Shown here piece by piece: positions 1 to 64,000 of a stretch of DNA of 64,000 nt (its first letter is position 1; each line of letters begins with the position of its first letter). The stretch is from Thermoanaerobaculum aquaticum (lineage in GTDB: Bacteria > Acidobacteriota > Thermoanaerobaculia > Thermoanaerobaculales > Thermoanaerobaculaceae), in the NCBI RefSeq assembly GCF_000687145.1, contig NZ_JMFG01000015.1, positions 1 to 64,000 on the forward strand. Reading direction: 5' to 3'. Below the pieces are notes generated by a model. It was not told the origin of the DNA. It saw only the letters and a list, made by a program, of their open reading frames with translations, and ran no database searches. Made by a program: the position numbers and the translations under genes.

Positions 1-155
1 GTGAGGCCAGGGTGCCATTGTGATTTTCGCGAAAGGAAGAACGCGTTCTCCGTTATCGAGGATTTACGCGGGTCTCTCATATTGCATTGGCGGGAGGAAG
101 GGCGTTGGAAAGATCTTCTTGAACGGTCTTCAGTTACGCTTTTGAGATGCAATAA

Positions 156-1103
156 ATGCATTTGGATTCCGTCAGCAGCCCACGAAAGATTACGGACAGT
201 TCGGGGAAGCTGGTAGCCAGGAACGACTTTTACCCCTTTGGTCTTCCTGCGGCCACGACGGGGCTTTCGGGGAGCTGGTTTTCGGGGTACGAGTTGGAGC
301 ATCAAGACACGGCCAGCACCTACACCGATGATTTGTACTTCTTGCACGCTCGCTGGTACTTCCCGCAGGTGGCGAGGTTCCTTTCCCCCGACCTCGTGCG
401 TGGGGATGTGTTTTCTCCGCAGAGCTTTAATCTTTTCGCGTAAGTAAGTGGGAACCCAGTCAATTTCGTGGACCCGTGGGGTTTGGCGGCGCAGCAAGAG
501 GGCGGTGGGAACGTTTCTCAGGAGAGAGACGGGTACTGTTCCGGGGATTTGGAGGATCCTGATTGCCGGACGTTTCACGAGTTTGTCGACGTGTTTGAAA
601 AGCCGTGGCCCGGGGGGAGGCTGGGGGTGGGGGTTCCCGGGGTGTGGATTGCCAGCGTGGAGATGTACATCGACCGATACGTGGCCAGCGACACGTGTTT
701 TGGTGAGCCGCGAATGACGAGCGATGTGATGATAGGGCTGCTCGCGCCTCCGATTAGGGGGAACCTCTGGGTTTCGAGAAACTCCCCGCAGACGTTGGCG
801 GTGTTGCAGGAGGTGGCCAGAAGGAGCGAGCCCTGGGTGGGGTTGGGCCGAGATTATTGGGTGGGCCTAGCGCTCGTTGGCGGTCCTTTCGCGTTGCTGG
901 AAATCAGCGGTTATGGAACCAGGTGGGATGTTACCGTGGACCCGCCACACGGAAACCTGGACCCTCACCTTCATTACGGTCCATATCTTCCTGGGGGCAA
1001 GCACCCACGGTACCATTTTGGTCCGAAAAATCCCAATTTTGGGCGAGGACGTTTCAACTGGCTGGATTGGCTTAGACGGGGGGGACCATGGCGGTGGAGA
1101 TGA
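156..1103 (+). pseudogene. RHS-repeat core plus C-terminal tip, broken by a nonsense codon
   Basis: The frame encodes an RHS-associated core: SSPRKITDSSGKLVARNDFYPFG, then YELEH, LHARWYFPQVARFLSPD, SFNLFA, a stop, then VSGNPVNFVDPWG. The TAA at 444-446 sits exactly where family members have Tyr in the LFAYVSGNPVN segment, so one base change (TAC or TAT to TAA) explains it. Upstream of 156 the same frame has further stops and no recognisable repeats, so the N-terminal part is lost. After the DPWGL junction (about 485) a roughly 205-residue tip follows. It has a His-rich end (DPHLHYGP, GGKHPRYHFGPK), the position where RHS polymorphic toxins carry their toxic domain. I do not recognise the tip family. 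RHS identity is secure. Non-function is inferred from the stop and the missing N-terminus. Confidence 0.82.
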
Positions 1104-1498
1104 GGAACATCCTTTCGCAAGGGAGCTTTGATTTTGGTTGGGCTAGGCGCCTGAGTAATGAAGAGCATTTTCAAGGATTTGAGACTGCGCTCACGGAAGT
1201 TGTTCGCCTTTTGATAGAGTGGTTCGGTGTTACGCGTGCAATCTGGGAGGCAAAGAAAAGGGAGGACAATGAACGGTTTTTATCTCGCTTTCTCAAGGGC
1301 AAGGTCCCGATGGTTCATGGAATCGACATTACCAATATAGAGGCGCTGGCAGGGCTAGCTCACGATCTCTACTTTACGAACGATTCTTTTGAGTTTCGAG
1401 TAGTTCTATGGTCGGAGGACGTGGCGGTTGCGCTGGAAGGATGCTCTGATCCGATTGTTTTCTCGTTCACTGTTCGGCCGCCCCGAGGTGAAAGGTGA
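1088..1498 (+). CDS. Hypothetical protein, candidate RHS immunity protein
   Basis: 136 residues, ATG start, overlapping the 3' end of the RHS tip by 16 bp. The protein is soluble, with no signal peptide or membrane segment. It contains a mixed helical N-terminal half (FETALTEVVRLLIEWF) and a C-terminal half rich in beta-type residues (FEFRVVLWSEDVAVALEG). I do not recognise a family. Position immediately after, and translationally overlapping, the toxin tip is the usual place of the cognate immunity gene in polymorphic-toxin loci, so immunity is the leading guess from context only. Base composition looks poorer in GC than the housekeeping genes to the right, consistent with accessory DNA. Confidence 0.6.
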   Translation: MAVEMRNILSQGSFDFGWARRLSNEEHFQGFETALTEVVRLLIEWFGVTRAIWEAKKREDNERFLSRFLKGKVPMVHGIDITNIEALAGLAHDLYFTNDSFEFRVVLWSEDVAVALEGCSDPIVFSFTVRPPRGER

Positions 1499-1698
1499 CG
1501 TGCCATTCGAATGTCTGCAGCATGGTGGGGTGGGCTTTTGGCTGAACGTGGAAAACGGCTCGTGTAAAGTTTCTTAGGGTTAATTAAGAAAGATGCGGGC
1601 CAGGAACCACCCCTCACGGCTCCAGCTCCGTGCCGAGCTCACTCGTTGGACCGCCTGTAGAAGGTGGTGCCTGTGTCTAGCGGTTTTGGAGGGGAGAT

Positions 1699-2157
1699 AT
1701 GGACTGGGCAGGGAAAACCGCGGTGCCGGATGCTCAGTTGTTAGCTTTAGCGGAGAAACTTCGTGTAGAGGTTGGATGTGTGGAAAATGTCCCTCCGCCC
1801 GAGTGGTGGGATGAATCTGGCGAACACCCCCCTATTCTGAAACGGTGGCATTTTGTTACCAAATCGGGGGAGTGCGAATTATACGTGGGAAGAGAGGCAG
1901 CTGCCGTGTTTTGGCGCGGGCGGTATATTCGCTTTGAGTCCGAGGATTATCCCGAGTGTTCGCTGAGGGATGCCGTAGTTGAGTGCCTTTCCACAATTTT
2001 TTCGGGCGAAACCGCAAGAGATCCCGAGCCGGCACCGAAGCCATACGGCTGCGTGATGGTGCCTGTGTTTCCTTTTTTCCGGCTATTAGGGGGCGAATAC
2101 CGAAGAAGGCTATCCGCGGAGCGACCCAGAGAAAGAGGTTCGCGAGCAATTGGCTGA
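1699..2157 (+). CDS. Hypothetical protein in RHS locus, possible second immunity protein
   Basis: 152 residues starting at ATG with a good ribosome binding site (GGAGGGGA, about 3 bp before the start). It is rich in Trp, Glu and Tyr (PPEWWDESGEHPP, KRWHFVTKSGECELYVGREAAAVFWRGRYIRFESEDYPECSLRDAVVECL), looks soluble and resembles no family I can name. It lies 200 bp after the first candidate immunity gene and just before another RHS remnant. Orphan immunity genes left behind after tip replacement are common in RHS loci, which is the reason for the suggestion. The C-terminal 25 residues are Arg-rich and may not be conserved. Confidence 0.5.
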   Translation: MDWAGKTAVPDAQLLALAEKLRVEVGCVENVPPPEWWDESGEHPPILKRWHFVTKSGECELYVGREAAAVFWRGRYIRFESEDYPECSLRDAVVECLSTIFSGETARDPEPAPKPYGCVMVPVFPFFRLLGGEYRRRLSAERPRERGSRAIG

Positions 2158-2204
2158 AAGTGCCAAACCCGGGTACCACGAATTGCGGGAGCTGAGGTCA
2201 GTGA

Positions 2205-2375
2205 CAAGTTCAAACCTTCGATGCTTTTGGCAACCTCATCGGCTACGACAAGCGGACACTTGACACGAATGCGGCGACCAACAGGCTCACGGGAGCAAGC
2301 TACGATGCCTTGGGAAACCTCCTCGCGCAAAAAAGCGGTGCGACGGAACATTCGGGGTTTTGGCTGGGTATCGCC
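2205..2375 (+). pseudogene. Displaced RHS-repeat fragment
   Basis: In the frame starting at 2205 the translation reads FDAFGNLIGYDKR, then TNRLTGASYDALGNLLAQ, then KSGATEH. These are classic RHS/YD-repeat signatures (YDxxGNL and NRLTG). There is a stop just upstream (TGA at 2202) and no continuation into a core downstream. The resemblance ends near 2365 and the reading runs into the 3' flank of the acyl-CoA dehydrogenase gene. The segment belongs N-terminal to an RHS core but lies 3' of the core and tip at 156-1103, so it must come from a second, truncated rhs copy. Confidence 0.75.
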
Positions 2376-2407
2376 ACACCTCCGCTTACAAGCGTACCGT
2401 GCATAAA

Positions 2408-3682
2408 CTACAGCTTGCTTTCCGAAGCACCCTCGTCCCCGTAAACTTTTTCCTCCACAAAGTGGGCGCCGGCGGCGTCATCTTCCAAGTCGCGGGCGTC
2501 GGTTTTTTGCTGGAGGAATTGCCGATAGAATTCGTGCTGAATCACTGCGCGCATGACCTCGTTGGTGCCGGTCCAAATGGTAATGAGGCGGACGTCGCGC
2601 AGAAGCCGTTCCACCGGATAAATGTTGGTGTAGCCAATGCCGCCGAGGATTTGCATGGCGTGGTTGACGACGGTCCAGGCCGTGTCGGTGGCAAACATCT
2701 TGGCCTCGGAAACCAAGCGCCGCACCAGGGAGGGGTCTTCGCCGACATCCACCGCTGCTGCTGCTCCCTGGTTGAGGGCGCGGGCGGCGTCGAGCAGCGT
2801 GAGGCTTTCGGCAATTTTGAAGGAAACGCCTTGAAACTGGCGGATCTTTTGCCCGAAGGCTCGCCGGCGGTGGGCGTAGCGGGCGGCAATTTCGATGGCA
2901 GCGCGACCCATGCCCACGGCCCCACCGGCAGAAGTGAGCCGCTCGGGGATCATCATTTGATGGAAAACCTCCGTACCCCGGCCAATCCCCGCCTCCCCTC
3001 CCACCACGTTTTCCACCGGCACCCGGCAGTCTCTAAACACCAGACGGCCGGTGCCTCCGCCGCGGGTACCCATGAGGCCGTAAACGTGATGGACCTCCAC
3101 GCCCGGCCCCCGTTCCACCAGGAAGGCGGTCATCCCCTTCTTGGGGTCGGGTTCGTCGGCCAGGCGCCCGTAAATTAAAAACAGATCCGCCCCTTCCGCA
3201 CCCACCACAAAGCGCTTTTGCCCGTTGAGGATGAAGCTGTTGCCGTCGCGGCGAGCGGTGGTTGTGGCGCCAAAGAAATCCGAGCCACCCCGGGGCTCAG
3301 TGAGCCCTTCGGCCACCGCCAGCTCACCTTTGAGCATGGGAACCAGGTAGCGCTGCTTTTGCTCCTCAGTTCCGAAAACCGCAATGGCCTCGCCCACGAT
3401 GGAAACCAGCGACCACAGGCAAGCGAGGCTAGTGCCCAGAACCCCCACTTCCTCCAGCGCCACCATTTCCACGGTCCAAGGCAAACCACGACCGCCGTAA
3501 GCTTGCGGGAAGCGCAACCCCAAAAGGTTGCGCCGCCCCGCTTCCTGCAGGAACTCCCGGGGGAAGACCACCTTTTCCGCGTCCATGTCCAAAAGCAGCT
3601 GCCGGGGCACGGACTTCACGAAATCCCTCATTTCCTTGCGAATGGCCTGCTGCTGGGGATTTAAGGTCTTGTCGGTGAGCAT
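2408..3682 (-). CDS. Acyl-CoA dehydrogenase
   Basis: FAD-dependent alpha,beta-dehydrogenation of an acyl-CoA. The family fold is complete: N-terminal helical domain, [14 protein letters not shown] flavin/substrate loop, the [12 protein letters not shown] segment, and the C-terminal [20 protein letters not shown] and [10 protein letters not shown] segments. ATG at 3682 (424 residues) is preferred over the GTG three codons upstream because GGGAGG lies 8 bp before the ATG. Numbered from that upstream GTG, the position holding the catalytic Glu in medium-chain enzymes (YEGT) is Thr373 here, while Glu250 stands in [12 protein letters not shown], the position used by isovaleryl-CoA and long-chain enzymes. 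That favours a branched- or long-chain substrate (inference). No partner ETF gene is adjacent. The last 30 residues are acidic and not typical of the family. Confidence 0.93.
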
Positions 3683-3840
3683 GGGGAGCACCTCCCAAAG
3701 GCTATGATACTCACGAAAGCCCAGCGCTTTGCAAAGTGCGGATGTCGCGAAGGTGAGAAAAACGCTGGAGGGTAAAGGCAGGGGCCAGAAGGCAAAAACC
3801 CTGGGGCCAGCAAAAACGTAAAAACCCCCAGGAGGACCGC

Positions 3841-5892
3841 ATGCTTCACCAGGTTGCTTGGCTTTTGCTCACAGTGGCAGCCCAGCAGGGTGGGCTTGAA
3901 TTGCACCGCCTTCCGCCGCCGGTGTACCAGGTGACCATGGAGGTCACGGTGAACCCCGAAGACCGCACCCTGCGGGGCAGGGAGATGCTGCGCTGGGAAA
4001 ACACCGCCAGCCAGCCCACCGACGAGCTGCAGTTTCACCTTTACTTGAACGCCTTTGCCAACGACCGCAGCACGTTTTTCCGGGAGTCCGGGGGATCGCT
4101 GCGGAACATTGGCATGCCCAAGGACGGGTGGGGGTTGATCGTGGTGGACGGCCTCAAAACCGCCGATGGCCACGATTTAAAGCCAACCGAAGAGTTCCTG
4201 CAGCCCGACGATGGCAACCCCGACGATCGCACGGTGGTGCGCTACCGGTTGCCGGGGCCGTTGCCACCCGGTGAAACGGTGGCGCTGGAGATCAACTTCC
4301 ACGGCCGGCTCCCCCGGGTTTTTGCCCGCAACGGGATTCACCGCGATTTCATTCTGGCCGCGCAGTGGTTTCCCAAAATTGCGGTTTTCGAGGATGCTGG
4401 TGTGCGGGGACGGAAAGAGGCCGGCTGGAACTGCCATCAGTACCACGCCCACAGCGAGTTTTACGCCGATTTTGGCAACTACGATGTGACCGTGATCTTG
4501 CCTGCCCGCTACGCCGGAAAAATTGGTGCTACCGGAAGAAAGGTTGAAGAAAAAGTCGAGGCCGACAGGGTCACTGCGCGCTTCGTGCAGGAAGGGGTAA
4601 CGGATTTTGCCTGGACCGCCGACCCGCGCTATGTGGTGGTGGAGGACTTCTTCGATCCCAAGCGGGATGTGCCAAAAGAAAAACAGCAAGAGCTGGCAAG
4701 GCTTTTGGGTGTGCCGCCGGAGGAGCTGAACCTCTCTCCGGTGGCCATTACGCTCTTGCTGCAACCGGCCAACCGCGCCCAGGCGCAACGGTACCTTGAG
4801 GCGGTGAAGGTGGCCATGTGGGGGTACGGGCTGCGCCTGGGCGCTTATCCCTACCCGCACATTACGCTGGTGGATCCGCCCCGGGGCGCCATGGGGGCCG
4901 GCGGCATGGAGTACATGACGTTCATTACCCTGGGCACCCACCCTCTTTTTAACCTGCCTTTCTTTCGGGAAATTCGCTCGCCTGAAGGGGTCACCATTCA
5001 CGAGTTTGGCCATAACTACTGGATGGGCATGATTGCCTCCAACGAGTTTGAAGAATCCTGGTTGGACGAGGGCATCAACAGCTTTTACGACATGATCATC
5101 ATGGACGAGGTGTACGGCGCGGAGCAGCGTTTTTTGGGCTTGGAGGTTTCGGCCTTCGAGAGCAACCGCGCGCCTTTGCGCCCGGAGCAATACTCCGACC
5201 CCATGGTGCGGGAAGCGTGGAAGTTTCGGCCCGGGACTTACGGTTTTCATTCCTACCCGCGGCCGGCTGTGACCCTCAAAAACCTGGAGGGCCTGGTGGG
5301 CCCTGCGGCTTTCCATCGGGCCATGCGGCGTTTCTTCCGCGAGTGGCAGTTTCGCCACCCATCCAGCGAAGATTTCATTAAGTCCTTTCAGGAATCGGTG
5401 GGGCAGGACCTTTCCTGGTTTTTCTCGCAAGCTTTTTATTCCCCGGCCGCCCTGGATTACGGGGTACGCAGCGTGGACTGCAAAAAGCTAAGCAAGCAAA
5501 AGGGGTACGTTTTTGGCAACGGCGAGCCCACGCTGGCACCGGCCGAGAAGGAGGAGAAGGGCAGCGAAGACAAAGCCCCGTACCGTTCCCGGGTGGTGCT
5601 GGAACGACTGGGGGAGTTTGTGCACCCGGTGGAGGTGGAGCTGGTGTTTGCCGATGGCAGCCGGCAGCGCCACCGGTGGGACGGGCGGGAAAAGTGGACG
5701 GTCATTGGAGTCGTCACGCCTTCCGAGCTGGTTTCCGCGGAAGTAGACCCCGATCATATCATGGCCTTGGATTGCAACCGGCTCAACAACAGCAAGTGTG
5801 TGGAAGCTTTTTGGACACCGGTGGCCAAAGCGGTGGTGCACCTCATGTTTTGGGTGCAAAACGTGTTAAGCCTTGCGGGGCTTTTGGGGTGA
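3841..5892 (+). CDS. M1-family zinc metallopeptidase
   Basis: 683 residues. Gluzincin aminopeptidase signature: HEFGH at residues 387-391 and Glu410 in WLDEG give HExxH-x18-E for zinc binding and catalysis. GGMEY at 354-358 replaces the GAMEN substrate-binding motif. A short hydrophobic N-terminus ([13 protein letters not shown]) suggests export, and the C-terminus ends in a hydrophobic stretch ([19 protein letters not shown]) that could anchor the protein. AGGAGG lies 5 bp before the ATG. The next gene starts 2 bp downstream, so the two are probably co-transcribed. Expected role is peptide trimming or degradation at the cell envelope. The substrate cannot be read from the sequence. Confidence 0.93.
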
Positions 5893-5894
5893 GT

Positions 5895-6836
5895 ATGAAA
5901 TCCATTCACGTGTTTTCCGAAGGTTTGCGGCAGGCAAGTAAGCGGCCCAAGCTGGTGCTGGTGCTTTACCTGGTGCCGCTCGTTGGAGCTCTGGCGCTTT
6001 CTTTTTTGGCATGGGCAAGCCTTGCTCCCGCTCTGGGTCATTCCTTGTTTGCCCAGGAGGTGATTGCGGGGCGGTGGTTTGGCGTCTGGCAGGATTTTGC
6101 TAAAAGCCCGGAAAACCACCTGTCGTTGGTGATTGGTCCCGGTCTGGCTTTGGCGTTTTTTGCAACGGTAATATTGCAGGTACTGCTTTCCGCCGGCGTC
6201 ATCACCTCGTTATTCGGCGACCGCGCCGCTCGCGGTGGCGATTTCTTCACCGGCATACGGCATTTTGCCTGGCCTTTTTTCCGGAGTTTTCTCTGGTTTT
6301 TCATTGGGTTCGCCCTGGCGGCCGGGGCTTGTGGGGTGGTCATGCAGAGGTTTTTCAAGCTTGCGGAAAATCAGGCCGATGCCCGCTGGGATGTGGTGGG
6401 TGTGCTGGTTGGCAGCTTGCTGTTTGCCTTGCTTTACGTGCCCCTGCGGGGAGCGTACGAGCTTTCGCGCATGGCCGTGGTACGTCACGGGGACAGAAAA
6501 ACGTTGCGGGGTTTTTTCCGGGCCCTGGGCTCGGTGCTGCGGCATCCGCTGCTGTTTTTCCCGCTCTATGCCGCTTTCTTCATGGCCGTCGTTGCCCTGC
6601 ACGGAGCTTTCGGCCTGGTGCGCTCCGAGTTTACCGTCAGCAATTGGCTTGGAATTTTCGCGGTGGCCCTGGCCCACCAGCTCGTGATGGCAGTGCGGGC
6701 TTTTCTTCAGCTGGGCTTTATGGCGGCCAACAAAGAGGCCTACCTTCTGCTTGGAGAAGCAGGCTACTGTCAACCAAAGACCCAACCCCAGCAAGCTGTA
6801 GCGGAACCGTCCCCGGTGGAGGATGTTTTTGCCTAG
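5895..6836 (+). CDS. Polytopic membrane protein of unknown function
   Basis: 313 residues starting at ATG, 2 bp after the M1 peptidase stop. Several hydrophobic segments are visible: LVLYLVPLVGALALSFLAW, LSLVIGPGLALAFFATVILQVLL, FFRSFLWFFIGFALAAGACGV, VVGVLVGSLLFALLYVPL, HPLLFFPLYAAFFMAVVAL and WLGIFAVALAHQLVMAVRAF. These give about six transmembrane helices with short Arg/Lys-rich loops. The C-terminal tail is polar. I do not recognise a family. The layout resembles uncharacterised inner-membrane proteins with repeated helical pairs. Tight coupling to the peptidase gene suggests shared expression, but no functional link can be shown. Confidence 0.8.
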   Translation: MKSIHVFSEGLRQASKRPKLVLVLYLVPLVGALALSFLAWASLAPALGHSLFAQEVIAGRWFGVWQDFAKSPENHLSLVIGPGLALAFFATVILQVLLSAGVITSLFGDRAARGGDFFTGIRHFAWPFFRSFLWFFIGFALAAGACGVVMQRFFKLAENQADARWDVVGVLVGSLLFALLYVPLRGAYELSRMAVVRHGDRKTLRGFFRALGSVLRHPLLFFPLYAAFFMAVVALHGAFGLVRSEFTVSNWLGIFAVALAHQLVMAVRAFLQLGFMAANKEAYLLLGEAGYCQPKTQPQQAVAEPSPVEDVFA

Positions 6837-6862
6837 CCCCCCGGTGGGTTGGGGACCCTGGG

Positions 6863-6891
6863 TTGTGCCTGAGACGGAGTTTCGGTAGTCT
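6863..6891 (+). promoter_or_regulatory. Probable carAB promoter
   Basis: TTGTGC and TAGTCT separated by exactly 17 bp, 28 bp before the TTG start of carA and in the only non-coding stretch ahead of it. A GGGAGGGG ribosome binding site follows. I saw no pyrimidine-linked attenuator or hairpin with a T-run here. Confidence 0.5.
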
Positions 6892-6918
6892 CCCCGCGAC
6901 TGGGAGGGGTAGGGGTCC

Positions 6919-8021
6919 TTGGAGAAAGCGTACTTAGCCCTGGCCGATGGCCGTGTGTTCGAAGGGTTCATGCATGGGCCGGGAGAAGCCTCCGGGGAGG
7001 TGGTTTTTAACACCTCCATGTTCGGCTACCAGGAGATGCTCACCGACCCTTCCTACCGGGGGCAAATTCTGGTGTTGACCACCCCGCACGTGGGGGTGGT
7101 GGGGACCAACCCCGAGGATTGGGAAAGCCGCCACGTATGGGCGGCGGCTCTGGTGGTGGCGGACCTGGTGGCCGAGCCTTCCTCCTGGCGTTCCCGGGCC
7201 AGCTTGCCGGAGTTCTTGGCGCAAGCGGGGGTGCCGGTGGGTTTCGGGTTTGACACCCGGGCGTTGGTGCTTCACCTGCGCCAGCACGGCAGCCTGCCGG
7301 GGGTGTTGGTGGCGGGGGTGGACGCCCCACAAGCTCAAGCTTTGGCCCGCAAGGCCCGTTCCACCGACGGTTTGGATTTAACGGAGGAGGTGAGCACCGG
7401 TGAAATCCAGCGCTTTTCCGAGGGTCCTTGGCGGCGGCGGGTGCCCCCCGGTCAGGTGCGGGTGGGCGTTTTGGATTTTGGCGTGAAAGCGTCCATTTTG
7501 CGGGAGCTGGTGGCGGCGGGAGCCGAAGTGCTGGTGATCCCGGGAAAGCGTGGTCTGGACGACATCCCTGAGGACCTGGACGGGCTGGTGGTTTCCAACG
7601 GTCCGGGAGACCCGGCGGCGGTGGCCCACGCGGTGCGGTGGCTAGAGAAAAACCTGGGGCGCCTTCCGATCCTTGGCATTTGCCTTGGGCACCAGCTTTT
7701 GGGTCTTGCGCTGGGGGGCCGCACCTACAAGCTCAAGTTTGGGCATCACGGCGCCAACCATCCGGTGCGGGACGAACGCACCAGGGCCGTGTGGATTACC
7801 TCGCAAAACCACAACTACGCGGTGGCGGCGGAGAGCTTGCCGTCGGAGGTGCAGGTGACCATGGTCAACCTCACCGATGGCTCGGTGGAGGGCTTGCTGG
7901 CCCATGAGGTCTGGGCCGAGGGGATTCAGTTTCACCCTGAGGCCGGTCCGGGGCCCCACGATGCGTTGGGGGTTTTTGGCCAGTTCGTGCAGAGGTGTCT
8001 TGCCTTTCGGGAGCACAAGCG

Positions 8022-8025
<4 letters not shown>
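6919..8025 (+). CDS. carA: Carbamoyl-phosphate synthase, small (glutaminase) subunit
   Basis: 368 residues. Releases ammonia from glutamine and feeds it to CarB for carbamoyl phosphate, the precursor of pyrimidines and arginine. The N-terminal CPSase small-chain domain is clear ([33 protein letters not shown]). The C-terminal class I glutaminase has the triad Cys255 (GICLGHQLL), His339 and Glu341 (FHPEAGPGP). The start is TTG preceded by GGGAGGGG. No other start fits the conserved [15 protein letters not shown] beginning. The stop overlaps the carB start as GTGA. Confidence 0.97.
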
Positions 8026-11219
<3,194 letters not shown>

Positions 11220-11328
11220 CTCCGACCCTCAAAACTCTGGTAGGCTGCCATTCAGCGCGGTTTTCGGAAAACCAATGCGGAGCTTGCACTAGGGGTGCTC
11301 TTCTGGCCCCGGCACCTTCCTCAGCAAT

Positions 11329-11357
11329 TTGCTTTGGGGCATGGGTTGGGCTACACT
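11329..11357 (+). promoter_or_regulatory. Probable promoter of the 11400 gene
   Basis: TTGCTT and TACACT are separated by 17 bp, 42 bp before the ATG at 11400. The gap from carB to 11399 otherwise shows only a small inverted repeat (GGTTTTC/GAAAACC, near 11260) without a T-run. Confidence 0.45.
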
Positions 11358-11399
11358 TCGCTATCTCTAGCCGGAAATGAGCTGGAGTGGGAGTGAAGG

Positions 11400-11960
11400 A
11401 TGACAGCAAAACTTGAACACGAATGGGAAATCGAGCTGCCGGGGACCAGCGCCCAGGAGCTCTTGGCAGGTTTGGCCGCCCGGGACCGGGTTTTTGGGCA
11501 AAACGTGACCCTGGAGCCCGAGGACGACCCGAAAAACACGGTGGAAGCCTGGCTGGGCTCTTCCGATGCCCTGGACGGCAAGGTGTACCGCCTGGCGGTG
11601 TACGCCGATCTGGAGGGTCCCGAGGAGTACCTGGAAGCGGCCCGGGATGCCCTCATGGACCTGGTGGACGAGCAGGTGGCTGAGGCCCAAAAGGACGCCG
11701 CTGGCGCCAAGGTCTTGGACCGCAAGCCCAGCTCCGAGGTTTCTTTTGAGCTGATCTCGGAGGAAGAGGAAACGCCTCAGCTCATCCTCCCCGAGTGGCT
11801 GGCGCCGGAAGAGGCGGATCTGCCTTGGGGTTTTCGCCCGGTGACCAAGGACGGCAAGCCCTGGCCCGATCCGGAGGTGCTGAAGGCCCACGAGCGGGTC
11901 GTGCTGGTGCCGTTTAAGGGGGAGTACATCCTCTACTCGCTGCCGCCGCTGGAAGGCTAA
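11400..11960 (+). CDS. Conserved-looking hypothetical protein
   Basis: 186 residues, ATG start with a GGGAGTGAAGG leader. Soluble and strongly acidic (blocks such as ISEEEETPQ and LAPEEADLP), with no signal peptide, membrane segment or motif that I recognise. The first 100 residues alternate strands and helices (EWEIELPGTSAQELLAGLAARDRVFGQNVTLEPEDD, KVYRLAVYADLEGPEEYLEAARDALMDLVDEQVAEAQ). This could be a small alpha/beta domain. The C-terminus (WGFRPVTKDGKPWPDPEVLKAHERVVLVPFKGEYILYSLPP) looks like a second compact unit. It stands alone between carB and a tRNA, with its own promoter. No function is assigned. Confidence 0.75.
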   Translation: MTAKLEHEWEIELPGTSAQELLAGLAARDRVFGQNVTLEPEDDPKNTVEAWLGSSDALDGKVYRLAVYADLEGPEEYLEAARDALMDLVDEQVAEAQKDAAGAKVLDRKPSSEVSFELISEEEETPQLILPEWLAPEEADLPWGFRPVTKDGKPWPDPEVLKAHERVVLVPFKGEYILYSLPPLEG

Positions 11961-12133
11961 TTCCTTTTTCTACTGGCGACACCCGCTGCGGCTGCCACGT
12001 GCTTTCGAGCGTTTCGGCCGCTGCGGGTGATGTGTGTCTTCAGGGAAGGCGCTTTGCTTAGTGAACGTCTCTAAGACACCGGCAACGCTGCGCCCAGGGT
12101 ACGCGGAATCCGTGCAATTACGGCGGAAAAATG

Positions 12134-12219
12134 TGGTGCCGGAGGCGGGATTCGAACCCGCACGCCCTTTCGGACAGGGGATTTTAAGTCCCCGGCGTCT
12201 GCCATTCCGCCACTCCGGC
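12134..12219 (-). tRNA. tRNA-Leu (anticodon UAA)
   Basis: On the minus strand the 7-bp acceptor stem GCCGGAG pairs with CTCCGGC, followed by discriminator A and an encoded CCA (12134-12136). The anticodon stem-loop is GGGGA-CTTAAAA-TCCCC, giving anticodon UAA. A class II long variable arm (TGTCCGAAAGGGCG) and a T arm with GGTTCGAAT are present. The 334-bp gap between the genes at 11960 and 12295 holds only this tRNA. Its other parts show nothing recognisable. Confidence 0.97.
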
Positions 12220-12294
12220 GCCGGGTGAAGTTTAATTGACAAAAACGGCACGGTCTACGGCTGCAAAAGGCTTTGGGCCGGGTACAAACCGGGT

Positions 12295-13419
12295 TCAGCC
12301 CCGCAAGATGGCGGCAATGTCGCCCACCTGTCGCAGGGTCTCGGCGGCTGGCCCACTCACCACCTCCACGCTGCCGCCGGCTTCAATGACCCGGTGGCTG
12401 AGGCGATCCACAAAGGCCTTGACGTGGTGCAGGGTGTTGCCGCACTGCGGGCATTTTTCTTCGGCCATGGTGAACAACCCCCCGCACTCACCACACTCCT
12501 GGCCTTCCACCGAGAGACCCCGGACATACACCAGCTTCCACACCGGCTTGGTGTTCACGGCGTCCAAGGTGGCGGGAAGCCCGGCTACTGCCCGCCCGCC
12601 TTTCCTCACCTCGCGCAGCAGGTCCCGCACCAGCTCCAGCTCCGCCACCCGCTCCAGCCGCTCCTGAACCTCCGCGGTGCGCTGCAGGATTTCTTCGTGA
12701 GTGGCGCTGATGGGCAGAGGCAGGATTTCCACCAGGCGCCCCTGGAGACGCTTGGGAAGCAAGCGGGCCAAGGCGTTGGCCACTTCGTTGTTGCCGCCCA
12801 AAACCAGGCGGTCCACCTCCAGCTCGTCCACCAGACGGGAGAGCTCCTTGGCCACAGTTTTCACATGGGCGGAAACGCTTTCATCATGGTGGCGCTCCAT
12901 GCGCGATTGAGAGCGAAGCTTGTCGGAGGAGGGGGAGTCCGGGCGCGGCGGAATGAAGGAAACCAGGTCCTTGTGCTCCTCGATCTCGCCTAGAAACACC
13001 GTGAACAACCGGGCCCGTTGGGAGTCCACCAGCACCACCGCGTACCGCTCGTACTCATCCAGCGCCTCCACCAGCGGGCGGAGCATGGCCCCACGGGTCC
13101 AGTACGCTGCCGGGGGAAGGGCAAGCTTGAGTACATTGCGGAAGGTAAAGCCCAGGCGCCGGTGGCGGAAGAGGACCAGCGTTTTGCCGGTGGGTTCGAC
13201 CCTTTTGACGATGTCCTCCACTTCTTGGGCGGTGGTTACCAGTTCCTCGTCACCGGGGTGTTGCGCGATGAGCTGCTTGAGCATGTCCTTAAGCTGGGTT
13301 TCGAAGCCCCTTTTGCGGTTGGCGGGTTTGGATTGGTCAACGTCCAAGTAAACGGTGAGCGTGTTTCCGGGGGCTTGAGAAAGCTTTTGCAGTTGCTCGA
13401 TGTCACGGTGGCGGATCAT
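12295..13419 (-). CDS. eRF1/Vms1-like bacterial protein (baeRF-type) with zinc ribbon
   Basis: 374 residues from an ATG preceded by GGAGGAGG. The order of parts resembles archaeal/eukaryotic release factor eRF1 as seen in bacterial baeRF/Vms1-like proteins. There is an N-terminal domain (residues 1-120, LTVYLDVDQSKPANRKRGFETQLKDMLK), a central RNase H-like domain (YAVVLVDSQRARLFTVFLGEIEE, then ERHHDESVSAHVKTVAKELSRLVDELEVDRLVLGGNNEVANAL), and a C-terminal L7Ae-like part carrying a CGECGG-x7-CPQCG zinc ribbon. No GGQ is present. The corresponding loop reads PSSDKLRSQSRMERHH. Known relatives act on stalled ribosomes or are uncharacterised. A role in ribosome rescue or peptidyl-tRNA handling is inference. 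Confidence 0.8.
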   Translation of the reverse strand: MIRHRDIEQLQKLSQAPGNTLTVYLDVDQSKPANRKRGFETQLKDMLKQLIAQHPGDEELVTTAQEVEDIVKRVEPTGKTLVLFRHRRLGFTFRNVLKLALPPAAYWTRGAMLRPLVEALDEYERYAVVLVDSQRARLFTVFLGEIEEHKDLVSFIPPRPDSPSSDKLRSQSRMERHHDESVSAHVKTVAKELSRLVDELEVDRLVLGGNNEVANALARLLPKRLQGRLVEILPLPISATHEEILQRTAEVQERLERVAELELVRDLLREVRKGGRAVAGLPATLDAVNTKPVWKLVYVRGLSVEGQECGECGGLFTMAEEKCPQCGNTLHHVKAFVDRLSHRVIEAGGSVEVVSGPAAETLRQVGDIAAILRG

Positions 13420-13433
13420 GGCTTCCTCCTCCT

Positions 13434-14219
13434 TTACCCAGTATAGGCGGTGTGGCAAGCCCCGGTGAGGCAGGCCAAGAGGATCCCGCAGGCTACGGCC
13501 ACGTTCAGGGACTCCACCCCGTGGGCCAGCGGGACGGTTACCGAATGGGTCACGCCAGCGGCAAGCTCGGGGTCCAAACCCTGGCCCTCGTTGCCTAAAG
13601 CGAGCACCAACGGCCGCTGGGGTTGCCACTGCGAAAGCGGCGTGCCACCGGAAGCCGCGGCAGCTACCCAGCTGTAGCGGTTGCTGGTCCAGTGCCGAAG
13701 CCGCGTAAATGGAAAGTCGCGAAGCACGGGGAAAAACAGGCTTGTTCCGGCGGAGGCCCGCAGCGCCTTGGGAGAAAAGGGGTTGGCGCAACCCGGCGAG
13801 CAAACCACGGAGGAAGCCCCCAGCGCTGCGGCTACCCGCACCACCGCGCCCACGTTGGCAGGGTCCTGCACGCGATCCAAGTACACGATGAGGTCCCCCT
13901 GAGGCTCTTCCCAGTGAGGCACTGGAAACACGGCCACCACGCCCTGGGTGTGCTGGGTGGGTGCCAGGCGCTCCAACACCGAAGCGGGGAGCTGGAAGCA
14001 GGGGACCCTGGCCGAAAGACTTGCAAGCTCGGGATCATGGGTTAGCGCTTGCGCAACCTCCTCGGAGGCAAAAACCGCTTCGGGGGAAAGGCCTCGCCGC
14101 CATAAATCGCGGATGAGTTTCAAACCGTCCACCAGCGTGCGGTGCTCGTCCTTGCCTTGAGCGATGCTGCGCAACGCCGCCACACGGGGGTTGTGCTTGC
14201 CTACAGAGGTCCACGCCAT
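13434..14219 (-). CDS. TrmH/SpoU-family RNA 2'-O-ribose methyltransferase
   Basis: 261 residues. AdoMet-dependent methylation of a ribose in tRNA or rRNA. The three SPOUT motifs are visible: LIVYLDRVQDPANVGAVVRVAAALGASSVVC, LVLALGNEGQGLDPEL and VPLAHGVESLNVAVACGILLACL. An N-terminal substrate-binding region (VAALRSIAQGKDEHRTLVDGLKLIRDL) matches RlmB/TsnR-type enzymes. Which nucleotide is modified cannot be told. ATG at 14219 fits the family beginning. No ribosome binding site precedes it, and CAAACT lies 6 bp upstream, a weak match to the leaderless -10 pattern seen elsewhere in the window. It ends 14 bp upstream of the eRF1-like gene, so the two may be co-transcribed. Confidence 0.9.
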   Translation of the reverse strand: MAWTSVGKHNPRVAALRSIAQGKDEHRTLVDGLKLIRDLWRRGLSPEAVFASEEVAQALTHDPELASLSARVPCFQLPASVLERLAPTQHTQGVVAVFPVPHWEEPQGDLIVYLDRVQDPANVGAVVRVAAALGASSVVCSPGCANPFSPKALRASAGTSLFFPVLRDFPFTRLRHWTSNRYSWVAAAASGGTPLSQWQPQRPLVLALGNEGQGLDPELAAGVTHSVTVPLAHGVESLNVAVACGILLACLTGACHTAYTG

Positions 14220-14283
14220 AGGCTTAGTTTGCCACGCAAGGCCGAGTTGCGCTGGACCGCCGGGTGTGGGAACATAACAGAGC

Positions 14284-15642
14284 ATGGCACAGGAACGCTT
14301 GCTGTGGCCGCCCCGGAACTTGGCCGAGGAACTTCCCCGCAAGGTGAGCGGTTCGCTGGCGGTGCTGCCGCCGGCGGTGCTTTTGCACGCGGCCCGGGCC
14401 GCCAAGCGGGACCTGCGGCTTTCCATGCGCGAGCTGGATTCCGGGCAGGTGGTGGTGCTGGTGTTCCGCCGGGGCGAACCCACCATGGTGTTTTCCCCTG
14501 GGGATGGCCGCTCGGTGGGGGAGATGCTGGTGGCGGCGGGGCTCTTGGATGAAGTACAGCTCGCCAGGCTGCTGGAGGAGCGGCGCGCTTCCTCTACCTC
14601 CCTTGAGCGTTTGCTTACCGAACGGGCCAACCTCACCCACGGCGAGGTCCAGCGCTTCCTGGACTACCAGGCAAGGTTGAGGCTTTTGGATTGCTTGGCC
14701 TGGCAGCAGGGTTTTTTCGAGCTTGCGGAGTACACCGGCGGCGGCGAGACCACTTACCGGCTGCAGTTGCCCAGCATTGAGGCCCTCCAAAACCGCGCCA
14801 AGAGCCGTGCCGAGCGCTTGCCGCGTTTTCTGGGCAGGTTGCCCTGTGCCCCGGCCCATGTGGTGGTGCGGCGCAAGCGGGGCGCTGAACCTCCGGCCAC
14901 GGGCTTGGCCAGGGAAATCTTTGAGGTTTTATCCCAGCCGCTGTTGCTCCCGCAGCTCATGGCCCGCCTTCTGGTGGACGACGATTTGGTGCTGGAGGTC
15001 GTGCTGGACCTGGTTTCCGCCAAGGTGCTGGTCATGTATCCCCGCGTGGAGCTGGCGCCCATTTCCATGTCCCAGGCGTCCTCCGGGGATCTGTGGGCCA
15101 GCCAGATGGTTTCGGAAATCCTCCTGCGCTTCCGGGGCGGGGACAGCGGTGGTTTGGTTCGCAGTTTGTGGGTGGTGGTGGTTTCGGCGCGGAGCGAAGA
15201 GGCCACGCGCCTGGTGGCCAAAATGGGCGGGGAGCAGGTGGAGCTGGTGTTTCACAACTCGGAGCTTCCGGTGGCGCTTTTGGCGCGGTCGGTGGCGGTG
15301 GGACCCAACGCCCGGCTGCACCTTCTGGCGCTCCAGCCGGACATCCTTTCGCCGGCCGCACTGGCGGGTGTGTTGGGCCGCTGCGACGCGGTGGTTTTGG
15401 TGCGCACCTCGGCTAGCTCGGAAGAGGAGCAAAAGCTCGCCAAGCTCCGGCAAATGGCCGAAGGCGCAGGCTTTGGCTGGCGACCGCTCATCGTGGGTTG
15501 GGATCAGGGGGCTTCCTTCCGTCCCTGGCAGGAATACCCGGAAGCCGTGCTGGCGGTGCCTTCCCTGGGCGACGCCGATCCTCAGTGGCTGGCCAAGAGG
15601 CTGCTGGAAGCGCTGTTAGCGGCCGCTTCCGCGCGCCATTAG
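14284..15642 (+). CDS. DUF4388 (PATAN-type) domain protein with degenerate GTPase-like C-terminus
   Basis: 452 residues. Residues 15-170 match a DUF4388-type signalling domain (VSGSLAVLPPAVLLHAARAAKRDLRLSMRELDSGQVVVLVFRRGEPTMVFSP, then GEMLVAAGLLDEVQLARLLEERR). The region to about residue 265 is helical with a winged-helix look (FEVLSQPLLLPQLMARLLVDDDLVLEVVLDLVSAKVLV). The final 170 residues show alternating strands (LWVVVVSARSEEATRLVAKM, LHLLALQPDILSPAALAGVLGRCDAVVLVRTSAS, WRPLIVGWDQG). They resemble a small GTPase fold but lack a P-loop GxxxxGK. Related proteins occur with gliding-motility or gene-regulation GTPases. Divergent from the methyltransferase with 64 bp between starts. Function unknown. 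Confidence 0.75.
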   Translation: MAQERLLWPPRNLAEELPRKVSGSLAVLPPAVLLHAARAAKRDLRLSMRELDSGQVVVLVFRRGEPTMVFSPGDGRSVGEMLVAAGLLDEVQLARLLEERRASSTSLERLLTERANLTHGEVQRFLDYQARLRLLDCLAWQQGFFELAEYTGGGETTYRLQLPSIEALQNRAKSRAERLPRFLGRLPCAPAHVVVRRKRGAEPPATGLAREIFEVLSQPLLLPQLMARLLVDDDLVLEVVLDLVSAKVLVMYPRVELAPISMSQASSGDLWASQMVSEILLRFRGGDSGGLVRSLWVVVVSARSEEATRLVAKMGGEQVELVFHNSELPVALLARSVAVGPNARLHLLALQPDILSPAALAGVLGRCDAVVLVRTSASSEEEQKLAKLRQMAEGAGFGWRPLIVGWDQGASFRPWQEYPEAVLAVPSLGDADPQWLAKRLLEALLAAASARH

Positions 15643-15681
15643 TAAGCGCAAAGCTTTTCGCGATTGCTTCCAACCCGGTGC

Positions 15682-15687
15682 TACCAT
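15682..15687 (+). promoter_or_regulatory. Leaderless -10 box ahead of RNase D
   Basis: TACCAT lies 7 bp before the GTG at 15695. No ribosome binding site lies between them, which is the spacing seen at other leaderless starts in this window. Confidence 0.35.
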
Positions 15688-15694
15688 CCACGCC

Positions 15695-16822
15695 GTGGGC
15701 AACGACGTGATCCTCTGGGTTGACTCGGCGGCGAGGCTGCAGCAGGTCTGTAAGGATGCGAGGGCCGCCGGCGTGGTGGCGGTGGACAGCGAAGCCGACT
15801 CCTTTCACTCCTATTACCCAAAGGTTTGCCTGGTGCAGCTTTCCTTTTCCGGGCGCCATGCGGTGGTGGATACCTTAAAGCTTTCCCCCCAGGAGCTGGC
15901 TCCGTTGGGTGAGCTTTTGGCGGATGGTCAAACTCTCAAAGTGCTCCACGGGGCTGACTACGACCTGCGGATGCTGCAAAAGGACTTTGGCTTCCACCTT
16001 CGAAACCTGGCGGATACGCAAGCCGCGGCGCAGGTGCTGGGCGAACCGCAGACCTCCCTAGCGGCTTTGGTGAAAAAGGAGCTGGGGTTCGAGCTGGACA
16101 AATCCCAGCAGCGGGCCGATTGGGCAGTCCGCCCCCTTTCTTCGGAAATGCTGCGCTACGCCGTGGACGATACCCGCTACCTGGAGGCACTTCTTACCAG
16201 GCTCAAAGCCCGCTTGGAAGCCTTGGGGCGCCTTGAATGGTGGGAAGAGGAATGCCAAGCGCTGGAGCAGGTGGCTTACCAGCCCCCGGACCCGGACCCC
16301 TGGGCCTTTTTGCGCATCAAAGGGGCGAGGGCGCTTTCCGCAGAGGCTTTGGGACGACTCAAGGTGCTGTGGGAATGGCGGGAAAGCGTGGCTCAGGCTC
16401 TGGACGTGGCCCCGTTTCGGGTTTTGCCTTCGGATTTGCTATTGCGGCTGGCCCTGAACCCACCTTCCGATTTTTCGGAGCTGGTGCAAACGCCAGGGAT
16501 GCCACCGCGGGTGGCCCGGCGGTGGGGAGCGGCGATCCTGCAGGTGCTGGCTCAGGCTTCAGAGGTGACGCTCCCGCCCGCGAGCCTCCGTCCCCGCCCG
16601 GATGAAGCCAGGGAGCGCCTGGTGAAGAAACTTCGAGCCGTTCGCGACCAGGTGGCGCAGGCACTGGCCCTGGACCCGGGTTTTCTGGCACCGCGGGCAA
16701 GCCTGGAAGCGGTGGCGGATCGCCGCCCGGCAAACGACCAGGCATGGTTTGAATGCTTAAAGAGACGCTGGCGGGTGGCAGTGTTGAAGGAACCGCTGGG
16801 AAAAGTGCTGGCGGAAACCTAG
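15695..16822 (+). CDS. rnd: Ribonuclease D-like 3'-5' exoribonuclease
   Basis: 375 residues, GTG start. Trims 3' ends of tRNA and other small RNAs in the cytoplasm. DEDDy catalytic residues: Asp31 and Glu33 in VVAVDSEAD (Ser replaces the usual Thr of DTE), Asp in HGADYDLRML, and Tyr-x3-Asp in LRYAVDDTRYLEALL. An HRDC-type helical region follows (ALSAEALGRLKVLWEWRESVAQALDVAPFRVLPSDLLLRLAL) and a second one at the C-terminus (VRDQVAQALALDPGFLAPRASLEAVA), as in full-length RNase D. recO begins 4 bp after its stop. Confidence 0.93.
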   Translation: MGNDVILWVDSAARLQQVCKDARAAGVVAVDSEADSFHSYYPKVCLVQLSFSGRHAVVDTLKLSPQELAPLGELLADGQTLKVLHGADYDLRMLQKDFGFHLRNLADTQAAAQVLGEPQTSLAALVKKELGFELDKSQQRADWAVRPLSSEMLRYAVDDTRYLEALLTRLKARLEALGRLEWWEEECQALEQVAYQPPDPDPWAFLRIKGARALSAEALGRLKVLWEWRESVAQALDVAPFRVLPSDLLLRLALNPPSDFSELVQTPGMPPRVARRWGAAILQVLAQASEVTLPPASLRPRPDEARERLVKKLRAVRDQVAQALALDPGFLAPRASLEAVADRRPANDQAWFECLKRRWRVAVLKEPLGKVLAET

Positions 16823-16826
16823 AGCC

Positions 16827-17567
16827 GTGTCGCTCATTACTGAAGAAGCCATCGTGCTTGCCCGCTACCCTTTCAAGGAAAAATCGGCGGTGGTGGTGTT
16901 CTTGTGCCGGGGGAAAGGGGTTATTCGGGCCGTGGCCCGGGTGGCCCGGGGGAGAAGCGGGGGCGGTGTGGCGCTGGAGCCTTTGGCCAAAGTGAAGGTT
17001 ACGCTTTTCGCCTCCCCGCGGCGGGAGCTGGCCACGGTCAACGAGGTAGTGCTGGAGCGCTCGGCTTTGGACCTGGCGGCGCGGCCTCAAGCTTGGGCGG
17101 CAAGCCTGGTGGCGGCGGAGTTAGCGTTAGAGCTGTGTCCCCCGGGGACCAGCCAAGAGGCCTTCTTCCGCCTGCTGGAAAAAACCCTGCTTTGGCTGGA
17201 AGGAGGAGCGGATCCAGAGCTTGCCGTGGCTTACGTGCTCATCTGGTCGCTGAAGCTGGCCGGCGTGCTTCCTGATTTGGCGACCTGCGCGCTGGGCGGC
17301 GAACCGCTGGAAAACGGTGTGGTGGTTTTTGTGAGGGATGTGGGGTTTTGTTGCCCCACCCACAGCACCGGAGGGGTCACGCTCACCGCCAACTCCCAGC
17401 GTTTCTTAAGGGAAGCTTTGAAAAAACCTCTGGACCAAGTAACCGCCAAACCGGGTCCGGAGCTTATCCCCACGCTGGTGACGCTCTTAGAGCATTTTTT
17501 GGAGAAGCCCTTGCGTTCCCTTTCGGTCTTTCGACAGCTGACAGGCCCAGGAACGAGCACCTGCTAG
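16827..17567 (+). CDS. recO: DNA repair protein RecO
   Basis: 246 residues, GTG start 4 bp after the RNase D stop. RecO anneals single strands and loads RecA with RecR in recombinational repair. The N-terminal OB fold is recognisable (LITEEAIVLARYPFKEKSAVVVFLCRGKGVIRAVARVARG) and is followed by the helical domain (AASLVAAELALELCPPGTSQEAFFRLLEKTLLWL). A cysteine cluster (LATCALGGEPL and GFCCPTH) stands where many RecO proteins bind zinc. Here it has three cysteines and a His nearby. No recR lies nearby. Confidence 0.9.
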   Translation: MSLITEEAIVLARYPFKEKSAVVVFLCRGKGVIRAVARVARGRSGGGVALEPLAKVKVTLFASPRRELATVNEVVLERSALDLAARPQAWAASLVAAELALELCPPGTSQEAFFRLLEKTLLWLEGGADPELAVAYVLIWSLKLAGVLPDLATCALGGEPLENGVVVFVRDVGFCCPTHSTGGVTLTANSQRFLREALKKPLDQVTAKPGPELIPTLVTLLEHFLEKPLRSLSVFRQLTGPGTSTC

Positions 17568-17587
17568 ACTTTCCGCCCGGGGGGAAC

Positions 17588-18961
17588 ATGGGTCGCATCG
17601 TTCGCATCGGCAATGGGCAGGGTTTCTGGGGGGATTCGCCGGACGCCGCTTACGAGCTCATCACCCGGGGACCGGTGGACTACGTAGGGCTCGACTACCT
17701 AGCGGAAGTCACCCTCTCCATCATGATGCGCCAAAAGCTCAAGGACCCCAGCAAGGGCTACGCCACGGATTTTCTAACCCTGCTGCGGCGCGTTTTGCCG
17801 GAAATCATGGCCCGCAACGTCAAGATCGTGACCAACGCGGGAGGGCTCAACCCCCGGGCATGCCGCGAAGGCATCTTCCGGCTCGCTGAAGAACTCAACG
17901 TTCGTGGGCTTAAGGTGGGGATCGTGGAAGGGGATGATCTGCTCCCCCGTTTGGACGAGCTCTTTGCCGCCGGGGTCTCCCTGGTGCACATGGAAACCGG
18001 AGCGCGGCTTTCCGATGTCCCGCGGGACCGCGTGCTTTCGGCAAACGCTTACCTGGGGGCCATACCGGTAGCCCAGGCTCTGAAGCAGGGCGCGCAGATC
18101 GTCCTCGCCGGGCGCATTACCGATACGGCCCTGGTCTTGGGTCCGCTGGTGGCGGAGTTTGGGTGGGGTCCCGAGGACTGGGACCTTTTGGCCGCCGGCA
18201 CCGTGGCCGGCCACATCGTGGAGTGTGGGGCCCAGTGCACCGGCGGAAACTTCTCCCGGTGGTGGGAGGTGCCCGATCTTTGGGACGTGGGCTATCCGGT
18301 TTTGGAGTGCCACGAGGATGGCAGTTTTGTGGTGACCAAGCATCCAGGCACCGGCGGTTTGGTGAACGTGGCTACGGTTTTCGAGCAACTGCTTTACGAG
18401 ATGGGGGATCCCACGGACTACATCACCGCCGATTGCCGCGTGGATTTCACCTCAATTCGCTTGGAGCAAGTGGGGGAAAACCGGGTGCTGGTTTCCGGTA
18501 TCCAGGGAAAGCCCCGAACCGATTTTTACAAAGTTTCCGCCTCGGTGCAGGGAGGTTTCAAAGCCGCGGGGCAGCTGGTGATTTCCGGACCCCGGGCGGT
18601 GGAAAAAGCCAGGCTGTGCGCTGAGCTGGTCTTTCGCCGGCTGGAAAAGGCTGGAGTGTGCTTTCCACCGGAGGACCGGGTGGTGGAGCTTTTAGGGACC
18701 GGCGTTTGTCACCCCGGGGTAGCTCCTACTCCCCAGGACTTGCCGGAGGTGGTGTTGCGCATTGCCGTGAAGAGCGATGACCGGAGCAAAGTCGAGCGCT
18801 TCGGGATGGAACTGGCACCCCTCATCACTTCGGGTCCCCCTGGGGTCACGGGTTTCTCGGGTGGACGGCCAAAACCGCAGGAAATCGTTTCTTTTTGGCC
18901 CGCGTTAGTGCCCCGGGAGCTGGTGGACTCTCACGTCCGGGTCAGCGTGGAAGAAATTTAG
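17588..18961 (+). CDS. AtuA / DUF1446-family protein
   Basis: 457 residues from an ATG with GGGGGGA 2 bp upstream. Family hallmarks are MGRIVRIGNGQGFWGDSPDAAYELI, VDYVGLDYLAEVTLSIM, IVTNAGGLNPRACREGI, ANAYLGAIPVAQALKQGAQIVLAGRITDTALVLGPLVAEFGW and HIVECGAQCTGGNFSRW. In Pseudomonas AtuA is required for acyclic terpene use, but its reaction is not established and many homologues occur in unrelated contexts. The usual partner (a small DUF4387-type AtuA-like protein, or carboxylase subunits) is not adjacent. A TAGACT hexamer at the end of recO may provide a separate promoter. Confidence 0.88.
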   Translation: MGRIVRIGNGQGFWGDSPDAAYELITRGPVDYVGLDYLAEVTLSIMMRQKLKDPSKGYATDFLTLLRRVLPEIMARNVKIVTNAGGLNPRACREGIFRLAEELNVRGLKVGIVEGDDLLPRLDELFAAGVSLVHMETGARLSDVPRDRVLSANAYLGAIPVAQALKQGAQIVLAGRITDTALVLGPLVAEFGWGPEDWDLLAAGTVAGHIVECGAQCTGGNFSRWWEVPDLWDVGYPVLECHEDGSFVVTKHPGTGGLVNVATVFEQLLYEMGDPTDYITADCRVDFTSIRLEQVGENRVLVSGIQGKPRTDFYKVSASVQGGFKAAGQLVISGPRAVEKARLCAELVFRRLEKAGVCFPPEDRVVELLGTGVCHPGVAPTPQDLPEVVLRIAVKSDDRSKVERFGMELAPLITSGPPGVTGFSGGRPKPQEIVSFWPALVPRELVDSHVRVSVEEI

Positions 18962-19052
18962 CTGCCCTACGAGTGGAAGATACGGCAATCCCTAGGGTCT
19001 TAAGCCAGGTCACAGCGAAGGCTATAGCCCCAGTGCTCTTGGTACACACCTG

Positions 19053-19814
19053 TCAGCGCAAGCAGGTTTGGGAGCGGCCGCCGTCCACGGGGAGGGAAAC
19101 CCCGGTAATCCACCCGGCCTTGTCTGAAGCCAAAAACGCAATGGCTTCAGCCACCTCCTCGGGCTGACCCACCCGCCCCAGGGGGTGGGTGGTGAGGGAG
19201 TGCTGGAGGAACGCCTGGTAGGAAGCTTCATCCATGCCCCCCCGCCGGTGCAGTTCGGTGACCACCACCCCCGGGTTCACGGCGTTCACCCGCACGCCCA
19301 ACGGCCCCAGTTCCAGCGCCAAGCAGTGGGTGAGCTGGTCCACCGCGGCTTTGGACACGGCGTAAGGGGCAATCCCCGGGAACGCGCGGATTCCCGCCAC
19401 CGAGGAGAGGTTCACCACGCAGCCCCGGGTTTCCTTCAGGTAGGGGAGGGCTTGGCGGGTGAGGTCCACCAGGCTCAAAAGGTTGATCTCCAGCATTTGA
19501 TCCCAGGTGGCAAGCTCGGTTTTCTCAAAAGGACACGAACCGATGATGCCGGCGTTGTTGACGAGGATGTCCAGGCGACCGAACACCTTCACCACCGAGT
19601 CCACCAGCCCAGCCCGGGCTCTTCTGTCACCCAGATCGCAAACGAAGACGTGGGCGTTGGGCAACAGGGCCTTGACCTCTTCCAGGCGCTCCCGATTGCG
19701 TCCTACCAGCGCCACCGCGGCCCCCGCCCGGCCGAGCCTCAGCGCCGTGGCCTTACCGATGCCGCTGGAAGCCCCGGTGACCAGCGCAACCTTTCCCGCA
19801 AACTCCTGCTCCAT
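19053..19814 (-). CDS. Short-chain dehydrogenase/reductase (classical SDR)
   Basis: 253 residues. NAD(P)-dependent oxidoreductase with the classical motifs TGASSGIG (13-20), the DL motif at VCDLGD, NNAG (86-89), and the catalytic triad Ser138, Tyr151 and Lys155 in LSSVAGIRAFPGIAPYAVSK. The C-terminus WITGVSLPVDGG is typical of FabG-like members. Arg at GRNRER after the second strand favours NADPH. The substrate is unknown. It lies 10 bp downstream of kdsC on the same strand and is probably co-transcribed with it. A 91-bp gap to AtuA holds no visible terminator. Confidence 0.9.
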   Translation of the reverse strand: MEQEFAGKVALVTGASSGIGKATALRLGRAGAAVALVGRNRERLEEVKALLPNAHVFVCDLGDRRARAGLVDSVVKVFGRLDILVNNAGIIGSCPFEKTELATWDQMLEINLLSLVDLTRQALPYLKETRGCVVNLSSVAGIRAFPGIAPYAVSKAAVDQLTHCLALELGPLGVRVNAVNPGVVVTELHRRGGMDEASYQAFLQHSLTTHPLGRVGQPEEVAEAIAFLASDKAGWITGVSLPVDGGRSQTCLR

Positions 19815-19824
19815 GCTTCCTCCC

Positions 19825-20388
19825 TTACACCCTTCGTTCCCAGCTTCGCAGCACCTCGTCCCAGATGCCCTGGGCTTTCAGCAGGAAAACCACCGCTTCC
19901 CGCACGGCCCCTCTCCCCCCGGGGGCGGGAACCACTACGTGAGCGCGTGCCCGCACCTCCTCCGGGGCATCGGCGGGGGCCAACGCCAGCCCCGCCAGGG
20001 AAAACACCGGCAAATCGGGGATGTCGTCGCCCATGTAGGCTACCTGCGGGAAATCCAGTGCCAGCTTCTGGCAAAGGCGGGCAAAATCGCCGGCTTTGTC
20101 CCGGCTTTCTTCCACCACCAGGTCGGGGTCCACGCCCAGATCGTGAAGCCGGCGGCGGAGCACCGCGCCCCCCCGACCGGAGAGGATCCCCACGCGAATG
20201 CCAGCGTTTTGCGCCAGCTTCAGGGCAAAACCGTCGCGGGAAAAGAACACCTTGACGCTTTCCCCTTGTCGGGTGTAGTACAGCCGGCCATCGGTGAGCA
20301 CGCCGTCCACGTCCAAAATCAAAGCGCGGATCTTTTGTGCACGTGCTAACAGAAGAGGATCACCCGCCACGTTGCCCCCACGGGCCAT
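19825..20388 (-). CDS. kdsC: KDO-8-phosphate phosphatase-like HAD-IIIC protein
   Basis: 187 residues. HAD phosphatase of the KdsC type: Asp26 and Asp28 in ILDVDGVLTDG, VKVFFSRDGFALKLAQNAGIRVGILSGR, then GDDIPDLPVFSLAGLALAPADA. It would hydrolyse KDO-8-phosphate for LPS core synthesis, which agrees with the Lpt genes in this window. The start is uncertain. A TAGGAT hexamer directly abuts the ATG at 20388, so if it is the -10 box the true start would be the in-frame GTG at 20373, which is preceded by a GGGGG tract. Confidence 0.88.
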   Translation of the reverse strand: MARGGNVAGDPLLLARAQKIRALILDVDGVLTDGRLYYTRQGESVKVFFSRDGFALKLAQNAGIRVGILSGRGGAVLRRRLHDLGVDPDLVVEESRDKAGDFARLCQKLALDFPQVAYMGDDIPDLPVFSLAGLALAPADAPEEVRARAHVVVPAPGGRGAVREAVVFLLKAQGIWDEVLRSWERRV

Positions 20389-20492
20389 ATCCTAGCGCAT
20401 GGGAGCTTCTTGGCGTTTTGCCCTTGTTTTCGGTGCGGCGTGCACGTGGATTTCTTGCAGCTGCTTTTTTGTGGGCCCGGTGCTCCCGCGTT

Positions 20493-20498
20493 TACAAT
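20493..20498 (+). promoter_or_regulatory. -10 box of the oppD-like gene
   Basis: TACAAT lies 7 bp before ATG 20506, with TTGTGG 18 bp further upstream. The first ATG (20497) is part of this hexamer, so it cannot be transcribed from this promoter. The second ATG is therefore preferred. Confidence 0.45.
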
Positions 20499-20505
20499 GC
20501 CGGCG

Positions 20506-21558
20506 ATGCCGTGGTTAGAGGTCAACCAGCTGGCGGTGGTTTTCCCTGCGCCTTCCGGTGTGCGGAAGGTGGTGGACGGGGTTTCCTTTGCCCTGGAGAG
20601 GGAAGAAGCCCTGGGCCTGGCGGGGGAATCGGGGAGCGGCAAGACGCTGTCCCTCATGGCCTTGGGTGCTTTGGTACCGCCGCCGGGCCAGGTGGTGGGG
20701 GGAAGCGTTACGGTGGATGGGGTCAACGTGCTCGCCGCCAGCGAGGCCCAGCAGCGGAGGATCCGCGGCGGGGTTCTGGGGTTTGTCTTTCAGCACCCGG
20801 CGCTGGCCTTTAACCCGGTGCTTTCGGTGGGGCGACAGGTGATGGAAGCGGCGGTGCTCCACGGGCTTGCGGCTTCCCAGGCGAAAGCTCGGGCTTTGGA
20901 GCTTTTGGCGGCGGTGGGGCTTACCCCACCGCTGGATTTCTTCCGCGCCTACCCCCACCAGCTTTCCGGAGGCCAGCTCCAGCGGGCCGCGCTGGCGGCC
21001 GCGCTTTCCGGAAGACCCCAAGCGCTGGTGCTAGACGAGCCCACCTCGGCCCTGGATCCGCTAGCTCAAGCCGCCTTTGTGAGTCTGCTGAAGGAGCTTG
21101 CGGAGCGTTACCGCTTGGCGCTCCTTTTGGCAAGCCACGATCTCTCGTTGCTTTCAGCGCTATGTCAGAAGCTGGTGGTACTGGCGGCAGGGGAAACCGT
21201 GGAGGAGGGCCCCGCCACCGAGGTCCTGCAAAAACCCTTGCACCCCGCCACGGTGTTTTTAACCGGCCGAAGCCTTCAAGCTCGACAACAATTGGCTGAA
21301 GGGCAGCTCCCCGGGCTTAAGCCTGCTTTTGGTGAGGTGGGCCAAGAAAGGACAGAACGCCCAGCGCCAGCGGACAGCGAACCGCTTAGCTCACCAAAGC
21401 CACCGCTGGAGCTGCCTGCCGTTTCGGGGTGCCGTTTTGCCCCTCGCTGCCGGTGGGTTTTTGACCGCTGCCTTCGCGAGCATCCCGCCCTGGCGCCGGT
21501 GGGGGCAGGGCGGTGGGTTCGCTGCTTTCTGCACCACCGGGAGGGCGAGCATGGGTGA
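20506..21558 (+). CDS. Oligopeptide/dipeptide-type ABC transporter ATPase (OppD/DppD-like)
   Basis: 350 residues from ATG 20506 (20497 would add three residues but overlaps the presumed -10 box). A complete ATPase: Walker A GESGSGKT (40-47), Q-loop FVFQHPALAFNPVLSVG, signature QLSGGQLQRAALAAAL, Walker B ALVLDEPTSALDP and H-loop LLASHDLSLL. The C-terminal Cys motif of peptide importers is present (GCRFAPRCRWVFDRC, then VRCFLHH). This ATPase would energise uptake of peptides or similar solutes with a partner ATPase and two permeases. The partner overlaps its 3' end, but no permease or binding protein lies nearby. Confidence 0.92.
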   Translation: MPWLEVNQLAVVFPAPSGVRKVVDGVSFALEREEALGLAGESGSGKTLSLMALGALVPPPGQVVGGSVTVDGVNVLAASEAQQRRIRGGVLGFVFQHPALAFNPVLSVGRQVMEAAVLHGLAASQAKARALELLAAVGLTPPLDFFRAYPHQLSGGQLQRAALAAALSGRPQALVLDEPTSALDPLAQAAFVSLLKELAERYRLALLLASHDLSLLSALCQKLVVLAAGETVEEGPATEVLQKPLHPATVFLTGRSLQARQQLAEGQLPGLKPAFGEVGQERTERPAPADSEPLSSPKPPLELPAVSGCRFAPRCRWVFDRCLREHPALAPVGAGRWVRCFLHHREGEHG

Positions 21559-22510
21559 GATTCTGCTGGAAGGCCGGGGGTTGCACCTGGCCTTTGCCCC
21601 CCGGGGTGGAAGGGGCGTGCCAGTATTTGGCCATGAGGGAGTGGTGGCGCTTTGCGACGTTTCCGTAGCGGTGGAGGCAGGGGAGGTGGTGAAGGTGCTG
21701 GCCTGCCTGGAAGGCGCCAACGCCGGTGAGGTTTACTGGCAAGGCTTGCGTGTGGATCATCTGCCCGAAAGCCAGCGCCGCCCTTTTCGCCACCTGGTGC
21801 AGGTGGTATTCCAGGAGCCGGGAAGCTCCTTCAACCCCCGGCATACCGTGGGCTTTGCCCTGCGCGAAGCCCTGCACCGGTCAAAAAAGCGGTCGGGAAA
21901 CGACGAAGCTTTCCAGCGGGAAAGGCTGGTCCAGCTCTTTTCTTTGGTGGGCTTTCCCTTTTCCGAAGAGATGCTTGCCCGGCGCATCTCCGAGTTTTCC
22001 GGTGGGCAGCGGCAGCGCTTGAGCTTGGTACGGGCCCTGGCCGCCGAGCCAAGAGTCCTGCTGCTGGACGAACCGGTGGCCTCGCTGGACGTGCCGGTCC
22101 GCCGGCGGTTCTTGGATTCCCTGGCGGAGCTGGTGGCCAGCACCGGCCTGGCCGTGCTCCTGGTGACCCACGACCTGAGCATCCTGGACGGACTGGCCAG
22201 CCGCGTGGTGGTGTTGCTTTCGGGGCGGGTCGTGGAGGAAGGTCCCTGGGGCGAGGTGAAGCGCTCGCCCATGCACCCTTACACCCGCGCTTTGCTGGAC
22301 GCCTCGGAAAACGTGCTGGGCTTTCGCCACTTTTTCGTGCCGGCGCCTTCCGGTTGTCCCTTTCGCCTGGCCTGCCCATGGGCCTCTCCGGCGTGCCTCG
22401 CCAAGCCCCGCTTAGAGGCTTCAGGCGAACGCCGGGTGGCTTGTTTTCACCCGTTGTCCGGAAACATTTCTCGTGAAAAACTCGTACAAACCCAACGTGA
22501 GGGAGGTTGA
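21551..22510 (+). CDS. OppF-like ABC ATPase lacking its Walker A motif
   Basis: 319 residues, ATG overlapping the upstream stop by 8 bp. The OppF pattern is intact except in one place. After the expected lead-in strand (ALCDVSVAVEAGEVV, residues 33-47) the sequence jumps to KVLACLEGANAGEVYWQG. About 14 residues including GxxGxGKS are missing compared with family members, and the frame is kept. Q-loop (VVFQEPGSSFNPRHTVG), signature FSGGQRQR (from Ser150), Walker B VLLLDEP (Asp173, Glu174), H-switch His207 and the C-terminal Cys motif (GCPFRLACPWASPAC) are all present. Without the P-loop it should not bind ATP normally. It is either a recent in-frame deletion, a degenerate partner subunit, or an assembly error. 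Confidence 0.88.
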   Translation: MGEILLEGRGLHLAFAPRGGRGVPVFGHEGVVALCDVSVAVEAGEVVKVLACLEGANAGEVYWQGLRVDHLPESQRRPFRHLVQVVFQEPGSSFNPRHTVGFALREALHRSKKRSGNDEAFQRERLVQLFSLVGFPFSEEMLARRISEFSGGQRQRLSLVRALAAEPRVLLLDEPVASLDVPVRRRFLDSLAELVASTGLAVLLVTHDLSILDGLASRVVVLLSGRVVEEGPWGEVKRSPMHPYTRALLDASENVLGFRHFFVPAPSGCPFRLACPWASPACLAKPRLEASGERRVACFHPLSGNISREKLVQTQREGG

Positions 22511-22511
22511 C

Positions 22512-24188
22512 GTGGCTGGAAACCGATTCTTTCCGCTTGTGCTTCTGGCTGTTTTTGCCATCCCCGGCTCCGCTGGGGCCCAACAGCAAGCCGTGGAGAC
22601 AACGTCGGGCACCCAAGTTCGCGGGCAGCGCCTGGCACCCGAACGCCAGCTCACCTTGAGCTTGCGGGAAGCCACGGAAATGGCCCTGAAGCACAACATC
22701 AACCTGGAAATCTCTCGCCTCTCCTTGGCTTCCGCGTCCCAGGGGGTGCTGGCGGCCAGCGGGGTGTTCGACCCTTTTGTCAGGGTTGACTTTTCCGAAA
22801 GCTCCTCAGAAAGCCCGGCCACCAACCAGCTGGTGGGGGCCCAGGTGAACAAGCAGGACCGTCGTACCTTCAACCTCAACCTGGGTACGCTTTTGCCCAC
22901 CGGTGGCCAGGCGACGGTGGGCTGGACCAACACCCGCAGCAAGACCAACTCCACGTTCTTCTTCCTCAATCCCTCGTACAACTCGGGCTTGACTTTTTCC
23001 GTAAGCCAGCCGCTGCTCCGCTCTTTTGGTACCGACGTCAACCGCGCCCGCATCGAAATTGCCCGCAAGAACCGCCACTTGAGCTTGCTGGACTTTGAAC
23101 GGCTGGTGATCACCACCCTCCAGCAGGTGGAAAGCGCCTACTGGAACCTGGTGTACGCCCGGGAAAACCTGAAGGTGAAGCAGCAGTCCCTGAAGCTCGC
23201 TCAGGACCTTCTGGAGCAGACCCGCATCCGCGTGCGGGTGGGCACATCGGCTCCCATTGACATCGTGCAGTCGGAAGCCACGGTGGCAGCGCGGGAGCAG
23301 GACATCATCATTGCCGAAAACGCGGTGCAAGCGGCCGCGGACAACCTCAAGATCCTGCTTGGGTTTGAAGATCCCCAGGACTTCCTGGCGGAAATTGTGC
23401 CCACCGATAGCCTGCAGGCGGTACCGGAGCCTGTGGATTTCCAGAAGGCCGTGCAAACCGCCTTGGAGCGGCGCCCGGAGCTGAAAGCCAAGCAAGTACA
23501 AAGCGAAATCGTGGAGCAAAACCTGCTTCTGGCACGCAGCGCGCTTTTGCCACAGCTGGACTGGGGCGTGAACTACGGGTTTGTGGGTGTAGGGGGGACG
23601 TTCACCCAGCGGGATTCCCGCACCGGCCAAATCGTGGCGGTGATCCCCGGCAACTGGGACGACGCCCTCAAGCAAATCCGCGACCGGGACTACGCCCAGT
23701 GGTCCACCACCCTAACCTTTAGCTACTCCCTGGGCAACAACCAGGCCAAGGCGCAGTTGGCCCAGCGTCGCTTTGAGCTGGCGGCCGCGCAACAAGCCCT
23801 GGCGGCCCAGAGGCAGTCGGTGATCGCCGAGGTCCGGGCGGCCGTCCGCAACCTGGAAGCGTCAGCCAAAGCCATTGCCGCGGCGGTGAAGGCCCGGGAG
23901 TTGGCCGAGCGCAACCTGGAGGCCGAGCTTAAGAAGTTCGAAAACGGCATGTCCACCAACTACCAGGTGCTCAAGATCCAGGAGGACCTGGCTGCCGCGC
24001 AAGTGGCCGAGCTGCAGGCGCGGGTGGCCTACCGCCAATCCATGGTGGCCTACCAGGTGGCGGTGGGGACGCTCCTGGACACCATGGGCATTCAGCTCGC
24101 CGACACCGTTCCTGAACCCGAGGTCCACACCTACTGGAAGGACGTGCCGTTCCTCCAGCTTTCCCACTGGACCAGCGAGGAAAGGTAA
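22512..24188 (+). CDS. TolC-family outer-membrane efflux protein
   Basis: 558 residues from a GTG 1 bp after the preceding stop. GGGAGG precedes it and a good signal peptide begins there (FFPLVLLAVFAIPGSAGAQ). Two OEP repeats with long helical hairpins are visible (SLREATEMALKHNINLEISRLSLASASQGVLAASGVFDPFV, LVYARENLKVKQQSLKLAQDLLEQTRIRVRVGTSAPIDIVQSEATVAAREQDI, then the second repeat ending AELQARVAYRQSMVAYQVAVGTLLDTMG). It forms the outer-membrane channel of a tripartite exporter. It heads a five-gene export operon with the HlyD-type adaptor and MacB-type ATPase and permease downstream. Confidence 0.93.
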   Translation: MAGNRFFPLVLLAVFAIPGSAGAQQQAVETTSGTQVRGQRLAPERQLTLSLREATEMALKHNINLEISRLSLASASQGVLAASGVFDPFVRVDFSESSSESPATNQLVGAQVNKQDRRTFNLNLGTLLPTGGQATVGWTNTRSKTNSTFFFLNPSYNSGLTFSVSQPLLRSFGTDVNRARIEIARKNRHLSLLDFERLVITTLQQVESAYWNLVYARENLKVKQQSLKLAQDLLEQTRIRVRVGTSAPIDIVQSEATVAAREQDIIIAENAVQAAADNLKILLGFEDPQDFLAEIVPTDSLQAVPEPVDFQKAVQTALERRPELKAKQVQSEIVEQNLLLARSALLPQLDWGVNYGFVGVGGTFTQRDSRTGQIVAVIPGNWDDALKQIRDRDYAQWSTTLTFSYSLGNNQAKAQLAQRRFELAAAQQALAAQRQSVIAEVRAAVRNLEASAKAIAAAVKARELAERNLEAELKKFENGMSTNYQVLKIQEDLAAAQVAELQARVAYRQSMVAYQVAVGTLLDTMGIQLADTVPEPEVHTYWKDVPFLQLSHWTSEER

Positions 24189-24198
24189 GGAGGCAGGT

Positions 24199-24936
24199 AT
24201 GGAAAGCAACCCGCTTGCGGAAAAAGCCCCCGTGGGTGAGTTCTCGGGTAAGGCCCTGGGCCGGGTGTTCCGATGCTTTACCGAGCCGCGCGCGGTGTTT
24301 GCAGAAATTGCGGCGCGGCCCACGTTCTTCTGGGTGCTGCTGCTCACGGTGGTGCTGAGCCTAGGGGTACAGCTGGTGCTTGCCCCGCGCATTGATATGG
24401 AAGCCACCGTGCTCCAGGGGATAAGCCGGGCCGGGAAAGAGATTCCGGAAGAACAGGTGCGGGAAGCGGTGAACACTGCCAACCGTTTCCGCACCTTTGG
24501 CTTGGTGCTGGCCCCTTTGGGTGCCTTGGCGGTGACCTTGCTTTTGGGGGGCGTGTACTTCCTGGGGCTAAAAGTGGCAGGCTCGGAAGCCGAATACCCA
24601 CCGGTGCTTTCGGCGGTGGCCCACGCCGGTTTTCCGCCGGGTCTTACGCAGTCGGTTTTGCTTTCGGTGGTGGCTTCCACCCGCGAGCCGTTTCCCGCCC
24701 AGGAAATCCCCAGGCTCTTGAAGTCCAACGTGGCGGCGTTCTTGCCTGAGGATGCCCCTAGGGTGCTTACGGCCCTGGGTGGTGTTCTGGATGTCTTCAA
24801 CGTTTGGTACTGGCTGCTTCTGGCCTGGGGTTTGGCGGCGGTGGGGGGTGTGTCGCTGCGCAAATCCGCAGGCGCGGTCGCGGTGCTCTGGGGTGCCTGG
24901 GCGCTGCTTCAGGTGGTCCTGGCACTTTTAAGGTAA
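24199..24936 (+). CDS. YIP1-family membrane protein
   Basis: 245 residues, AAGGAGG 5 bp before the ATG. The opening FTEPRAVFAEIAARPTFFWVLLLTVVLSLGVQLVLAP is characteristic of bacterial YIP1-domain proteins. About five transmembrane helices follow (GLVLAPLGALAVTLLLGGVYFLGLKVAG, FPPGLTQSVLLSVV, WYWLLLAWGLAAVGGV, AVAVLWGAWALLQVVLALL). The central loop carries a conserved-looking VAHAGFPPGL. Function in bacteria is not established. Its place between the TolC and adaptor genes, in the same operon, suggests an accessory role in the exporter or coupled expression only. Confidence 0.8.
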   Translation: MESNPLAEKAPVGEFSGKALGRVFRCFTEPRAVFAEIAARPTFFWVLLLTVVLSLGVQLVLAPRIDMEATVLQGISRAGKEIPEEQVREAVNTANRFRTFGLVLAPLGALAVTLLLGGVYFLGLKVAGSEAEYPPVLSAVAHAGFPPGLTQSVLLSVVASTREPFPAQEIPRLLKSNVAAFLPEDAPRVLTALGGVLDVFNVWYWLLLAWGLAAVGGVSLRKSAGAVAVLWGAWALLQVVLALLR

Positions 24937-24940
24937 GCCC

Positions 24941-26137
24941 ATGCGAAAGTTTGGCTTGGCCGTTTTGGCGGTGGTGGTTCTGGGGCTCATCCTCTTTCTT
25001 TCCCTCAAGGGCAACAACGGCAAGGGGGTGGCGGTGGAGGTGGTGGCGGTTTCGCCCCGCACGGTGGTGGCTAAGGTGAAGGCTTCCGGTAACATCAGCC
25101 CCCGAAAGAAGGTGGAAATCCAATCCAAGGTCATTGGCGAAATTGTGGCCCTGCCGTTTCGCGAGGGGGATACGGTGAAGGCCGGAGACGTGGTGGTGGA
25201 AATCGAAAAGAAGCTCTACCAGGCGGCTTGCGATCAAGCCCGGGCAGCCCTGGAGCAAGCCCGGGTGCAACTGGAGCGGGCGCAAGCTGAGCTGGCCAAC
25301 GCCGAGCTGGAGGCCGCCCGCACAGAACGGCTCTTCGCCGAGGGTGTGCTCTCCGAGCAGGCGAGAGACCGGGCGCGGCTTTCCTTGGAGCAAGCGCAGG
25401 TGGCGGTGCGGGCCCAGGAAAGGGCCATTGAGCAAGCCAGCTTTGCCTACCGTCGGGCCCTGGAGGACCTGGACCGCACCACCATTCGCGCCCCCATGGA
25501 CGGTGTGGTGATTGCGCGGCGGGCGGAGGTGGGGGAAACCGCCATCATGGGCACCACCAACTTCCCCGGCTCGGTGCTCATGGTCATCGGCGACCTCTCG
25601 GAGCTGGTGGCAGAGGTGGAGGTTCCGGAGCGGGATGTGGTGCAGCTGAGCCTGGGGCAGGAAGCCGAGGTGAAGGTGGACGCCATCCCCGACGCCTCCT
25701 TTGCTGGCAAGGTAGTGGAGATTGCCTCTTCGGGTACCAAGGTGGGGGACGTGGTGAAGTTCAAGGTCAAGGTGGCTTTAAACCAGCCGGATGCCCGTCT
25801 GAAGCCGGAGATGACCGCTAAAGTGGAAATCACCACCAAGCGGGCGGAAAACGTTTTGGCAGTGCCGCTGCAGGCCGTGCAAACCCGCTTTTTGGACGAC
25901 AAAGGCAAGGAGGTGTTCGGTCAAGCCACCGGTCGGGAGGTGGAGGTGGTTTACCTGTTCGAGCGGGGCCGTGCGGTCCGCCGGGAGGTGAAAACCGGAG
26001 TCCAGGACGAGCTTTACGTGGAAATCGGCGAAGGCTTGGCAGCAGGGGAGAAGGTCATCGCCGGGCCGTATAAGACCCTGCGAACCCTCAAGGACGGCGA
26101 CGCCGTGCACGAGGAAAAACCGGGAAAGAAGGGGTAG
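24941..26137 (+). CDS. HlyD/MacA-type periplasmic adaptor subunit
   Basis: 398 residues. An N-terminal membrane anchor (FGLAVLAVVVLGLILFLSL) leads into the first half of the barrel and lipoyl domain (GNISPRKKVEIQSKVIGEIVALPFREGDTVKAGDVVVEIE). A long coiled coil follows at about residues 95-175 (AALEQARVQLERAQAELANAELEAARTERLFAEGVLSEQARDRARLSLEQAQ), then DLDRTTIRAPMDGVVIARRAEVGET and the beta-barrel. It links the inner-membrane MacB-like pump to TolC. The gene starts 4 bp after the YIP1 stop. Its stop lies inside the 17-bp sequence duplicated around the hicBA cassette. Confidence 0.93.
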   Translation: MRKFGLAVLAVVVLGLILFLSLKGNNGKGVAVEVVAVSPRTVVAKVKASGNISPRKKVEIQSKVIGEIVALPFREGDTVKAGDVVVEIEKKLYQAACDQARAALEQARVQLERAQAELANAELEAARTERLFAEGVLSEQARDRARLSLEQAQVAVRAQERAIEQASFAYRRALEDLDRTTIRAPMDGVVIARRAEVGETAIMGTTNFPGSVLMVIGDLSELVAEVEVPERDVVQLSLGQEAEVKVDAIPDASFAGKVVEIASSGTKVGDVVKFKVKVALNQPDARLKPEMTAKVEITTKRAENVLAVPLQAVQTRFLDDKGKEVFGQATGREVEVVYLFERGRAVRREVKTGVQDELYVEIGEGLAAGEKVIAGPYKTLRTLKDGDAVHEEKPGKKG

Positions 26138-26145
26138 GAGGAACC
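26129..26145 (+). repeat. 17-bp direct repeat, copy 1
   Basis: AAGGGGTAGGAGGAACC, containing the stop codon of the HlyD-type gene and a ribosome-binding-site-like GGAGGA. The same 17 bases recur at 26684-26700, 555 bp downstream. Together they bracket the hicBA cassette. Confidence 0.9.
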
Positions 26146-26262
26146 CAGGCGGTGACGAACCTGAGCCAAACGTTGGAGTTCCGCGGCAAGGTGGTCGTGC
26201 TATGTTAGGGCTTGAAAGGCTTATTAGGGTTTAGCAATGGGCGCCGGCAAGGAGCGACGGGC

Positions 26263-26454
26263 ATGAGCAAAATTAGGTACGTTTACTGGCAAGAAGACGA
26301 TGTTTGGCTTGGCTACCTGGAAGAGTTCCCGGACTATTGGACGCAAGGTTCAACCAGGGAAGAGTTGGAGGAAAACTTACGCGACATTTTCCACGAGCTC
26401 ACCAGCGGCTCGATTCCCTGCGTACGGAAAGTGGCCGAGCTTGAGGTGGCGTGA
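26263..26454 (+). CDS. hicB: HicB-like antitoxin (short form)
   Basis: 63 residues, ATG start. HicB N-terminal partial RNase H-like fold: RYVYWQEDDVWLGYLEEFPDYWTQGSTREELEENLRDIFHELTSG. It neutralises the adjacent HicA. The protein ends where longer HicB proteins carry a ribbon-helix-helix or HTH DNA-binding domain, so autoregulation is doubtful. It precedes hicA and overlaps it by 4 bp (GTGA). The 117 bp between the first repeat copy and this gene hold only a short GTG-initiated 18-codon frame of no clear meaning. Confidence 0.85.
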   Translation: MSKIRYVYWQEDDVWLGYLEEFPDYWTQGSTREELEENLRDIFHELTSGSIPCVRKVAELEVA

Positions 26455-26678
26455 AGCGCAAGGATCTGATTCGCGAGCTGGAACAGATGGGGTGCATCCT
26501 CATTCGTCACGGTGCGAGGCACGATTGGTACCAAAACCCCAAGACCAAGGTCTCGCAGCCCGTTCCTCGCCACGGCGAAATCAAGGAAACGTTGGCCAGG
26601 CACATCATCAAGACGCTTAAGGGCGAAAACCCGCGCGGAGGGTCAAACGTCAATGAAGCTGGGGACGAACCAAGGTAG
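26451..26678 (+). CDS. hicA: HicA-like mRNA interferase toxin
   Basis: 75 residues, GTG start overlapping the hicB stop. Double-stranded RNA-binding fold with the HicA pattern: KRKDLIRELEQMGCILIRHGARHDWYQNPKTKVSQPVPRHGEIKETLARHIIKTL. The catalytic His lies in the RHGARHDWY segment. It cleaves mRNA when free of HicB. The last 15 residues (GGSNVNEAGDEPR) look like read-through beyond the conserved domain. The gene ends 5 bp before the second repeat copy. The cassette sits between the adaptor and the ATPase genes of the exporter. Confidence 0.88.
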   Translation: MKRKDLIRELEQMGCILIRHGARHDWYQNPKTKVSQPVPRHGEIKETLARHIIKTLKGENPRGGSNVNEAGDEPR

Positions 26679-26683
26679 GCAAA

Positions 26684-26700
26684 AAGGGGTAGGAGGAACC
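26684..26700 (+). repeat. 17-bp direct repeat, copy 2
   Basis: Identical to 26129-26145. This copy supplies the GGAGGA ribosome binding site (26691-26696) for the GTG at 26705. A vestigial in-frame GGG TAG of the adaptor gene end is also preserved here. Confidence 0.9.
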
Positions 26701-26704
26701 GCAG

Positions 26705-27385
26705 GTGCTCATCGAGCTTGAAAACGTCGTGAAGGTTTACGACATGGGGGCGGTGGCGGTGCAGGCGCTCCGTGGAGTGAGCCTCCAGGTGGAAAAAGGC
26801 GAGTATGTGGCGATCATGGGCCCTTCCGGCTCAGGAAAGTCCACGCTCATGAACATCATCGGTTGCCTGGACACGCCCACCTCGGGGAGCTATCGCCTTA
26901 ACGGGCAGCTGGTCAACGAGCTCACCGACGATGAGCTGGCCCGCATTCGCAACCAGGAAATTGGCTTTGTGTTCCAAACCTTTAACCTCCTGCCGCGAGC
27001 TTCCGCCCTGGAAAACGTGGAGGTCCCCCTCATTTACGCTGGGGTGCCGCGGGCGGAGCGGCACCGCCGGGCCAGGGAAATGCTGGAGAGGGTGGGGCTG
27101 GGCGATCGCATCCACCACCAGCCCAACGAGCTTTCCGGAGGCCAGCGGCAGCGGGTGGCCATTGCCCGGGCCCTGGTGAACAACCCCTCGCTGCTTTTGG
27201 CCGATGAACCCACCGGCAACCTGGACTCACGCACCGGGGCGGAAATCATGGAGCTCTTCGATCAGCTCAACCGCGAAGGGCACACCATCGTTCTGGTCAC
27301 CCATGAGGAGGACATTGCCGCCCACGCCCGCCGTATCGTGCGGTTGCGGGACGGCCAAATCCTGGACGACCGGCGGAAGGGTTAA
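26705..27385 (+). CDS. MacB/LolD-type ABC transporter ATPase
   Basis: 226 residues, GTG start. Complete: Walker [21 protein letters not shown]-loop [26 protein letters not shown], signature [15 protein letters not shown], Walker [17 protein letters not shown] and H-loop [22 protein letters not shown]. The sequence pattern is that of macrolide/lipoprotein-export ATPases (MacB N-domain, LolD). It powers the permease encoded immediately downstream, with the HlyD-type adaptor and TolC channel encoded upstream. Confidence 0.95.
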
Positions 27386-28600
27386 ATGTTCTTCGAAAAC
27401 CTCCGCATGGCCCTGCGCTCCATTGCCGCTCACAAGCTGCGCTCGGTCCTGACCACCCTGGGCATCATCATCGGTGTTGCTGCCGTCATTGGCGTGGTCT
27501 CCATCGTTCAGGGCTTAAACTTCTGGATTGCCGGGCAGTTGGAAGGTGTGGGTGCCACATACATCATGGTTTTCCCCGAACGGGACCCCAACAACCCCGA
27601 TATTGCCGGAAGGGAAGTGCAGCTCACCTACGAAGACGGGCAAGCCATCCTGGAGCGGGTGCCGGAAATCGTGGCCTTTACCCCCATTTACTTCCAGGGT
27701 GAGCGGGTGCGCTACGGCAAGCGCACCTCCACGCCGTTCCTTTTGGGTGTGGGCGCCAGCTACCAGGAGGTGGTCAACCACTGGGTGGCCCGCGGTCGCT
27801 TTTTTTCCGATTTGGATTTGGCCAACCACGCTCGGGTTTGCCTGGTGGGGGAAAAGCTCATTGAGGACCTGGGTCTCGGGGCCGAGCCTTTGGGCAAGGA
27901 CATCCAAATCGGGCGGGTGGTGTTTACGGTCATCGGCGTGATGGAGCAAAAAGGGCAGTTCCTGGGTCAGGACCGGGACCGCGTGGTGATCATCCCCTTT
28001 TCCACCGCCCGGGAAATTTACGGTGAAAACGCCGCCAAGCAAATCCGCCTGGACTTCAAGGCCCGCTCCCCGGAAGACGTGGATCGCGCCAAGGACCTCA
28101 TGACCGATATTCTGCGACGGAGGCACGGCTTGCGGGCCGACCAGGGCAACGACTTCCGCATCATGCTGCAGGAGGAACTGCGCAAAACCACCTCCACCAT
28201 TTTGGGCGGCATTACCCAGGTGGTCGGAGCGGTGGTGGGCATTGCTCTCCTCGTGGGCGGCATTGGCATCATGAACATCATGCTGGTTTCGGTCACCGAG
28301 CGCACCCGGGAAATTGGCGTGCGCAAAGCGGTGGGGGCCCGGAGGCGCGACATCCTGATGCAGTTCCTCATCGAGGCGGTGTTGCTTTCCGCCATTGGCG
28401 GGGCCATTGGCATCCTCTTCGGCTGGTTCCTGGGCTTTCTGGGTGCCAAGGCCATCCCCGGCTTTCCCGCCGCCCACGTGCCCCTCTGGGCGGTTTTATT
28501 GGGCTTTGGCTTTGCCTCGGCGGTAGGCATCTTCTTTGGCATTTATCCTGCCGCCAAGGCCGCTTCGTTGAACCCCATTGAGGCCCTACGCTACGAGTAG
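27386..28600 (+). CDS. MacB-type ABC transporter permease
   Basis: 404 residues, ATG directly abutting the ATPase stop. MacB-like topology: an N-terminal helix (MALRSIAAHKLRSVLTTLGIIIGVAAVIGVVSI), a large periplasmic domain (residues 50-265), then three C-terminal helices of the FtsX domain (ITQVVGAVVGIALLVGGIGIMNIMLVSVTERTREIGVRKAVGA, FLIEAVLLSAIGGAIGILFGWFLGFLG, VLLGFGFASAVGIFFGIYPAAKAASLNPIEALRYE). The export operon of five pump genes plus the inserted hicBA ends here. The substrate is not evident. Confidence 0.94.
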   Translation: MFFENLRMALRSIAAHKLRSVLTTLGIIIGVAAVIGVVSIVQGLNFWIAGQLEGVGATYIMVFPERDPNNPDIAGREVQLTYEDGQAILERVPEIVAFTPIYFQGERVRYGKRTSTPFLLGVGASYQEVVNHWVARGRFFSDLDLANHARVCLVGEKLIEDLGLGAEPLGKDIQIGRVVFTVIGVMEQKGQFLGQDRDRVVIIPFSTAREIYGENAAKQIRLDFKARSPEDVDRAKDLMTDILRRRHGLRADQGNDFRIMLQEELRKTTSTILGGITQVVGAVVGIALLVGGIGIMNIMLVSVTERTREIGVRKAVGARRRDILMQFLIEAVLLSAIGGAIGILFGWFLGFLGAKAIPGFPAAHVPLWAVLLGFGFASAVGIFFGIYPAAKAASLNPIEALRYE

Positions 28601-28627
28601 AGCCGAAAGCTTACCGGCAGGAGTAAC

Positions 28628-29290
28628 CTAAGAGGCGGCTGCTGCCGCTTGCCCATCGGCCACTAGGGAGTAAATCCCGCCGGCGGTGAAGCGCACGACG
28701 TGCTCTAAGAGCTTGTCCCCATACGCCCGATAAAACTGTGCTTTCTTGGGCAAGAACCAATGAAGTTGCAAAACGTGAACCAGCTGTGCCACGAAGGAGT
28801 AGGCCACAAGCGGAACTTGAGCCTCATCCAATTCGGGCACAGCAGAAATCAGAGCTTTAGTTAAAAGCTCGTTTACCGGAGTCACCAATTCCCGTTGCAT
28901 GACTTCCGTGGGCAAGAGCTGCTGTGCCATTTCCCGAAGCAAAAGCTGAAGACGAACCTCAGCCCTCTCCTCGGTAAGGAGAGGATCAAGGCAAGCCCGG
29001 GCAAAAGAGATCAACACCGCTTCCAGGGGGGGACGGCCGTTGTGTTCGGCCAGAACCGTCTGGAGGCTTGCCACCCGCCGCTGGGCCAGCTCGCGGAAGG
29101 TGCGGACCAGCACCACCTCGTAAAGCTTTTCCTTGCTGCCGAAGTGGTATGAAATACAGGCTACGTTGCAACGCGCCCCCTTGGCCAGCTCCCGCACCGT
29201 GGTATCGGAAAAGCCTTTGAGCGCAAAAAGCTCGGCAGCAACCTCCAGCAACCGCTGTCGGGTTTCCTCACCAACCGGTGGTGCAATCAC
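28628..29290 (-). CDS. TetR-family transcriptional repressor
   Basis: 220 residues, GTG start. The N-terminal HTH is typical: ETRQRLLEVAAELFALKGFSDTTVRELAKGARCNVACISYHFGSKEKLYEVV. The C-terminal domain resembles CecR (YbiH/DUF1956-type) regulators. It is convergent with the export operon, ending 28 bp from it, and TetR repressors of this group often control MacAB/HlyD-type exporters. A 22-bp imperfect palindrome 23 bp upstream of its start suggests autoregulation. Confidence 0.9.
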   Translation of the reverse strand: MIAPPVGEETRQRLLEVAAELFALKGFSDTTVRELAKGARCNVACISYHFGSKEKLYEVVLVRTFRELAQRRVASLQTVLAEHNGRPPLEAVLISFARACLDPLLTEERAEVRLQLLLREMAQQLLPTEVMQRELVTPVNELLTKALISAVPELDEAQVPLVAYSFVAQLVHVLQLHWFLPKKAQFYRAYGDKLLEHVVRFTAGGIYSLVADGQAAAAAS

Positions 29291-29313
29291 ACCTGCCCCC
29301 TTTCGAGAATAAT

Positions 29314-29335
29314 TTTAATCAAACGATTGCTTAAA
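29314..29335. promoter_or_regulatory. Candidate TetR operator
   Basis: Imperfect inverted repeat of half-sites TTTAATCAA and TTGCTTAAA separated by 4 bp (ACGA). Eight of nine positions pair. It lies in an AT-rich patch 23 bp ahead of the tetR start, next to a TATTCT hexamer that could serve as its -10 box. Operators of TetR-type pump regulators have this size and form. Confidence 0.5.
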
Positions 29336-29384
29336 GTCAAACACGCAGGCCTTACAAGAGCGGCCCTGGTAAGCGGCGGTTTTC

Positions 29385-30014
29385 TCAGCGAAGCAGAGGC
29401 TGCAGCACCGCCACCCGCCAGGCCTCGGCGCAAGCCCATTTGAGCAGCACGTCAGCCACGCAAAGCGCAAGGCCGGCAAGCCACCAGCGCCGGTTGCGCT
29501 TGAGCGAGGCAAGCCCGCCACCAATGAGGGGCTCGCTGAGCGCCACGCCCAAAAGCAAAAAGCCCACCACCCGCAGCAGGGCCCAGGGGTGCCATCCGGC
29601 AACAAGGGCCCAGGGAGTTTGGCTCAAAAGCGCCAGGCCCCCGGTGTAGGCACCCATCCAGCCGAAAAGCACGGTGGCTAAGGCCAAGCCGCCCAGACCT
29701 CCGGTGGCCAGCGTGAGCAGCAGGAAAGCGGTCAGGTGAGTGAGGTGCTGGGGGATAAAGCAGGAAGGTGTGCTTTCGCAGCCCACCCCTGTTTGCACCC
29801 AGGCCAGCATGCCCTGGGCGTAGGTTTGCGCTCCCGGGAAAAGCCGGCCACACAACCCCGGCCAGCGGGTTTCCAGTAAGCCCAGGGCCAGGGCGAAAGC
29901 TACAAACCACGTCCCCACCGCCAGGGTTGCTGCCATGCGGCGTCCTTTCCCCAGAAACCTTCGCAAAGCAGCCCAGGGAGGGGCAGCGAGCAGCAAAACC
30001 AAAAGCCAGCGCAT
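29385..30014 (-). CDS. Polytopic membrane protein of unknown function
   Basis: 209 residues, very hydrophobic. Five or more transmembrane segments: LLVLLLAAPPWAAL, ATLAVGTWFVAFALALGLL, LTHLTAFLLLTLATGGLGGLALATVLFGWMGAYTGGLALL, ALLRVVGFLLLGVALSEPLIGG and WWLAGLALCVADVLLKWA. An exposed loop carries two cysteines (GCESTPSCFIPQH) that could form a disulphide. I do not recognise a family. The ATG has no ribosome binding site. CACAAT lies 6 bp upstream, a weak match to the leaderless pattern. It is divergent from the SCP2 operon. Confidence 0.7.
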   Translation of the reverse strand: MRWLLVLLLAAPPWAALRRFLGKGRRMAATLAVGTWFVAFALALGLLETRWPGLCGRLFPGAQTYAQGMLAWVQTGVGCESTPSCFIPQHLTHLTAFLLLTLATGGLGGLALATVLFGWMGAYTGGLALLSQTPWALVAGWHPWALLRVVGFLLLGVALSEPLIGGGLASLKRNRRWWLAGLALCVADVLLKWACAEAWRVAVLQPLLR

Positions 30015-30072
30015 GGCCCTATTGTGATCGGCTTTGCCGTGGTGCGCTAGCCTTTCCCAACGGTGCGGGCGC

Positions 30073-30078
30073 TACAAT
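30073..30078 (+). promoter_or_regulatory. -10 box of the SCP2-flavoprotein operon
   Basis: TACAAT lies 35 bp before ATG 30114. The leader contains AAGGAGG about 9 bp before the ATG. No convincing -35 was found. Confidence 0.35.
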
Positions 30079-30113
30079 GGCTTGGGAGCGAAGACCTCAA
30101 GGAGGACGATCTT

Positions 30114-30518
30114 ATGGAGCTTGCCAAGCTTTTTTCCCAGGAAGGTGGGGAGGCCCTGCGGGCCGCCATCAACGCCCAGGAGCGGTGGCAAAAGGAAGCC
30201 GCCGGTTGGACGGCGGCTTTGGGGTTAGTGGTGGAGCAAAGCGCGGGCAGCCAGGCTTTGCTCGTGAAGCTGGAAAACGGCACCTGCCAGGAGGTACGGC
30301 CGGTTGCTGAGGCCGAGCTGGAGCACGCGGATTTCGTCCTCAGGGGCAGCGAGTCACTCTGGCGGGGCATCCTTTCCGGGCAGGTGGATCCGGTGGGAGC
30401 GGTGTTCATGGGCAAGCTGAAGGTTGCCAGGGGCAACGTCATGGCGCTTTCGGCCCGCACCGGTGCAGCCCGGCTGCTTCTGGAAACGGCCAAGGGCGTT
30501 CTCGAGGGCCTGGCGTGA
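30114..30518 (+). CDS. SCP2-type sterol/lipid-binding-domain protein
   Basis: 134 residues from an ATG with AAGGAGG. The SCP2-like pattern is visible in TAALGLVVEQSAGSQALLVKLENGTCQEVRPVAEAELEHADFVLRGSESLWRGILSGQVDPVGAVFMGKLKVARGNVMALSARTGAARLLLE. This contains the family's substrate-tunnel segment, with the DPVGAVFMGKLKVxG core. Such domains bind hydrophobic ligands. It overlaps the downstream flavoprotein start by 4 bp (GTGA), so the two are made together. A ligand-carrier role for the flavoprotein's substrate is inference. Confidence 0.82.
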   Translation: MELAKLFSQEGGEALRAAINAQERWQKEAAGWTAALGLVVEQSAGSQALLVKLENGTCQEVRPVAEAELEHADFVLRGSESLWRGILSGQVDPVGAVFMGKLKVARGNVMALSARTGAARLLLETAKGVLEGLA

Positions 30519-31966
30519 ACCCCTGGGAGGCCTCTTTCTCGGTGGAACGACAGCAGCGCGTGGTGATTGTGGGATCGGGGCTGGCGGGGCTCAGCTGCGC
30601 CCAGGCCCTCCTGGTAAAAGGCCTGGCGGTGACCATCCTTACCCCCGGTTACCTGGGCCGTGACGGTGCCAGCCAGCGGGTTCGGGCCCTGGCCCCGTGG
30701 ATCTTGCTCAACGCACCGTGCCAGAGGGGGGATAGCCCCGATCGCTTTTTCGCCGACCTTAAGCGGGCAGGGCAGGGGATGCAGCGCCCCGGCCTGGCCG
30801 AGGTTTTCGCCGAAAAAGCGCCGCAAGCAGCGAAAGAGCTGGTGGAGCTTCTAGACCTGGAACCGCTGGACGACAAGCCGGTGCTGCTCCCCGGCAACTC
30901 GTACCCGCGGGGCCGGCGCCTGGTTCCCCGGGGTTCCGGTCTTCTCCTGCGTCGCCTGGTGGCGGCCGTCCAACCGGGAGCCGAAGTGCACGAGCGGGCC
31001 TTGGCGGTGGGTGTGGAAATCTCAGAAGGCCGAGTGGTGGGGGTGTGGGCCTGGCACCGCCCCCAGGGGGAGCTGCGGCTGCACCGCGGTCAGGCCGTGG
31101 TTTTGGCCTGCGGTGGGGTGGGGGCGCTGTTTGGCCCCTCCACGGTACCCCGGTGGTGCCGCGGCTCAGGCCTGGCCTTGGGCTTTTTGGCCCAGGCCTT
31201 GCTCCATAATCCGCACGTCACGCAAGCGTTGCCGGTGCTGGCCGTTCCTCCGGTGTACTTTCCCACCACTGCGGCGCTGCTTACCTCCCGCATTTGGGTG
31301 GGGGAGAAGCTCCTGCCGCAGCTTCCTGATCTGGAAAGCTTGAGCGTGCAGCTGGCCCACGAGCTTCGCCGGGGGCAAAAGGCCTGGCTGGAGCTGGACG
31401 CGGCCCACCAAAACCTGCTCCCCCGCTGGATTCGCGAAAGCCGGCCGCAAGAGGATGGGCACCGGCTGCCGTTGACGCTGGCAGTGCACCACGGTGTTGG
31501 GGGCGTGGCTGTTGACACCTGGGGCCGTACTTCGGTGCCGGGGCTTTACGCCTGCGGGGAGTCAGCCGGGGGGGTGCAGGGGGCACGGCGGCTCATGGGG
31601 ACCGGCCTTTTGGAAGCCCGGGTCTTTGGGCTGCGGGCCGCCGAAGCGGTGTTTAAAGACCTGCTTAAGTCCCCCTTGAGCCCGCCGTCCCAAACAGCCA
31701 GCCGGTTCCTGCCGCTGCCCACCCAACCCTCGCAGGTGGAGGCTTTCCTGGATGGCCGCTTAGGCGCTTTGGCCGTGGTGCGGCCGCCGGAGGAGGTGAC
31801 CCGCTGCTTGGAGGAGCTGGAGGCCTGGCCGTTCGCCTCCGAGGCGGAAAACGGCAGAGCCTGGCTTGCTGCGATCCGTTTGGCCGCAGCCCGCACGCTG
31901 CTTTCGGCTCAGCTTTCCGCGTTTGCCCGGGAGGGCGAGGAGGTGCCCCGTGAGCTGGCAGGGTAA
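30515..31966 (+). CDS. FAD-dependent oxidoreductase, NadB/fumarate-reductase flavoprotein-like
   Basis: 483 residues, GTG start overlapping the SCP2 stop. An N-terminal dinucleotide fold (VVIVGSGLAGLSCAQALLVKGLAVTILTPG) and a C-terminal FAD segment (VHHGVGGVAVDTWGRTSVPGLYACGESAGGVQGARRLMGTGLLEARVFGLRAAEAV) place it in the succinate dehydrogenase/L-aspartate oxidase superfamily. The capping domain is short, and the PRD-type segment that carries a catalytic Arg in NadB is not recognisable, so L-aspartate oxidase activity should not be assumed. No nadA or nadC is adjacent. The substrate is unknown. The SCP2 neighbour suggests a lipid-like one. Confidence 0.82.
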   Translation: MNPWEASFSVERQQRVVIVGSGLAGLSCAQALLVKGLAVTILTPGYLGRDGASQRVRALAPWILLNAPCQRGDSPDRFFADLKRAGQGMQRPGLAEVFAEKAPQAAKELVELLDLEPLDDKPVLLPGNSYPRGRRLVPRGSGLLLRRLVAAVQPGAEVHERALAVGVEISEGRVVGVWAWHRPQGELRLHRGQAVVLACGGVGALFGPSTVPRWCRGSGLALGFLAQALLHNPHVTQALPVLAVPPVYFPTTAALLTSRIWVGEKLLPQLPDLESLSVQLAHELRRGQKAWLELDAAHQNLLPRWIRESRPQEDGHRLPLTLAVHHGVGGVAVDTWGRTSVPGLYACGESAGGVQGARRLMGTGLLEARVFGLRAAEAVFKDLLKSPLSPPSQTASRFLPLPTQPSQVEAFLDGRLGALAVVRPPEEVTRCLEELEAWPFASEAENGRAWLAAIRLAAARTLLSAQLSAFAREGEEVPRELAG

Positions 31967-32201
31967 CCTGACGCAAGAACAACAGGTAGTGAGGGCGTTT
32001 CTTGCCATGCCGCCGTGCCCGGTAAAGGAGGCGCTGGGCCGCCTGGTTTTGCAGGTGGCTTTTCAGGTGGAAAACCTGCGCTGCGCCCAGGCACAAGCCG
32101 ACGGACTCCCTTGCCAGGAGCTGGAGCCCGATTGCTCCGCCTGTCAAGGGCTGGAAGAGCGCCTGCGCCGGTGCCTTGAGGCTGAAGCTTTTAGCGCCTG
32201 A
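31950..32201 (+). CDS. Small Cys-containing protein following the flavoprotein
   Basis: 83 residues from a GTG that overlaps the flavoprotein end by 17 bp, with GAGGAGGTG ahead. The protein is helical with five cysteines: PPCPV, ENLRCAQAQ, LPCQELEPDCSACQG and LRRCLEAE. The DCSACQ pair and the nearby cysteines could bind a metal, but no known motif is completed. I do not recognise a family. Strict coupling to the flavoprotein suggests that it is a partner or a small electron-transfer or chaperone subunit (inference). Confidence 0.6.
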   Translation: MSWQGNLTQEQQVVRAFLAMPPCPVKEALGRLVLQVAFQVENLRCAQAQADGLPCQELEPDCSACQGLEERLRRCLEAEAFSA

Positions 32202-32204
32202 CCT

Positions 32205-33728
32205 CTACTCCACGTCGAAGCGCACCCCCTGAGCCAGGGGCAGCTCGGTGGAGTAGTTGATGGTGCAGGTTTGCCGGCGCATGTAGGCCTTCCAGGCGTC
32301 AGAACCTGCCTCCCGTCCCCCGCCAGTTTCCTTTTCCCCACCAAAGGCGCCGCCGATTTCCGCACCGGAGGTGCCGATGTTCACGTTAGCGATCCCGCAA
32401 TCGGAGCCTTCGGGGGAGAGGAACTTCTCGGCAGCCCGCAGGTTGTTGGTGAAGATCGCCGAAGAAAGCCCCTGCCGCACCGAGTTGTTGAGCTCGATGG
32501 CTTCCTCCAGCGTGTCCACCTGGTACACGTAGAGGATGGGGGCAAAGGTTTCCTCGCAGGCAATTTGCATCCCCTTGTGGGCCTTTACGATGGTGGGCTC
32601 CACGAAGTAACCCGGACCGGAAAGCCGGTGGCCACCGTACACAATCTCGCCGCCCTCTTCCTTGATCTTCTCCAACGCTGCCATCATGTCCGCCACCGCC
32701 GCTTCGTCCACCAGCGGGCCCACGTGGGTGGAGGGCTCCAGGGGGTTACCGATGCGCAAGCTCTTGTAGGCCTTGATAAGGCGCTCCAGCAAGCGGTCGT
32801 AGACGCCCTTTTGCACGATGAGCCGGCGCAGGGTGGTGCAGCGCTGGCCGGTGGTGCCCACGGCAGCAAAGAGAATGGCCCGCAGGGCCAGGTCCAAATC
32901 GGCATCCTCCAGCACGATGACCGCGTTGTTGCCGCCCAGCTCCAGGATGGTGCGCCCGAAGCGCCCCGCCACCGAAGTGGCGATCTTTCGCCCCTGGGCG
33001 GTGGAACCGGTGAAGGAAATCAAGGGCACGTGGGGGTCATCCACCAGCTTCTGGCCCACCTCCCGACCGGTGCCGATGACCAGGTTGAAGATGCCCTCCA
33101 CACCGAACCGCTGGGCCACCCGGTTGCAGATGTGCTGCACGGCAATGGCGCAAAGGGGCACCTTGGAGGAGGGCTTCCAAATCACGGGATCGCCGCACAC
33201 CACGGCAATGGCGGCGTTCCAGGACCAAACCGCCACCGGGAAGTTAAAGGCGGTGATGATCCCCACCGGACCCAGGGGGTGCCACTGCTCAAACATGCGA
33301 TGGCGGGGCCGCTCGGAAGCCATGGTGAGGCCGTAAAGCTGGCGTGAAAGGCCCACGGCAAAGTCGCACATGTCAATCATCTCCTGCACTTCCCCGAGCC
33401 CTTCGCTGAGGATCTTGCCCATCTCCAGCGACACGAGGCGCCCCAGCTGCTCCTTGTGCGCCCGCAGCTCGTCGCCCAGGGCCCTGATGATCTCGCCCCG
33501 CTTGGGGGCCGGCATCATGCGCAGCTTCAAAAAGGCCTCTTGAGCCACGCGGGAAACCTGCTCGTAGGTGGCGGCGTCCGCCTGTTGCACCCGGGCTATA
33601 GGTTCTCCGGTGGTGGGGTTCACCGAAACCAGCTCCCCGCCTTTACCGGAGAGCCATCCGGCGGCGTACGCTCCGGGGTTGACCTCAGAAATACCAAGGG
33701 ATTCCAGGATTTGCCGTGCCTCGTTCAT
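32205..33728 (-). CDS. ALDH7-type aldehyde dehydrogenase (aminoadipate-semialdehyde dehydrogenase-like)
   Basis: 507 residues from an ATG with GGGAGGAGC. NAD-dependent aldehyde oxidation. The catalytic Cys lies in AAVGTTGQRCTTLRRLIV, the general-base Glu in ILELGGNNAVIV, the NAD-binding segment in GVEGIFNLVIGTGREVGQKL and FTGSTAQGRKI. The C-terminal signature GAEIGGAFGGEKETGGGREAGSDAWKAYMRRQTCTINYS is diagnostic of ALDH7/AmaB proteins, which oxidise alpha-aminoadipate semialdehyde in lysine breakdown. Neighbours do not include other lysine genes. It is convergent with the preceding operon, with 3 bp between stops. Confidence 0.93.
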   Translation of the reverse strand: MNEARQILESLGISEVNPGAYAAGWLSGKGGELVSVNPTTGEPIARVQQADAATYEQVSRVAQEAFLKLRMMPAPKRGEIIRALGDELRAHKEQLGRLVSLEMGKILSEGLGEVQEMIDMCDFAVGLSRQLYGLTMASERPRHRMFEQWHPLGPVGIITAFNFPVAVWSWNAAIAVVCGDPVIWKPSSKVPLCAIAVQHICNRVAQRFGVEGIFNLVIGTGREVGQKLVDDPHVPLISFTGSTAQGRKIATSVAGRFGRTILELGGNNAVIVLEDADLDLALRAILFAAVGTTGQRCTTLRRLIVQKGVYDRLLERLIKAYKSLRIGNPLEPSTHVGPLVDEAAVADMMAALEKIKEEGGEIVYGGHRLSGPGYFVEPTIVKAHKGMQIACEETFAPILYVYQVDTLEEAIELNNSVRQGLSSAIFTNNLRAAEKFLSPEGSDCGIANVNIGTSGAEIGGAFGGEKETGGGREAGSDAWKAYMRRQTCTINYSTELPLAQGVRFDVE

Positions 33729-33839
33729 CGCGCTCCTCCCGCGCCGGCTTGTACCGGCGGCTCACAAGCGAAAAGTGTAACCCGAAAGCGTGCCGGTGGC
33801 GACCCCTGGCCGTACCCGATTCGGCAAGCAGCGGGCCTG

Positions 33840-34358
33840 TTACTGACAAGCGTCCGGGCTCTGCTCGCCGAACGGTAAGCCGGTGAGCACGTCCAGATCC
33901 TGCGGCTGAAAGCGGAGGAAACGCCGGAGGTTCAAGGATTCCTCCCGGGGCATGGCTGCAAAGGTACCGGAAGCGGTGACCAAAAGGGCGTTTTCTGCAG
34001 AAACGAGCTCGCCTCTGGCGCGCAGGTAGGGACCCCGGGCTTCTTCCACCCAGGCCTTTACGGTCAGGGCCTGATCCGGTGGGACAGCGGCCTTGAGTTT
34101 GAGCTTCAGCTCGCCGGTGGTGCAGAAGCTTCTGGCGCGAAAGGCGCAGGCCCAGGCCATGGCCTCATCCAGCACCATAGCCACGACGCCGCCGTGCACC
34201 CGCCCGGCGTAGCCCAGCTGCCCGGCCTGAAAGCGCACGGAACCAAAAACAGTGCCGGTGGCCTCGTCAAGGGCAAAGCGCAAGCCCAAGGCTTTCGGAT
34301 TGGTGTTGGGATCCCCGCACACGGGACACCAGGGCTGGTAGGGGAGAGAACGCATCAT
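33840..34358 (-). CDS. PaaI/YbdB-type hotdog-fold thioesterase
   Basis: 172 residues from ATG 34358 (or the ATG one codon later). Single hotdog domain with the PaaI-like core GLRFALDEATGTVFGSVRFQAGQLGYAGRVHGGVVAMVLDEAMAWA, in which the HGG and following Asp/Glu are the usual active-site region. A short Cys pair precedes it (CPVCGDPNTNPKALGL), common in this subgroup. It would hydrolyse acyl-CoA thioesters of unknown chain. No ribosome binding site precedes it. TATTCT lies 8 bp upstream, pointing to a leaderless mRNA. Confidence 0.85.
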   Translation of the reverse strand: MMRSLPYQPWCPVCGDPNTNPKALGLRFALDEATGTVFGSVRFQAGQLGYAGRVHGGVVAMVLDEAMAWACAFRARSFCTTGELKLKLKAAVPPDQALTVKAWVEEARGPYLRARGELVSAENALLVTASGTFAAMPREESLNLRRFLRFQPQDLDVLTGLPFGEQSPDACQ

Positions 34359-34365
34359 GGAGGCG

Positions 34366-34372
34366 TAGAATA
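34366..34372. promoter_or_regulatory. Overlapping divergent -10 boxes (bidirectional promoter)
   Basis: TAGAAT on the plus strand (34366-34371) ends 6 bp before GTG 34378. TATTCT on the minus strand (34367-34372) ends 8 bp before ATG 34358. Only 19 bp separate the two start codons, so both genes would be transcribed from essentially the same base pairs as leaderless mRNAs. Confidence 0.5.
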
Positions 34373-34377
34373 GCGTT

Positions 34378-34830
34378 GTGATGGAAAAACTGCACCCCTT
34401 TCTGGTCCCGGGGTCCTGGCTTTTGCAGGGACAGTACTTCCCCGCGCAGGGGCCCACCCAAAACGTGTTGGGAACCACCGAGGTCAAGGCCCACGAGGAG
34501 TTCCCGGAAACCCTGCGGGTCGTGGGGGAGGTGCGGGATGCCGAAGACACCACCTCCCGGCCGGTGGCCACCGAATTCACCCTGGACCTGGTGGCCCCAG
34601 GGCTCATCCGCTTTCACATGAACTCCATCCCTTTGGGCACGGTGTTGCTGGGAACGGGAGCGTGGAACCGCGAGCTCCTGCAGTTTCACTACGGCTCACC
34701 CGAAAGGCGAATCTTAGGCGTGGAAAGCTACGCGGTTTCCGGTTCTGACGTCCTCCTCACCTCTGGAGTGATGTTTGCCGATGGGGTAGCGGTGACCTGG
34801 TGGCTGGCCCGGTTGGAGCGGGTGCGGTAG
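34378..34830 (+). CDS. Hypothetical protein, beta-rich
   Basis: 150 residues starting at GTG 34378 (next codon ATG). TAGAAT lies 6 bp upstream and there is no ribosome binding site. Predicted mostly beta strands: GSWLLQGQYFPAQGP, FPETLRVVGEVRD, VATEFTLDLVAPGLIRFHMNSIPLGTVLLGTGAWNRELLQFHYGS, RILGVESYAVSGSDVLLTSGVMFADGVAVTWWLARLERV. This could be a lipocalin-like or hotdog-adjacent barrel, but I cannot name a family. No signal peptide. Divergently paired with the thioesterase, perhaps co-regulated with it. Confidence 0.7.
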   Translation: MMEKLHPFLVPGSWLLQGQYFPAQGPTQNVLGTTEVKAHEEFPETLRVVGEVRDAEDTTSRPVATEFTLDLVAPGLIRFHMNSIPLGTVLLGTGAWNRELLQFHYGSPERRILGVESYAVSGSDVLLTSGVMFADGVAVTWWLARLERVR

Positions 34831-34884
34831 CGACGGGTGACCCCCAAGCTGCAGCAAGTTGACATAATCTTTTCGCACTTTAAG

Positions 34885-34896
34885 GCAAGCGCTTGC
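34885..34896. promoter_or_regulatory. Perfect 12-bp palindrome upstream of dnaE
   Basis: GCAAGCGCTTGC in the AT-rich 121-bp gap before dnaE, 20 bp downstream of a consensus TTGACA. It could be an operator. No matching copy was noticed elsewhere in the window. Confidence 0.3.
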
Positions 34897-34939
34897 AAAT
34901 ATGAATTTTGATCTTGATTCCGCCATTTCCGCCCGGTAC

Positions 34940-34945
34940 TAGAAT
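34940..34945 (+). promoter_or_regulatory. Leaderless -10 box of dnaE
   Basis: TAGAAT lies exactly 6 bp before the dnaE ATG, with TTGATT 20 bp upstream as a possible -35. No ribosome binding site lies between the box and the start codon. Confidence 0.5.
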
Positions 34946-34951
34946 GGCGCC

Positions 34952-37900
34952 ATGCCGGAGCCGTTCGTTCACCTTCACCTTCACTCCCACTACTCGCTGC
35001 TGGACGCCACCATCCGCCTGGAGGAGCTGGTCAAGCAGGTGGGCCAGCTGGGGATGGAGGCGGTGGCCCTCACCGACCACGGGAACCTCTTCGGGGCTTT
35101 TGAGTTTGTGACCACCGCTCGCAAGCACGGCATTCACCCGGTGGTGGGATGTGAGCTCTACGTGGCCCCTAAAAGCCGCTTTGATCGGCAGGGAAACCCC
35201 TTCGGTCGCCACAAGCCCTACCACCACCTCACGGTGCTGGTGGAAAACGAAACCGGCTGGTACAACCTCATGCAGCTTTCCACGCTTTCCTATCTGGAAG
35301 GGTTTTACCACCGGCCACGGGTGGACAAGGAGCTTCTGGCCCAGTACTCCCAAGGCCTCATTGCCCTTTCCGGGTGCCTGGCGGGAGAAGTGCCGCAGGC
35401 GCTTTTGGCCGGTGATCGGGAGCGGGCCGAGCGGGTGGTGGCCGAGTTCCGGGAGATCTTCGGAGCGCAAAACTACTTCCTGGAAGTGCAGGACCACGGG
35501 CTTCCCGAGGAAGCGGTGGTGCGCGAAGCCATTCAGGAGCTAAGCCGTCGCACCGGCGTTCCGCTGGTGGTCACCAACGATTGCCACTTCCACCGGCGGG
35601 AAGACGTCGACGCCCATCGCGTGCTCATCGGCATTGGGCAAAACAAGACCCTCCAGCAGCTGGCTTCAGACTACGCCTACAACGACGAGTTTTACGTGAA
35701 ATCCCCCCAGGAAATGGCCGAGCTTTTCCGGGATATCCCCGAAGCGGTCGCCCGTACCGCCGAAATCGCCAAGCGCTGCCGCTTTTCCTTTGCCGATCAT
35801 AAGCTGCTGTTGCCGCGCTATCCCAAGCTGCCCGAGGAAACAAGCGCGGAGCAGTACCTCAACCAGCTGGCACGCTCAGGCCTGGCCAAGCGCCTGGCTC
35901 AACCGCAACCCCGCCGGCATTCGGATAAGGAGTACTGGCAGCGGCTGGAGTACGAGCTCAAGGTCATTCACGATGTGGGCTTCGAGGGGTACTTCCTCAT
36001 CGTTTGGGACTTTGTGGATTTTGCCCGGACGGCCGGAATCCCGGTGGGGCCGGGTAGGGGAAGCGCCGCCGGCTCCCTGGTGTCCTACGCCTTGGAAATC
36101 ACCGACATTGACCCGCTGCAGTACGACCTGCTTTTTGAGCGCTTCCTCAACCCCGACCGCATCAGCATGCCCGATATTGACATTGACTTTTGCAAGCGGC
36201 GACGAGAGGACGTCATTCAACACGTGCGGCAGCTTTACGGCGAGGAAAGCGTCTGCCAAATCGCCACCTTCAACGTCCTGCAAGCCCGCTCGGTGATCCG
36301 CGATGTGGGGCGGGTCATGGGCATGACCTTTGGGGAAACCGATCGCATTGCCCGTTTGGTCCCGGAAACCCTGGGCGTCACCCTGGAGCAGGCGCTGCAC
36401 GACTCACCGGCGCTGGCGGAGCTGGCGGAACGCGACCCGCGGGTGGGGCAGCTCCTGGCCATTGGCCAGCGTTTGGAGGGCCTGGCGCGCCACTGCGGCA
36501 TGCACGCCGCCGGGGTGGTCATTGCCCCCAAACCGGTACGTGAGATCGTGCCGCTTTACCGCACAAGCCGCGATGAAATCGTCACCCAGTTTGACAAGGA
36601 CGTCATCGAAAAGCTGGGGCTTTTGAAGATGGACCTCCTGGGGCTCAAGACCCTCACCATCATGGACGATGCCCTGAAGAGCATCGAGCTTTCCGGGGAA
36701 AAGGTTCCGGATTTGCGCAACTTGAGCCTGGACGACCCCAGGGTCTTTGAGCTTTTTGCCAGCGGCGACACCGACGGCATCTTCCAGTTTGAATCCTCGG
36801 GCATGCGCCAGCTGCTGGTGACCACCAAACCCAACCGCTTTGAGGACCTGGCAGCCCTTAACGCCCTCTACCGCCCGGGACCCATGAGCTGGATCAACGA
36901 CTACGCCAGCCGCAAGGCCGGCCGCACCCCCATCGTGTACATCTTCCCCGAGCTGGAGAAGATCCTGGCCGAAACCTACGGCGTCATCGTTTACCAGGAA
37001 CAGGTCATGCGCATTGCCGTGGAGCTGGCGGGGTTCACCATGGCCGCCGCCGACACCCTGCGCAAGGCCATGGGCAAAAAGATCAAAGAGCTCATTGACC
37101 AGCAGGGCGAAGCCTTCGTGGCGGGAGCGGTGGCCAAGGGCTACGATCGGGCCAAGGTGCAGGCCCTTTGGGAGCAAATCGTGCCCTTTGCCCAGTACGG
37201 CTTCAACAAGTCCCACTCCGTGGCCTACGCTTTTGTGGCCTACCAAACCGCTTACCTCAAGGTTTACTACCCGCTGCACTTTTGGGCCGCCACCCTGTCC
37301 AGCGAGGTGGACGACACCGACCAATTGGCCTTTTACGTGAACTCCCTCAAGGCCAAGGGCATCCCGATCCTGCCTCCGGATGTGAACAGCTCCCGGGACA
37401 CCTTTACGGTGGAGGGCAACGCCATCCGCGTGGGCCTGGCAGCGGTGAAGGGGCTGGGGGAGACGGCGGCCAAGGCCATCCTGGCGGCGCGACAACAACA
37501 CGGCCGATTTACCTCGGTGGTGGGGTTTTTGCGGGCCCTTCCCGAGCGGGTGGCCAACAAGCGGGTACTAGAAAGCCTCATCCGCTCGGGAAGCCTGGAC
37601 TCCCTTTACCCCCACCGGGGGGTGCTGCTGGACAAGCTGGACTGGCTTCTGGAGAGGGCCAACCACCAGCGCCAGTCGCTGGCCGCCGGGCAGGGCTTTC
37701 TCTTTGGCCTGGAAAGCGAAGAGGGGGACGGCTTGCCTGCCCCGGAAAGCGTGGCCCCCATGCCCTCTCAAGAGCTCCTGGCCGGGGAGCGGGAAACCTT
37801 AGGCTTTTACCTTTCCGGCCACCCCTTGGATCGCTACCAAAACGTGCTGCAGGTGCTGGGGATCATGCCCCTCTCGCAACTGGAAAAAGCGTGGGAAGAA

Positions 37901-38431
37901 GGGGAGCGGGAGGTGACGGTGGCGGGCCTTGTTTCGGGGATGGCTCAGCACAAGACCCGGGAAAAGAACGGCCAGGGGGGGCGCCCCATGGCTTCGTTCC
38001 TTTTGGAAGACCAAACCGCGGCTGTGCGCGCCGTGGCGTTCCCCGACGCCTTTGCCCGCCTTCAGAGCTTGCTGGAAAACGGCAAGGCCTTACGGGTGGT
38101 GGGCACCCTGGCCAAGAGCAGCCGGGACGACAAGGTGGAGCTGCGGGTGGAGGATGCCAGCCCCCTGGAGGGCATTGAGCTGCGCAAGGCCCGCGCCGTT
38201 CGTCTGACCATTCCCCTTTCTCGCTTTGAAAGCAAAGAGCGCCTGGAGGAGCTCATGGATGCGCTTTCCGAATGCGAGGGAAATCTGCCCGTGCGCCTGC
38301 GGTTGGTGGGTGAAAGCTTCCGGGCCGAGGTGTTGCCGGCGCGCGTGCTGGGGGTGGATCCCGAAAAGCTGCAAAAGAGGCTCCTTGCCCTCTTGGGTCC
38401 CGGCCACGTGGAGTACCTTTACAACGGCTAA
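34952..38431 (+). CDS. dnaE: DNA polymerase III alpha subunit
   Basis: 1159 residues. Replicative DNA polymerase catalytic subunit. The N-terminal PHP domain starts at once ([23 protein letters not shown]). The polymerase core has [24 protein letters not shown], the catalytic Asp pair in [26 protein letters not shown], and the [29 protein letters not shown] motif. Then come the helix-hairpin-helix region, an OB domain ([36 protein letters not shown]) and the tau-binding C-terminus. Length and order are those of a DnaE1-type enzyme. The PHP metal ligands look conserved, so proofreading by PHP is possible. The start lacks a ribosome binding site. Confidence 0.97.
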
Positions 38432-38481
38432 AGGGAAAAAAGCAAAGCGACTTGCGCTTGCGTGCTACTTTCACTAACCTT

Positions 38482-38503
38482 TTGCGGCGGTATTTCGCCG
38501 CAA
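38482..38503 (+). promoter_or_regulatory. Hairpin abutting the ribosome binding site of the aminotransferase gene
   Basis: TTGCGGCG pairs with CGCCGCAA across a 6-base loop. The last AA of the stem are the first bases of AAGGAGG (38502-38508), 6 bp before ATG 38515. The placement could modulate translation. No T-run follows, so it is not an intrinsic terminator for dnaE. Confidence 0.45.
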
Positions 38504-38514
38504 GGAGGAAACGC

Positions 38515-39738
38515 ATGGCCAAGGTGGGAGAAGAAAAACTTTCAGCGCAGCAACTCATTGCTTTAGAGGAAAAGTACGGAGCCCACAACTACCACCCGTT
38601 GGACGTGGTGATTACCCGCGCTTCGGGGGTCTGGGTCTGGGACGTGGAGGGAAACCGCTACCTGGACTTTCTGGCCGCCTACTCGGCGGTCAACCAGGGG
38701 CACTGCCATCCCAAGATTGTGGAGGCCCTCAAGGCCCAGGCGGAGCGCGTGACCTTGACCTCCCGGGCCTTCCGCAACGACCAGCTGGGACCCCTCTGTC
38801 AGCAGCTCTCCGAGCTCACCGGATTTGCCAAGTTCCTGCCCATGAACAGCGGTGCGGAAGCGGTGGAAACCGCCATCAAGGCGGCCCGCAAGTGGGGGTA
38901 CACGGTCAAGGGCGTGCCCCGGGACCAGGCCGAAATCATCGCCTTTGAGGGCAACTTCCACGGCCGCACCACCACCATTGTGGGCTTTTCCACCGAGGAG
39001 CAGTACCGCGAGGGTTTCGGACCCTTCACCCCGGGTTTTCGGGTGGTGCCTTACGGTGACCTGGAGGCCGTGGCCTCAGCCATCAACCAGAACACCGTAG
39101 CGGTGCTGGTGGAGCCCATCCAGGGGGAAGGCGGCATTATCGTGCCGCCGGCGGGCTACCTGAAAGGCCTGCGAGAGCTCACGCAAAAGCATGGGGTGCT
39201 GCTGGTGGTGGACGAAATTCAATCGGGCCTGGGGCGCACCGGCAAGCTCTTCGCTTACGAGCACGAGGGCATTCGCCCGGATATCGTGATCATCGGCAAG
39301 GCGTTGGGGGGCGGCTGTGTGCCCATTTCCGGCATCTTGGCCGACGACGAGGTGATGGGTGTGTTTCGCCCCGGGGACCATGGATCCACCTTTGGCGGCA
39401 ACCCCCTGGCCTGCGCGGTGGCGCGGGTGGCCCTAAAGGTGCTGGTGGAAGAGGGGATGATTGAAAACTCGGCACGCCTGGGCGACTACTTCCTGGAGAG
39501 GCTGCGGGCCATTGCCTCACCCCACGTGAAGGAAGTGCGGGGGAAGGGCCTGTGGATTGGTGTGGAGCTGGTCCCGGAAGCGGGGGGTGCCCGCCGCTTC
39601 TGCGAGTCCCTGCAAAAGGAAGGGCTTTTGTGCAAGGAAACCCACGTGAACACCATCCGCTTTGCCCCACCGCTGGTGATTACCAGGGACGAGCTGGATT
39701 GGGCGCTGGAGCGGATTGCCAAGGTGCTGACAAGCTAG
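38515..39738 (+). CDS. rocD: Ornithine--oxo-acid-type class III aminotransferase
   Basis: 407 residues, ATG with AAGGAGG. PLP-dependent class III aminotransferase. [49 protein letters not shown] is characteristic of ornithine aminotransferase. The [22 protein letters not shown] segment binds PLP phosphate, [26 protein letters not shown] follows, and the PLP Lys is in [15 protein letters not shown]. It converts ornithine plus 2-oxoglutarate to glutamate-5-semialdehyde. A related lysine or GABA aminotransferase role cannot be ruled out. It ends with a strong terminator. Confidence 0.87.
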
Positions 39739-39765
39739 GCGGCAGTAAAGCTCTGTTTGCCACAG

Positions 39766-39795
39766 GGGGCGACCATCCGGTCGCCCCTTCCTTTT
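39766..39795 (+). terminator. Intrinsic terminator after the aminotransferase gene
   Basis: Stem GGGGCGACC/GGTCGCCCC (9 bp, loop ATCC) is followed by TTCCTTTT. It starts 27 bp after the stop codon. Confidence 0.85.
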
Positions 39796-39810
39796 GTCGG
39801 CATGCCGACA
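39795..39810. other. 16-bp perfect palindrome, copy 1 (candidate parS-like site)
   Basis: TGTCGGCATGCCGACA. It sits between two convergent genes, 1 bp before the lptFG stop codon on the opposite strand. It recurs exactly at 42787-42802 inside parB. No T-run follows on either strand beyond the separate terminator, so it is not a terminator stem. Confidence 0.6.
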
Positions 39811-39811
39811 T

Positions 39812-42151
39812 CTAGGTGCGCAGGGAGGTCTGTCGGTTGAGGGCCAAAAGGGCAAAGGTAATGGTTGGTGTCCAGGCGGCCAGCACCGGCGGCAGCAGCG
39901 AAACCTCCCCGAGCTTGCTGGCCAGGGCCGTGAGCGAAAAGTACGCCATGGCCAGCACCAAAGCCGTGGCAATACCCATCACCGTACCCTTGCGGCCCAG
40001 GCGGAAAGCGTAGGGGAGTGCCAGCCAGGGGAGCAGCACCAGGCTCAAGGGGTAGGCAAGCTTCTGGTGGAGCTGCACCAGCAAGCGGTCCACCTTGTAG
40101 CCGGCGGTTTGCAAACGGCGAATGTAGCTTTCCAGCTCGCGGAAGCTCATTTCCGAAGGCTTGCGGAACTCCCGACTGAAGTACTCGGGGCTCACGGTGA
40201 TGGGGAGGGCCACACGTCCGCTGCGGGGGGAGAAGTCTTCGCCGCCGTCGGGAAGGAACACGCGGCTCCACACGTTTTCGCCCCACCAGGTGCCGTCCTG
40301 ATAGGTGGCCTTTTGCGCAAACCAGCGGGCCCGCAGCGCCAGCGCATCGTCGAAAACGTACACCGAAGGGCGAACCAGCGTTTTCTTTTCGGCATCAAAC
40401 AGCAGGAAGTTCACCACCGTTCGGCCGTCGGGCAAAAACAGGAAGGAATGATCGGTGAATCGGTAGCTCCTGGGTCCGTGCCGGCCCTTTATGACATCCT
40501 CCAGCTTCTCGCTGGTGCGGTTCGCCTTTTGCACTACCGTTTCGTCCAGGACGAAGAGCGTGACGCTCAAGGCCAGGCCAACGCCCAAAAGCGGCAGCGC
40601 CACCCGGGCTAAAGAAATCCCCGCAGCCTTCAGGGCCACGGTTTCGTTGTTCTTTTCCAAAACCGCGGCGGTGCCTAAGAAAGCAATGAGGAACGCCAGG
40701 GGCAGGGTGTCGTGGAGGATTTGCGGGAGGAGGTGCAGGTAGAAGCTTGCCACCACCACTAGAGGCACCTGGTTTTTTTGAATTTCCTCCACCTGTTCCG
40801 AAAAATTGACGGCAATGTAAAGCCCGCAAACCGCCACTAAGACCAATAAGAAGAAGGTCATCGTTTGCCGCAGGACCCAGCGGTCAATGCAACCCAAAAG
40901 CAGGGGTGGCGCACAGCGCTGGGCGGCCCAGGCTCGCCCGTTGGCAGCGGCGGCGTTGCGGCGTGCCCGAAAGAGGCGCCAAACCCCCGCAAGGCGCTGC
41001 CACAAGGCCACCAGCTGGGAAGGGCCGGGGTTCCGCACGCTGGGGGATTTGCTTACCACCTGCAGGAAAGCAAACGCCAAAGCCACCACCAGCAGGTTGG
41101 GCAGCCAAATCCCCAGCATCACCGGCAGCTTGCCGCTGCGGGCCAGAAGCTCGCCGTTGTTGAACAACACGTAGTAACCCACCACCACCAGCACCGAAAC
41201 GGTAAGCCCGTAGCCTTTGCCGCCGCGCCGGTTGCGCAACCCCAGGGGGAAACCCAAAAGCGAAAAGGCTACGGTGGCCGCCGGAAGCGCCACCCGCTTG
41301 TGCAGCTCCACCCAGGACTCCCGCCGCTCGGATTCCGATTCCTGAGGGCTGTGGGCGCGGCTCCAGAGCTCGGCCGTGGAGGATTCCCGGGGGCCGTAGC
41401 GGATGGTGACAGAAGCGGAAGGGGGAGCCTGCAGCAAAATGCGCATCTCGCTGTTGCGGCTCCTCTGGTATCGGTCGGGCCGCTCCGGTCGAAGGGTGTG
41501 AACGGTGGCTTCCCGCAGGGAAAGCCAGAGCTCACCGGTGCTGCTGTCCTCAACCAGAAAGCCGTGCTGGGCGGTAATCAGCGTTTCCTGGGCCGCATCG
41601 GTCAGGTCGAAAACCAGGACCCCTTCCCAGAGGCCGGTGGCGGGATGCATGCGATCCACGTACACCAGCTGACCGGTAAACGCCGAGTTGAAAACCCGGG
41701 GCTCCAGGGCGGCGCGGGCGGCGGCGAAGTACATGCGCCGGGTGGTTTCCTGAAAGCGGCGGTTGGCCTCCGGCAAAACCCACAGGGCCAGCGCTACATC
41801 CAGCGCAAAAATCAGAACCCCAAAGCCAAAAAGCGGTCGCATGAGCCAGGAGGCCCGCACACCGCACGCCTGCAGGGCAATCACCTCGGAATCCGCCGAC
41901 CAGCGGGAAACCGTAAGCACTGCGGAAAACAACAAGGCCATGGGCAGCGTGAGCACCACCACGTGCGGCAGGGAGTACGCCAACAGCCGCAAGACGTCAG
42001 CGGTGGATGCATCGCGGGAAACCAGCAGCTCGGCAAAGGTGAAAAGAAACCTGATCACCAGCAAAAAGGTGGTCACCGAGGCCGCCAGGAAAAACGGCCC
42101 CAGCGCCTCGCGAACCACCGCCCGACCCACAATCCAGGGAAACCGCCTCAT
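39812..42151 (-). CDS. lptFG: Fused LptF-LptG LPS-export permease
   Basis: 779 residues from ATG 42151. Two complete YjgP/YjgQ permease units lie in one chain. Unit 1 (about 1-385) has IVGRAVVREALGPFFLAASVTTFLLVIRFLFTFAELLV and LPMALLFSAVLTVSRWSADSEVIALQACGVRASWLMRPL. Unit 2 (about 430-779) has CIDRWVLRQTMTFFLLVLVAVCGLYIAVNFSEQVEE and LPLAFLIAFLGTAAVLEKNNETVALKAAGISLARVALPL. Each has a periplasmic jellyroll-like part and three C-terminal helices. A basic linker (RARRNAAAANGRAWAAQR) joins them. In E. coli LptF and LptG are separate polypeptides of about 360 residues. With LptB (54 kb in this window) and LptC-LptA it would extract LPS from the inner membrane. Confidence 0.92.
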   Translation of the reverse strand: MRRFPWIVGRAVVREALGPFFLAASVTTFLLVIRFLFTFAELLVSRDASTADVLRLLAYSLPHVVVLTLPMALLFSAVLTVSRWSADSEVIALQACGVRASWLMRPLFGFGVLIFALDVALALWVLPEANRRFQETTRRMYFAAARAALEPRVFNSAFTGQLVYVDRMHPATGLWEGVLVFDLTDAAQETLITAQHGFLVEDSSTGELWLSLREATVHTLRPERPDRYQRSRNSEMRILLQAPPSASVTIRYGPRESSTAELWSRAHSPQESESERRESWVELHKRVALPAATVAFSLLGFPLGLRNRRGGKGYGLTVSVLVVVGYYVLFNNGELLARSGKLPVMLGIWLPNLLVVALAFAFLQVVSKSPSVRNPGPSQLVALWQRLAGVWRLFRARRNAAAANGRAWAAQRCAPPLLLGCIDRWVLRQTMTFFLLVLVAVCGLYIAVNFSEQVEEIQKNQVPLVVVASFYLHLLPQILHDTLPLAFLIAFLGTAAVLEKNNETVALKAAGISLARVALPLLGVGLALSVTLFVLDETVVQKANRTSEKLEDVIKGRHGPRSYRFTDHSFLFLPDGRTVVNFLLFDAEKKTLVRPSVYVFDDALALRARWFAQKATYQDGTWWGENVWSRVFLPDGGEDFSPRSGRVALPITVSPEYFSREFRKPSEMSFRELESYIRRLQTAGYKVDRLLVQLHQKLAYPLSLVLLPWLALPYAFRLGRKGTVMGIATALVLAMAYFSLTALASKLGEVSLLPPVLAAWTPTITFALLALNRQTSLRT

Positions 42152-42198
42152 ACAGCCACGAAGTGTAGCGCACGGCGGCGAGGCCTGGCTGCGAACCT

Positions 42199-42287
42199 GA
42201 TTCCACAGGGTTTTCCACAGGGCCGGGGTTTTCCACAAACCCAAGCGCGCCAGCGAAGGTCCGATAAGATATATTATGTTAAATACA
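42199..42287. other. DnaA-box-like cluster beside an AT-rich stretch (candidate oriC element)
   Basis: The 294-bp gap between lptFG and parB holds GATTCCACA (42199-42207), TTTTCCACA (42211-42219) and TTTTCCACA (42229-42237), all one or two bases from the DnaA box TTATCCACA. They are followed by an AT-rich tract at 42262-42287. The arrangement (boxes plus unwinding-prone tract, next to parAB) is origin-like. The AT-rich tract could instead be the lptFG promoter. dnaA, dnaN and rpmH are not in the window. Confidence 0.4.
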
Positions 42288-42445
42288 GAATGCCGAAACC
42301 GCATGAACGGCACGCCAAGGGCGCTCAACCCGTCTCGGTCCTCTCCTCCGAAACGGCAATTGTGAGCGATTCTGGGTGTGGTCGTGTTCCTCACAGGCTG
42401 TTGGTTTCCTGGCTTTGCTTTGCGTTGTTTCTTTGGCGCTGGCGT

Positions 42446-43330
42446 TTATCCGTTCCCCAGGCGCTGGTCGAACTCGCCGGAGCGCAGCTTGCTGATGAGG
42501 TCTTCCAAGGCTTGAAGGATTTCTTCCTTGCTTACCCCCGGCCGTGCGACGGTAAGGGACACCCGCACTGGCGCCGTGGGGCTGGGACGGTAACGGAGTT
42601 GAATTGGGCGGAAACGCGGGGGTGCAGGCGTAGGTCCCGTACTTTCAGGCTGCTTGGCATCCGTGGCCTGCAAAGCACGGAGAGCCTCGCGATCGGCGCC
42701 TTCCTCCAGCACCGCCTGCACCAGGCGCTCCATTTCATCAATGCTCTTGGCCCGGGCAATGATGAGCAGCTTGCTCTTGGCGGTAATGTCGGCATGCCGA
42801 CAGAGGTCACGGATGGCGGGAGGGATGTTCAAGAGCGAAAGCGTCTCGGTAATGGAAGTCCGCGACTTCCCCACCGCCTGCGCCACCTGTTCGTGGGTGT
42901 AACCGTACTTTTCCACCAGCGTGCGGTAGCCCTCGGCTTCCTCGAAGGGGTTGAGGTCCCGGCGCTGGAGGTTCTCCACCAGGGCTACCTCCAGGGCCTC
43001 CTGGTCGCTCAGCGACATCTCCACGCAGGGCACTTCCGTAAGACCCGCCGCCACCGCCGCATGGAACCGCCGCTCCCCCGCCACCAGCTGGTAGCGGCCG
43101 GAGGCCACCTTGCGCACCAGGAGCGGCTCCAGAACGCCCCGCTGGCGGATGGATTCGGTGAGCTCGCTTAAGTCCCCAAGGTTGGTCCGCGGCTGCTCGC
43201 GGTTGGTTTCGATTTGCGAAACCGGGAGCATGACGCCTACCCCCACCACCGACTTGGAGGCCAGCTCCTCCACGAAGTGGCGGTCGTGACGCATCTTGCG
43301 AAAATCGGGAAGACCGCGGCGGCTAGACAC
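42446..43330 (-). CDS. parB: Chromosome-partitioning protein ParB
   Basis: 294 residues from a GTG overlapping the parA stop by 8 bp. Binds parS, loads onto DNA as a CTP-dependent clamp and works with ParA and SMC. Conserved regions: VSQIETNREQPRTNLGDLSELTESIRQRGVLEPLLVR, RYQLVAGERRFHAAVAAGLTEVPC (CTP-binding GERR), VALVENLQRRDLNPFEEAEGYRTLVEKYGYTHEQVAQAVGKSRTSITETLSLLNIPP, and a C-terminal dimerisation helix. The helix after GKSR reads TSITETLSLL where many ParB proteins have a VTN-type sequence, so its DNA specificity may differ. The perfect palindrome described separately lies inside this gene. Confidence 0.94.
   Translation of the reverse strand: MSSRRGLPDFRKMRHDRHFVEELASKSVVGVGVMLPVSQIETNREQPRTNLGDLSELTESIRQRGVLEPLLVRKVASGRYQLVAGERRFHAAVAAGLTEVPCVEMSLSDQEALEVALVENLQRRDLNPFEEAEGYRTLVEKYGYTHEQVAQAVGKSRTSITETLSLLNIPPAIRDLCRHADITAKSKLLIIARAKSIDEMERLVQAVLEEGADREALRALQATDAKQPESTGPTPAPPRFRPIQLRYRPSPTAPVRVSLTVARPGVSKEEILQALEDLISKLRSGEFDQRLGNG
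42787..42802. other. 16-bp perfect palindrome, copy 2, inside parB (candidate parS-like site)
   Basis: Same 16 bases as 39795-39810 (TGTCGGCATGCCGACA), 2,992 bp away. On the parB strand it encodes part of CRHADI, so conservation at protein level alone would not demand a perfect palindrome. parS sites are 16-bp palindromes often found within or near parAB. Confidence 0.6.
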
Positions 43331-44075
43331 GGGCCATAACCTCCTCACAAAGCGCGTAGTACTCGGTAGCCCCGCTGGACTCAGGGGCGTGCTCAAAGAT
43401 GGAAGCCCGATAGGCCGGGCTTTCTTCCAGGCGCACCGAACGGGAAATGACCGTTCTGAACAGCTTGTCGCCAAACACCTTGGCGATTTGCTCGTGGATG
43501 TCCCGGGCCAGCACCGTGCGCTTGTCGTAGAGCGTGATGACCGCGCCGAGGATTTGCAGGTCCGGGTTGGCCCGGGCCTTGATCTTGTCCACGGTTTCCA
43601 AAAGGTCGTCGGTGCCTTCCAGCGCAAAGTAGGAGGACTGGATGGGGATCAAAAGGTGGGTAGCCGCCACCATGGCGTTTACGGTTAAAAGCCCGAGGGT
43701 GGGCGGGGTGTCCACGATCACCGCTTCAAAACGGTCAGCCACCGGGCTAAGGCGGTCCTTCAGGCGAAAGTGGGCGTCCAACTCCCCCACCAGCGCCGCC
43801 TCCAGCTTGGCCAAGCTGATTTTCGCCGGCGCCAGCTGGAGCTTTTCCAGGTGGGTGGGGACCAGAATTTCCTCCAGCGGCGTTTGCCCCACCATCACGT
43901 CGTACATACTGGCGGCGAGCTCGTGGTTGTCCACAAAGGACATGGTGGCGTTAGCCTGGGGATCCAAATCCACCAGCAGCGTCGCCAGCCCTTTTAGTGC
44001 GAAAGCAGCGGCGAGGTTAATGGCGGTGGTGGTTTTGCCAACTCCTCCTTTTTGATTGGCAATCGTGATGATCAT
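43323..44075 (-). CDS. parA: Chromosome-partitioning ATPase ParA/Soj
   Basis: 250 residues from ATG 44075. The deviant Walker A MIITIANQKGGVGKTTTAINLAAAF is at the extreme N-terminus, as in chromosomal Soj proteins without an HTH. Walker A' LLVDLDPQANATMSF and Walker B FEAVIVDTPPTLGLLTVNAMVAATHLLIPIQ follow. Forms ATP-dependent gradients on the nucleoid that move ParB-parS complexes. parB follows with an 8-bp overlap. A 135-bp gap upstream holds no recognised feature. Confidence 0.96.
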   Translation of the reverse strand: MIITIANQKGGVGKTTTAINLAAAFALKGLATLLVDLDPQANATMSFVDNHELAASMYDVMVGQTPLEEILVPTHLEKLQLAPAKISLAKLEAALVGELDAHFRLKDRLSPVADRFEAVIVDTPPTLGLLTVNAMVAATHLLIPIQSSYFALEGTDDLLETVDKIKARANPDLQILGAVITLYDKRTVLARDIHEQIAKVFGDKLFRTVISRSVRLEESPAYRASIFEHAPESSGATEYYALCEEVMARV

Positions 44076-44210
44076 GGCGCGATCGCATCCCCTTCCGTTC
44101 AGAGGCTTTCCGGTCCAACCTGAGTTCGCACTGCCCACGAACCCAGCGTGGGGATAGGTTACCACGTTGCGGGGTTTCCGGGGTGCAGCGAGCTCCCGGA
44201 GGGTTGCCGG

Positions 44211-44702
44211 TTACATCTTGTATTTGCCGATGTCTTCGGGGGTTAAGGAGTCCAGCCACTCCTTGAGCTTTTCTTCTTCGCTACCTTCATCCCGAACTTC
44301 CAGGGCGTGAGCCTGCTGGAACACCGCCTCGGCCACCTTGATGGGGGCGCGGGCGCGCAAAGCCAGGGCAATGGCATCAGAGGGACGGGCGTCCACCTCC
44401 ACCCGACGACCTTCGGCGGTGCGGAGCGCCACCGTGGCGTGGAAGGTGTTTTCCACCAGGGAGTGCACCAAAACGCCCTCCACCACTGCGCCCAGGGCTT
44501 CGATCACCGAGCGCATGAGGTCATGGGTCATGGGGCGAGGCGTTTGCACCCCTTCCAGCTCCATGGCAATGGCGTTGGCCTCAAAAACCCCAATCCAGAT
44601 GGGCAAAAGCACGTTCTCGTCTGCTTTCTTGAGGATCACAATGGGGGTGTTGGAGACCGGATCCAAAATCAGGCCTTTGATTTCCACAAGGTGCTGCTCC
44701 AT
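44211..44702 (-). CDS. Bifunctional nuclease-family (BFN/DUF151) protein
   Basis: 163 residues, ATG with GGGAGG. The BFN domain fills the first 130 residues: MEQHLVEIKGLILDPVSNTPIVILKKADENVLLPIWIGVFEANAIAMELEGVQTPRPMTHDLMRSVIEALGA, then RVEVDARPSDAIALALRARAPI. The SDAIALA segment is the family's hallmark. Plant and Thermotoga-type homologues have reported nuclease activity or unknown roles. An acidic helical tail follows (EEEKLKEWLDSLTPEDIGKYKM). It ends 136 bp before parA on the same strand. Confidence 0.88.
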   Translation of the reverse strand: MEQHLVEIKGLILDPVSNTPIVILKKADENVLLPIWIGVFEANAIAMELEGVQTPRPMTHDLMRSVIEALGAVVEGVLVHSLVENTFHATVALRTAEGRRVEVDARPSDAIALALRARAPIKVAEAVFQQAHALEVRDEGSEEEKLKEWLDSLTPEDIGKYKM

Positions 44703-44751
44703 GTCGCCTCCCTCCCCTCACCTTCCAAGATCAACCCGAGGTGATCCCCTG

Positions 44752-46137
44752 TCAAGGGCGAACGGGGGCGTTGGCGGCAACCGGCAAAAGCGGGTTGGCT
44801 GCCGCCTCCTTCTCGCGGGCACCAGTAGCCACTCGCTCTCCCAAGAGGGCGTGGGCGGTGGCGCCGGTAATGCGGATTTCCACCAGCTGGCCGGCGGCAA
44901 TGCCCTCCCAACCCGGGAAGTTCACCACCCGATGGTCCTCGCCCCTCCCCTGCCACAGACCCTCCCCGCGCTTGGCCGGGCCATCCACCAAAACCTCCAC
45001 CACCTTGCCGATGAGGGCCTGGTTCAAGCTGAGGGCAATGGCCGCTTGCGCGGCAAACAGGCGCTCCAGCCTTTCCCCGGCCACCGCTCGCGGCACCCTG
45101 TCGGGGTACTTGGCGGCCGGGGTTTTGGGTCGGGGTGAGAAGATGAACCCGTAGAGCTGGCTAAATCTAATCTTTTCAACAAGATCCAACGTCTGTTCGA
45201 AGTCTTCCTCGCTTTCGCCAGGGAAACCCACGATGACGTCGGTGGAAAGGGCTACCTCCGGCCGCACCTCGCGGACCTTGGCCACCAGCTCCAGGTACTC
45301 CTCGCGGGTGTAGCGGCGGCGCATGGCCTTGAGGATGCGGTTGGAGCCCGCCTGGAACGGCAGGTGCAAGTAGGTGCCCAACTGCGGGAGGGAACCCAGG
45401 GTGCGGATGAGCTTGTCGTCAAAGAACCGGGGGTGGGAGGTAATGAACTGCACCCGCCAGAGGCCTTCCACCTCACAAACCGCGGTCAGAAGGTCCGCAA
45501 AATCGGCACCGGTTTGGGGACAGCGGTAGGCGTTGATGGTTTGCCCGAGGAGCGTAACCTCCAGCGTACCCCGGGCCACCAGAGCCTTAACCTCGCTCAC
45601 GATTTCGGCAAGCGGTCGGCTGATCTCCTGACCACGGGTATACGGGACGATGCAAAAGGTGCAGTGCTGGTTGCAACCGTGGATGGCGGTGACGTACTGC
45701 CGGGCCGAATGGGAGCGGGCGATGAGGTGGGTGTCCAGATCCCGGCTTTCCTCAAAACCGGTAAGCGAAAGCCTCCTCCCCTTGTGCACCGCCTGCAAGG
45801 CCATGGGCAGCTGGGCAATGCGGCCGGGGCCCAAAACGAAGTCCAGGACCTGGCTTTTAGCCAGGGCCCGGGCACCCTCCTGTTCGGCCACGCAACCGCA
45901 AAGGCCGATGACCTCGGGTTTTCCCACCGTTTGTTTGAGGAAGCGCAGCTCCCCCAGGCGGGAAAGCACCTTTTGCACGGCCTTTTCGCGCACCGCACAG
46001 GTGTTTAAGAGCACCACGTCCGCTTCTTGAGGGTCCGCCACCGGAGCCAGGCCAAAAGCTTGCAACATCCCCGCCAGATACTCGGAGTCGAGCACGTTCA
46101 TCTGACAACCCCAGGTTTCAATCCAGTACGTCTTCAT
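44752..46137 (-). CDS. miaB: tRNA-2-methylthio-N6-isopentenyladenosine-37 synthase (MiaB-like)
   Basis: 461 residues from an ATG with GGGAGGAGC. Radical-SAM methylthiotransferase. The N-terminal UPF0004 domain has three cluster cysteines (Cys11 in ETWGCQMN, Cys47 in LLNTCAVRE, Cys82 in LCGCVAEQ). The radical-SAM Cys155/159/162 lie in HGCNQHCTFCIVPYTRG, and a C-terminal TRAM domain follows (LIGKVVEVLVDGPAKRGEGLWQGRGEDHRVVNF). The opening YWIETWGCQMN and QEISRPLAEI favour MiaB over MtaB or RimO. A 108-bp gap upstream shows nothing clear. Confidence 0.94.
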   Translation of the reverse strand: MKTYWIETWGCQMNVLDSEYLAGMLQAFGLAPVADPQEADVVLLNTCAVREKAVQKVLSRLGELRFLKQTVGKPEVIGLCGCVAEQEGARALAKSQVLDFVLGPGRIAQLPMALQAVHKGRRLSLTGFEESRDLDTHLIARSHSARQYVTAIHGCNQHCTFCIVPYTRGQEISRPLAEIVSEVKALVARGTLEVTLLGQTINAYRCPQTGADFADLLTAVCEVEGLWRVQFITSHPRFFDDKLIRTLGSLPQLGTYLHLPFQAGSNRILKAMRRRYTREEYLELVAKVREVRPEVALSTDVIVGFPGESEEDFEQTLDLVEKIRFSQLYGFIFSPRPKTPAAKYPDRVPRAVAGERLERLFAAQAAIALSLNQALIGKVVEVLVDGPAKRGEGLWQGRGEDHRVVNFPGWEGIAAGQLVEIRITGATAHALLGERVATGAREKEAAANPLLPVAANAPVRP

Positions 46138-46245
46138 GCTCCTCCCGTTACCTTTCGCCACCGTGGTGCGCGCCAGTAGGGGCGGACGACCGCTGGCCCC
46201 TACCATTTTGCAACCAAGTCTTGCTTTGTGCAAACCCTTGCGGAG

Positions 46246-46803
46246 CTAAGGCTGCGGCGAGCCCTGCCCTCTATCAACCCACGATGGAAAGATCGGCTCG
46301 GGCACGGGGAGGTCCGAGAACCACTCGCGCTTGCCACCCGCCGCCAGCGCTTGCTTGATCACCTGCTCGGGAGCCCCGCGCATGATTTCCAGTTCGGTTT
46401 CCGCCCGGCGGATGCTGCGCTGCAGCACAGCGCTGGCCGCACTGCCGGGAGAGTACGCTTGCGCTCGCGCCTGTTGCAGGAAAAGCTCCAGGCCCAGGAC
46501 CCGCGCCCTGGCCTCCTGGTACCGCTTTTGCCATGCCTCAATTGTCGAAAGGGACGAGGCCCCCTCTTTTGCCGATGGGCCTTTGGTGAGCGTGGCTTCG
46601 CTACCGAGCCGCTTTACCGCTTCGTTGTCCAGCTTGCGGGTGCCCGGGGGCAGCTTGAGCTTGATGCCGCGGGCAAGGTCAGAAAGACCCACAGGAGGCG
46701 GCGTTGGGGTGGCTTCTTGAGCCCACCCTACGCCGGCAACCAGCACAACCAACAAGGCCTGGGCCACCCCGCGCCTAAGGTTTGTTTGTGCCCTCACGGC
46801 CAT
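46246..46803 (-). CDS. Exported hypothetical protein
   Basis: 185 residues from ATG 46803 (overlapping the cupin gene by 29 bp). An ATG ten codons upstream exists but would precede the signal peptide with a charged stretch. The signal sequence is QTNLRRGVAQALLVVLVAGVGWAQ with probable cleavage after GWA. The mature part starts with a Pro/Thr-rich segment, then a basic region and a coiled-coil-like helix (STIEAWQKRYQEARARVLGLELFLQQARAQAY, then AVLQRSIRRAETELEIMRG). No family recognised. Probably a periplasmic protein made with the PTS block. Confidence 0.75.
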   Translation of the reverse strand: MAVRAQTNLRRGVAQALLVVLVAGVGWAQEATPTPPPVGLSDLARGIKLKLPPGTRKLDNEAVKRLGSEATLTKGPSAKEGASSLSTIEAWQKRYQEARARVLGLELFLQQARAQAYSPGSAASAVLQRSIRRAETELEIMRGAPEQVIKQALAAGGKREWFSDLPVPEPIFPSWVDRGQGSPQP

Positions 46804-47140
46804 AACGATCCTCCAGGCGCACCACGTCGTCAAGGTGCGGGGTGGAAACCTCCAAAATGGTGAGGTCGCTCACCGCCACCACCCGATGCACGGTTCGCGG
46901 CTCCAGGTGAAAGACCGAGCCGGGAGCAATGGCCACCACCTGCATGGGGCCGGTCAAGGGGAGCGTACCCAGGTGGAGCTCCCCTTCCCCGGCCAAAACC
47001 CGCATGGTTTCGATTTTCCGCTCGTGGTACTGCAGGGAGAGGGCATGGCCTGCCTTCACGGTGAGGATCTTGCCCACGTAGTACGGGGTTTCCGCAAAGA
47101 TTTCTTCCTGACCCCACGGTTTTTCCACGAATCGCGTCAT
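46775..47140 (-). CDS. Cupin-domain protein (mannose-6-phosphate isomerase C-terminal type)
   Basis: 121 residues, ATG overlapping the ptsI stop (ATGA). Opening MTRFVEKPWGQEEIFAETPYYVGKILTVKAGHALSLQYHERKIETMRVLAGEGEL and GSVFHLEPRTVHRVVAVSDLTILEVSTPHLDDVVRLEDRYGRE match single-domain cupins related to type II phosphomannose isomerases. The metal ligands (His in QYHERK, a Glu position taken by KIE, His in TVHR) look mostly present. It may isomerise a sugar phosphate or only bind one. The position directly after ptsI fits a carbohydrate link. Confidence 0.82.
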   Translation of the reverse strand: MTRFVEKPWGQEEIFAETPYYVGKILTVKAGHALSLQYHERKIETMRVLAGEGELHLGTLPLTGPMQVVAIAPGSVFHLEPRTVHRVVAVSDLTILEVSTPHLDDVVRLEDRYGREGTNKP

Positions 47141-48906
47141 ATCCGTACCCTCAGTTGCAGCTTGGCCAAAAGACCCGCCACGATTTCCCACAGAAACTCC
47201 TCCACCTCCTTGGCGCTGGCCATGCTCAGGGCGCGGCGGGCAATGCGCTTGGCATCGGCAAAGGAAATAGCGCGGATGAGGCTCCGCACCACAGGAAGGG
47301 CCGGGGGGTGCATGGAAAACTCGGTAAGCCCTAATCCCAGGAGCACCGGAACCGCAATGGGGTCGGCGGCCAGCTCGCCGCAGAGGGACACGGGGATACC
47401 GGCGCGTCGGCCCGCGGTAATGACCCTCTCAATGAGGCGCAATACCGCCGGGTGCAGCGGCCGGTAGGTGCGGGCCAGCTCCCGGTTGGCCCGGTCCACC
47501 GCCAAGGTGTACTGCGTGAGGTCGTTGGTACCAATGGAGAGAAACGCCAGCTCCCGGGCAAAGTGCTCGGCCAAGAGCGCTGCCGCCGGGACCTCCACCA
47601 TGGCGCCCAGGGCCAGCTCGGGAGGCGTTGCCTTCCCTTCCTCTTCGAGCTCGTGCCGCAGGCGCTCCAGCATTACCTTGACGGTGCGCACCTCTTCCAG
47701 GTGGCCCACCATCGGCACCATTACCCGCACCTGGCCGGGAAACTCCCCGGCCACCCGCAATAAGGCGCGCAGCTGGGTGCGGAAGAAGTCGGGCCTAGCC
47801 AAGGAGAGGCGCACGCCCCGCAGGCCCAGGGCGGGGTTGGCCTCCAATTGCCCCAGGACCTCCCGGGCAAGCTTCTTGCCACCCAGGTCGTAGGTGCGGA
47901 TGGTCACCACCTGGCCGGGGAAGCCCTCCACCAGCTTTCGGTACACCTGGTATTGCGCCTCCTCGTCGGGCAACAGCGGGGCGGTTTGCATGAACAAAAA
48001 CTCCGAGCGGAAGAGGCCCACGCCTTCGGCGCCGGCGCGGTGGGCGTCCTCGATTTCGTGGAGGAGGTCCACGTTGGCCAAAAGCCGCACCCGGTGACCA
48101 TCGGTGGTTTCGGCGGGCAGCCCCGCCTGCTGCAGCAGGTTTTGCTGCCGGCGCCGGTGTTCCTGGGCCCGCCAGCGGTAAACCTCAACCAAAGCAGGCT
48201 CGGGGTTAATGAGCACGTGGCCCTCAAAGCCGTCCACGATCACAAAGTTGCCGTGACGGGTAGCTTCCACCAGCCCTTCCACACCCACCACCGCCGGAAT
48301 CCCCAGGGACTTGGCGATGATCGTGGTGTGGGAGGTGAGCCCTCCGGCTTCCGAGGCAAAGCCAATGACGCTTCCGGCGGCAAGCTGAATCGCCTGGGAA
48401 GGCGGGATGTCATCGGCCACCAGGATGCGGGGCTGCCCGTTGACGAGCCGGGGCTGCGGCTTTCCCTGCAGTTCCCGCTGCCAGTGGGCGGCCACGTCCA
48501 AAAGGTCCACCTGCCGCTCCCGCAGGTACACGTCCGCCAGCTGCTCAAAGCGCTGGAGGAGGCCCCGCACCACTTCCTCCAGGGCCCACTCGGCACAGAC
48601 CCGCTCCCGGCGGATGACCTCCTCCACCTCCGCGGCCAGGGTGGGATCGGAAAGCAGGAGCCTGTGGGCTTCCAGGATGGCGGCAAATTCGGGGCCCATG
48701 CGCGCGCCGGCGGCTTCCTTGAGCTCGGCCAAGCGGGCCGCCACCCGCGAGGCGGCTTCGTGCAGCCGGGCGATTTCCTCCTCCACCCGCTCTTCGGGAA
48801 TGGCCACGCGGATGACCGGCAGTGGCTGGTTTTCTACCAAAAGCGGCTCGCCCATGGCGATACCCGGGGAGGCAGGCAAGCCGGAAAGGGTGCGAGAAGC
48901 CGTCAA
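47137..48906 (-). CDS. ptsI: PTS enzyme I (phosphoenolpyruvate-protein phosphotransferase)
   Basis: 589 residues, TTG start overlapping the HPr stop. Transfers phosphate from PEP to HPr. Active-site His193 in GFASEAGGLTSHTTIIAKSLGIPAVVG. The PEP-binding domain has GVGLFRSEFLFMQ, GLRGVRLSLARPDFFRTQLRALLRVAGEFPGQVRVMVPMV, FLSIGTNDLTQYTLAVDRANRELA and SLCGELAADPIAVPVLLGLG with the catalytic Cys. Full length for the family. No EIIBC or EIICD permease is encoded in the cluster. Confidence 0.96.
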   Translation of the reverse strand: MTASRTLSGLPASPGIAMGEPLLVENQPLPVIRVAIPEERVEEEIARLHEAASRVAARLAELKEAAGARMGPEFAAILEAHRLLLSDPTLAAEVEEVIRRERVCAEWALEEVVRGLLQRFEQLADVYLRERQVDLLDVAAHWQRELQGKPQPRLVNGQPRILVADDIPPSQAIQLAAGSVIGFASEAGGLTSHTTIIAKSLGIPAVVGVEGLVEATRHGNFVIVDGFEGHVLINPEPALVEVYRWRAQEHRRRQQNLLQQAGLPAETTDGHRVRLLANVDLLHEIEDAHRAGAEGVGLFRSEFLFMQTAPLLPDEEAQYQVYRKLVEGFPGQVVTIRTYDLGGKKLAREVLGQLEANPALGLRGVRLSLARPDFFRTQLRALLRVAGEFPGQVRVMVPMVGHLEEVRTVKVMLERLRHELEEEGKATPPELALGAMVEVPAAALLAEHFARELAFLSIGTNDLTQYTLAVDRANRELARTYRPLHPAVLRLIERVITAGRRAGIPVSLCGELAADPIAVPVLLGLGLTEFSMHPPALPVVRSLIRAISFADAKRIARRALSMASAKEVEEFLWEIVAGLLAKLQLRVRI

Positions 48907-49187
48907 CTGGGCTCTCCAAAGCGATCGGCCACCAGCTGGACCAGCGCTTGCAAAGCCTCTTCAGCGTCCACACCCTCGGCGGAAATGGTAAGCTTGGAGC
49001 CACAGGGAGCCGCAAGCAGCAAAAGGCCGAGGATGGACTTCCCGTTCACTTCCTCGTCGTTGTGGCGCACCCGAATTTCCGCCTGGAAACGGGACGCCTC
49101 TTGCACAAACTTGGAAGCCGCGCGGGCATGAAGGCCCAGCCGGTTTACCAGCTCAACTGTTCTTTGATGCTTCGCTGCCCTTTCCAC
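48903..49187 (-). CDS. ptsH: Phosphocarrier protein HPr
   Basis: 94 residues, overlapping the EIIA gene by 35 bp and ptsI by 4 bp. Phosphorylatable His20 in NRLGLHARAASKFVQ, and a regulatory Ser51 in NGKSILGLLLLAAP, the target of HPr kinase. Both are intact, matching the presence of ptsI and hprK in the same block. A slightly long N-terminus (ERAAKHQRT) suggests that a later start could be used, but none with a good ribosome binding site was seen. Confidence 0.94.
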   Translation of the reverse strand: MERAAKHQRTVELVNRLGLHARAASKFVQEASRFQAEIRVRHNDEEVNGKSILGLLLLAAPCGSKLTISAEGVDAEEALQALVQLVADRFGEPS

Positions 49188-49596
49188 CTTTGTGCTCCAG
49201 CACCTCGCTTACCACGTAAATGCTCTTTTGCCCCTTTTCCGCCACGGCCCGGGCCAGGGCTTTAAGCGTCCAGTTTTGCTCCCGGCGCAGGGAAGCAAGC
49301 TTCACCAGCATGGGAAGGTTGACCCCGGTGACCAGCTCCGAGCGGGCAGGGTCCAGGAAAGCCAGCGAGAGGTTGGTGGGCGTGCCGCCAAACATATCGG
49401 TGAGCACGATGACGCCCTCGCCCGAATCCAGCTCCTTGAGGGCTGAGGCAATATCGGCCTTGGCCTTGGCCGGCTCGACGTTCCACTCCAAGGAAAGAGC
49501 CTTGGCCTGCTGCGCCAACGTGGAGTCAATCTTCCTTCCGGCCGAAAGGAGCTCCTCCGCCAAGCTACCGTGCGAAATGATGAGGATTCCCACCAT
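49153..49596 (-). CDS. PTS EIIA component, mannose/PtsM type
   Basis: 147 residues. Active-site His9 in GILIISHGSLAEELL. Then GVIVLTDMFGGTPTNLSLAFL, hallmark of the EIIA-Man fold, and a C-terminal extension (KSIYVVSEVLEHKGGKGSEASKNS). In species without mannose EIIBCD such proteins receive phosphate from HPr and act in regulation. No EIIB, EIIC or EIID is present in the window, so a regulatory role is likely (inference). It lies 30 bp after rapZ. Confidence 0.92.
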   Translation of the reverse strand: MVGILIISHGSLAEELLSAGRKIDSTLAQQAKALSLEWNVEPAKAKADIASALKELDSGEGVIVLTDMFGGTPTNLSLAFLDPARSELVTGVNLPMLVKLASLRREQNWTLKALARAVAEKGQKSIYVVSEVLEHKGGKGSEASKNS

Positions 49597-49626
49597 GTTC
49601 TTGCCTGCCCCCTCCTTGCTAACGGC

Positions 49627-50496
49627 TCACGCTTCCCTATCCCGATCGCGATGGTGGACCCGCACAAACCACCCCGCCCTCCGCAAGTCCTCCCCCAATC
49701 GGGAAGCTAAGTATACCGACCGGTGGCGACCACCGGTGCAGCCGAAGGCAATCACCACGTAGCTCTTTTGCTCGCGCTTGTAGTAGGGCAACAGCTCCTC
49801 CACCAGCCCTTTGAGCCGGCCGTACACGGTTTCCACCTCCTGGTGGCTGGAAAGCCAGGCCACCACGTCGGGGTGATCGCCGGGCAGCGGGCGCAGCTCC
49901 GGGACGAAGTAAGGGTTGGGCAGAAAGCGCACGTCAAACACCAGGGTGGCGTCGGGGGGCAAACCAAACTTGAAGCCAAAGCTTTCGCAGCGCACCACCA
50001 GCGGTTGCGCCAGCTCGGTGGTGCCAAACCGCTTGGCCACCTCGGCACGCAGCTCGTGGGGGGTGTAGTTGGAGGTGTCCAACACCGCCGAAGCCACCGC
50101 CCGCACCGCCTGGAGGATTTGACGCTCGTATGCCACGGCTTCCGGCAGGTCCAAATGACGAAAGGGGTGAGGGCGCCTGGTTTCCTGGAAGCGGCGCACG
50201 ATGACTTCGTCGGCAGCATCCACGAACAGCACCTCAATGCCCGGAAACCTGGCCTTGAGCTTTTCCACCAGCGCAGGAAAGCCGGCGGCAAAGGCTGGCG
50301 TCCGCACGTCCACCACCACCACCCAGGGCGGCCCCTGGGCTTCAAACGCCCTTTCAAAAAGCGGCTCGATGAGGTCCAGGGGCAGGTTGTCCACGCAGGT
50401 AAAGCCCAGGTCCTCGAAGCAGCGGGTGACGATGGACTTACCCGCACCCGAAAGGCCGGTGACGATGATGGCTCGGGGTTTGGTGGCTTGGCTCAT
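49627..50496 (-). CDS. rapZ: RapZ-family nucleotide-binding protein
   Basis: 289 residues from ATG 50496, overlapping the hprK stop (ATGA). P-loop GLSGAGKS at 14-21, then CVDNLPLDLI, VVVDVRT, and the C-terminal domain with FGFKFGLPPDATLVFDVRFLPNPYF and VVIAFGCTGGRHRSVYLASRL, all typical of RapZ/YvcJ. In enterics it adapts RNase E to a small RNA controlling glucosamine-6-phosphate synthase. In other phyla its role is less clear. Its neighbourhood with hprK, PTS genes and rpoN is the conserved one. Confidence 0.95.
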   Translation of the reverse strand: MSQATKPRAIIVTGLSGAGKSIVTRCFEDLGFTCVDNLPLDLIEPLFERAFEAQGPPWVVVVDVRTPAFAAGFPALVEKLKARFPGIEVLFVDAADEVIVRRFQETRRPHPFRHLDLPEAVAYERQILQAVRAVASAVLDTSNYTPHELRAEVAKRFGTTELAQPLVVRCESFGFKFGLPPDATLVFDVRFLPNPYFVPELRPLPGDHPDVVAWLSSHQEVETVYGRLKGLVEELLPYYKREQKSYVVIAFGCTGGRHRSVYLASRLGEDLRRAGWFVRVHHRDRDREA

Positions 50497-51446
50497 TCCG
50501 GTTTGAGCACGTGGTCGTGGGCCTCCACGAAGGCCCGGCCCATGTCGCTGACCCCCCGCTGGAGCAGCAAATGCCGCCGGGCCGCGCATTCCACCAGCAA
50601 CGAGAGGCTGCGCCCGGCGGCCACCGGAACCTGCAGGAGCGGACGACGCACCCCCAGGATCTCGGTGAACTTCTGGTCCAGCCCCAGCCGTTCCACGGGC
50701 AGGGTCTCCTCGGGGACCAGCTGGATGACCAGATCGATGGGTTTCCAATCACGGATGGCTGCGGCTCCAAAAAGCTGATCAATGTTGATGATCCCCAGGC
50801 CCCGGACCTCCATCACGCCGCGCCCCTTTTCCGGGGCCTGGCCGATGAGCTGGTCCTGCCGCACCCGGAAGACCTCCACCACGTCGTCGGCCACCAAGCG
50901 GTGGCCCCGGTAAATGAGCTCCAGGGCGCATTCGCTCTTGCCCAGGCCCGATTCACCCTGCAGCAACACGCCCACCGCAAAGATGTCCAGGAGGTCGCCG
51001 TGAATCCGGGTTCGCGGGGCCAGAAGCACTTCCAGGGCGGAGGAAAGCCGCTCGATGACCTCCGAGGTGTTGGCCGGGCTTACCGCCAAAACCACCTCAT
51101 GGGCCTTGCAAAAGTTGGCGAAAAGCTCCGCGGTTTCCCAGTTGCCCTTGCTCACCACCACCAGGGGCGGGGTGCTGGCGACGAGACTCGCCACCCGCTC
51201 CTGCCGCGTGGGCTCCGGGAGGGTTTTTAAAAACTCCGCTTCGCTGGCCCCAATGACCTGCACCCTCCCTGGCCGAAGAGAAGCCAAAAAACCCGCCAGC
51301 GCCAAACCCGGTTTTTGCAAACGGGGGGAAAGGATGGGCCGCTCCAGACCCACCGGCGAAGCCACCGAAAGTGTGAGCTCAAGCCCGGCAAGCCTCTTGT
51401 CCGCAAGGAACTGGGAAACCTTAAGAGGAGCTGGTGGTTGGCTCAT
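50493..51446 (-). CDS. hprK: HPr kinase/phosphorylase
   Basis: 317 residues, overlapping the ptsN stop (ATGA). The N-terminal regulatory domain is followed by the kinase with His149 in RIHGDLLDIFAVGVLLQ, Walker A GESGLGKS at 164-171, RGHRLVADDVVEV, the K4-type signature MEVRGLGIINIDQLFGAAAI, and the C-terminal PVAAGRSLSLLVECAARRHLL. Phosphorylates and dephosphorylates Ser51 of the HPr encoded a few genes downstream. Full length. Confidence 0.95.
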   Translation of the reverse strand: MSQPPAPLKVSQFLADKRLAGLELTLSVASPVGLERPILSPRLQKPGLALAGFLASLRPGRVQVIGASEAEFLKTLPEPTRQERVASLVASTPPLVVVSKGNWETAELFANFCKAHEVVLAVSPANTSEVIERLSSALEVLLAPRTRIHGDLLDIFAVGVLLQGESGLGKSECALELIYRGHRLVADDVVEVFRVRQDQLIGQAPEKGRGVMEVRGLGIINIDQLFGAAAIRDWKPIDLVIQLVPEETLPVERLGLDQKFTEILGVRRPLLQVPVAAGRSLSLLVECAARRHLLLQRGVSDMGRAFVEAHDHVLKPE

Positions 51447-51901
51447 GCGTTGTCTCGCTTGGCCAAAAGCACCAAAAGCTCTTGCGGCGTTTTGACCTTG
51501 GCCAACCCGGCTTCCACGTCCCGGTCCCGCAGGAGCCTGGCGATTTCCGCGAGCACCTGCAGGTGCGCGGCCGGCTCATCGGGCGGGGACAACACAAAAA
51601 AGAAAAAGCGGGCCCGGTCCTTGGGTTCGGGGCCAAAGGGAACCGGTTCTTGAGTGCGGGCAAAGGCCACCACCACCTGCTTGAGGGACGGTAGCTTGCA
51701 GTGGGGTATGGCCGCCTCATGGCCCACCACCGTGGCCCCCAGCTTTTCCCTTTCCAAAAGGTGGTCCACCAGGTCCTCAGCGCTGTTCACCAGGCCACTG
51801 CGCTCCAAAGCCTGGGCCACGAAGTACAGAACCTCCTCCCGGGTACGAGCGGGGATATCCAGGAGCACGTGCTCCGGCAGCAGGAGATGATCGAGCCTCA
51901 C
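51443..51901 (-). CDS. ptsN: PTS EIIA component, nitrogen/fructose type (PtsN-like)
   Basis: 152 residues from GTG 51901, the only start that fits the family opening LDHLLLPEHVLLDIPARTREEVLYFVAQAL. The active-site His67 lies in GHEAAIPHCKLPSLKQVVVAFAR. Then FFFFVLSPPDEPAAHLQVLAEIARLLRD completes the domain. EIIA-Ntr proteins regulate transport, stress and sigma-54-linked functions and seldom carry sugar phosphate flow. Gene order hpf-ptsN-hprK-rapZ downstream of rpoN is the classic nitrogen-PTS arrangement. Confidence 0.92.
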   Translation of the reverse strand: MRLDHLLLPEHVLLDIPARTREEVLYFVAQALERSGLVNSAEDLVDHLLEREKLGATVVGHEAAIPHCKLPSLKQVVVAFARTQEPVPFGPEPKDRARFFFFVLSPPDEPAAHLQVLAEIARLLRDRDVEAGLAKVKTPQELLVLLAKRDNA

Positions 51902-51921
51902 AGGGTTTTCCGTGCGACCTT

Positions 51922-52461
51922 CTAGATCTCCGGCGTCACCAAGCCGTAGGTGTTGTCCCGACGGCGGTAGAGCACGTTGATTTGGTCCGAATCGGCGTCC
52001 CGGAACACGATGAAGTCCTGCTTGCTGGCATCGAGCTCCAAGGCCGCTTCCTCCACGGTCATGGGCCGCACCGGCACGTAGGTGGTTTCCACGATGCGCG
52101 GGGTGCCTGAGCGCACCGACTCGGCTTCCACCACCCGCAGCTCCCAGGCCACTTCCCGGCCGGCACCCTTTTGCCGCCGGTCGCGAACCTTTTGCTTGAG
52201 CCTTCTCGCTTGCTCCTCCAAGCGATTCACGACCTCCTGAAAGGCCACCGACCACTCGGGGTTTTGCGCGGAGGCGGCTATTTCCGCGCCTTTGGCCCGG
52301 ATGTAGCCGTCCACCAGCATGCGGTGCTTTTCCTGGGAAAAGGTGAGCCGGGCCTCGTGGACCTCCCGGAAGTACTTGCCCAAACGCGCAACCTTTTTTT
52401 GGATGAGGGATTGGTCTTTGGGGGTGAGCTCCACGTTGCGGGTGACGATTTCAAACTCCAC
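51922..52461 (-). CDS. hpf: Ribosome hibernation-promoting factor, long form
   Basis: 179 residues. The N-terminal S30AE domain binds the ribosome (MEFEIVTRNVELTPKDQSLIQKKVARLGKYFREVHEARLTFSQEKHRMLVDGYIRAKGAEIAASAQNPEWSVAFQEVVNRLEEQARRLKQKVRDRR). The C-terminal dimerisation domain (IVETTYVPVRPMTVEEAALELDASKQDFIVFRDADSDQINVLYRRRDNTYGLV) marks the long form that makes 100S ribosomes alone. It lies 9 bp after rpoN on the same strand. Confidence 0.95.
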   Translation of the reverse strand: MEFEIVTRNVELTPKDQSLIQKKVARLGKYFREVHEARLTFSQEKHRMLVDGYIRAKGAEIAASAQNPEWSVAFQEVVNRLEEQARRLKQKVRDRRQKGAGREVAWELRVVEAESVRSGTPRIVETTYVPVRPMTVEEAALELDASKQDFIVFRDADSDQINVLYRRRDNTYGLVTPEI

Positions 52462-52470
52462 GGTACCCTC

Positions 52471-54015
52471 CTACCTGGACCCTATTTTAGACGGTTCTGC
52501 CGAGTTTCTCATCCACAGGCCCCGCTTGCGCACCTCTGAGGAGGGGATGCCCATCTCCTCCCGATACTTGGCAACCGTTCGCCGGGCAATCCTAATCCCT
52601 TGCCGGTTGAGCAAGCGGGCAATCCGGGCATCGGCCAGCGGCCGGGCGGGGTCCTCGTTTTCGATGAGCTCGCGGATCTTCTCCTTTACCGCCACCGAGG
52701 AAACATCGCCCTCCAGGGCGTGGCTTAAGCCCGAATGGAAGAAAAACTTAAAAGGAAAAACACCGCGGGGCGTGGCCATGTACTTGGCTTGCACCACCCG
52801 GCTTACGGTGCTCTCGTGCATGCCGATTTCGTCGGCCACGTCTTTCAAAACCATGGGCCGGAGGTACTGGATGCCGTGCTCCAAGAAAGCCTCCTGCCGC
52901 CGGACAATGGTTTCCGCCACCCGCAGGATGGTGCTGTGCCGTTGCTCCACCGCCCGCAAAAACCACAGCGCTTGTTTCATGCGCTCTCGCACAAACGCCT
53001 GCGTTTGCGGGTCAGCGGTGGGGTTTTGCAAAAGCTGCAGGTAGCGCGGCGAGAGGTGGACCTGTGGCAGGTTGTCATCCACCAGCTCCACCACCCAACG
53101 CCCCCCCACCTTCTTGACCACCACGTCCGGCTCGATGGCGGTGCTGCCGCTGGCCCCCACCAGCGCCCCGGGATGGGCCGGCAGCTTGCGCAGGACCTCC
53201 AGAGCCCGGCGGAGGCTCTCCAGGCTCACCCCAAGGTGCGCCGCCATGCCCTCCCAGTTCTGCTGCAGGAGCAGGCCGAACGCTTCCTTCACGATGGCCG
53301 TGGCCAGCCGTTCTTCCTCGGTGGGCTTAGCAATGCGTTCCAGCTGCAAAAGCAAGCATTCACGCAAATCGCGGGCCCCTACTCCCGCGGGATCGAGCAT
53401 CTGCACCCAGCGGAGGGCCTCCTCCAGCGTTTCAACGGACACACCCACCTGCGCCGCCAGGTCAGGCAAAGGGATGCGGAGGTAGCCGTCGTTTTCCAGG
53501 TTGCCAATGAGGAACTCGCAGAGCGGCGAAAGCTCAGGGGGAACCGGCAAAAGGCGCAGCTGGTCAATGAGGGCATCGGCTAGCGAGGGTTCGGGGTTGG
53601 GGAGGTTGAAAAGCGGGTCCAGCTCCTCCTCATCGAAGGAGGGATCCCCCAGGGGCGGGACATCGTGGAGGTCGTTGGCAAACAGCGCCGAGAGCTCCAC
53701 CTCCTCAAAGCTGGGAGCGGTTTCCGCCTCTTCGTTGCCGTCCCCGTTGGCCCGTTCGGGCGCCGGAAGCTCAGGGGTGGCGGGCTCTTCCGTCATTGCC
53801 GGCGCTCCCACCGCTTCCGCCGCGGCAACTTCCTCCTGCTCCTCTAGCTCCACATCTTCGGCCAGCTCTAAGAGGGGGTTGGCTTCCAACTCCTGGCGCA
53901 GCACCTGCTCCAGCTCGAGCCGCGTCAGCTGAAGGAGCTTGATGGCCTGCTGCAGTGCCGGTGTCATGAGAAGCTTTTGGGAAAGCTTCAGCGAGGGCTT
54001 TTGGTTCACCGGCAT
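52471..54015 (-). CDS. rpoN: RNA polymerase sigma-54 factor
   Basis: 514 residues. The N-terminal activator-interacting region is rich in Gln/Leu (LKLSQKLLMTPALQQAIKLLQLTRLELEQVLRQELEANPLLE). A long acidic region II (VELEEQEEVAAAEAVGAPAMTEEPATPELPAPERANGDGNEEAE) and the core-binding domain follow. Next is the HTH (VADEIGMHESTVSRVVQAKYMATPRGVFPFKFFF) and the RpoN box ARRTVAKYRE at 477-486. Directs transcription from -24/-12 promoters with AAA+ activators. None of those activators is in this window. Confidence 0.96.
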   Translation of the reverse strand: MPVNQKPSLKLSQKLLMTPALQQAIKLLQLTRLELEQVLRQELEANPLLELAEDVELEEQEEVAAAEAVGAPAMTEEPATPELPAPERANGDGNEEAETAPSFEEVELSALFANDLHDVPPLGDPSFDEEELDPLFNLPNPEPSLADALIDQLRLLPVPPELSPLCEFLIGNLENDGYLRIPLPDLAAQVGVSVETLEEALRWVQMLDPAGVGARDLRECLLLQLERIAKPTEEERLATAIVKEAFGLLLQQNWEGMAAHLGVSLESLRRALEVLRKLPAHPGALVGASGSTAIEPDVVVKKVGGRWVVELVDDNLPQVHLSPRYLQLLQNPTADPQTQAFVRERMKQALWFLRAVEQRHSTILRVAETIVRRQEAFLEHGIQYLRPMVLKDVADEIGMHESTVSRVVQAKYMATPRGVFPFKFFFHSGLSHALEGDVSSVAVKEKIRELIENEDPARPLADARIARLLNRQGIRIARRTVAKYREEMGIPSSEVRKRGLWMRNSAEPSKIGSR

Positions 54016-54018
54016 AGG

Positions 54019-54759
54019 CTACAGTTCAAACTCCTCTCCAAGGTAAACTTGCCTCACCAGCGGGTCGGAAGCCAGGCTCGCCGGATCCCCGCTTGCAAGA
54101 ACCTTGCCGTCTTTTATGATGGACGCGCGGTCGGTGATTTTCAAGGTGTCGCGAACGTTGTGGTCGGTAATGAGGATGCCAAACCCCTCCTTCTTGAGGT
54201 GGCGGATGAGGCGCTGCAGGTCCAAAACGGTGATGGGGTCAATGCCGGCAAAAGGCTCGTCCAACAGCAAAAAACGGGGCTGCGTCACCAGGGCGCGGGC
54301 GATCTCCAGCCTCCGGCGCTCCCCTCCCGAGAGGGTTTCCGCCGGCTGGAAGCGCACTTTTTCCAGGCCGAATTCGGCCAGCAGCTGGTTGACCCGGTCC
54401 TCCGCTTCACTCCAGCTCACCCCTAAAAGCTCCAAAACGCCAAAGAGGTTTTGCTCCACGGTGAGCTTGCGGAAAACCGAAGGCTCCTGGGGCAGGTAGG
54501 AAAGCCCCAGCCGCGCCCGCCGGTACATGGGCTCGTGGGTGATGTCCACGCCTCCCAACCGCACCTCGCCTCCATCGGGCCAAACCAAGCCCACCAGCAT
54601 GTAAAAGGTGGTGGTCTTGCCGGCGCCGTTGGGTCCCAAAAGCCCCACCACCTCGCCCGGGTGGAGATCGAGGCAGACCCCGTCCACCACCGTTCTGGCT
54701 CCGTACCGCTTGCAGAGCCCGCGAGCGATGAGGCTTCCGTTGGCTACTTCTGCGGTAAT
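54019..54759 (-). CDS. lptB: LPS export ABC transporter ATPase LptB, probable ATT start
   Basis: Walker [21 protein letters not shown], the LptB-typical [21 protein letters not shown], signature [16 protein letters not shown], Walker [21 protein letters not shown] and [11 protein letters not shown] are all present. The nearest conventional start (GTG 54690) falls inside the first conserved strand and would remove [14 protein letters not shown]. The in-frame ATT at 54759, 5 bp after AAGGAGG and overlapping the lptCA end by 16 bp, restores a family-length N-terminus (246 residues). No ATG, GTG or TTG lies in frame between. Energises LPS extraction with LptFG. Confidence 0.9.
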
Positions 54760-56693
54760 GGCGTCCTCCTTGCCGGCGTCTTGGCCGGTCCTTCGGGATG
54801 GTACAAGGTTTGCGAGGGCGTATCCACATCGCCGCCCACGTCCATGCTCCCCGTCTTGCGGTTCCAGGTGATGCGGGAAGCCTGCACGCGGTTGCCCGAG
54901 GGTTCCTCGGCAATGGCGGGTTGACCGGTGATCAGCAGGGTCTCGCTGCTGCCGTCGTAAACCGCCACATCACCGAAGATGCGGCGTCCGCTGGCCTTTT
55001 CCCGGATCACCACGTGCTCGCGGAACTCCCCCCGGAGGATTTCCCCCTTTTCCGTGAGGAAGGCCTGCAGCGTCTGGCTTTCGATGGTCCCCCGCTGGTC
55101 CAAAACCCGAACCCCTCCGGAAAAGAAAGCCTCCCCTTTGGCACGCATGTAGGTGAGCTGGGAGGCCTCGATGGTGCCTGCCACCTGCCCTTCGCCGGCA
55201 CTTTTGGAAAGGACCCTGCCGCGCGCCTGGAGGGTGGCGGCTTCCTCGTCGAGAAGCATCTCATCGGCACGGAGCACCTGGGCGTTTTGCCAAATGCGGG
55301 CATCCCCCAGGAGGGTGACCCGGTTGCTGCTGGCCACGGCGCCTTTGGCTTGGCTTGCGGCAAAACGCAGCTCCTGGGCTTGCCCTTGCTGCTTCACTGT
55401 GCCCTGCACGCCGCCGGAAGCCGTGAAGTTCCCCTGCTCGTCAAAGGCGATGCGCTGGCACACCCCGTAAAGTTCCCGGGAGGAAAACTCCACCTGCCGG
55501 TCAGCGGTGAGCTCACCGGGACCGTTGGGCAGCTTGGCCACCAGGGTATCGCCCCTGGCTTGCCCGGCGGCCTCCTCCAGGACGACATTGCCGTTCGCCC
55601 GCAGTTCCTGGGCCTGCCCTTCGGCAAAGGCCACCACCAGCCTTTCGGCGGAAAGCCGGGAGGGCTGCTCCCGGGGTCGCGAACGGAGGGCGCAGGCTAG
55701 CCCCAAACCCTCCAGCTTCTGCAAACCCTCCTGCGCTGCGACTCCTTCAAAACGCCAAGCTTGAAGCTCCCGTACCTCGCCACCGGGCAAGAGCACCCGC
55801 AGCCGGGCCCACCCGCTCTCGCTGGAGCTTTGCGCCACAAAGGCCCACGTCCCATCAATTTGGCGCTGGGCTTGGCTGTCACCCCACTGGCCTTCTACGG
55901 TTTCGCCGTTTTCCGTTTGCCCCACCACCGCCACCGGGCCTTGTAGCGCCAGCTTCTCAAGTGAACCGGTCTCGTCGTCCAAAAAGAGGGTTCCTCCCGG
56001 GGCTTCAAAGCGAAAGCTCTGCCGGAAGAGCATCACCCCTTTGGGAAACTCCACCGTCCCTTGCTTGCGCCGGTATTGGGCCATCGGCGCCAGGAGCGTC
56101 ACCCGCTGGCCGCCGTTTTCCTCGGCCACCAGACTCACGCCGTTTTCCACCGTGACCAGGTCCTCGGAAAGCGCGGAGGAAAGCGAGCCCGCCAAACCGC
56201 CCCATCCCACCCCTGCAAAGCTCACCGGCCCCCGGGAGCGCAGCAGCTGCTCGCCGCTTTCCAGGGAAAAACCCTGGGCTCGGGCCACCACCCCGTGCCC
56301 CAGGCTCAAAAGCGGATCCCCCTCCACCACCGCTTGGCTGGTGCGCTGGTGAAAGCGGGCCTTTTTGGCTACCAGGCCGTAAGCCACTTCCCCGCCCTGG
56401 AAAAACGTGAGATCCACGTCGGTGAGCTCCAGCCAGCCGGAGGCAAACTCCACCGACTCCTTGGCCGCCAGGCGGATGCTGGGGCTCACCCCCAGCGCGT
56501 AGGTAAAGACGAAGCCCTTTTGCACCCGCACCGGTTGTTCGGTTTGGTCGGTCGTGGGCGTCCGGGCGGGAGCTTCGGTGACCGGGGCCCGGCGTTGCCA
56601 CTGGCGGTAAATCAAAAGCCCAACGAGCAAGCCAAGCCAAACCCCCAGCAAGCTGGCGGTGACCGTTCGATAAAGGCGGGTGCGGGCTTTCAC
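54744..56693 (-). CDS. lptCA: Fused LptC-LptA-type LPS transport protein (OstA repeats)
   Basis: 649 residues, GTG start overlapping the accA stop (GTGA). A single N-terminal membrane anchor ([21 protein letters not shown]) is as in LptC. A Pro/Thr linker follows, then a long series of beta-jellyroll strands: an LptC-like part (residues 60-320) and OstA/LptA repeats to the end ([82 protein letters not shown]-type units, and [19 protein letters not shown]). E. coli LptC (about 190) and LptA (about 185) are separate, so this is a fusion with an extended slide. It would bridge the inner membrane complex and the outer membrane. Confidence 0.85.
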
Positions 56694-57649
56694 CGCTCGG
56701 CGAAGACTCCCAACGCCCGGAACCGCTGGTATCGCCGCTGGATCAGCTCTTTGGGCTTTAAGCGGGAAAGCTCGTGCAGGTGCTTGCGGATGGCTTGACC
56801 CACGGTGCGGATGGCCAGCTGCGGGGCCATGTGGGCGCCCCCCAGAGGTTCCGGCACCACCTCATCCACCACCCGGAAGCGCAGCAAATCCGTGGCGGTG
56901 AGCTTCAAGGCTTCGGCAGCTTGCTGCACCGCCGATTGGTCCTTCCACAGGATGGCGGCGCAGCCTTCCGGGGAGATCACCGAGTAAATGGCGTGCTCCA
57001 TCATCAGCACCCGGTTGCCCACGGCAATAGCCAACGCTCCCCCGGAGCCACCTTCCCCGGTGATCACCACCACGATGGGCACCTCCAGCATGGCCATGGC
57101 CCGCAGGTTGTAGGCGATGGCCTCAGCTTGCCCACGTTCTTCGGCATCAATCCCCGGGTAAGCGCCAGGGGTATCCACGAAGCACACGATGGGCCGCCCG
57201 AACTTGGCCGCCAGCTCCATCACCCGCAGGGCTTTGCGGTACCCCTCGGGCTTGGGCTGGCCGAAGTTGCGGTAAAGACGCTCCTTGGTGTCGCGCCCCT
57301 TTTGGTGCCCCACGATGGCCACCGATTCCCCATCCAGGCGGGCAAAACCGGCCACGATGGCGGGATCATCGGCAAATCGGCGATCCCCATGGAGCTCCAC
57401 CCAGTCGGTAAAAAGCCCCCGGATATAGTCCAGCGTGTACGGGCGCTCGGGGTGACGGGCAAGGAGGCACTTCTGCCATGGGGTGAGGTTGGCGGTAACC
57501 CGGCGCACCTCCTCCTCCAGCGCCTCCTTCACCGCAACCGCTTCCTCCCGGGCCTGGGTGGTCCCCAGGGATTCCAGCTCGGCCAAGCGAGCGCGCAGTT
57601 CCTCCACACGGGCTAAAAACGGCGGTACCGGCAAGCTCCCCATGGCCAT
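56690..57649 (-). CDS. accA: Acetyl-CoA carboxylase carboxyltransferase, alpha subunit
   Basis: 319 residues from ATG 57649 (a TTG ten codons upstream is less likely). The N-terminal coiled coil (RVEELRARLAELESLGTTQAREEAVAVKEALEEEVRRVTANLTPWQKCLLARHPERPYTLDYI) is followed by the biotin carboxyltransferase fold: ELHGDRRFADDPAIVAGFARLDGESVAIVGHQKGRDTKERLYRNFGQPKPEGYRKALRVMELAAKFGRPIVCFVDTPGAYPGIDAEERGQAEAIAYNLRAM and GEGGSGGALAIAVGNRVLMMEHAIYSVISPEGCAAILWK. First step of fatty acid synthesis with AccB, AccC and AccD. accD is not in the window. Confidence 0.96.
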   Translation of the reverse strand: MAMGSLPVPPFLARVEELRARLAELESLGTTQAREEAVAVKEALEEEVRRVTANLTPWQKCLLARHPERPYTLDYIRGLFTDWVELHGDRRFADDPAIVAGFARLDGESVAIVGHQKGRDTKERLYRNFGQPKPEGYRKALRVMELAAKFGRPIVCFVDTPGAYPGIDAEERGQAEAIAYNLRAMAMLEVPIVVVITGEGGSGGALAIAVGNRVLMMEHAIYSVISPEGCAAILWKDQSAVQQAAEALKLTATDLLRFRVVDEVVPEPLGGAHMAPQLAIRTVGQAIRKHLHELSRLKPKELIQRRYQRFRALGVFAER

Positions 57650-57721
57650 GAGGGTATCGCCTCGCCGCCCAATTGACAAGCGCTGCCGGGGCTTTACAGC
57701 AGGTGGAAAAGCTTTTTTGGG

Positions 57722-58462
57722 TTACCGGCGCTGAGCTTCCCGGACCAAGGTGTAAAGCCAGGAAGCGTGCGCGGCCCGTTCGGCAATGACCTGTCTGCGG
57801 GCGCGAAAGCGGGCGCTGTTGGTTTTCGGGTTGTCCCGGGTAGGGGCCGGGATGGTGGCCGCCAGGGCGGCGGCCTGGGCGGGGGTGAGGTCCCTGGCGG
57901 CACAGCCAAAGTAGGCCTGGGAAGCCGCTTCCGCCCCGAAAATCCCCGGGCCAAACTCGGCGATGTTCACGTAAAGCTCCAGTATTCGCCTCTTCCCCAG
58001 CTGCTTCTCCAAATGCCACGCCAGCCGCACCTCGGCGAGCTTGCGCGTGAGGCTGCGCTCTCGCGAAAGGAAGAGGTTTTTGGCCAGTTGCTGGGTAATG
58101 GTGGAGGCCCCCCGGAGCCTCCTTCCCTCAATCCACTGCTGAAAAGCCTCAGGCCAAGCGCTGAAGTCAACGCCATTGTGGTGAAAGAAGTTGATGTCTT
58201 CCCCCACGAGGATAGCGACCAAAAGATGGTCAGAGACCTGCTCTAAAGGCACGTAGGAAAAACGCAAGCTTCGTTTGATGCCCGCTTTTTCCCATACTTC
58301 CATCTGTCGGGCCGCGGCGGCCCAGGGCTTCCTGGGTGGGCCGGAGCGCCAGGGCGTCAGGTCGGGCAGCGGCGAAAGCACAAAAAAGAAAACCAAAACC
58401 AGGGCAACAGCAGCGAACAGGCCCAAGACCGCCCATCTGCCATAATGCCGCCGCCCTACCAT
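57722..58462 (-). CDS. mtgA: Monofunctional peptidoglycan glycosyltransferase
   Basis: 246 residues from ATG 58462, with TACAAT 6 bp upstream and no ribosome binding site. An N-terminal anchor (WAVLGLFAAVALVLVFFFVLSPLP) leads into a GT51 domain with the catalytic Glu in LVGEDINFFHHNGVDFSA and the second motif GASTITQQLAKNLFLS. RILELYVNIAEFGPGIFGAEAASQAYFG and LAATIPAPTRDNP follow. Polymerises lipid II into glycan strands. No transpeptidase domain, unlike the class A PBP encoded nearby. Confidence 0.93.
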   Translation of the reverse strand: MVGRRHYGRWAVLGLFAAVALVLVFFFVLSPLPDLTPWRSGPPRKPWAAAARQMEVWEKAGIKRSLRFSYVPLEQVSDHLLVAILVGEDINFFHHNGVDFSAWPEAFQQWIEGRRLRGASTITQQLAKNLFLSRERSLTRKLAEVRLAWHLEKQLGKRRILELYVNIAEFGPGIFGAEAASQAYFGCAARDLTPAQAAALAATIPAPTRDNPKTNSARFRARRQVIAERAAHASWLYTLVREAQRR

Positions 58463-58468
58463 AGCCCC

Positions 58469-58474
58469 ATTGTA
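58469..58474 (-). promoter_or_regulatory. Leaderless -10 box of mtgA
   Basis: TACAAT on the minus strand, 6 bp before the mtgA ATG. Only 29 bp separate mtgA from the divergent glycosyltransferase start. Confidence 0.5.
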
Positions 58475-58491
58475 GGGCGAAGGAGGTGCCG

Positions 58492-60084
58492 GTGCGGGCA
58501 AAAGCCCTCTACGTCTTTGCTTGCTTCGCTTTGGCCGTAGCTTTTTTCACCACGGTACCTTTCCGCGGCCTTTTCGAGCCCGACGAAAGCCGGTACGCCT
58601 TGGTGGCCCAAGGGATGCTTCAGGAGGGGCAATGGCTGGTGCCGCACCTGGAAGGGCGACCGTACACCCACAAGCCGCCGCTGTACCTCTGGCTGGTGGC
58701 CGCGTTGCGGGGCCTGGGGCTCCCCTGGACCGTGGCCGGCGTGTTGCCCTCCTTTGCTGCCGCGGCGGCGCTTTTGCTGCTCTTTCCCGGCCTGGGCCGG
58801 CGGTGGGGCCTGAATGCCGAGGAAAGCTACCTGGCCGCCGCCACGCTGGTGGCTTGCCCGCTTTTTGCCACCATGGCCTTGGCGGCACGCATGGACATGC
58901 TGCTGGCTCTGGCGTTGAGCGTGGCACTGGCCGCTGCCTGGAGCTTGCTCTTTGGTGAAAGCGATTCCCCGCGTTGGCGGTGGTTTTTCTGGCTTTCGGT
59001 GGCGGCCGGGGTGATGAGCAAAGGCCCGGTAACCCTGGCGCTTTTGGCGCTCACCTTGGTGCTGCTGGCAGCGGTGAACCGTGAGCCCCTGCCCTGGCGC
59101 CGGCTTTTTGCCGGTGGGGCGTGGGTGGCCGCTTTGGGCCTGCTGTTGGCGTGGTTTGTGCCGGCAGCTTTGAGCCAGGGACGGGCCTGGGTTGAGGAGA
59201 TCCTTGTCCGGCAATCCGCTGGCCGCATGGTGAAGAGCTTTGCCCACCGGGAGCCCTTTTACTTTCACTTGCTCACCTGGCCAGTGACGGGGTTCCCCGC
59301 ATCGCTTTTGGCCCTGGGCGCTGCCTTGGCCTTTTGGCGACGAAAAGAAGAGCCCGCACTGCGCTTTTGGGCTTCGGCGTTTCTGGCTATATTGCTGTTC
59401 TTCTCCGCGATTTCCGGAAAGCTCGTGGTTTACCTCCTGCCGCTGGTCCCGGTGGCTGCAGTGCTCAGCGTGCTGGCGCTCAGGCGCCAGAGCCGGTGGA
59501 TTTTGTGGGCGGTTTCCTTGGTGGCGCTGGTGGGTGTGGTTCTGGGGCTGGCGCTGGCCACCCTCCCCTACTGGCGAAACGAGCTGCCCCTGTCCCCGGC
59601 TTTATCGCTGCTTTTAGGCGGAATTTTTGCAGCGCTTTCGGCTTTCGCTGCGCTTTTGGCTTTCCGCGGTCAGTTGCGCCAGGCCTTTCACGTTTTGGTG
59701 GCTGCCGGCCTTTTCTTTACCCTGGCGGTTCTCCCGGTGGCCACCGATGCCCTGGACGCCCGCTTAAGCGTTCGTCCCATCGCCCGCCGCTTGGCGGCTT
59801 TGGTGGGTCCACAGGCACCCGGGCTGGTGTACCGGGAAACCCTTTCGGGCCTGCCGGTTTACGGCGAAAGACCCTTTTCCCGGCTGGAAAGCCCCGAGGC
59901 CCTGGCGGAAGCGCTGCAAAGCGGTGGAGCGGTGGTGATCACCCAAAAGGACTGGCAAAAGGTAAGCCCGACGCTAAACCTCGAAGCTCTCCAAATTGAG
60001 AGCTTCCCGTACCGCCGCTCGGCGCTTCTGCTGGTCTACCCGCGACAAGCTCTGGAAACCGGGAAGGAGCAGCAAGGACCGTAG
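58492..60084 (+). CDS. ArnT/PMT-type glycosyltransferase (GT39/GT83-like membrane enzyme)
   Basis: 530 residues from GTG 58492, 5 bp after GAAGGAGG. An earlier GTG overlaps the ribosome binding site. The first periplasmic loop carries FEPDESRYALVAQGML with the conserved Asp-Glu of lipid-linked sugar transferases. YTHKPPLYLWLVAA, a dozen transmembrane segments and a short soluble end follow. It uses a polyprenyl-phosphate sugar to modify lipid A, protein or glycan. The acceptor is unknown. Its 3' end overlaps the convergent glycosyltransferase gene by 111 bp. Confidence 0.88.
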   Translation: MRAKALYVFACFALAVAFFTTVPFRGLFEPDESRYALVAQGMLQEGQWLVPHLEGRPYTHKPPLYLWLVAALRGLGLPWTVAGVLPSFAAAAALLLLFPGLGRRWGLNAEESYLAAATLVACPLFATMALAARMDMLLALALSVALAAAWSLLFGESDSPRWRWFFWLSVAAGVMSKGPVTLALLALTLVLLAAVNREPLPWRRLFAGGAWVAALGLLLAWFVPAALSQGRAWVEEILVRQSAGRMVKSFAHREPFYFHLLTWPVTGFPASLLALGAALAFWRRKEEPALRFWASAFLAILLFFSAISGKLVVYLLPLVPVAAVLSVLALRRQSRWILWAVSLVALVGVVLGLALATLPYWRNELPLSPALSLLLGGIFAALSAFAALLAFRGQLRQAFHVLVAAGLFFTLAVLPVATDALDARLSVRPIARRLAALVGPQAPGLVYRETLSGLPVYGERPFSRLESPEALAEALQSGGAVVITQKDWQKVSPTLNLEALQIESFPYRRSALLLVYPRQALETGKEQQGP

Positions 60085-61071
60085 CCAGCCCACGTAGCGG
60101 GGGGCTAGAAGCGAAAGGTCGTAGAGGCTTTCCGCTCGGGCCCGGGCTTTTTGCCCCATGGCCGCGCGCAGCGACGGGTTTTCCAAAAGGCGCGTAAGAG
60201 CCTCTAACCACTCTTCGGGGGTTTTCGCCCAAAAGCCGGTCTCCCCGTGGACCACCACCTCGCGGTTGGCGCCCACCGGCGAGGCTACGCAGGGAAGCCC
60301 GGCGGCGGCGTACTGGATGCAGCGGTACCCGCCCTTCCCCTGGGTCCAGAGGTCGTCACTCAGGGGCGCCAGGCCCACGTGACAGCGGGCCAGGCTTTCC
60401 CCTTCGGTGGCCTCGCTCCAGGGCTCCAGCTCCACCGGAACCCCCGAAAGCGCAGGGAGGCGATCGGAAATGACCTTGAGGCGAAAGGGAAAACGACGGC
60501 TCAAGGCCTGCAGCACGCCCTCCAGGTCCTGCAGGTACCGGAGGTTCTTGCCCAGCCCGATCCAGCCCAGAATCACCTCCCCGTGGGCGTCTGGTTTGGC
60601 CAGCGGGTAGCGCCGCAAATCCACCGGCGTGGGGTAAACCACCGTAGATGCTCCCAGCGGGGCCACCTGCCGCGCGAGCTCATGGGAGCCCACCACCGTC
60701 AAAGCGCAGTTGCGCACCATGCGGGCAAAGCGGCGACGCCGCCACCACGCCTGATCCGGTGGCTCGCCGTGCCTTTTGGGCTTGCCGTACATCACCGCGT
60801 CGTCCACATCCAGCACCCACAGCGGGCACCAGCGGCGCACCAGCAGGTCTTCCCCCAAAAGCAGCTTGAGCTTGGAAAACAGCACCAGCTCCGATGAGCG
60901 AAAGGTAGCCGCAAGCCGCAGCACCCGCAGCCATTCCGGCCGCCGGGGCAGCACCACCGTGGACAGCTGCAAGCCCGCCGCCCCCGCAAAAGGTTCGAGG
61001 CTAGCCAGCCGCAAGCGGTAGGAGGGGGCTTTGGGGTTGGGAACGACGATGGTCACGCGCCTTAAGGCCAC
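59974..61071 (-). CDS. GT-B-fold glycosyltransferase (family 4-like)
   Basis: 365 residues from GTG 61071, preceded by AAGGAGGGG and overlapping the PBP stop by 10 bp. Rossmann-type halves: VTIVVPNPKAPSYRLRLASLEPFAGAAGLQLSTVVL, LWVLDVDDAVMYGKP, ALTVVGSHELARQVAPLGASTVVYPTPVDLRRY, then EVILGWIGLGKNLRYLQDLEGVLQAL and the donor-binding GLAPLSDDLWTQGKGGYRCIQYAAAGLPCVASPVGANREVVVHGETGFWAKTPEEWLEAL. A cytoplasmic sugar transferase for an envelope glycan. Donor and acceptor unknown. The last 37 codons lie antisense to the convergent gene. Confidence 0.87.
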   Translation of the reverse strand: MALRRVTIVVPNPKAPSYRLRLASLEPFAGAAGLQLSTVVLPRRPEWLRVLRLAATFRSSELVLFSKLKLLLGEDLLVRRWCPLWVLDVDDAVMYGKPKRHGEPPDQAWWRRRRFARMVRNCALTVVGSHELARQVAPLGASTVVYPTPVDLRRYPLAKPDAHGEVILGWIGLGKNLRYLQDLEGVLQALSRRFPFRLKVISDRLPALSGVPVELEPWSEATEGESLARCHVGLAPLSDDLWTQGKGGYRCIQYAAAGLPCVASPVGANREVVVHGETGFWAKTPEEWLEALTRLLENPSLRAAMGQKARARAESLYDLSLLAPRYVGWLRSLLLLPGFQSLSRVDQQKRRAAVREALNLESFEV

Positions 61072-63065
61072 GGCCCCTCCTTGTACACCCTGGGAAGCCG
61101 CCGGTCTATCTCCTGCCACACCACACCGGCCCCGCTGGCACCGTAGAGGCCGGTTTCGCGGTTGCGGTCGGTTCCCACCCAGACCACCACCAAAAACTTT
61201 GGGCGCAAGGCCACAAACCAGGAGTCCCGGCGGTTGTCAGTGGTGCCGGTTTTCCCCGCTAAAGGACGACCGCAGCGGCTGGCAAAACCGGCCGCCGTGC
61301 CGCTTTCCACCACTTCCTCCAAAGCCCCCCGCACCTGGCCCACGGCTTCCGGGGCAAACACCTGGCGGTGGTGCCGGCCTGGTTCCACCGCCCAGGGCTC
61401 CAGGAGCCGGCCACCGGCGAGAAGCGTGGTAAAAGCCCTTGCCACCTCCAGCGGGCTGGCCTCCACCGCCCCCAGCAGCTCGGCAGGGGTCCCCGGGGGC
61501 GACAGGCCCAGCTCCCGCAAGGTGTTGGTCACCTGGCTCAGGCCCAGGCTCAAGCCCAAGCGAACCATGGGCACGTTGACCGAATGCACCAGCGCTTCCT
61601 TCACCGAAATGGCACCGCGGAAGCGGCCGTCGTGGTTTTGGGGGGTCCAGAGCTGCGTTCCCACTGGAACCGCAAGCGGTTCATCCAAAAGCGTGGCCTC
61701 CAGATTCCAGCCTTCTTCCAAAGCCCTGGCCACCAGAAAGGGCTTGACCAACGAGCCAATGGGCCTTTTGGCCGAAAGGGCACGGTTCAGCTCACCGGGC
61801 TTGGGCTGCTTGCTTCCCTGTAATGCCAGTATGCGTCCGTCAGCACCCACCACCACCACCGCCACCTGCAACGGGTCGCCGCTTCCTTCGCCCAGCGCCG
61901 GCTTTTGCGCAAAAAGCCGGGCCAAGCTGGCTCCCACCCCTGCCCGCACCGCTTCCTGCACCACCGGGTCGAGGGTGGTGATCACCTCTTTCCCCTTCAC
62001 CAGGTCCAAGAAGTGGGCCGCTGCCTCCCACCGCAGCGGCCATGGGGCCGTGGGCAACGGACCCAGCTGGGCTTCCGTGGCTTCCTCGCCGCTTACGTGC
62101 CCCTCCCTCTGTAACGCCGAAAGCGCTTGGGCCCTCCTGGCCTTGGCTGCCTGCGGGTGGACGAAGGGGTTGAAGCGGTTGGGGGCAGCAATCATGCCGG
62201 CCAAAAGCGCCGCCTCATGGAGGCTTAAAAACCGTGCGGGTTTTCCAAAGTAAAAGCGGGAGGCGGCCTCCACGCCCACCACGGAAACGCCACCGTCCTG
62301 CCCGAAGTACACGTGGTTGAGATAGGCGTTGAGGATCTGCCGCTTGCTGTAACGGTACTCCAGCAAGCTGGCCAGAAACGCTTCCAGGACCTTGCGGCTC
62401 ATGCGCCGCTCGGGGCGCAGGAGCAGGAGCTTGACCACCTGCTGGGTGATGGTGCTGCCCCCCTGCTTCACCCCGCCGCTGGTGAGGTTCGCCACGGTGG
62501 CCCGAAGCACACCACGCAGGGAAAGGCCGGGATGGCTGAGGAAGCCGCGGTCCTCCAGATCCACCACCGAGTTGATGAGGCCTGGGGATACCTGCTCCAG
62601 AGCCACCGGCCACTGCACGGTGTCCTTTTCCGGCAACAACGCCACCAGGCGGGGTGGGAGAGTGATTTCTCTAAGGGCGCCGGCGTTCGTTTGGGAAAGT
62701 TCCAGCCCGGAACCGGAGACCCTCACAACCACCGGCGTCTGGCCGGAAGCCAAGCCCGGGCCTAACAGGAAGCTGTTTCCGGTGTGGCATACCTCGTAGG
62801 GTCGAGGCCGGGAGCAGGGCTTGGGGGGAAGACCGTGGGCTGCGAAGAAGAACTGCAGTTCCTCGGAAGTCCACGCCTCACCCGCCCGGAGAACCCCTGG
62901 GCTGGCAAAAACCCTGGGGCTTCCTGCCGCTGCCAGCGCCCGCTCCATCCCTGCCCCCACCAGGGCCAAACCCCAGCCCAGGATTAAAAGCCCGCTGGCC
63001 ACCGCAAGCAGGCACAGGAGCACAAGCCAGCGGAGCACAATCCGGGTTCGCCTGGTAAGCGGCAC
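61062..63065 (-). CDS. Class A penicillin-binding protein (PBP1A/1B-type)
   Basis: 667 residues. Anchor VLLCLLAVASGLLILGWGLAL, then a UB2H-like segment typical of PBP1B. The GT51 domain has NSVVDLEDRGFLSHPGLS and GGSTITQQVVKLLLL, and the transpeptidase follows with SxxK in RPIGSLVKPF, SxN in VHSVNVP and KTGT in LAGKTGTTDNRRDSWFVAL. Makes and crosslinks peptidoglycan. The stop overlaps the start of the GT-B gene. A sense-strand gap of 66 bp separates its start from the small membrane protein gene. Confidence 0.95.
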   Translation of the reverse strand: MPLTRRTRIVLRWLVLLCLLAVASGLLILGWGLALVGAGMERALAAAGSPRVFASPGVLRAGEAWTSEELQFFFAAHGLPPKPCSRPRPYEVCHTGNSFLLGPGLASGQTPVVVRVSGSGLELSQTNAGALREITLPPRLVALLPEKDTVQWPVALEQVSPGLINSVVDLEDRGFLSHPGLSLRGVLRATVANLTSGGVKQGGSTITQQVVKLLLLRPERRMSRKVLEAFLASLLEYRYSKRQILNAYLNHVYFGQDGGVSVVGVEAASRFYFGKPARFLSLHEAALLAGMIAAPNRFNPFVHPQAAKARRAQALSALQREGHVSGEEATEAQLGPLPTAPWPLRWEAAAHFLDLVKGKEVITTLDPVVQEAVRAGVGASLARLFAQKPALGEGSGDPLQVAVVVVGADGRILALQGSKQPKPGELNRALSAKRPIGSLVKPFLVARALEEGWNLEATLLDEPLAVPVGTQLWTPQNHDGRFRGAISVKEALVHSVNVPMVRLGLSLGLSQVTNTLRELGLSPPGTPAELLGAVEASPLEVARAFTTLLAGGRLLEPWAVEPGRHHRQVFAPEAVGQVRGALEEVVESGTAAGFASRCGRPLAGKTGTTDNRRDSWFVALRPKFLVVVWVGTDRNRETGLYGASGAGVVWQEIDRRLPRVYKEGPWP

Positions 63066-63131
63066 GTCCCCATTTTAGAGGAGGCGAACCTTTGCCGCCC
63101 GGGCTGCGTTTATCCGGTCGGAGGTGAACCA

Positions 63132-63380
63132 ATGCTCGAGCTGGTTGGCTTTTTCCTGCTGCTTGCTGCTCTCTACGTTACCTGGAAAGTCCTTGTGCTG
63201 GTGGTGAAGCTTGTGTTTTTGCCCGTAAAGCTTGCATTCATCCTCGTCAAGCTGGTGCTGGTGGTGGTGGGGACGCTCCTGCTTTTGGCCTTGGGCTTGC
63301 CTCTGCTTTTTGCGCTGGCTTTGCCCTTGCTGCTGGCGGGACTACTGCTCTGGGGTGTAGGGCGCCTGCTTTTCGCCTGA
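63132..63380 (+). CDS. Small lysine-patterned membrane protein
   Basis: 82 residues, ATG with GGAGGTGAA. Almost wholly hydrophobic, with single Lys residues spaced 7, 7 and 7 apart through the central part (VLVLVVKLVFLPVKLAFILVKLVL). The rest is Leu/Ala/Gly only, and no cysteine is present. Probably two to three membrane helices. I do not recognise a family. The overlap of its last 39 bp with the convergent gene at 63342 suggests that one of the two 3' ends is dispensable. Confidence 0.65.
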   Translation: MLELVGFFLLLAALYVTWKVLVLVVKLVFLPVKLAFILVKLVLVVVGTLLLLALGLPLLFALALPLLLAGLLLWGVGRLLFA

Positions 63381-64000
63381 GAAATCCAAAACCGGGGTGG
63401 TGAAAAGCCTCGCCAACACGCCCTGTTGGGTGAGGGCGTAAACCCGCAGCTGGCTGGGCTGGGGTCGAGCTTCGGCGCTCCAGGCTAAGAGGGCAGGTCC
63501 CACGCCGGCGGTGGGGATGAGCTGGCGGTCCACGATCTTTCCCCCATCCTCAGCCACCGCCCACACCTCCACCACGTAGGCGTCCACCTCTTCCTGGCTT
63601 TCCACTTCCCAGGAAAGCTGCCAGCTGTCGCCCTCCGCCACCAAATCCACCGCCCCCAACCGCACCGGGTAATCGCGCAGCTCCCGCACGGCAAAGCTGG
63701 CTTGGGCTTCGCCGGGGAGGCTCAAAACACCCAAAAGCACCGCTTTCACGCCCCAAAAGGAGGCCTTGCCTTCTTGACCAGGCTCCAGTTCGAGGGTGTC
63801 GAAGCGCCCGTCTTCGTAAAACAGCACCAGTCGAGCGGCACTGCGCACAAGCCGCCCCGGGAGAACCGCCACCCCGTCACCTTCTGGCAGTAGCGCCACA
63901 AACTTCACTTGCGGGACCACGAAGCGGAAGGCCGCATCCCCGGCCAAAGCTGGTGCGGAAGCCCCCGCCCAAGGTCCCACGCTCCAGCCCAGCTTCTGGG
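63342..64000 (-). CDS. Exported or envelope hypothetical protein, 5' end beyond the window
   Basis: At least 219 codons are open to the window edge. The reading frame upstream of the GTG at 63980 stays open (QKLGWSVGPWAGASAPALAGDA), so the true start lies outside. The sequence ASAPALAGDAAFRFVVPQVKFVALLPEGDGVAVLPG suggests an exported beta-rich protein. The second half has a fibronectin-like strand pattern (WQLSWEVESQEEVDAYVVEVWAVAEDGGKIVDRQLIPTAGVGPALLAWSAEARPQPSQLRVYALTQQG). No family named. Confidence 0.65.
   Translation of the reverse strand, partial: QKLGWSVGPWAGASAPALAGDAAFRFVVPQVKFVALLPEGDGVAVLPGRLVRSAARLVLFYEDGRFDTLELEPGQEGKASFWGVKAVLLGVLSLPGEAQASFAVRELRDYPVRLGAVDLVAEGDSWQLSWEVESQEEVDAYVVEVWAVAEDGGKIVDRQLIPTAGVGPALLAWSAEARPQPSQLRVYALTQQGVLARLFTTPVLDFSGEKQAPYTPEQ

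Follow-up and report, generated by a model that had tools for sequence, protein, structure and literature searches.

A hicBA toxin-antitoxin cassette is located between the adaptor gene and the ATPase gene of a MacAB-type exporter operon in Thermoanaerobaculum aquaticum, and we consider it well supported that the cassette is a derived insertion with target duplication, since relatives carry an empty site at this position and since subtracting the cassette and one repeat copy restores the spacing found in one of them. The window, i.e., the whole stretch of 64,000 nucleotides that was analyzed, belongs to one contig (C15) of a 2.66-Mb genome assembled in 68 contigs. Its exporter cluster at 22.5-28.6 kb encodes a TolC-like protein, a Yip1-domain protein, a HlyD/MacA-type adaptor, an ABC ATPase and a MacB-type permease (Table 1). 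No Rfam match was obtained across 24000-29500, and no sigma-70-like promoter was identified in 26000-26800.

Table 1. Features of the exporter operon and of the inserted cassette, in window coordinates.
Feature	Position	Strand	Support or remark
TolC-like outer-membrane efflux protein gene, first gene of the cluster	22473..24188 (start codon provisional)	+	Pfam OEP PF02321, E 2e-50
Yip1-domain membrane protein gene	24199..24936	+	Pfam PF04893, E 2e-11
HlyD/MacA-type periplasmic adaptor gene	24941..26137	+	Pfam HlyD_D23, E 7e-21; NCBIfam RND_mfp above cut-off
Repeat copy 1: native adaptor 3' end, stop, Shine-Dalgarno-like AGGAGG	26123..26145	+	Exact 17-mer 26129-26145
Cassette leader, 117 bp, with 18-aa ORF	26146..26262	+	No homologue within this genome, among relatives or near other hicBA loci
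hicB, short 63-aa UPF0150-like putative antitoxin without room for a DNA-binding domain	26263..26454	+	Pfam PF21748; relatives compared
hicA, 75-aa predicted mRNA-interferase-type toxin	26451..26678	+	Pfam HicA_toxin PF07927
Repeat copy 2: relic GKKG-stop and AGGAGG now serving the ATPase gene	26678..26700	+	Exact 17-mer 26684-26700
MacB/LolD-type ABC ATPase gene	26705..27385	+	Pfam ABC_tran, E 1e-37; directly behind the adaptor gene in relatives
MacB-type permease gene	27386..28600	+	Pfam MacB_PCD and FtsX

Insertion site and flanking repeat

Empty sites were identified in two genomes of the same genus, where the ATPase gene follows the adaptor gene after 12 nt (G001) and 17 nt (G002), and the two genes are also adjacent without hicBA in seven more distant genomes (G003, G004, G005, G018, G020, G031, and G032), meaning that hicBA separates them in none of the nine relatives. 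These empty-site genomes represent other species and not strains, with roughly 70-90% DNA identity in 150-bp steps. BLAST segments against G001 and G002 were collinear with the window up to position 26120 or 26131 and resumed at 26705, and the two repeat copies are located exactly at the breakpoints set by the empty sites. Moreover, hicA was not found anywhere in G001 or G002, and the cassette DNA gave only short, insignificant matches in six relatives. Subtracting the cassette together with one repeat copy leaves the adaptor stop codon, 12 nt and the GTG start of the ATPase gene, which equals the spacing in G001 and bears out the claim of an earlier note on this DNA that such an excision would restore a normal operon joint. 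Relatives lacking hicBA yet carrying both repeat copies, which would have spoken against an insertion, were looked for and not found. It is conceivable that the operon originally contained hicBA and that the relatives lost it when the two repeats recombined, as a deletion between direct repeats would give exactly the joint that they show; however, this would require repeated losses (in G001-G005, G018, G020, G031, and G032), none of the nine genomes retains hicBA at the joint, and the nearest hicBA homologues belong to other phyla, making ancestral presence extremely improbable.

The flanking repeat consists of an exact 17-mer, AAGGGGTAGGAGGAACC, occurring twice with a start-to-start distance of 555 bp. 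While the 17 shared bases and their distance are as described in the earlier note, the length of the duplication was understated there, because the similarity reaches 23 bp with 21 of 23 positions identical. Likewise, the repeats do flank hicB and hicA, but they do not enclose exactly these genes as had been proposed, since a 117-bp leader and a 15-codon extension of hicA are included. Copy 1 forms the final codons and the stop of the adaptor gene. Both mismatches between the copies are synonymous and fall on third codon positions, and each copy reads Gly-Lys-Lys-Gly-stop. The AGGAGG of copy 2 is positioned 8 bases before the ATPase GTG, in agreement with the proposal that the second copy retains a relic of the adaptor stop and supplies the ribosome binding site of the ATPase gene. 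As judged from this arrangement, it is plausible that the insertion is neutral with respect to polarity.

Exactly two perfect copies of the 17-mer exist in the 2.66-Mb genome, and the closest other site differs from it at 2 positions. Exact repeats of at least 17 bp at a spacing of 100-1500 bp are not in themselves rare, with roughly a dozen independent instances over 464 kb (approximately once per 39 kb), and repeats with such spacing are in this genome mostly paralogous coding sequence. When the adaptor-end sequence was compared with 897 ORF-start contexts of the genome, at most 10 bp were shared, except for one context sharing 17 bp, which is taken to be that of the ATPase gene. A chance match of the 17-mer was rejected on the basis of its genome-wide occurrence and the ORF-start comparison, and a shared Shine-Dalgarno context alone was rejected as well, given that other starts share at most 10 bp.

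Content and origin of the cassette

Only hicB, hicA and an 18-aa ORF are present between the repeats, and neither a transposase nor an integrase accompanies them, as previously noted. The HicA protein matched PF07927 (E 6e-11, 42.7 bits; above the gathering score of 27), consistent with the HicA-family toxin of a HicBA type II system, while none of the NCBIfam and PADLOC models matched it. HicB matched the UPF0150-like family PF21748 with a score below the curated cut-off (E 7e-5, 23.2 bits; cut-off 27.3), and the pairing of hicB with hicA is also conserved in relatives. The GTG start of hicA overlaps the hicB stop by 4 bp, and hicA is single-copy in the genome. The C-terminal approximately 15 codons of hicA (26625-26678) fall outside the conserved family, and their DNA is common to no relative; this extension reads into a 59-bp trailer and stops at the second repeat copy. 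Leader and trailer were shared with nothing examined, neither in the genome nor in relatives or other hicBA loci, and the GC content of the cassette is 0.556 compared to 0.63 for the surroundings. The 18-aa ORF of the leader (VTNLSQTLEFRGKVVVLC, 26152-26208) is now preceded by the ribosome-binding-site-like sequence of copy 1.

Direct repeats exactly at the breakpoints combined with a single-copy empty site are the classic signature of transposition, and an enzyme that was supplied in trans, or whose gene was later deleted, could have left a target-site duplication of 17-23 bp by a staggered break and fill-in. Yet there is no transposase between the repeats, and no pair of inverted repeats was found at the insert ends as is typical of classical transposons and insertion sequences. 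In addition, leader and trailer are shared with no other hicBA locus examined, thus indicating that conserved element ends are lacking, and the repeats at hicBA loci vary in length between about 20 and more than 300 bp, unlike a fixed duplication. We therefore regard transposition as unlikely.

The closest HicA proteins, with 60-80% identity, are scattered among Planctomycetota, Nitrospirae, Deltaproteobacteria-type bacteria, Cyanobacteria and others, and at the DNA level those loci resemble the window only from hicB to hicA (26260-26624). Almost nothing close to the cassette was found in the plasmid and viral collections. The best explanation is that hicBA is a cassette of two genes of foreign origin, acquired after this lineage had split from the same-genus relatives. 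The HicAB modules described in PMC2701414 share with the window the HicA toxin family, an adjacent small HicB, a patchy distribution and horizontal mobility, whereas the window differs in its hicB-hicA order, in a HicB that, with 63 aa, is too small to include a DNA-binding domain and in its position inside an exporter operon.

Sites resembling attC (GCCTAACAAGGCGCTGCACCTGACCGCC...) were observed behind hicA in L087, L273, L089, L094, and L090, either immediately 3' of the gene or some 0.75 kb beyond it, and some members of this hicBA family therefore seem to travel as integron cassettes. Lone hicBA pairs of this family occur in chromosomal integrons, where attC-like sites follow them, in contrast to the window cassette, which has no visible attC and lies outside any cassette array. 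The attC-like site directly 3' of hicA in three loci (L087, L273, and L089) would fit the possibility that the window cassette derives from an integron, as one of its gene cassettes, or from another kind of site-specific system and landed at a secondary site. Nevertheless, visual inspection of the window revealed no attC-like hairpin between hicA and copy 2, the repeat is not attC-like, and insertion by this route is not expected to yield a 23-bp duplication of a gene end, so that we find such an origin very unlikely.

Duplicated gene ends at other hicBA loci

The earlier note had suggested looking for similar flanks around other hicBA loci, and flanking direct repeats were indeed found at 26 of 171 such loci compared to 18 of 431 control gene units (Fisher p = 9e-6). 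When only repeats with at most two copies per locus were counted, the numbers were 23/171 for hicBA and 11/431 for the controls (p 1e-6). The controls were gene units on the same contigs, with up to 18 kb retrieved around each locus, and they were matched only in part; the genes in the survey were simple ORF calls. A first, crude control with random placement overstated the enrichment and was discarded. With an intergenic-matched control the first sample gave p values of 0.05-0.1 and 0.11-0.15, i.e., not clearly significant, and the sample was therefore enlarged with an independent set of hicBA loci drawn from the phyla of two other hosts. As the repeat-positive controls included a HicBA pair (L374), a PIN-domain (VapC-like) pair, a RelE-like/HTH pair, a nucleotidyltransferase gene and IS200-like transposase genes, the true background is lower than 18/431. 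Taken together, the survey, which is significant and imperfectly controlled, suggests that the scar may be general among hicBA loci. Flanking direct repeats were also observed around the PIN-domain pair (L085:1277-1898), the RelE-like/HTH pair (L368:6106-6724) and the nucleotidyltransferase gene (L390:4703-5050), and the duplication scar may not be limited to hicBA.

Some flanking repeats elsewhere turned out to be dispersed repeats or integron attC-like sites behind hicA. Dispersed repeats are involved at L097, L133, L085, L338, and parts of L130, and the flanking repeat of L108 resulted from faulty indexing at the edge of a contig. L075 was rejected as a clean empty-site comparison with G115, as the right flank is not syntenic. 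What looked in many loci like conservation downstream of hicA proved to be hicA itself behind an early stop or frameshift; an apparently truncated or frameshifted hicA, with the remaining coding sequence directly behind the stop, was seen in L098, L129, L110, L119, L116, L149, and L148. The hicAB locus of E. coli K-12 showed no flanking repeat (best 9 bp), which is uninformative because nearly all E. coli genomes contain this region.

Several hicBA loci carry a duplication of the end of a housekeeping gene, e.g., the 3' end of mutM/fpg in L335 and of carB in L075. The closest counterpart is L360 (about 8.5-9.2 kb, reverse strand), where hicBA lies at the ribH-nusB junction and 74 bp of the ribH 3' end are duplicated with one mismatch; nusB follows directly behind copy 2, an exact parallel to the geometry of the window. 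Read from their translations, the duplicated 3' ends in L349, L319, and L374 presumably belong to a TonB-receptor-like, an inositol-monophosphatase-like and an alaS-like gene, respectively. In L374 a second, different HicBA pair (13829-14258) lies within a 118-bp duplication of a gene 3' end, the codon differences being mostly synonymous. In L130 of Thiocapsa an 80-bp gene start is duplicated, with a single-copy site in the relative G090 that is complicated by later insertions. Repeat lengths at hicBA loci are variable, from about 20 to 317 bp.

Route of entry and its relation to known systems

While the insertion with target duplication is itself well supported, its mechanism is read from sequence comparison, and entry without a recombinase appears likely. 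Specifically, hicBA probably entered the joint as a small piece of DNA carrying homology to the target, with 17-23 bp of the joint becoming duplicated. The DNA would have arrived as a small linear or circularized piece consisting of hicBA and a short stretch matching the end of the adaptor gene, and it may have been joined by host enzymes, without a transposase, through a single crossover or homology-assisted illegitimate recombination. Since the duplicated stop and ribosome-binding site would keep both neighbours readable, the insertion could survive selection, and addiction may then have retained the cassette.

The codon differences between the copies bear on this question. Over ten duplicated gene ends, including that of the window and leaving out L343 (0 synonymous, 6 nonsynonymous) as a doubtful gene call, 34 differences were synonymous and 20 nonsynonymous, an excess with p 2e-4 against a synonymous share of 38%, which is an assumed expectation, and coming mainly from L319, L374, and L133. 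Because a dead copy drifting locally should accumulate mostly nonsynonymous differences, the pattern points to some cases in which the ends had diverged in different lineages before they were joined, and it favours, without proving, the import of homology-carrying DNA over duplication at a staggered cut. For the window alone, two synonymous changes in 23 bp cannot decide between the mechanisms. A purely local duplication, in which a break was repaired with hicBA as filler and the joint was copied by fill-in or template switching into copies identical at birth, would agree with there being only two differences in 23 bp, with the 97-99% identity of the copies in apparently recent cases (mutM, ribH, and the TonB receptor) and with an adaptor gene free of a divergence tract. 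On the other hand, the mostly synonymous differences over the ten gene ends are not expected of a freely drifting dead copy, and we consider local duplication rather unlikely, albeit the strongest competitor of homology-carrying import. No donor-like divergence tract was seen in the adaptor gene of the window, and a diverged donor is thus not supported in this particular case. Moreover, a repeat of 17-23 bp is too short for efficient RecA pairing, which makes a single crossover a poorer explanation for the window than for the cases with longer repeats.

Circularized fragments that integrate through a single crossover are known to produce duplications of 109-950 bp (PMC3240628), and for type VI effector modules an insertion anchored by homology has been put forward (PMC5361080). 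In these accounts of homology-facilitated illegitimate recombination and circularized-fragment crossover, foreign DNA anchored by homology joins a gene end and leaves partial duplications or displaced 3' ends, much as in the window; they were, however, demonstrated in transformation or conjugation or proposed for effector arrays, whereas the window is interpreted from its sequence and has a shorter repeat. The "insertion with long target duplication" of restriction-modification systems (Nobusato et al., 2000, as described in PMC1643837, PMC3874152, and PMC3031569) offers a further parallel: in both instances a small gene set, addictive in the restriction-modification case and presumably so here, stands alone, without a transposase, between direct repeats of variable length, with empty sites in relatives. 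The window shares with that class the single-copy empty site, the target-derived junction repeats and the absence of transposase and integrase, but it concerns a type II toxin-antitoxin pair and its duplication is only 17-23 bp where those are of the order of 100 bp, so that it resembles the class and is no strict member of it. Unlike the restriction-modification case, the insert of the window lies at an operon joint, and the duplicated part carries a stop and a ribosome-binding site. Within the part of the openly licensed literature that was accessible, we found no report of hicAB joined with target duplication or of such an insertion for toxin-antitoxin genes, an absence that is weak evidence.

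Few bacterial genes are as mobile as those of toxin-antitoxin systems, and their lone chromosomal copies often show no vehicle. The idea put forward in the earlier note, that this site may show how solitary toxin-antitoxin genes move, gains support from the recurrence of the scar elsewhere and is not proven by it; the window hints at a route by which lone hicBA cassettes move. This recurring scar, in which one side bears a duplicated gene end, provides a searchable signature and a testable mechanism, and it ties toxin-antitoxin genes to a mode of insertion known for restriction-modification systems. As a tentative generalization, which we hold to be possible but somewhat short of probable, solitary toxin-antitoxin modules may be self-mobile without a recombinase, duplicating the end of a neighbouring gene by a route shared with restriction-modification systems and being tolerated since their neighbours would stay expressed.
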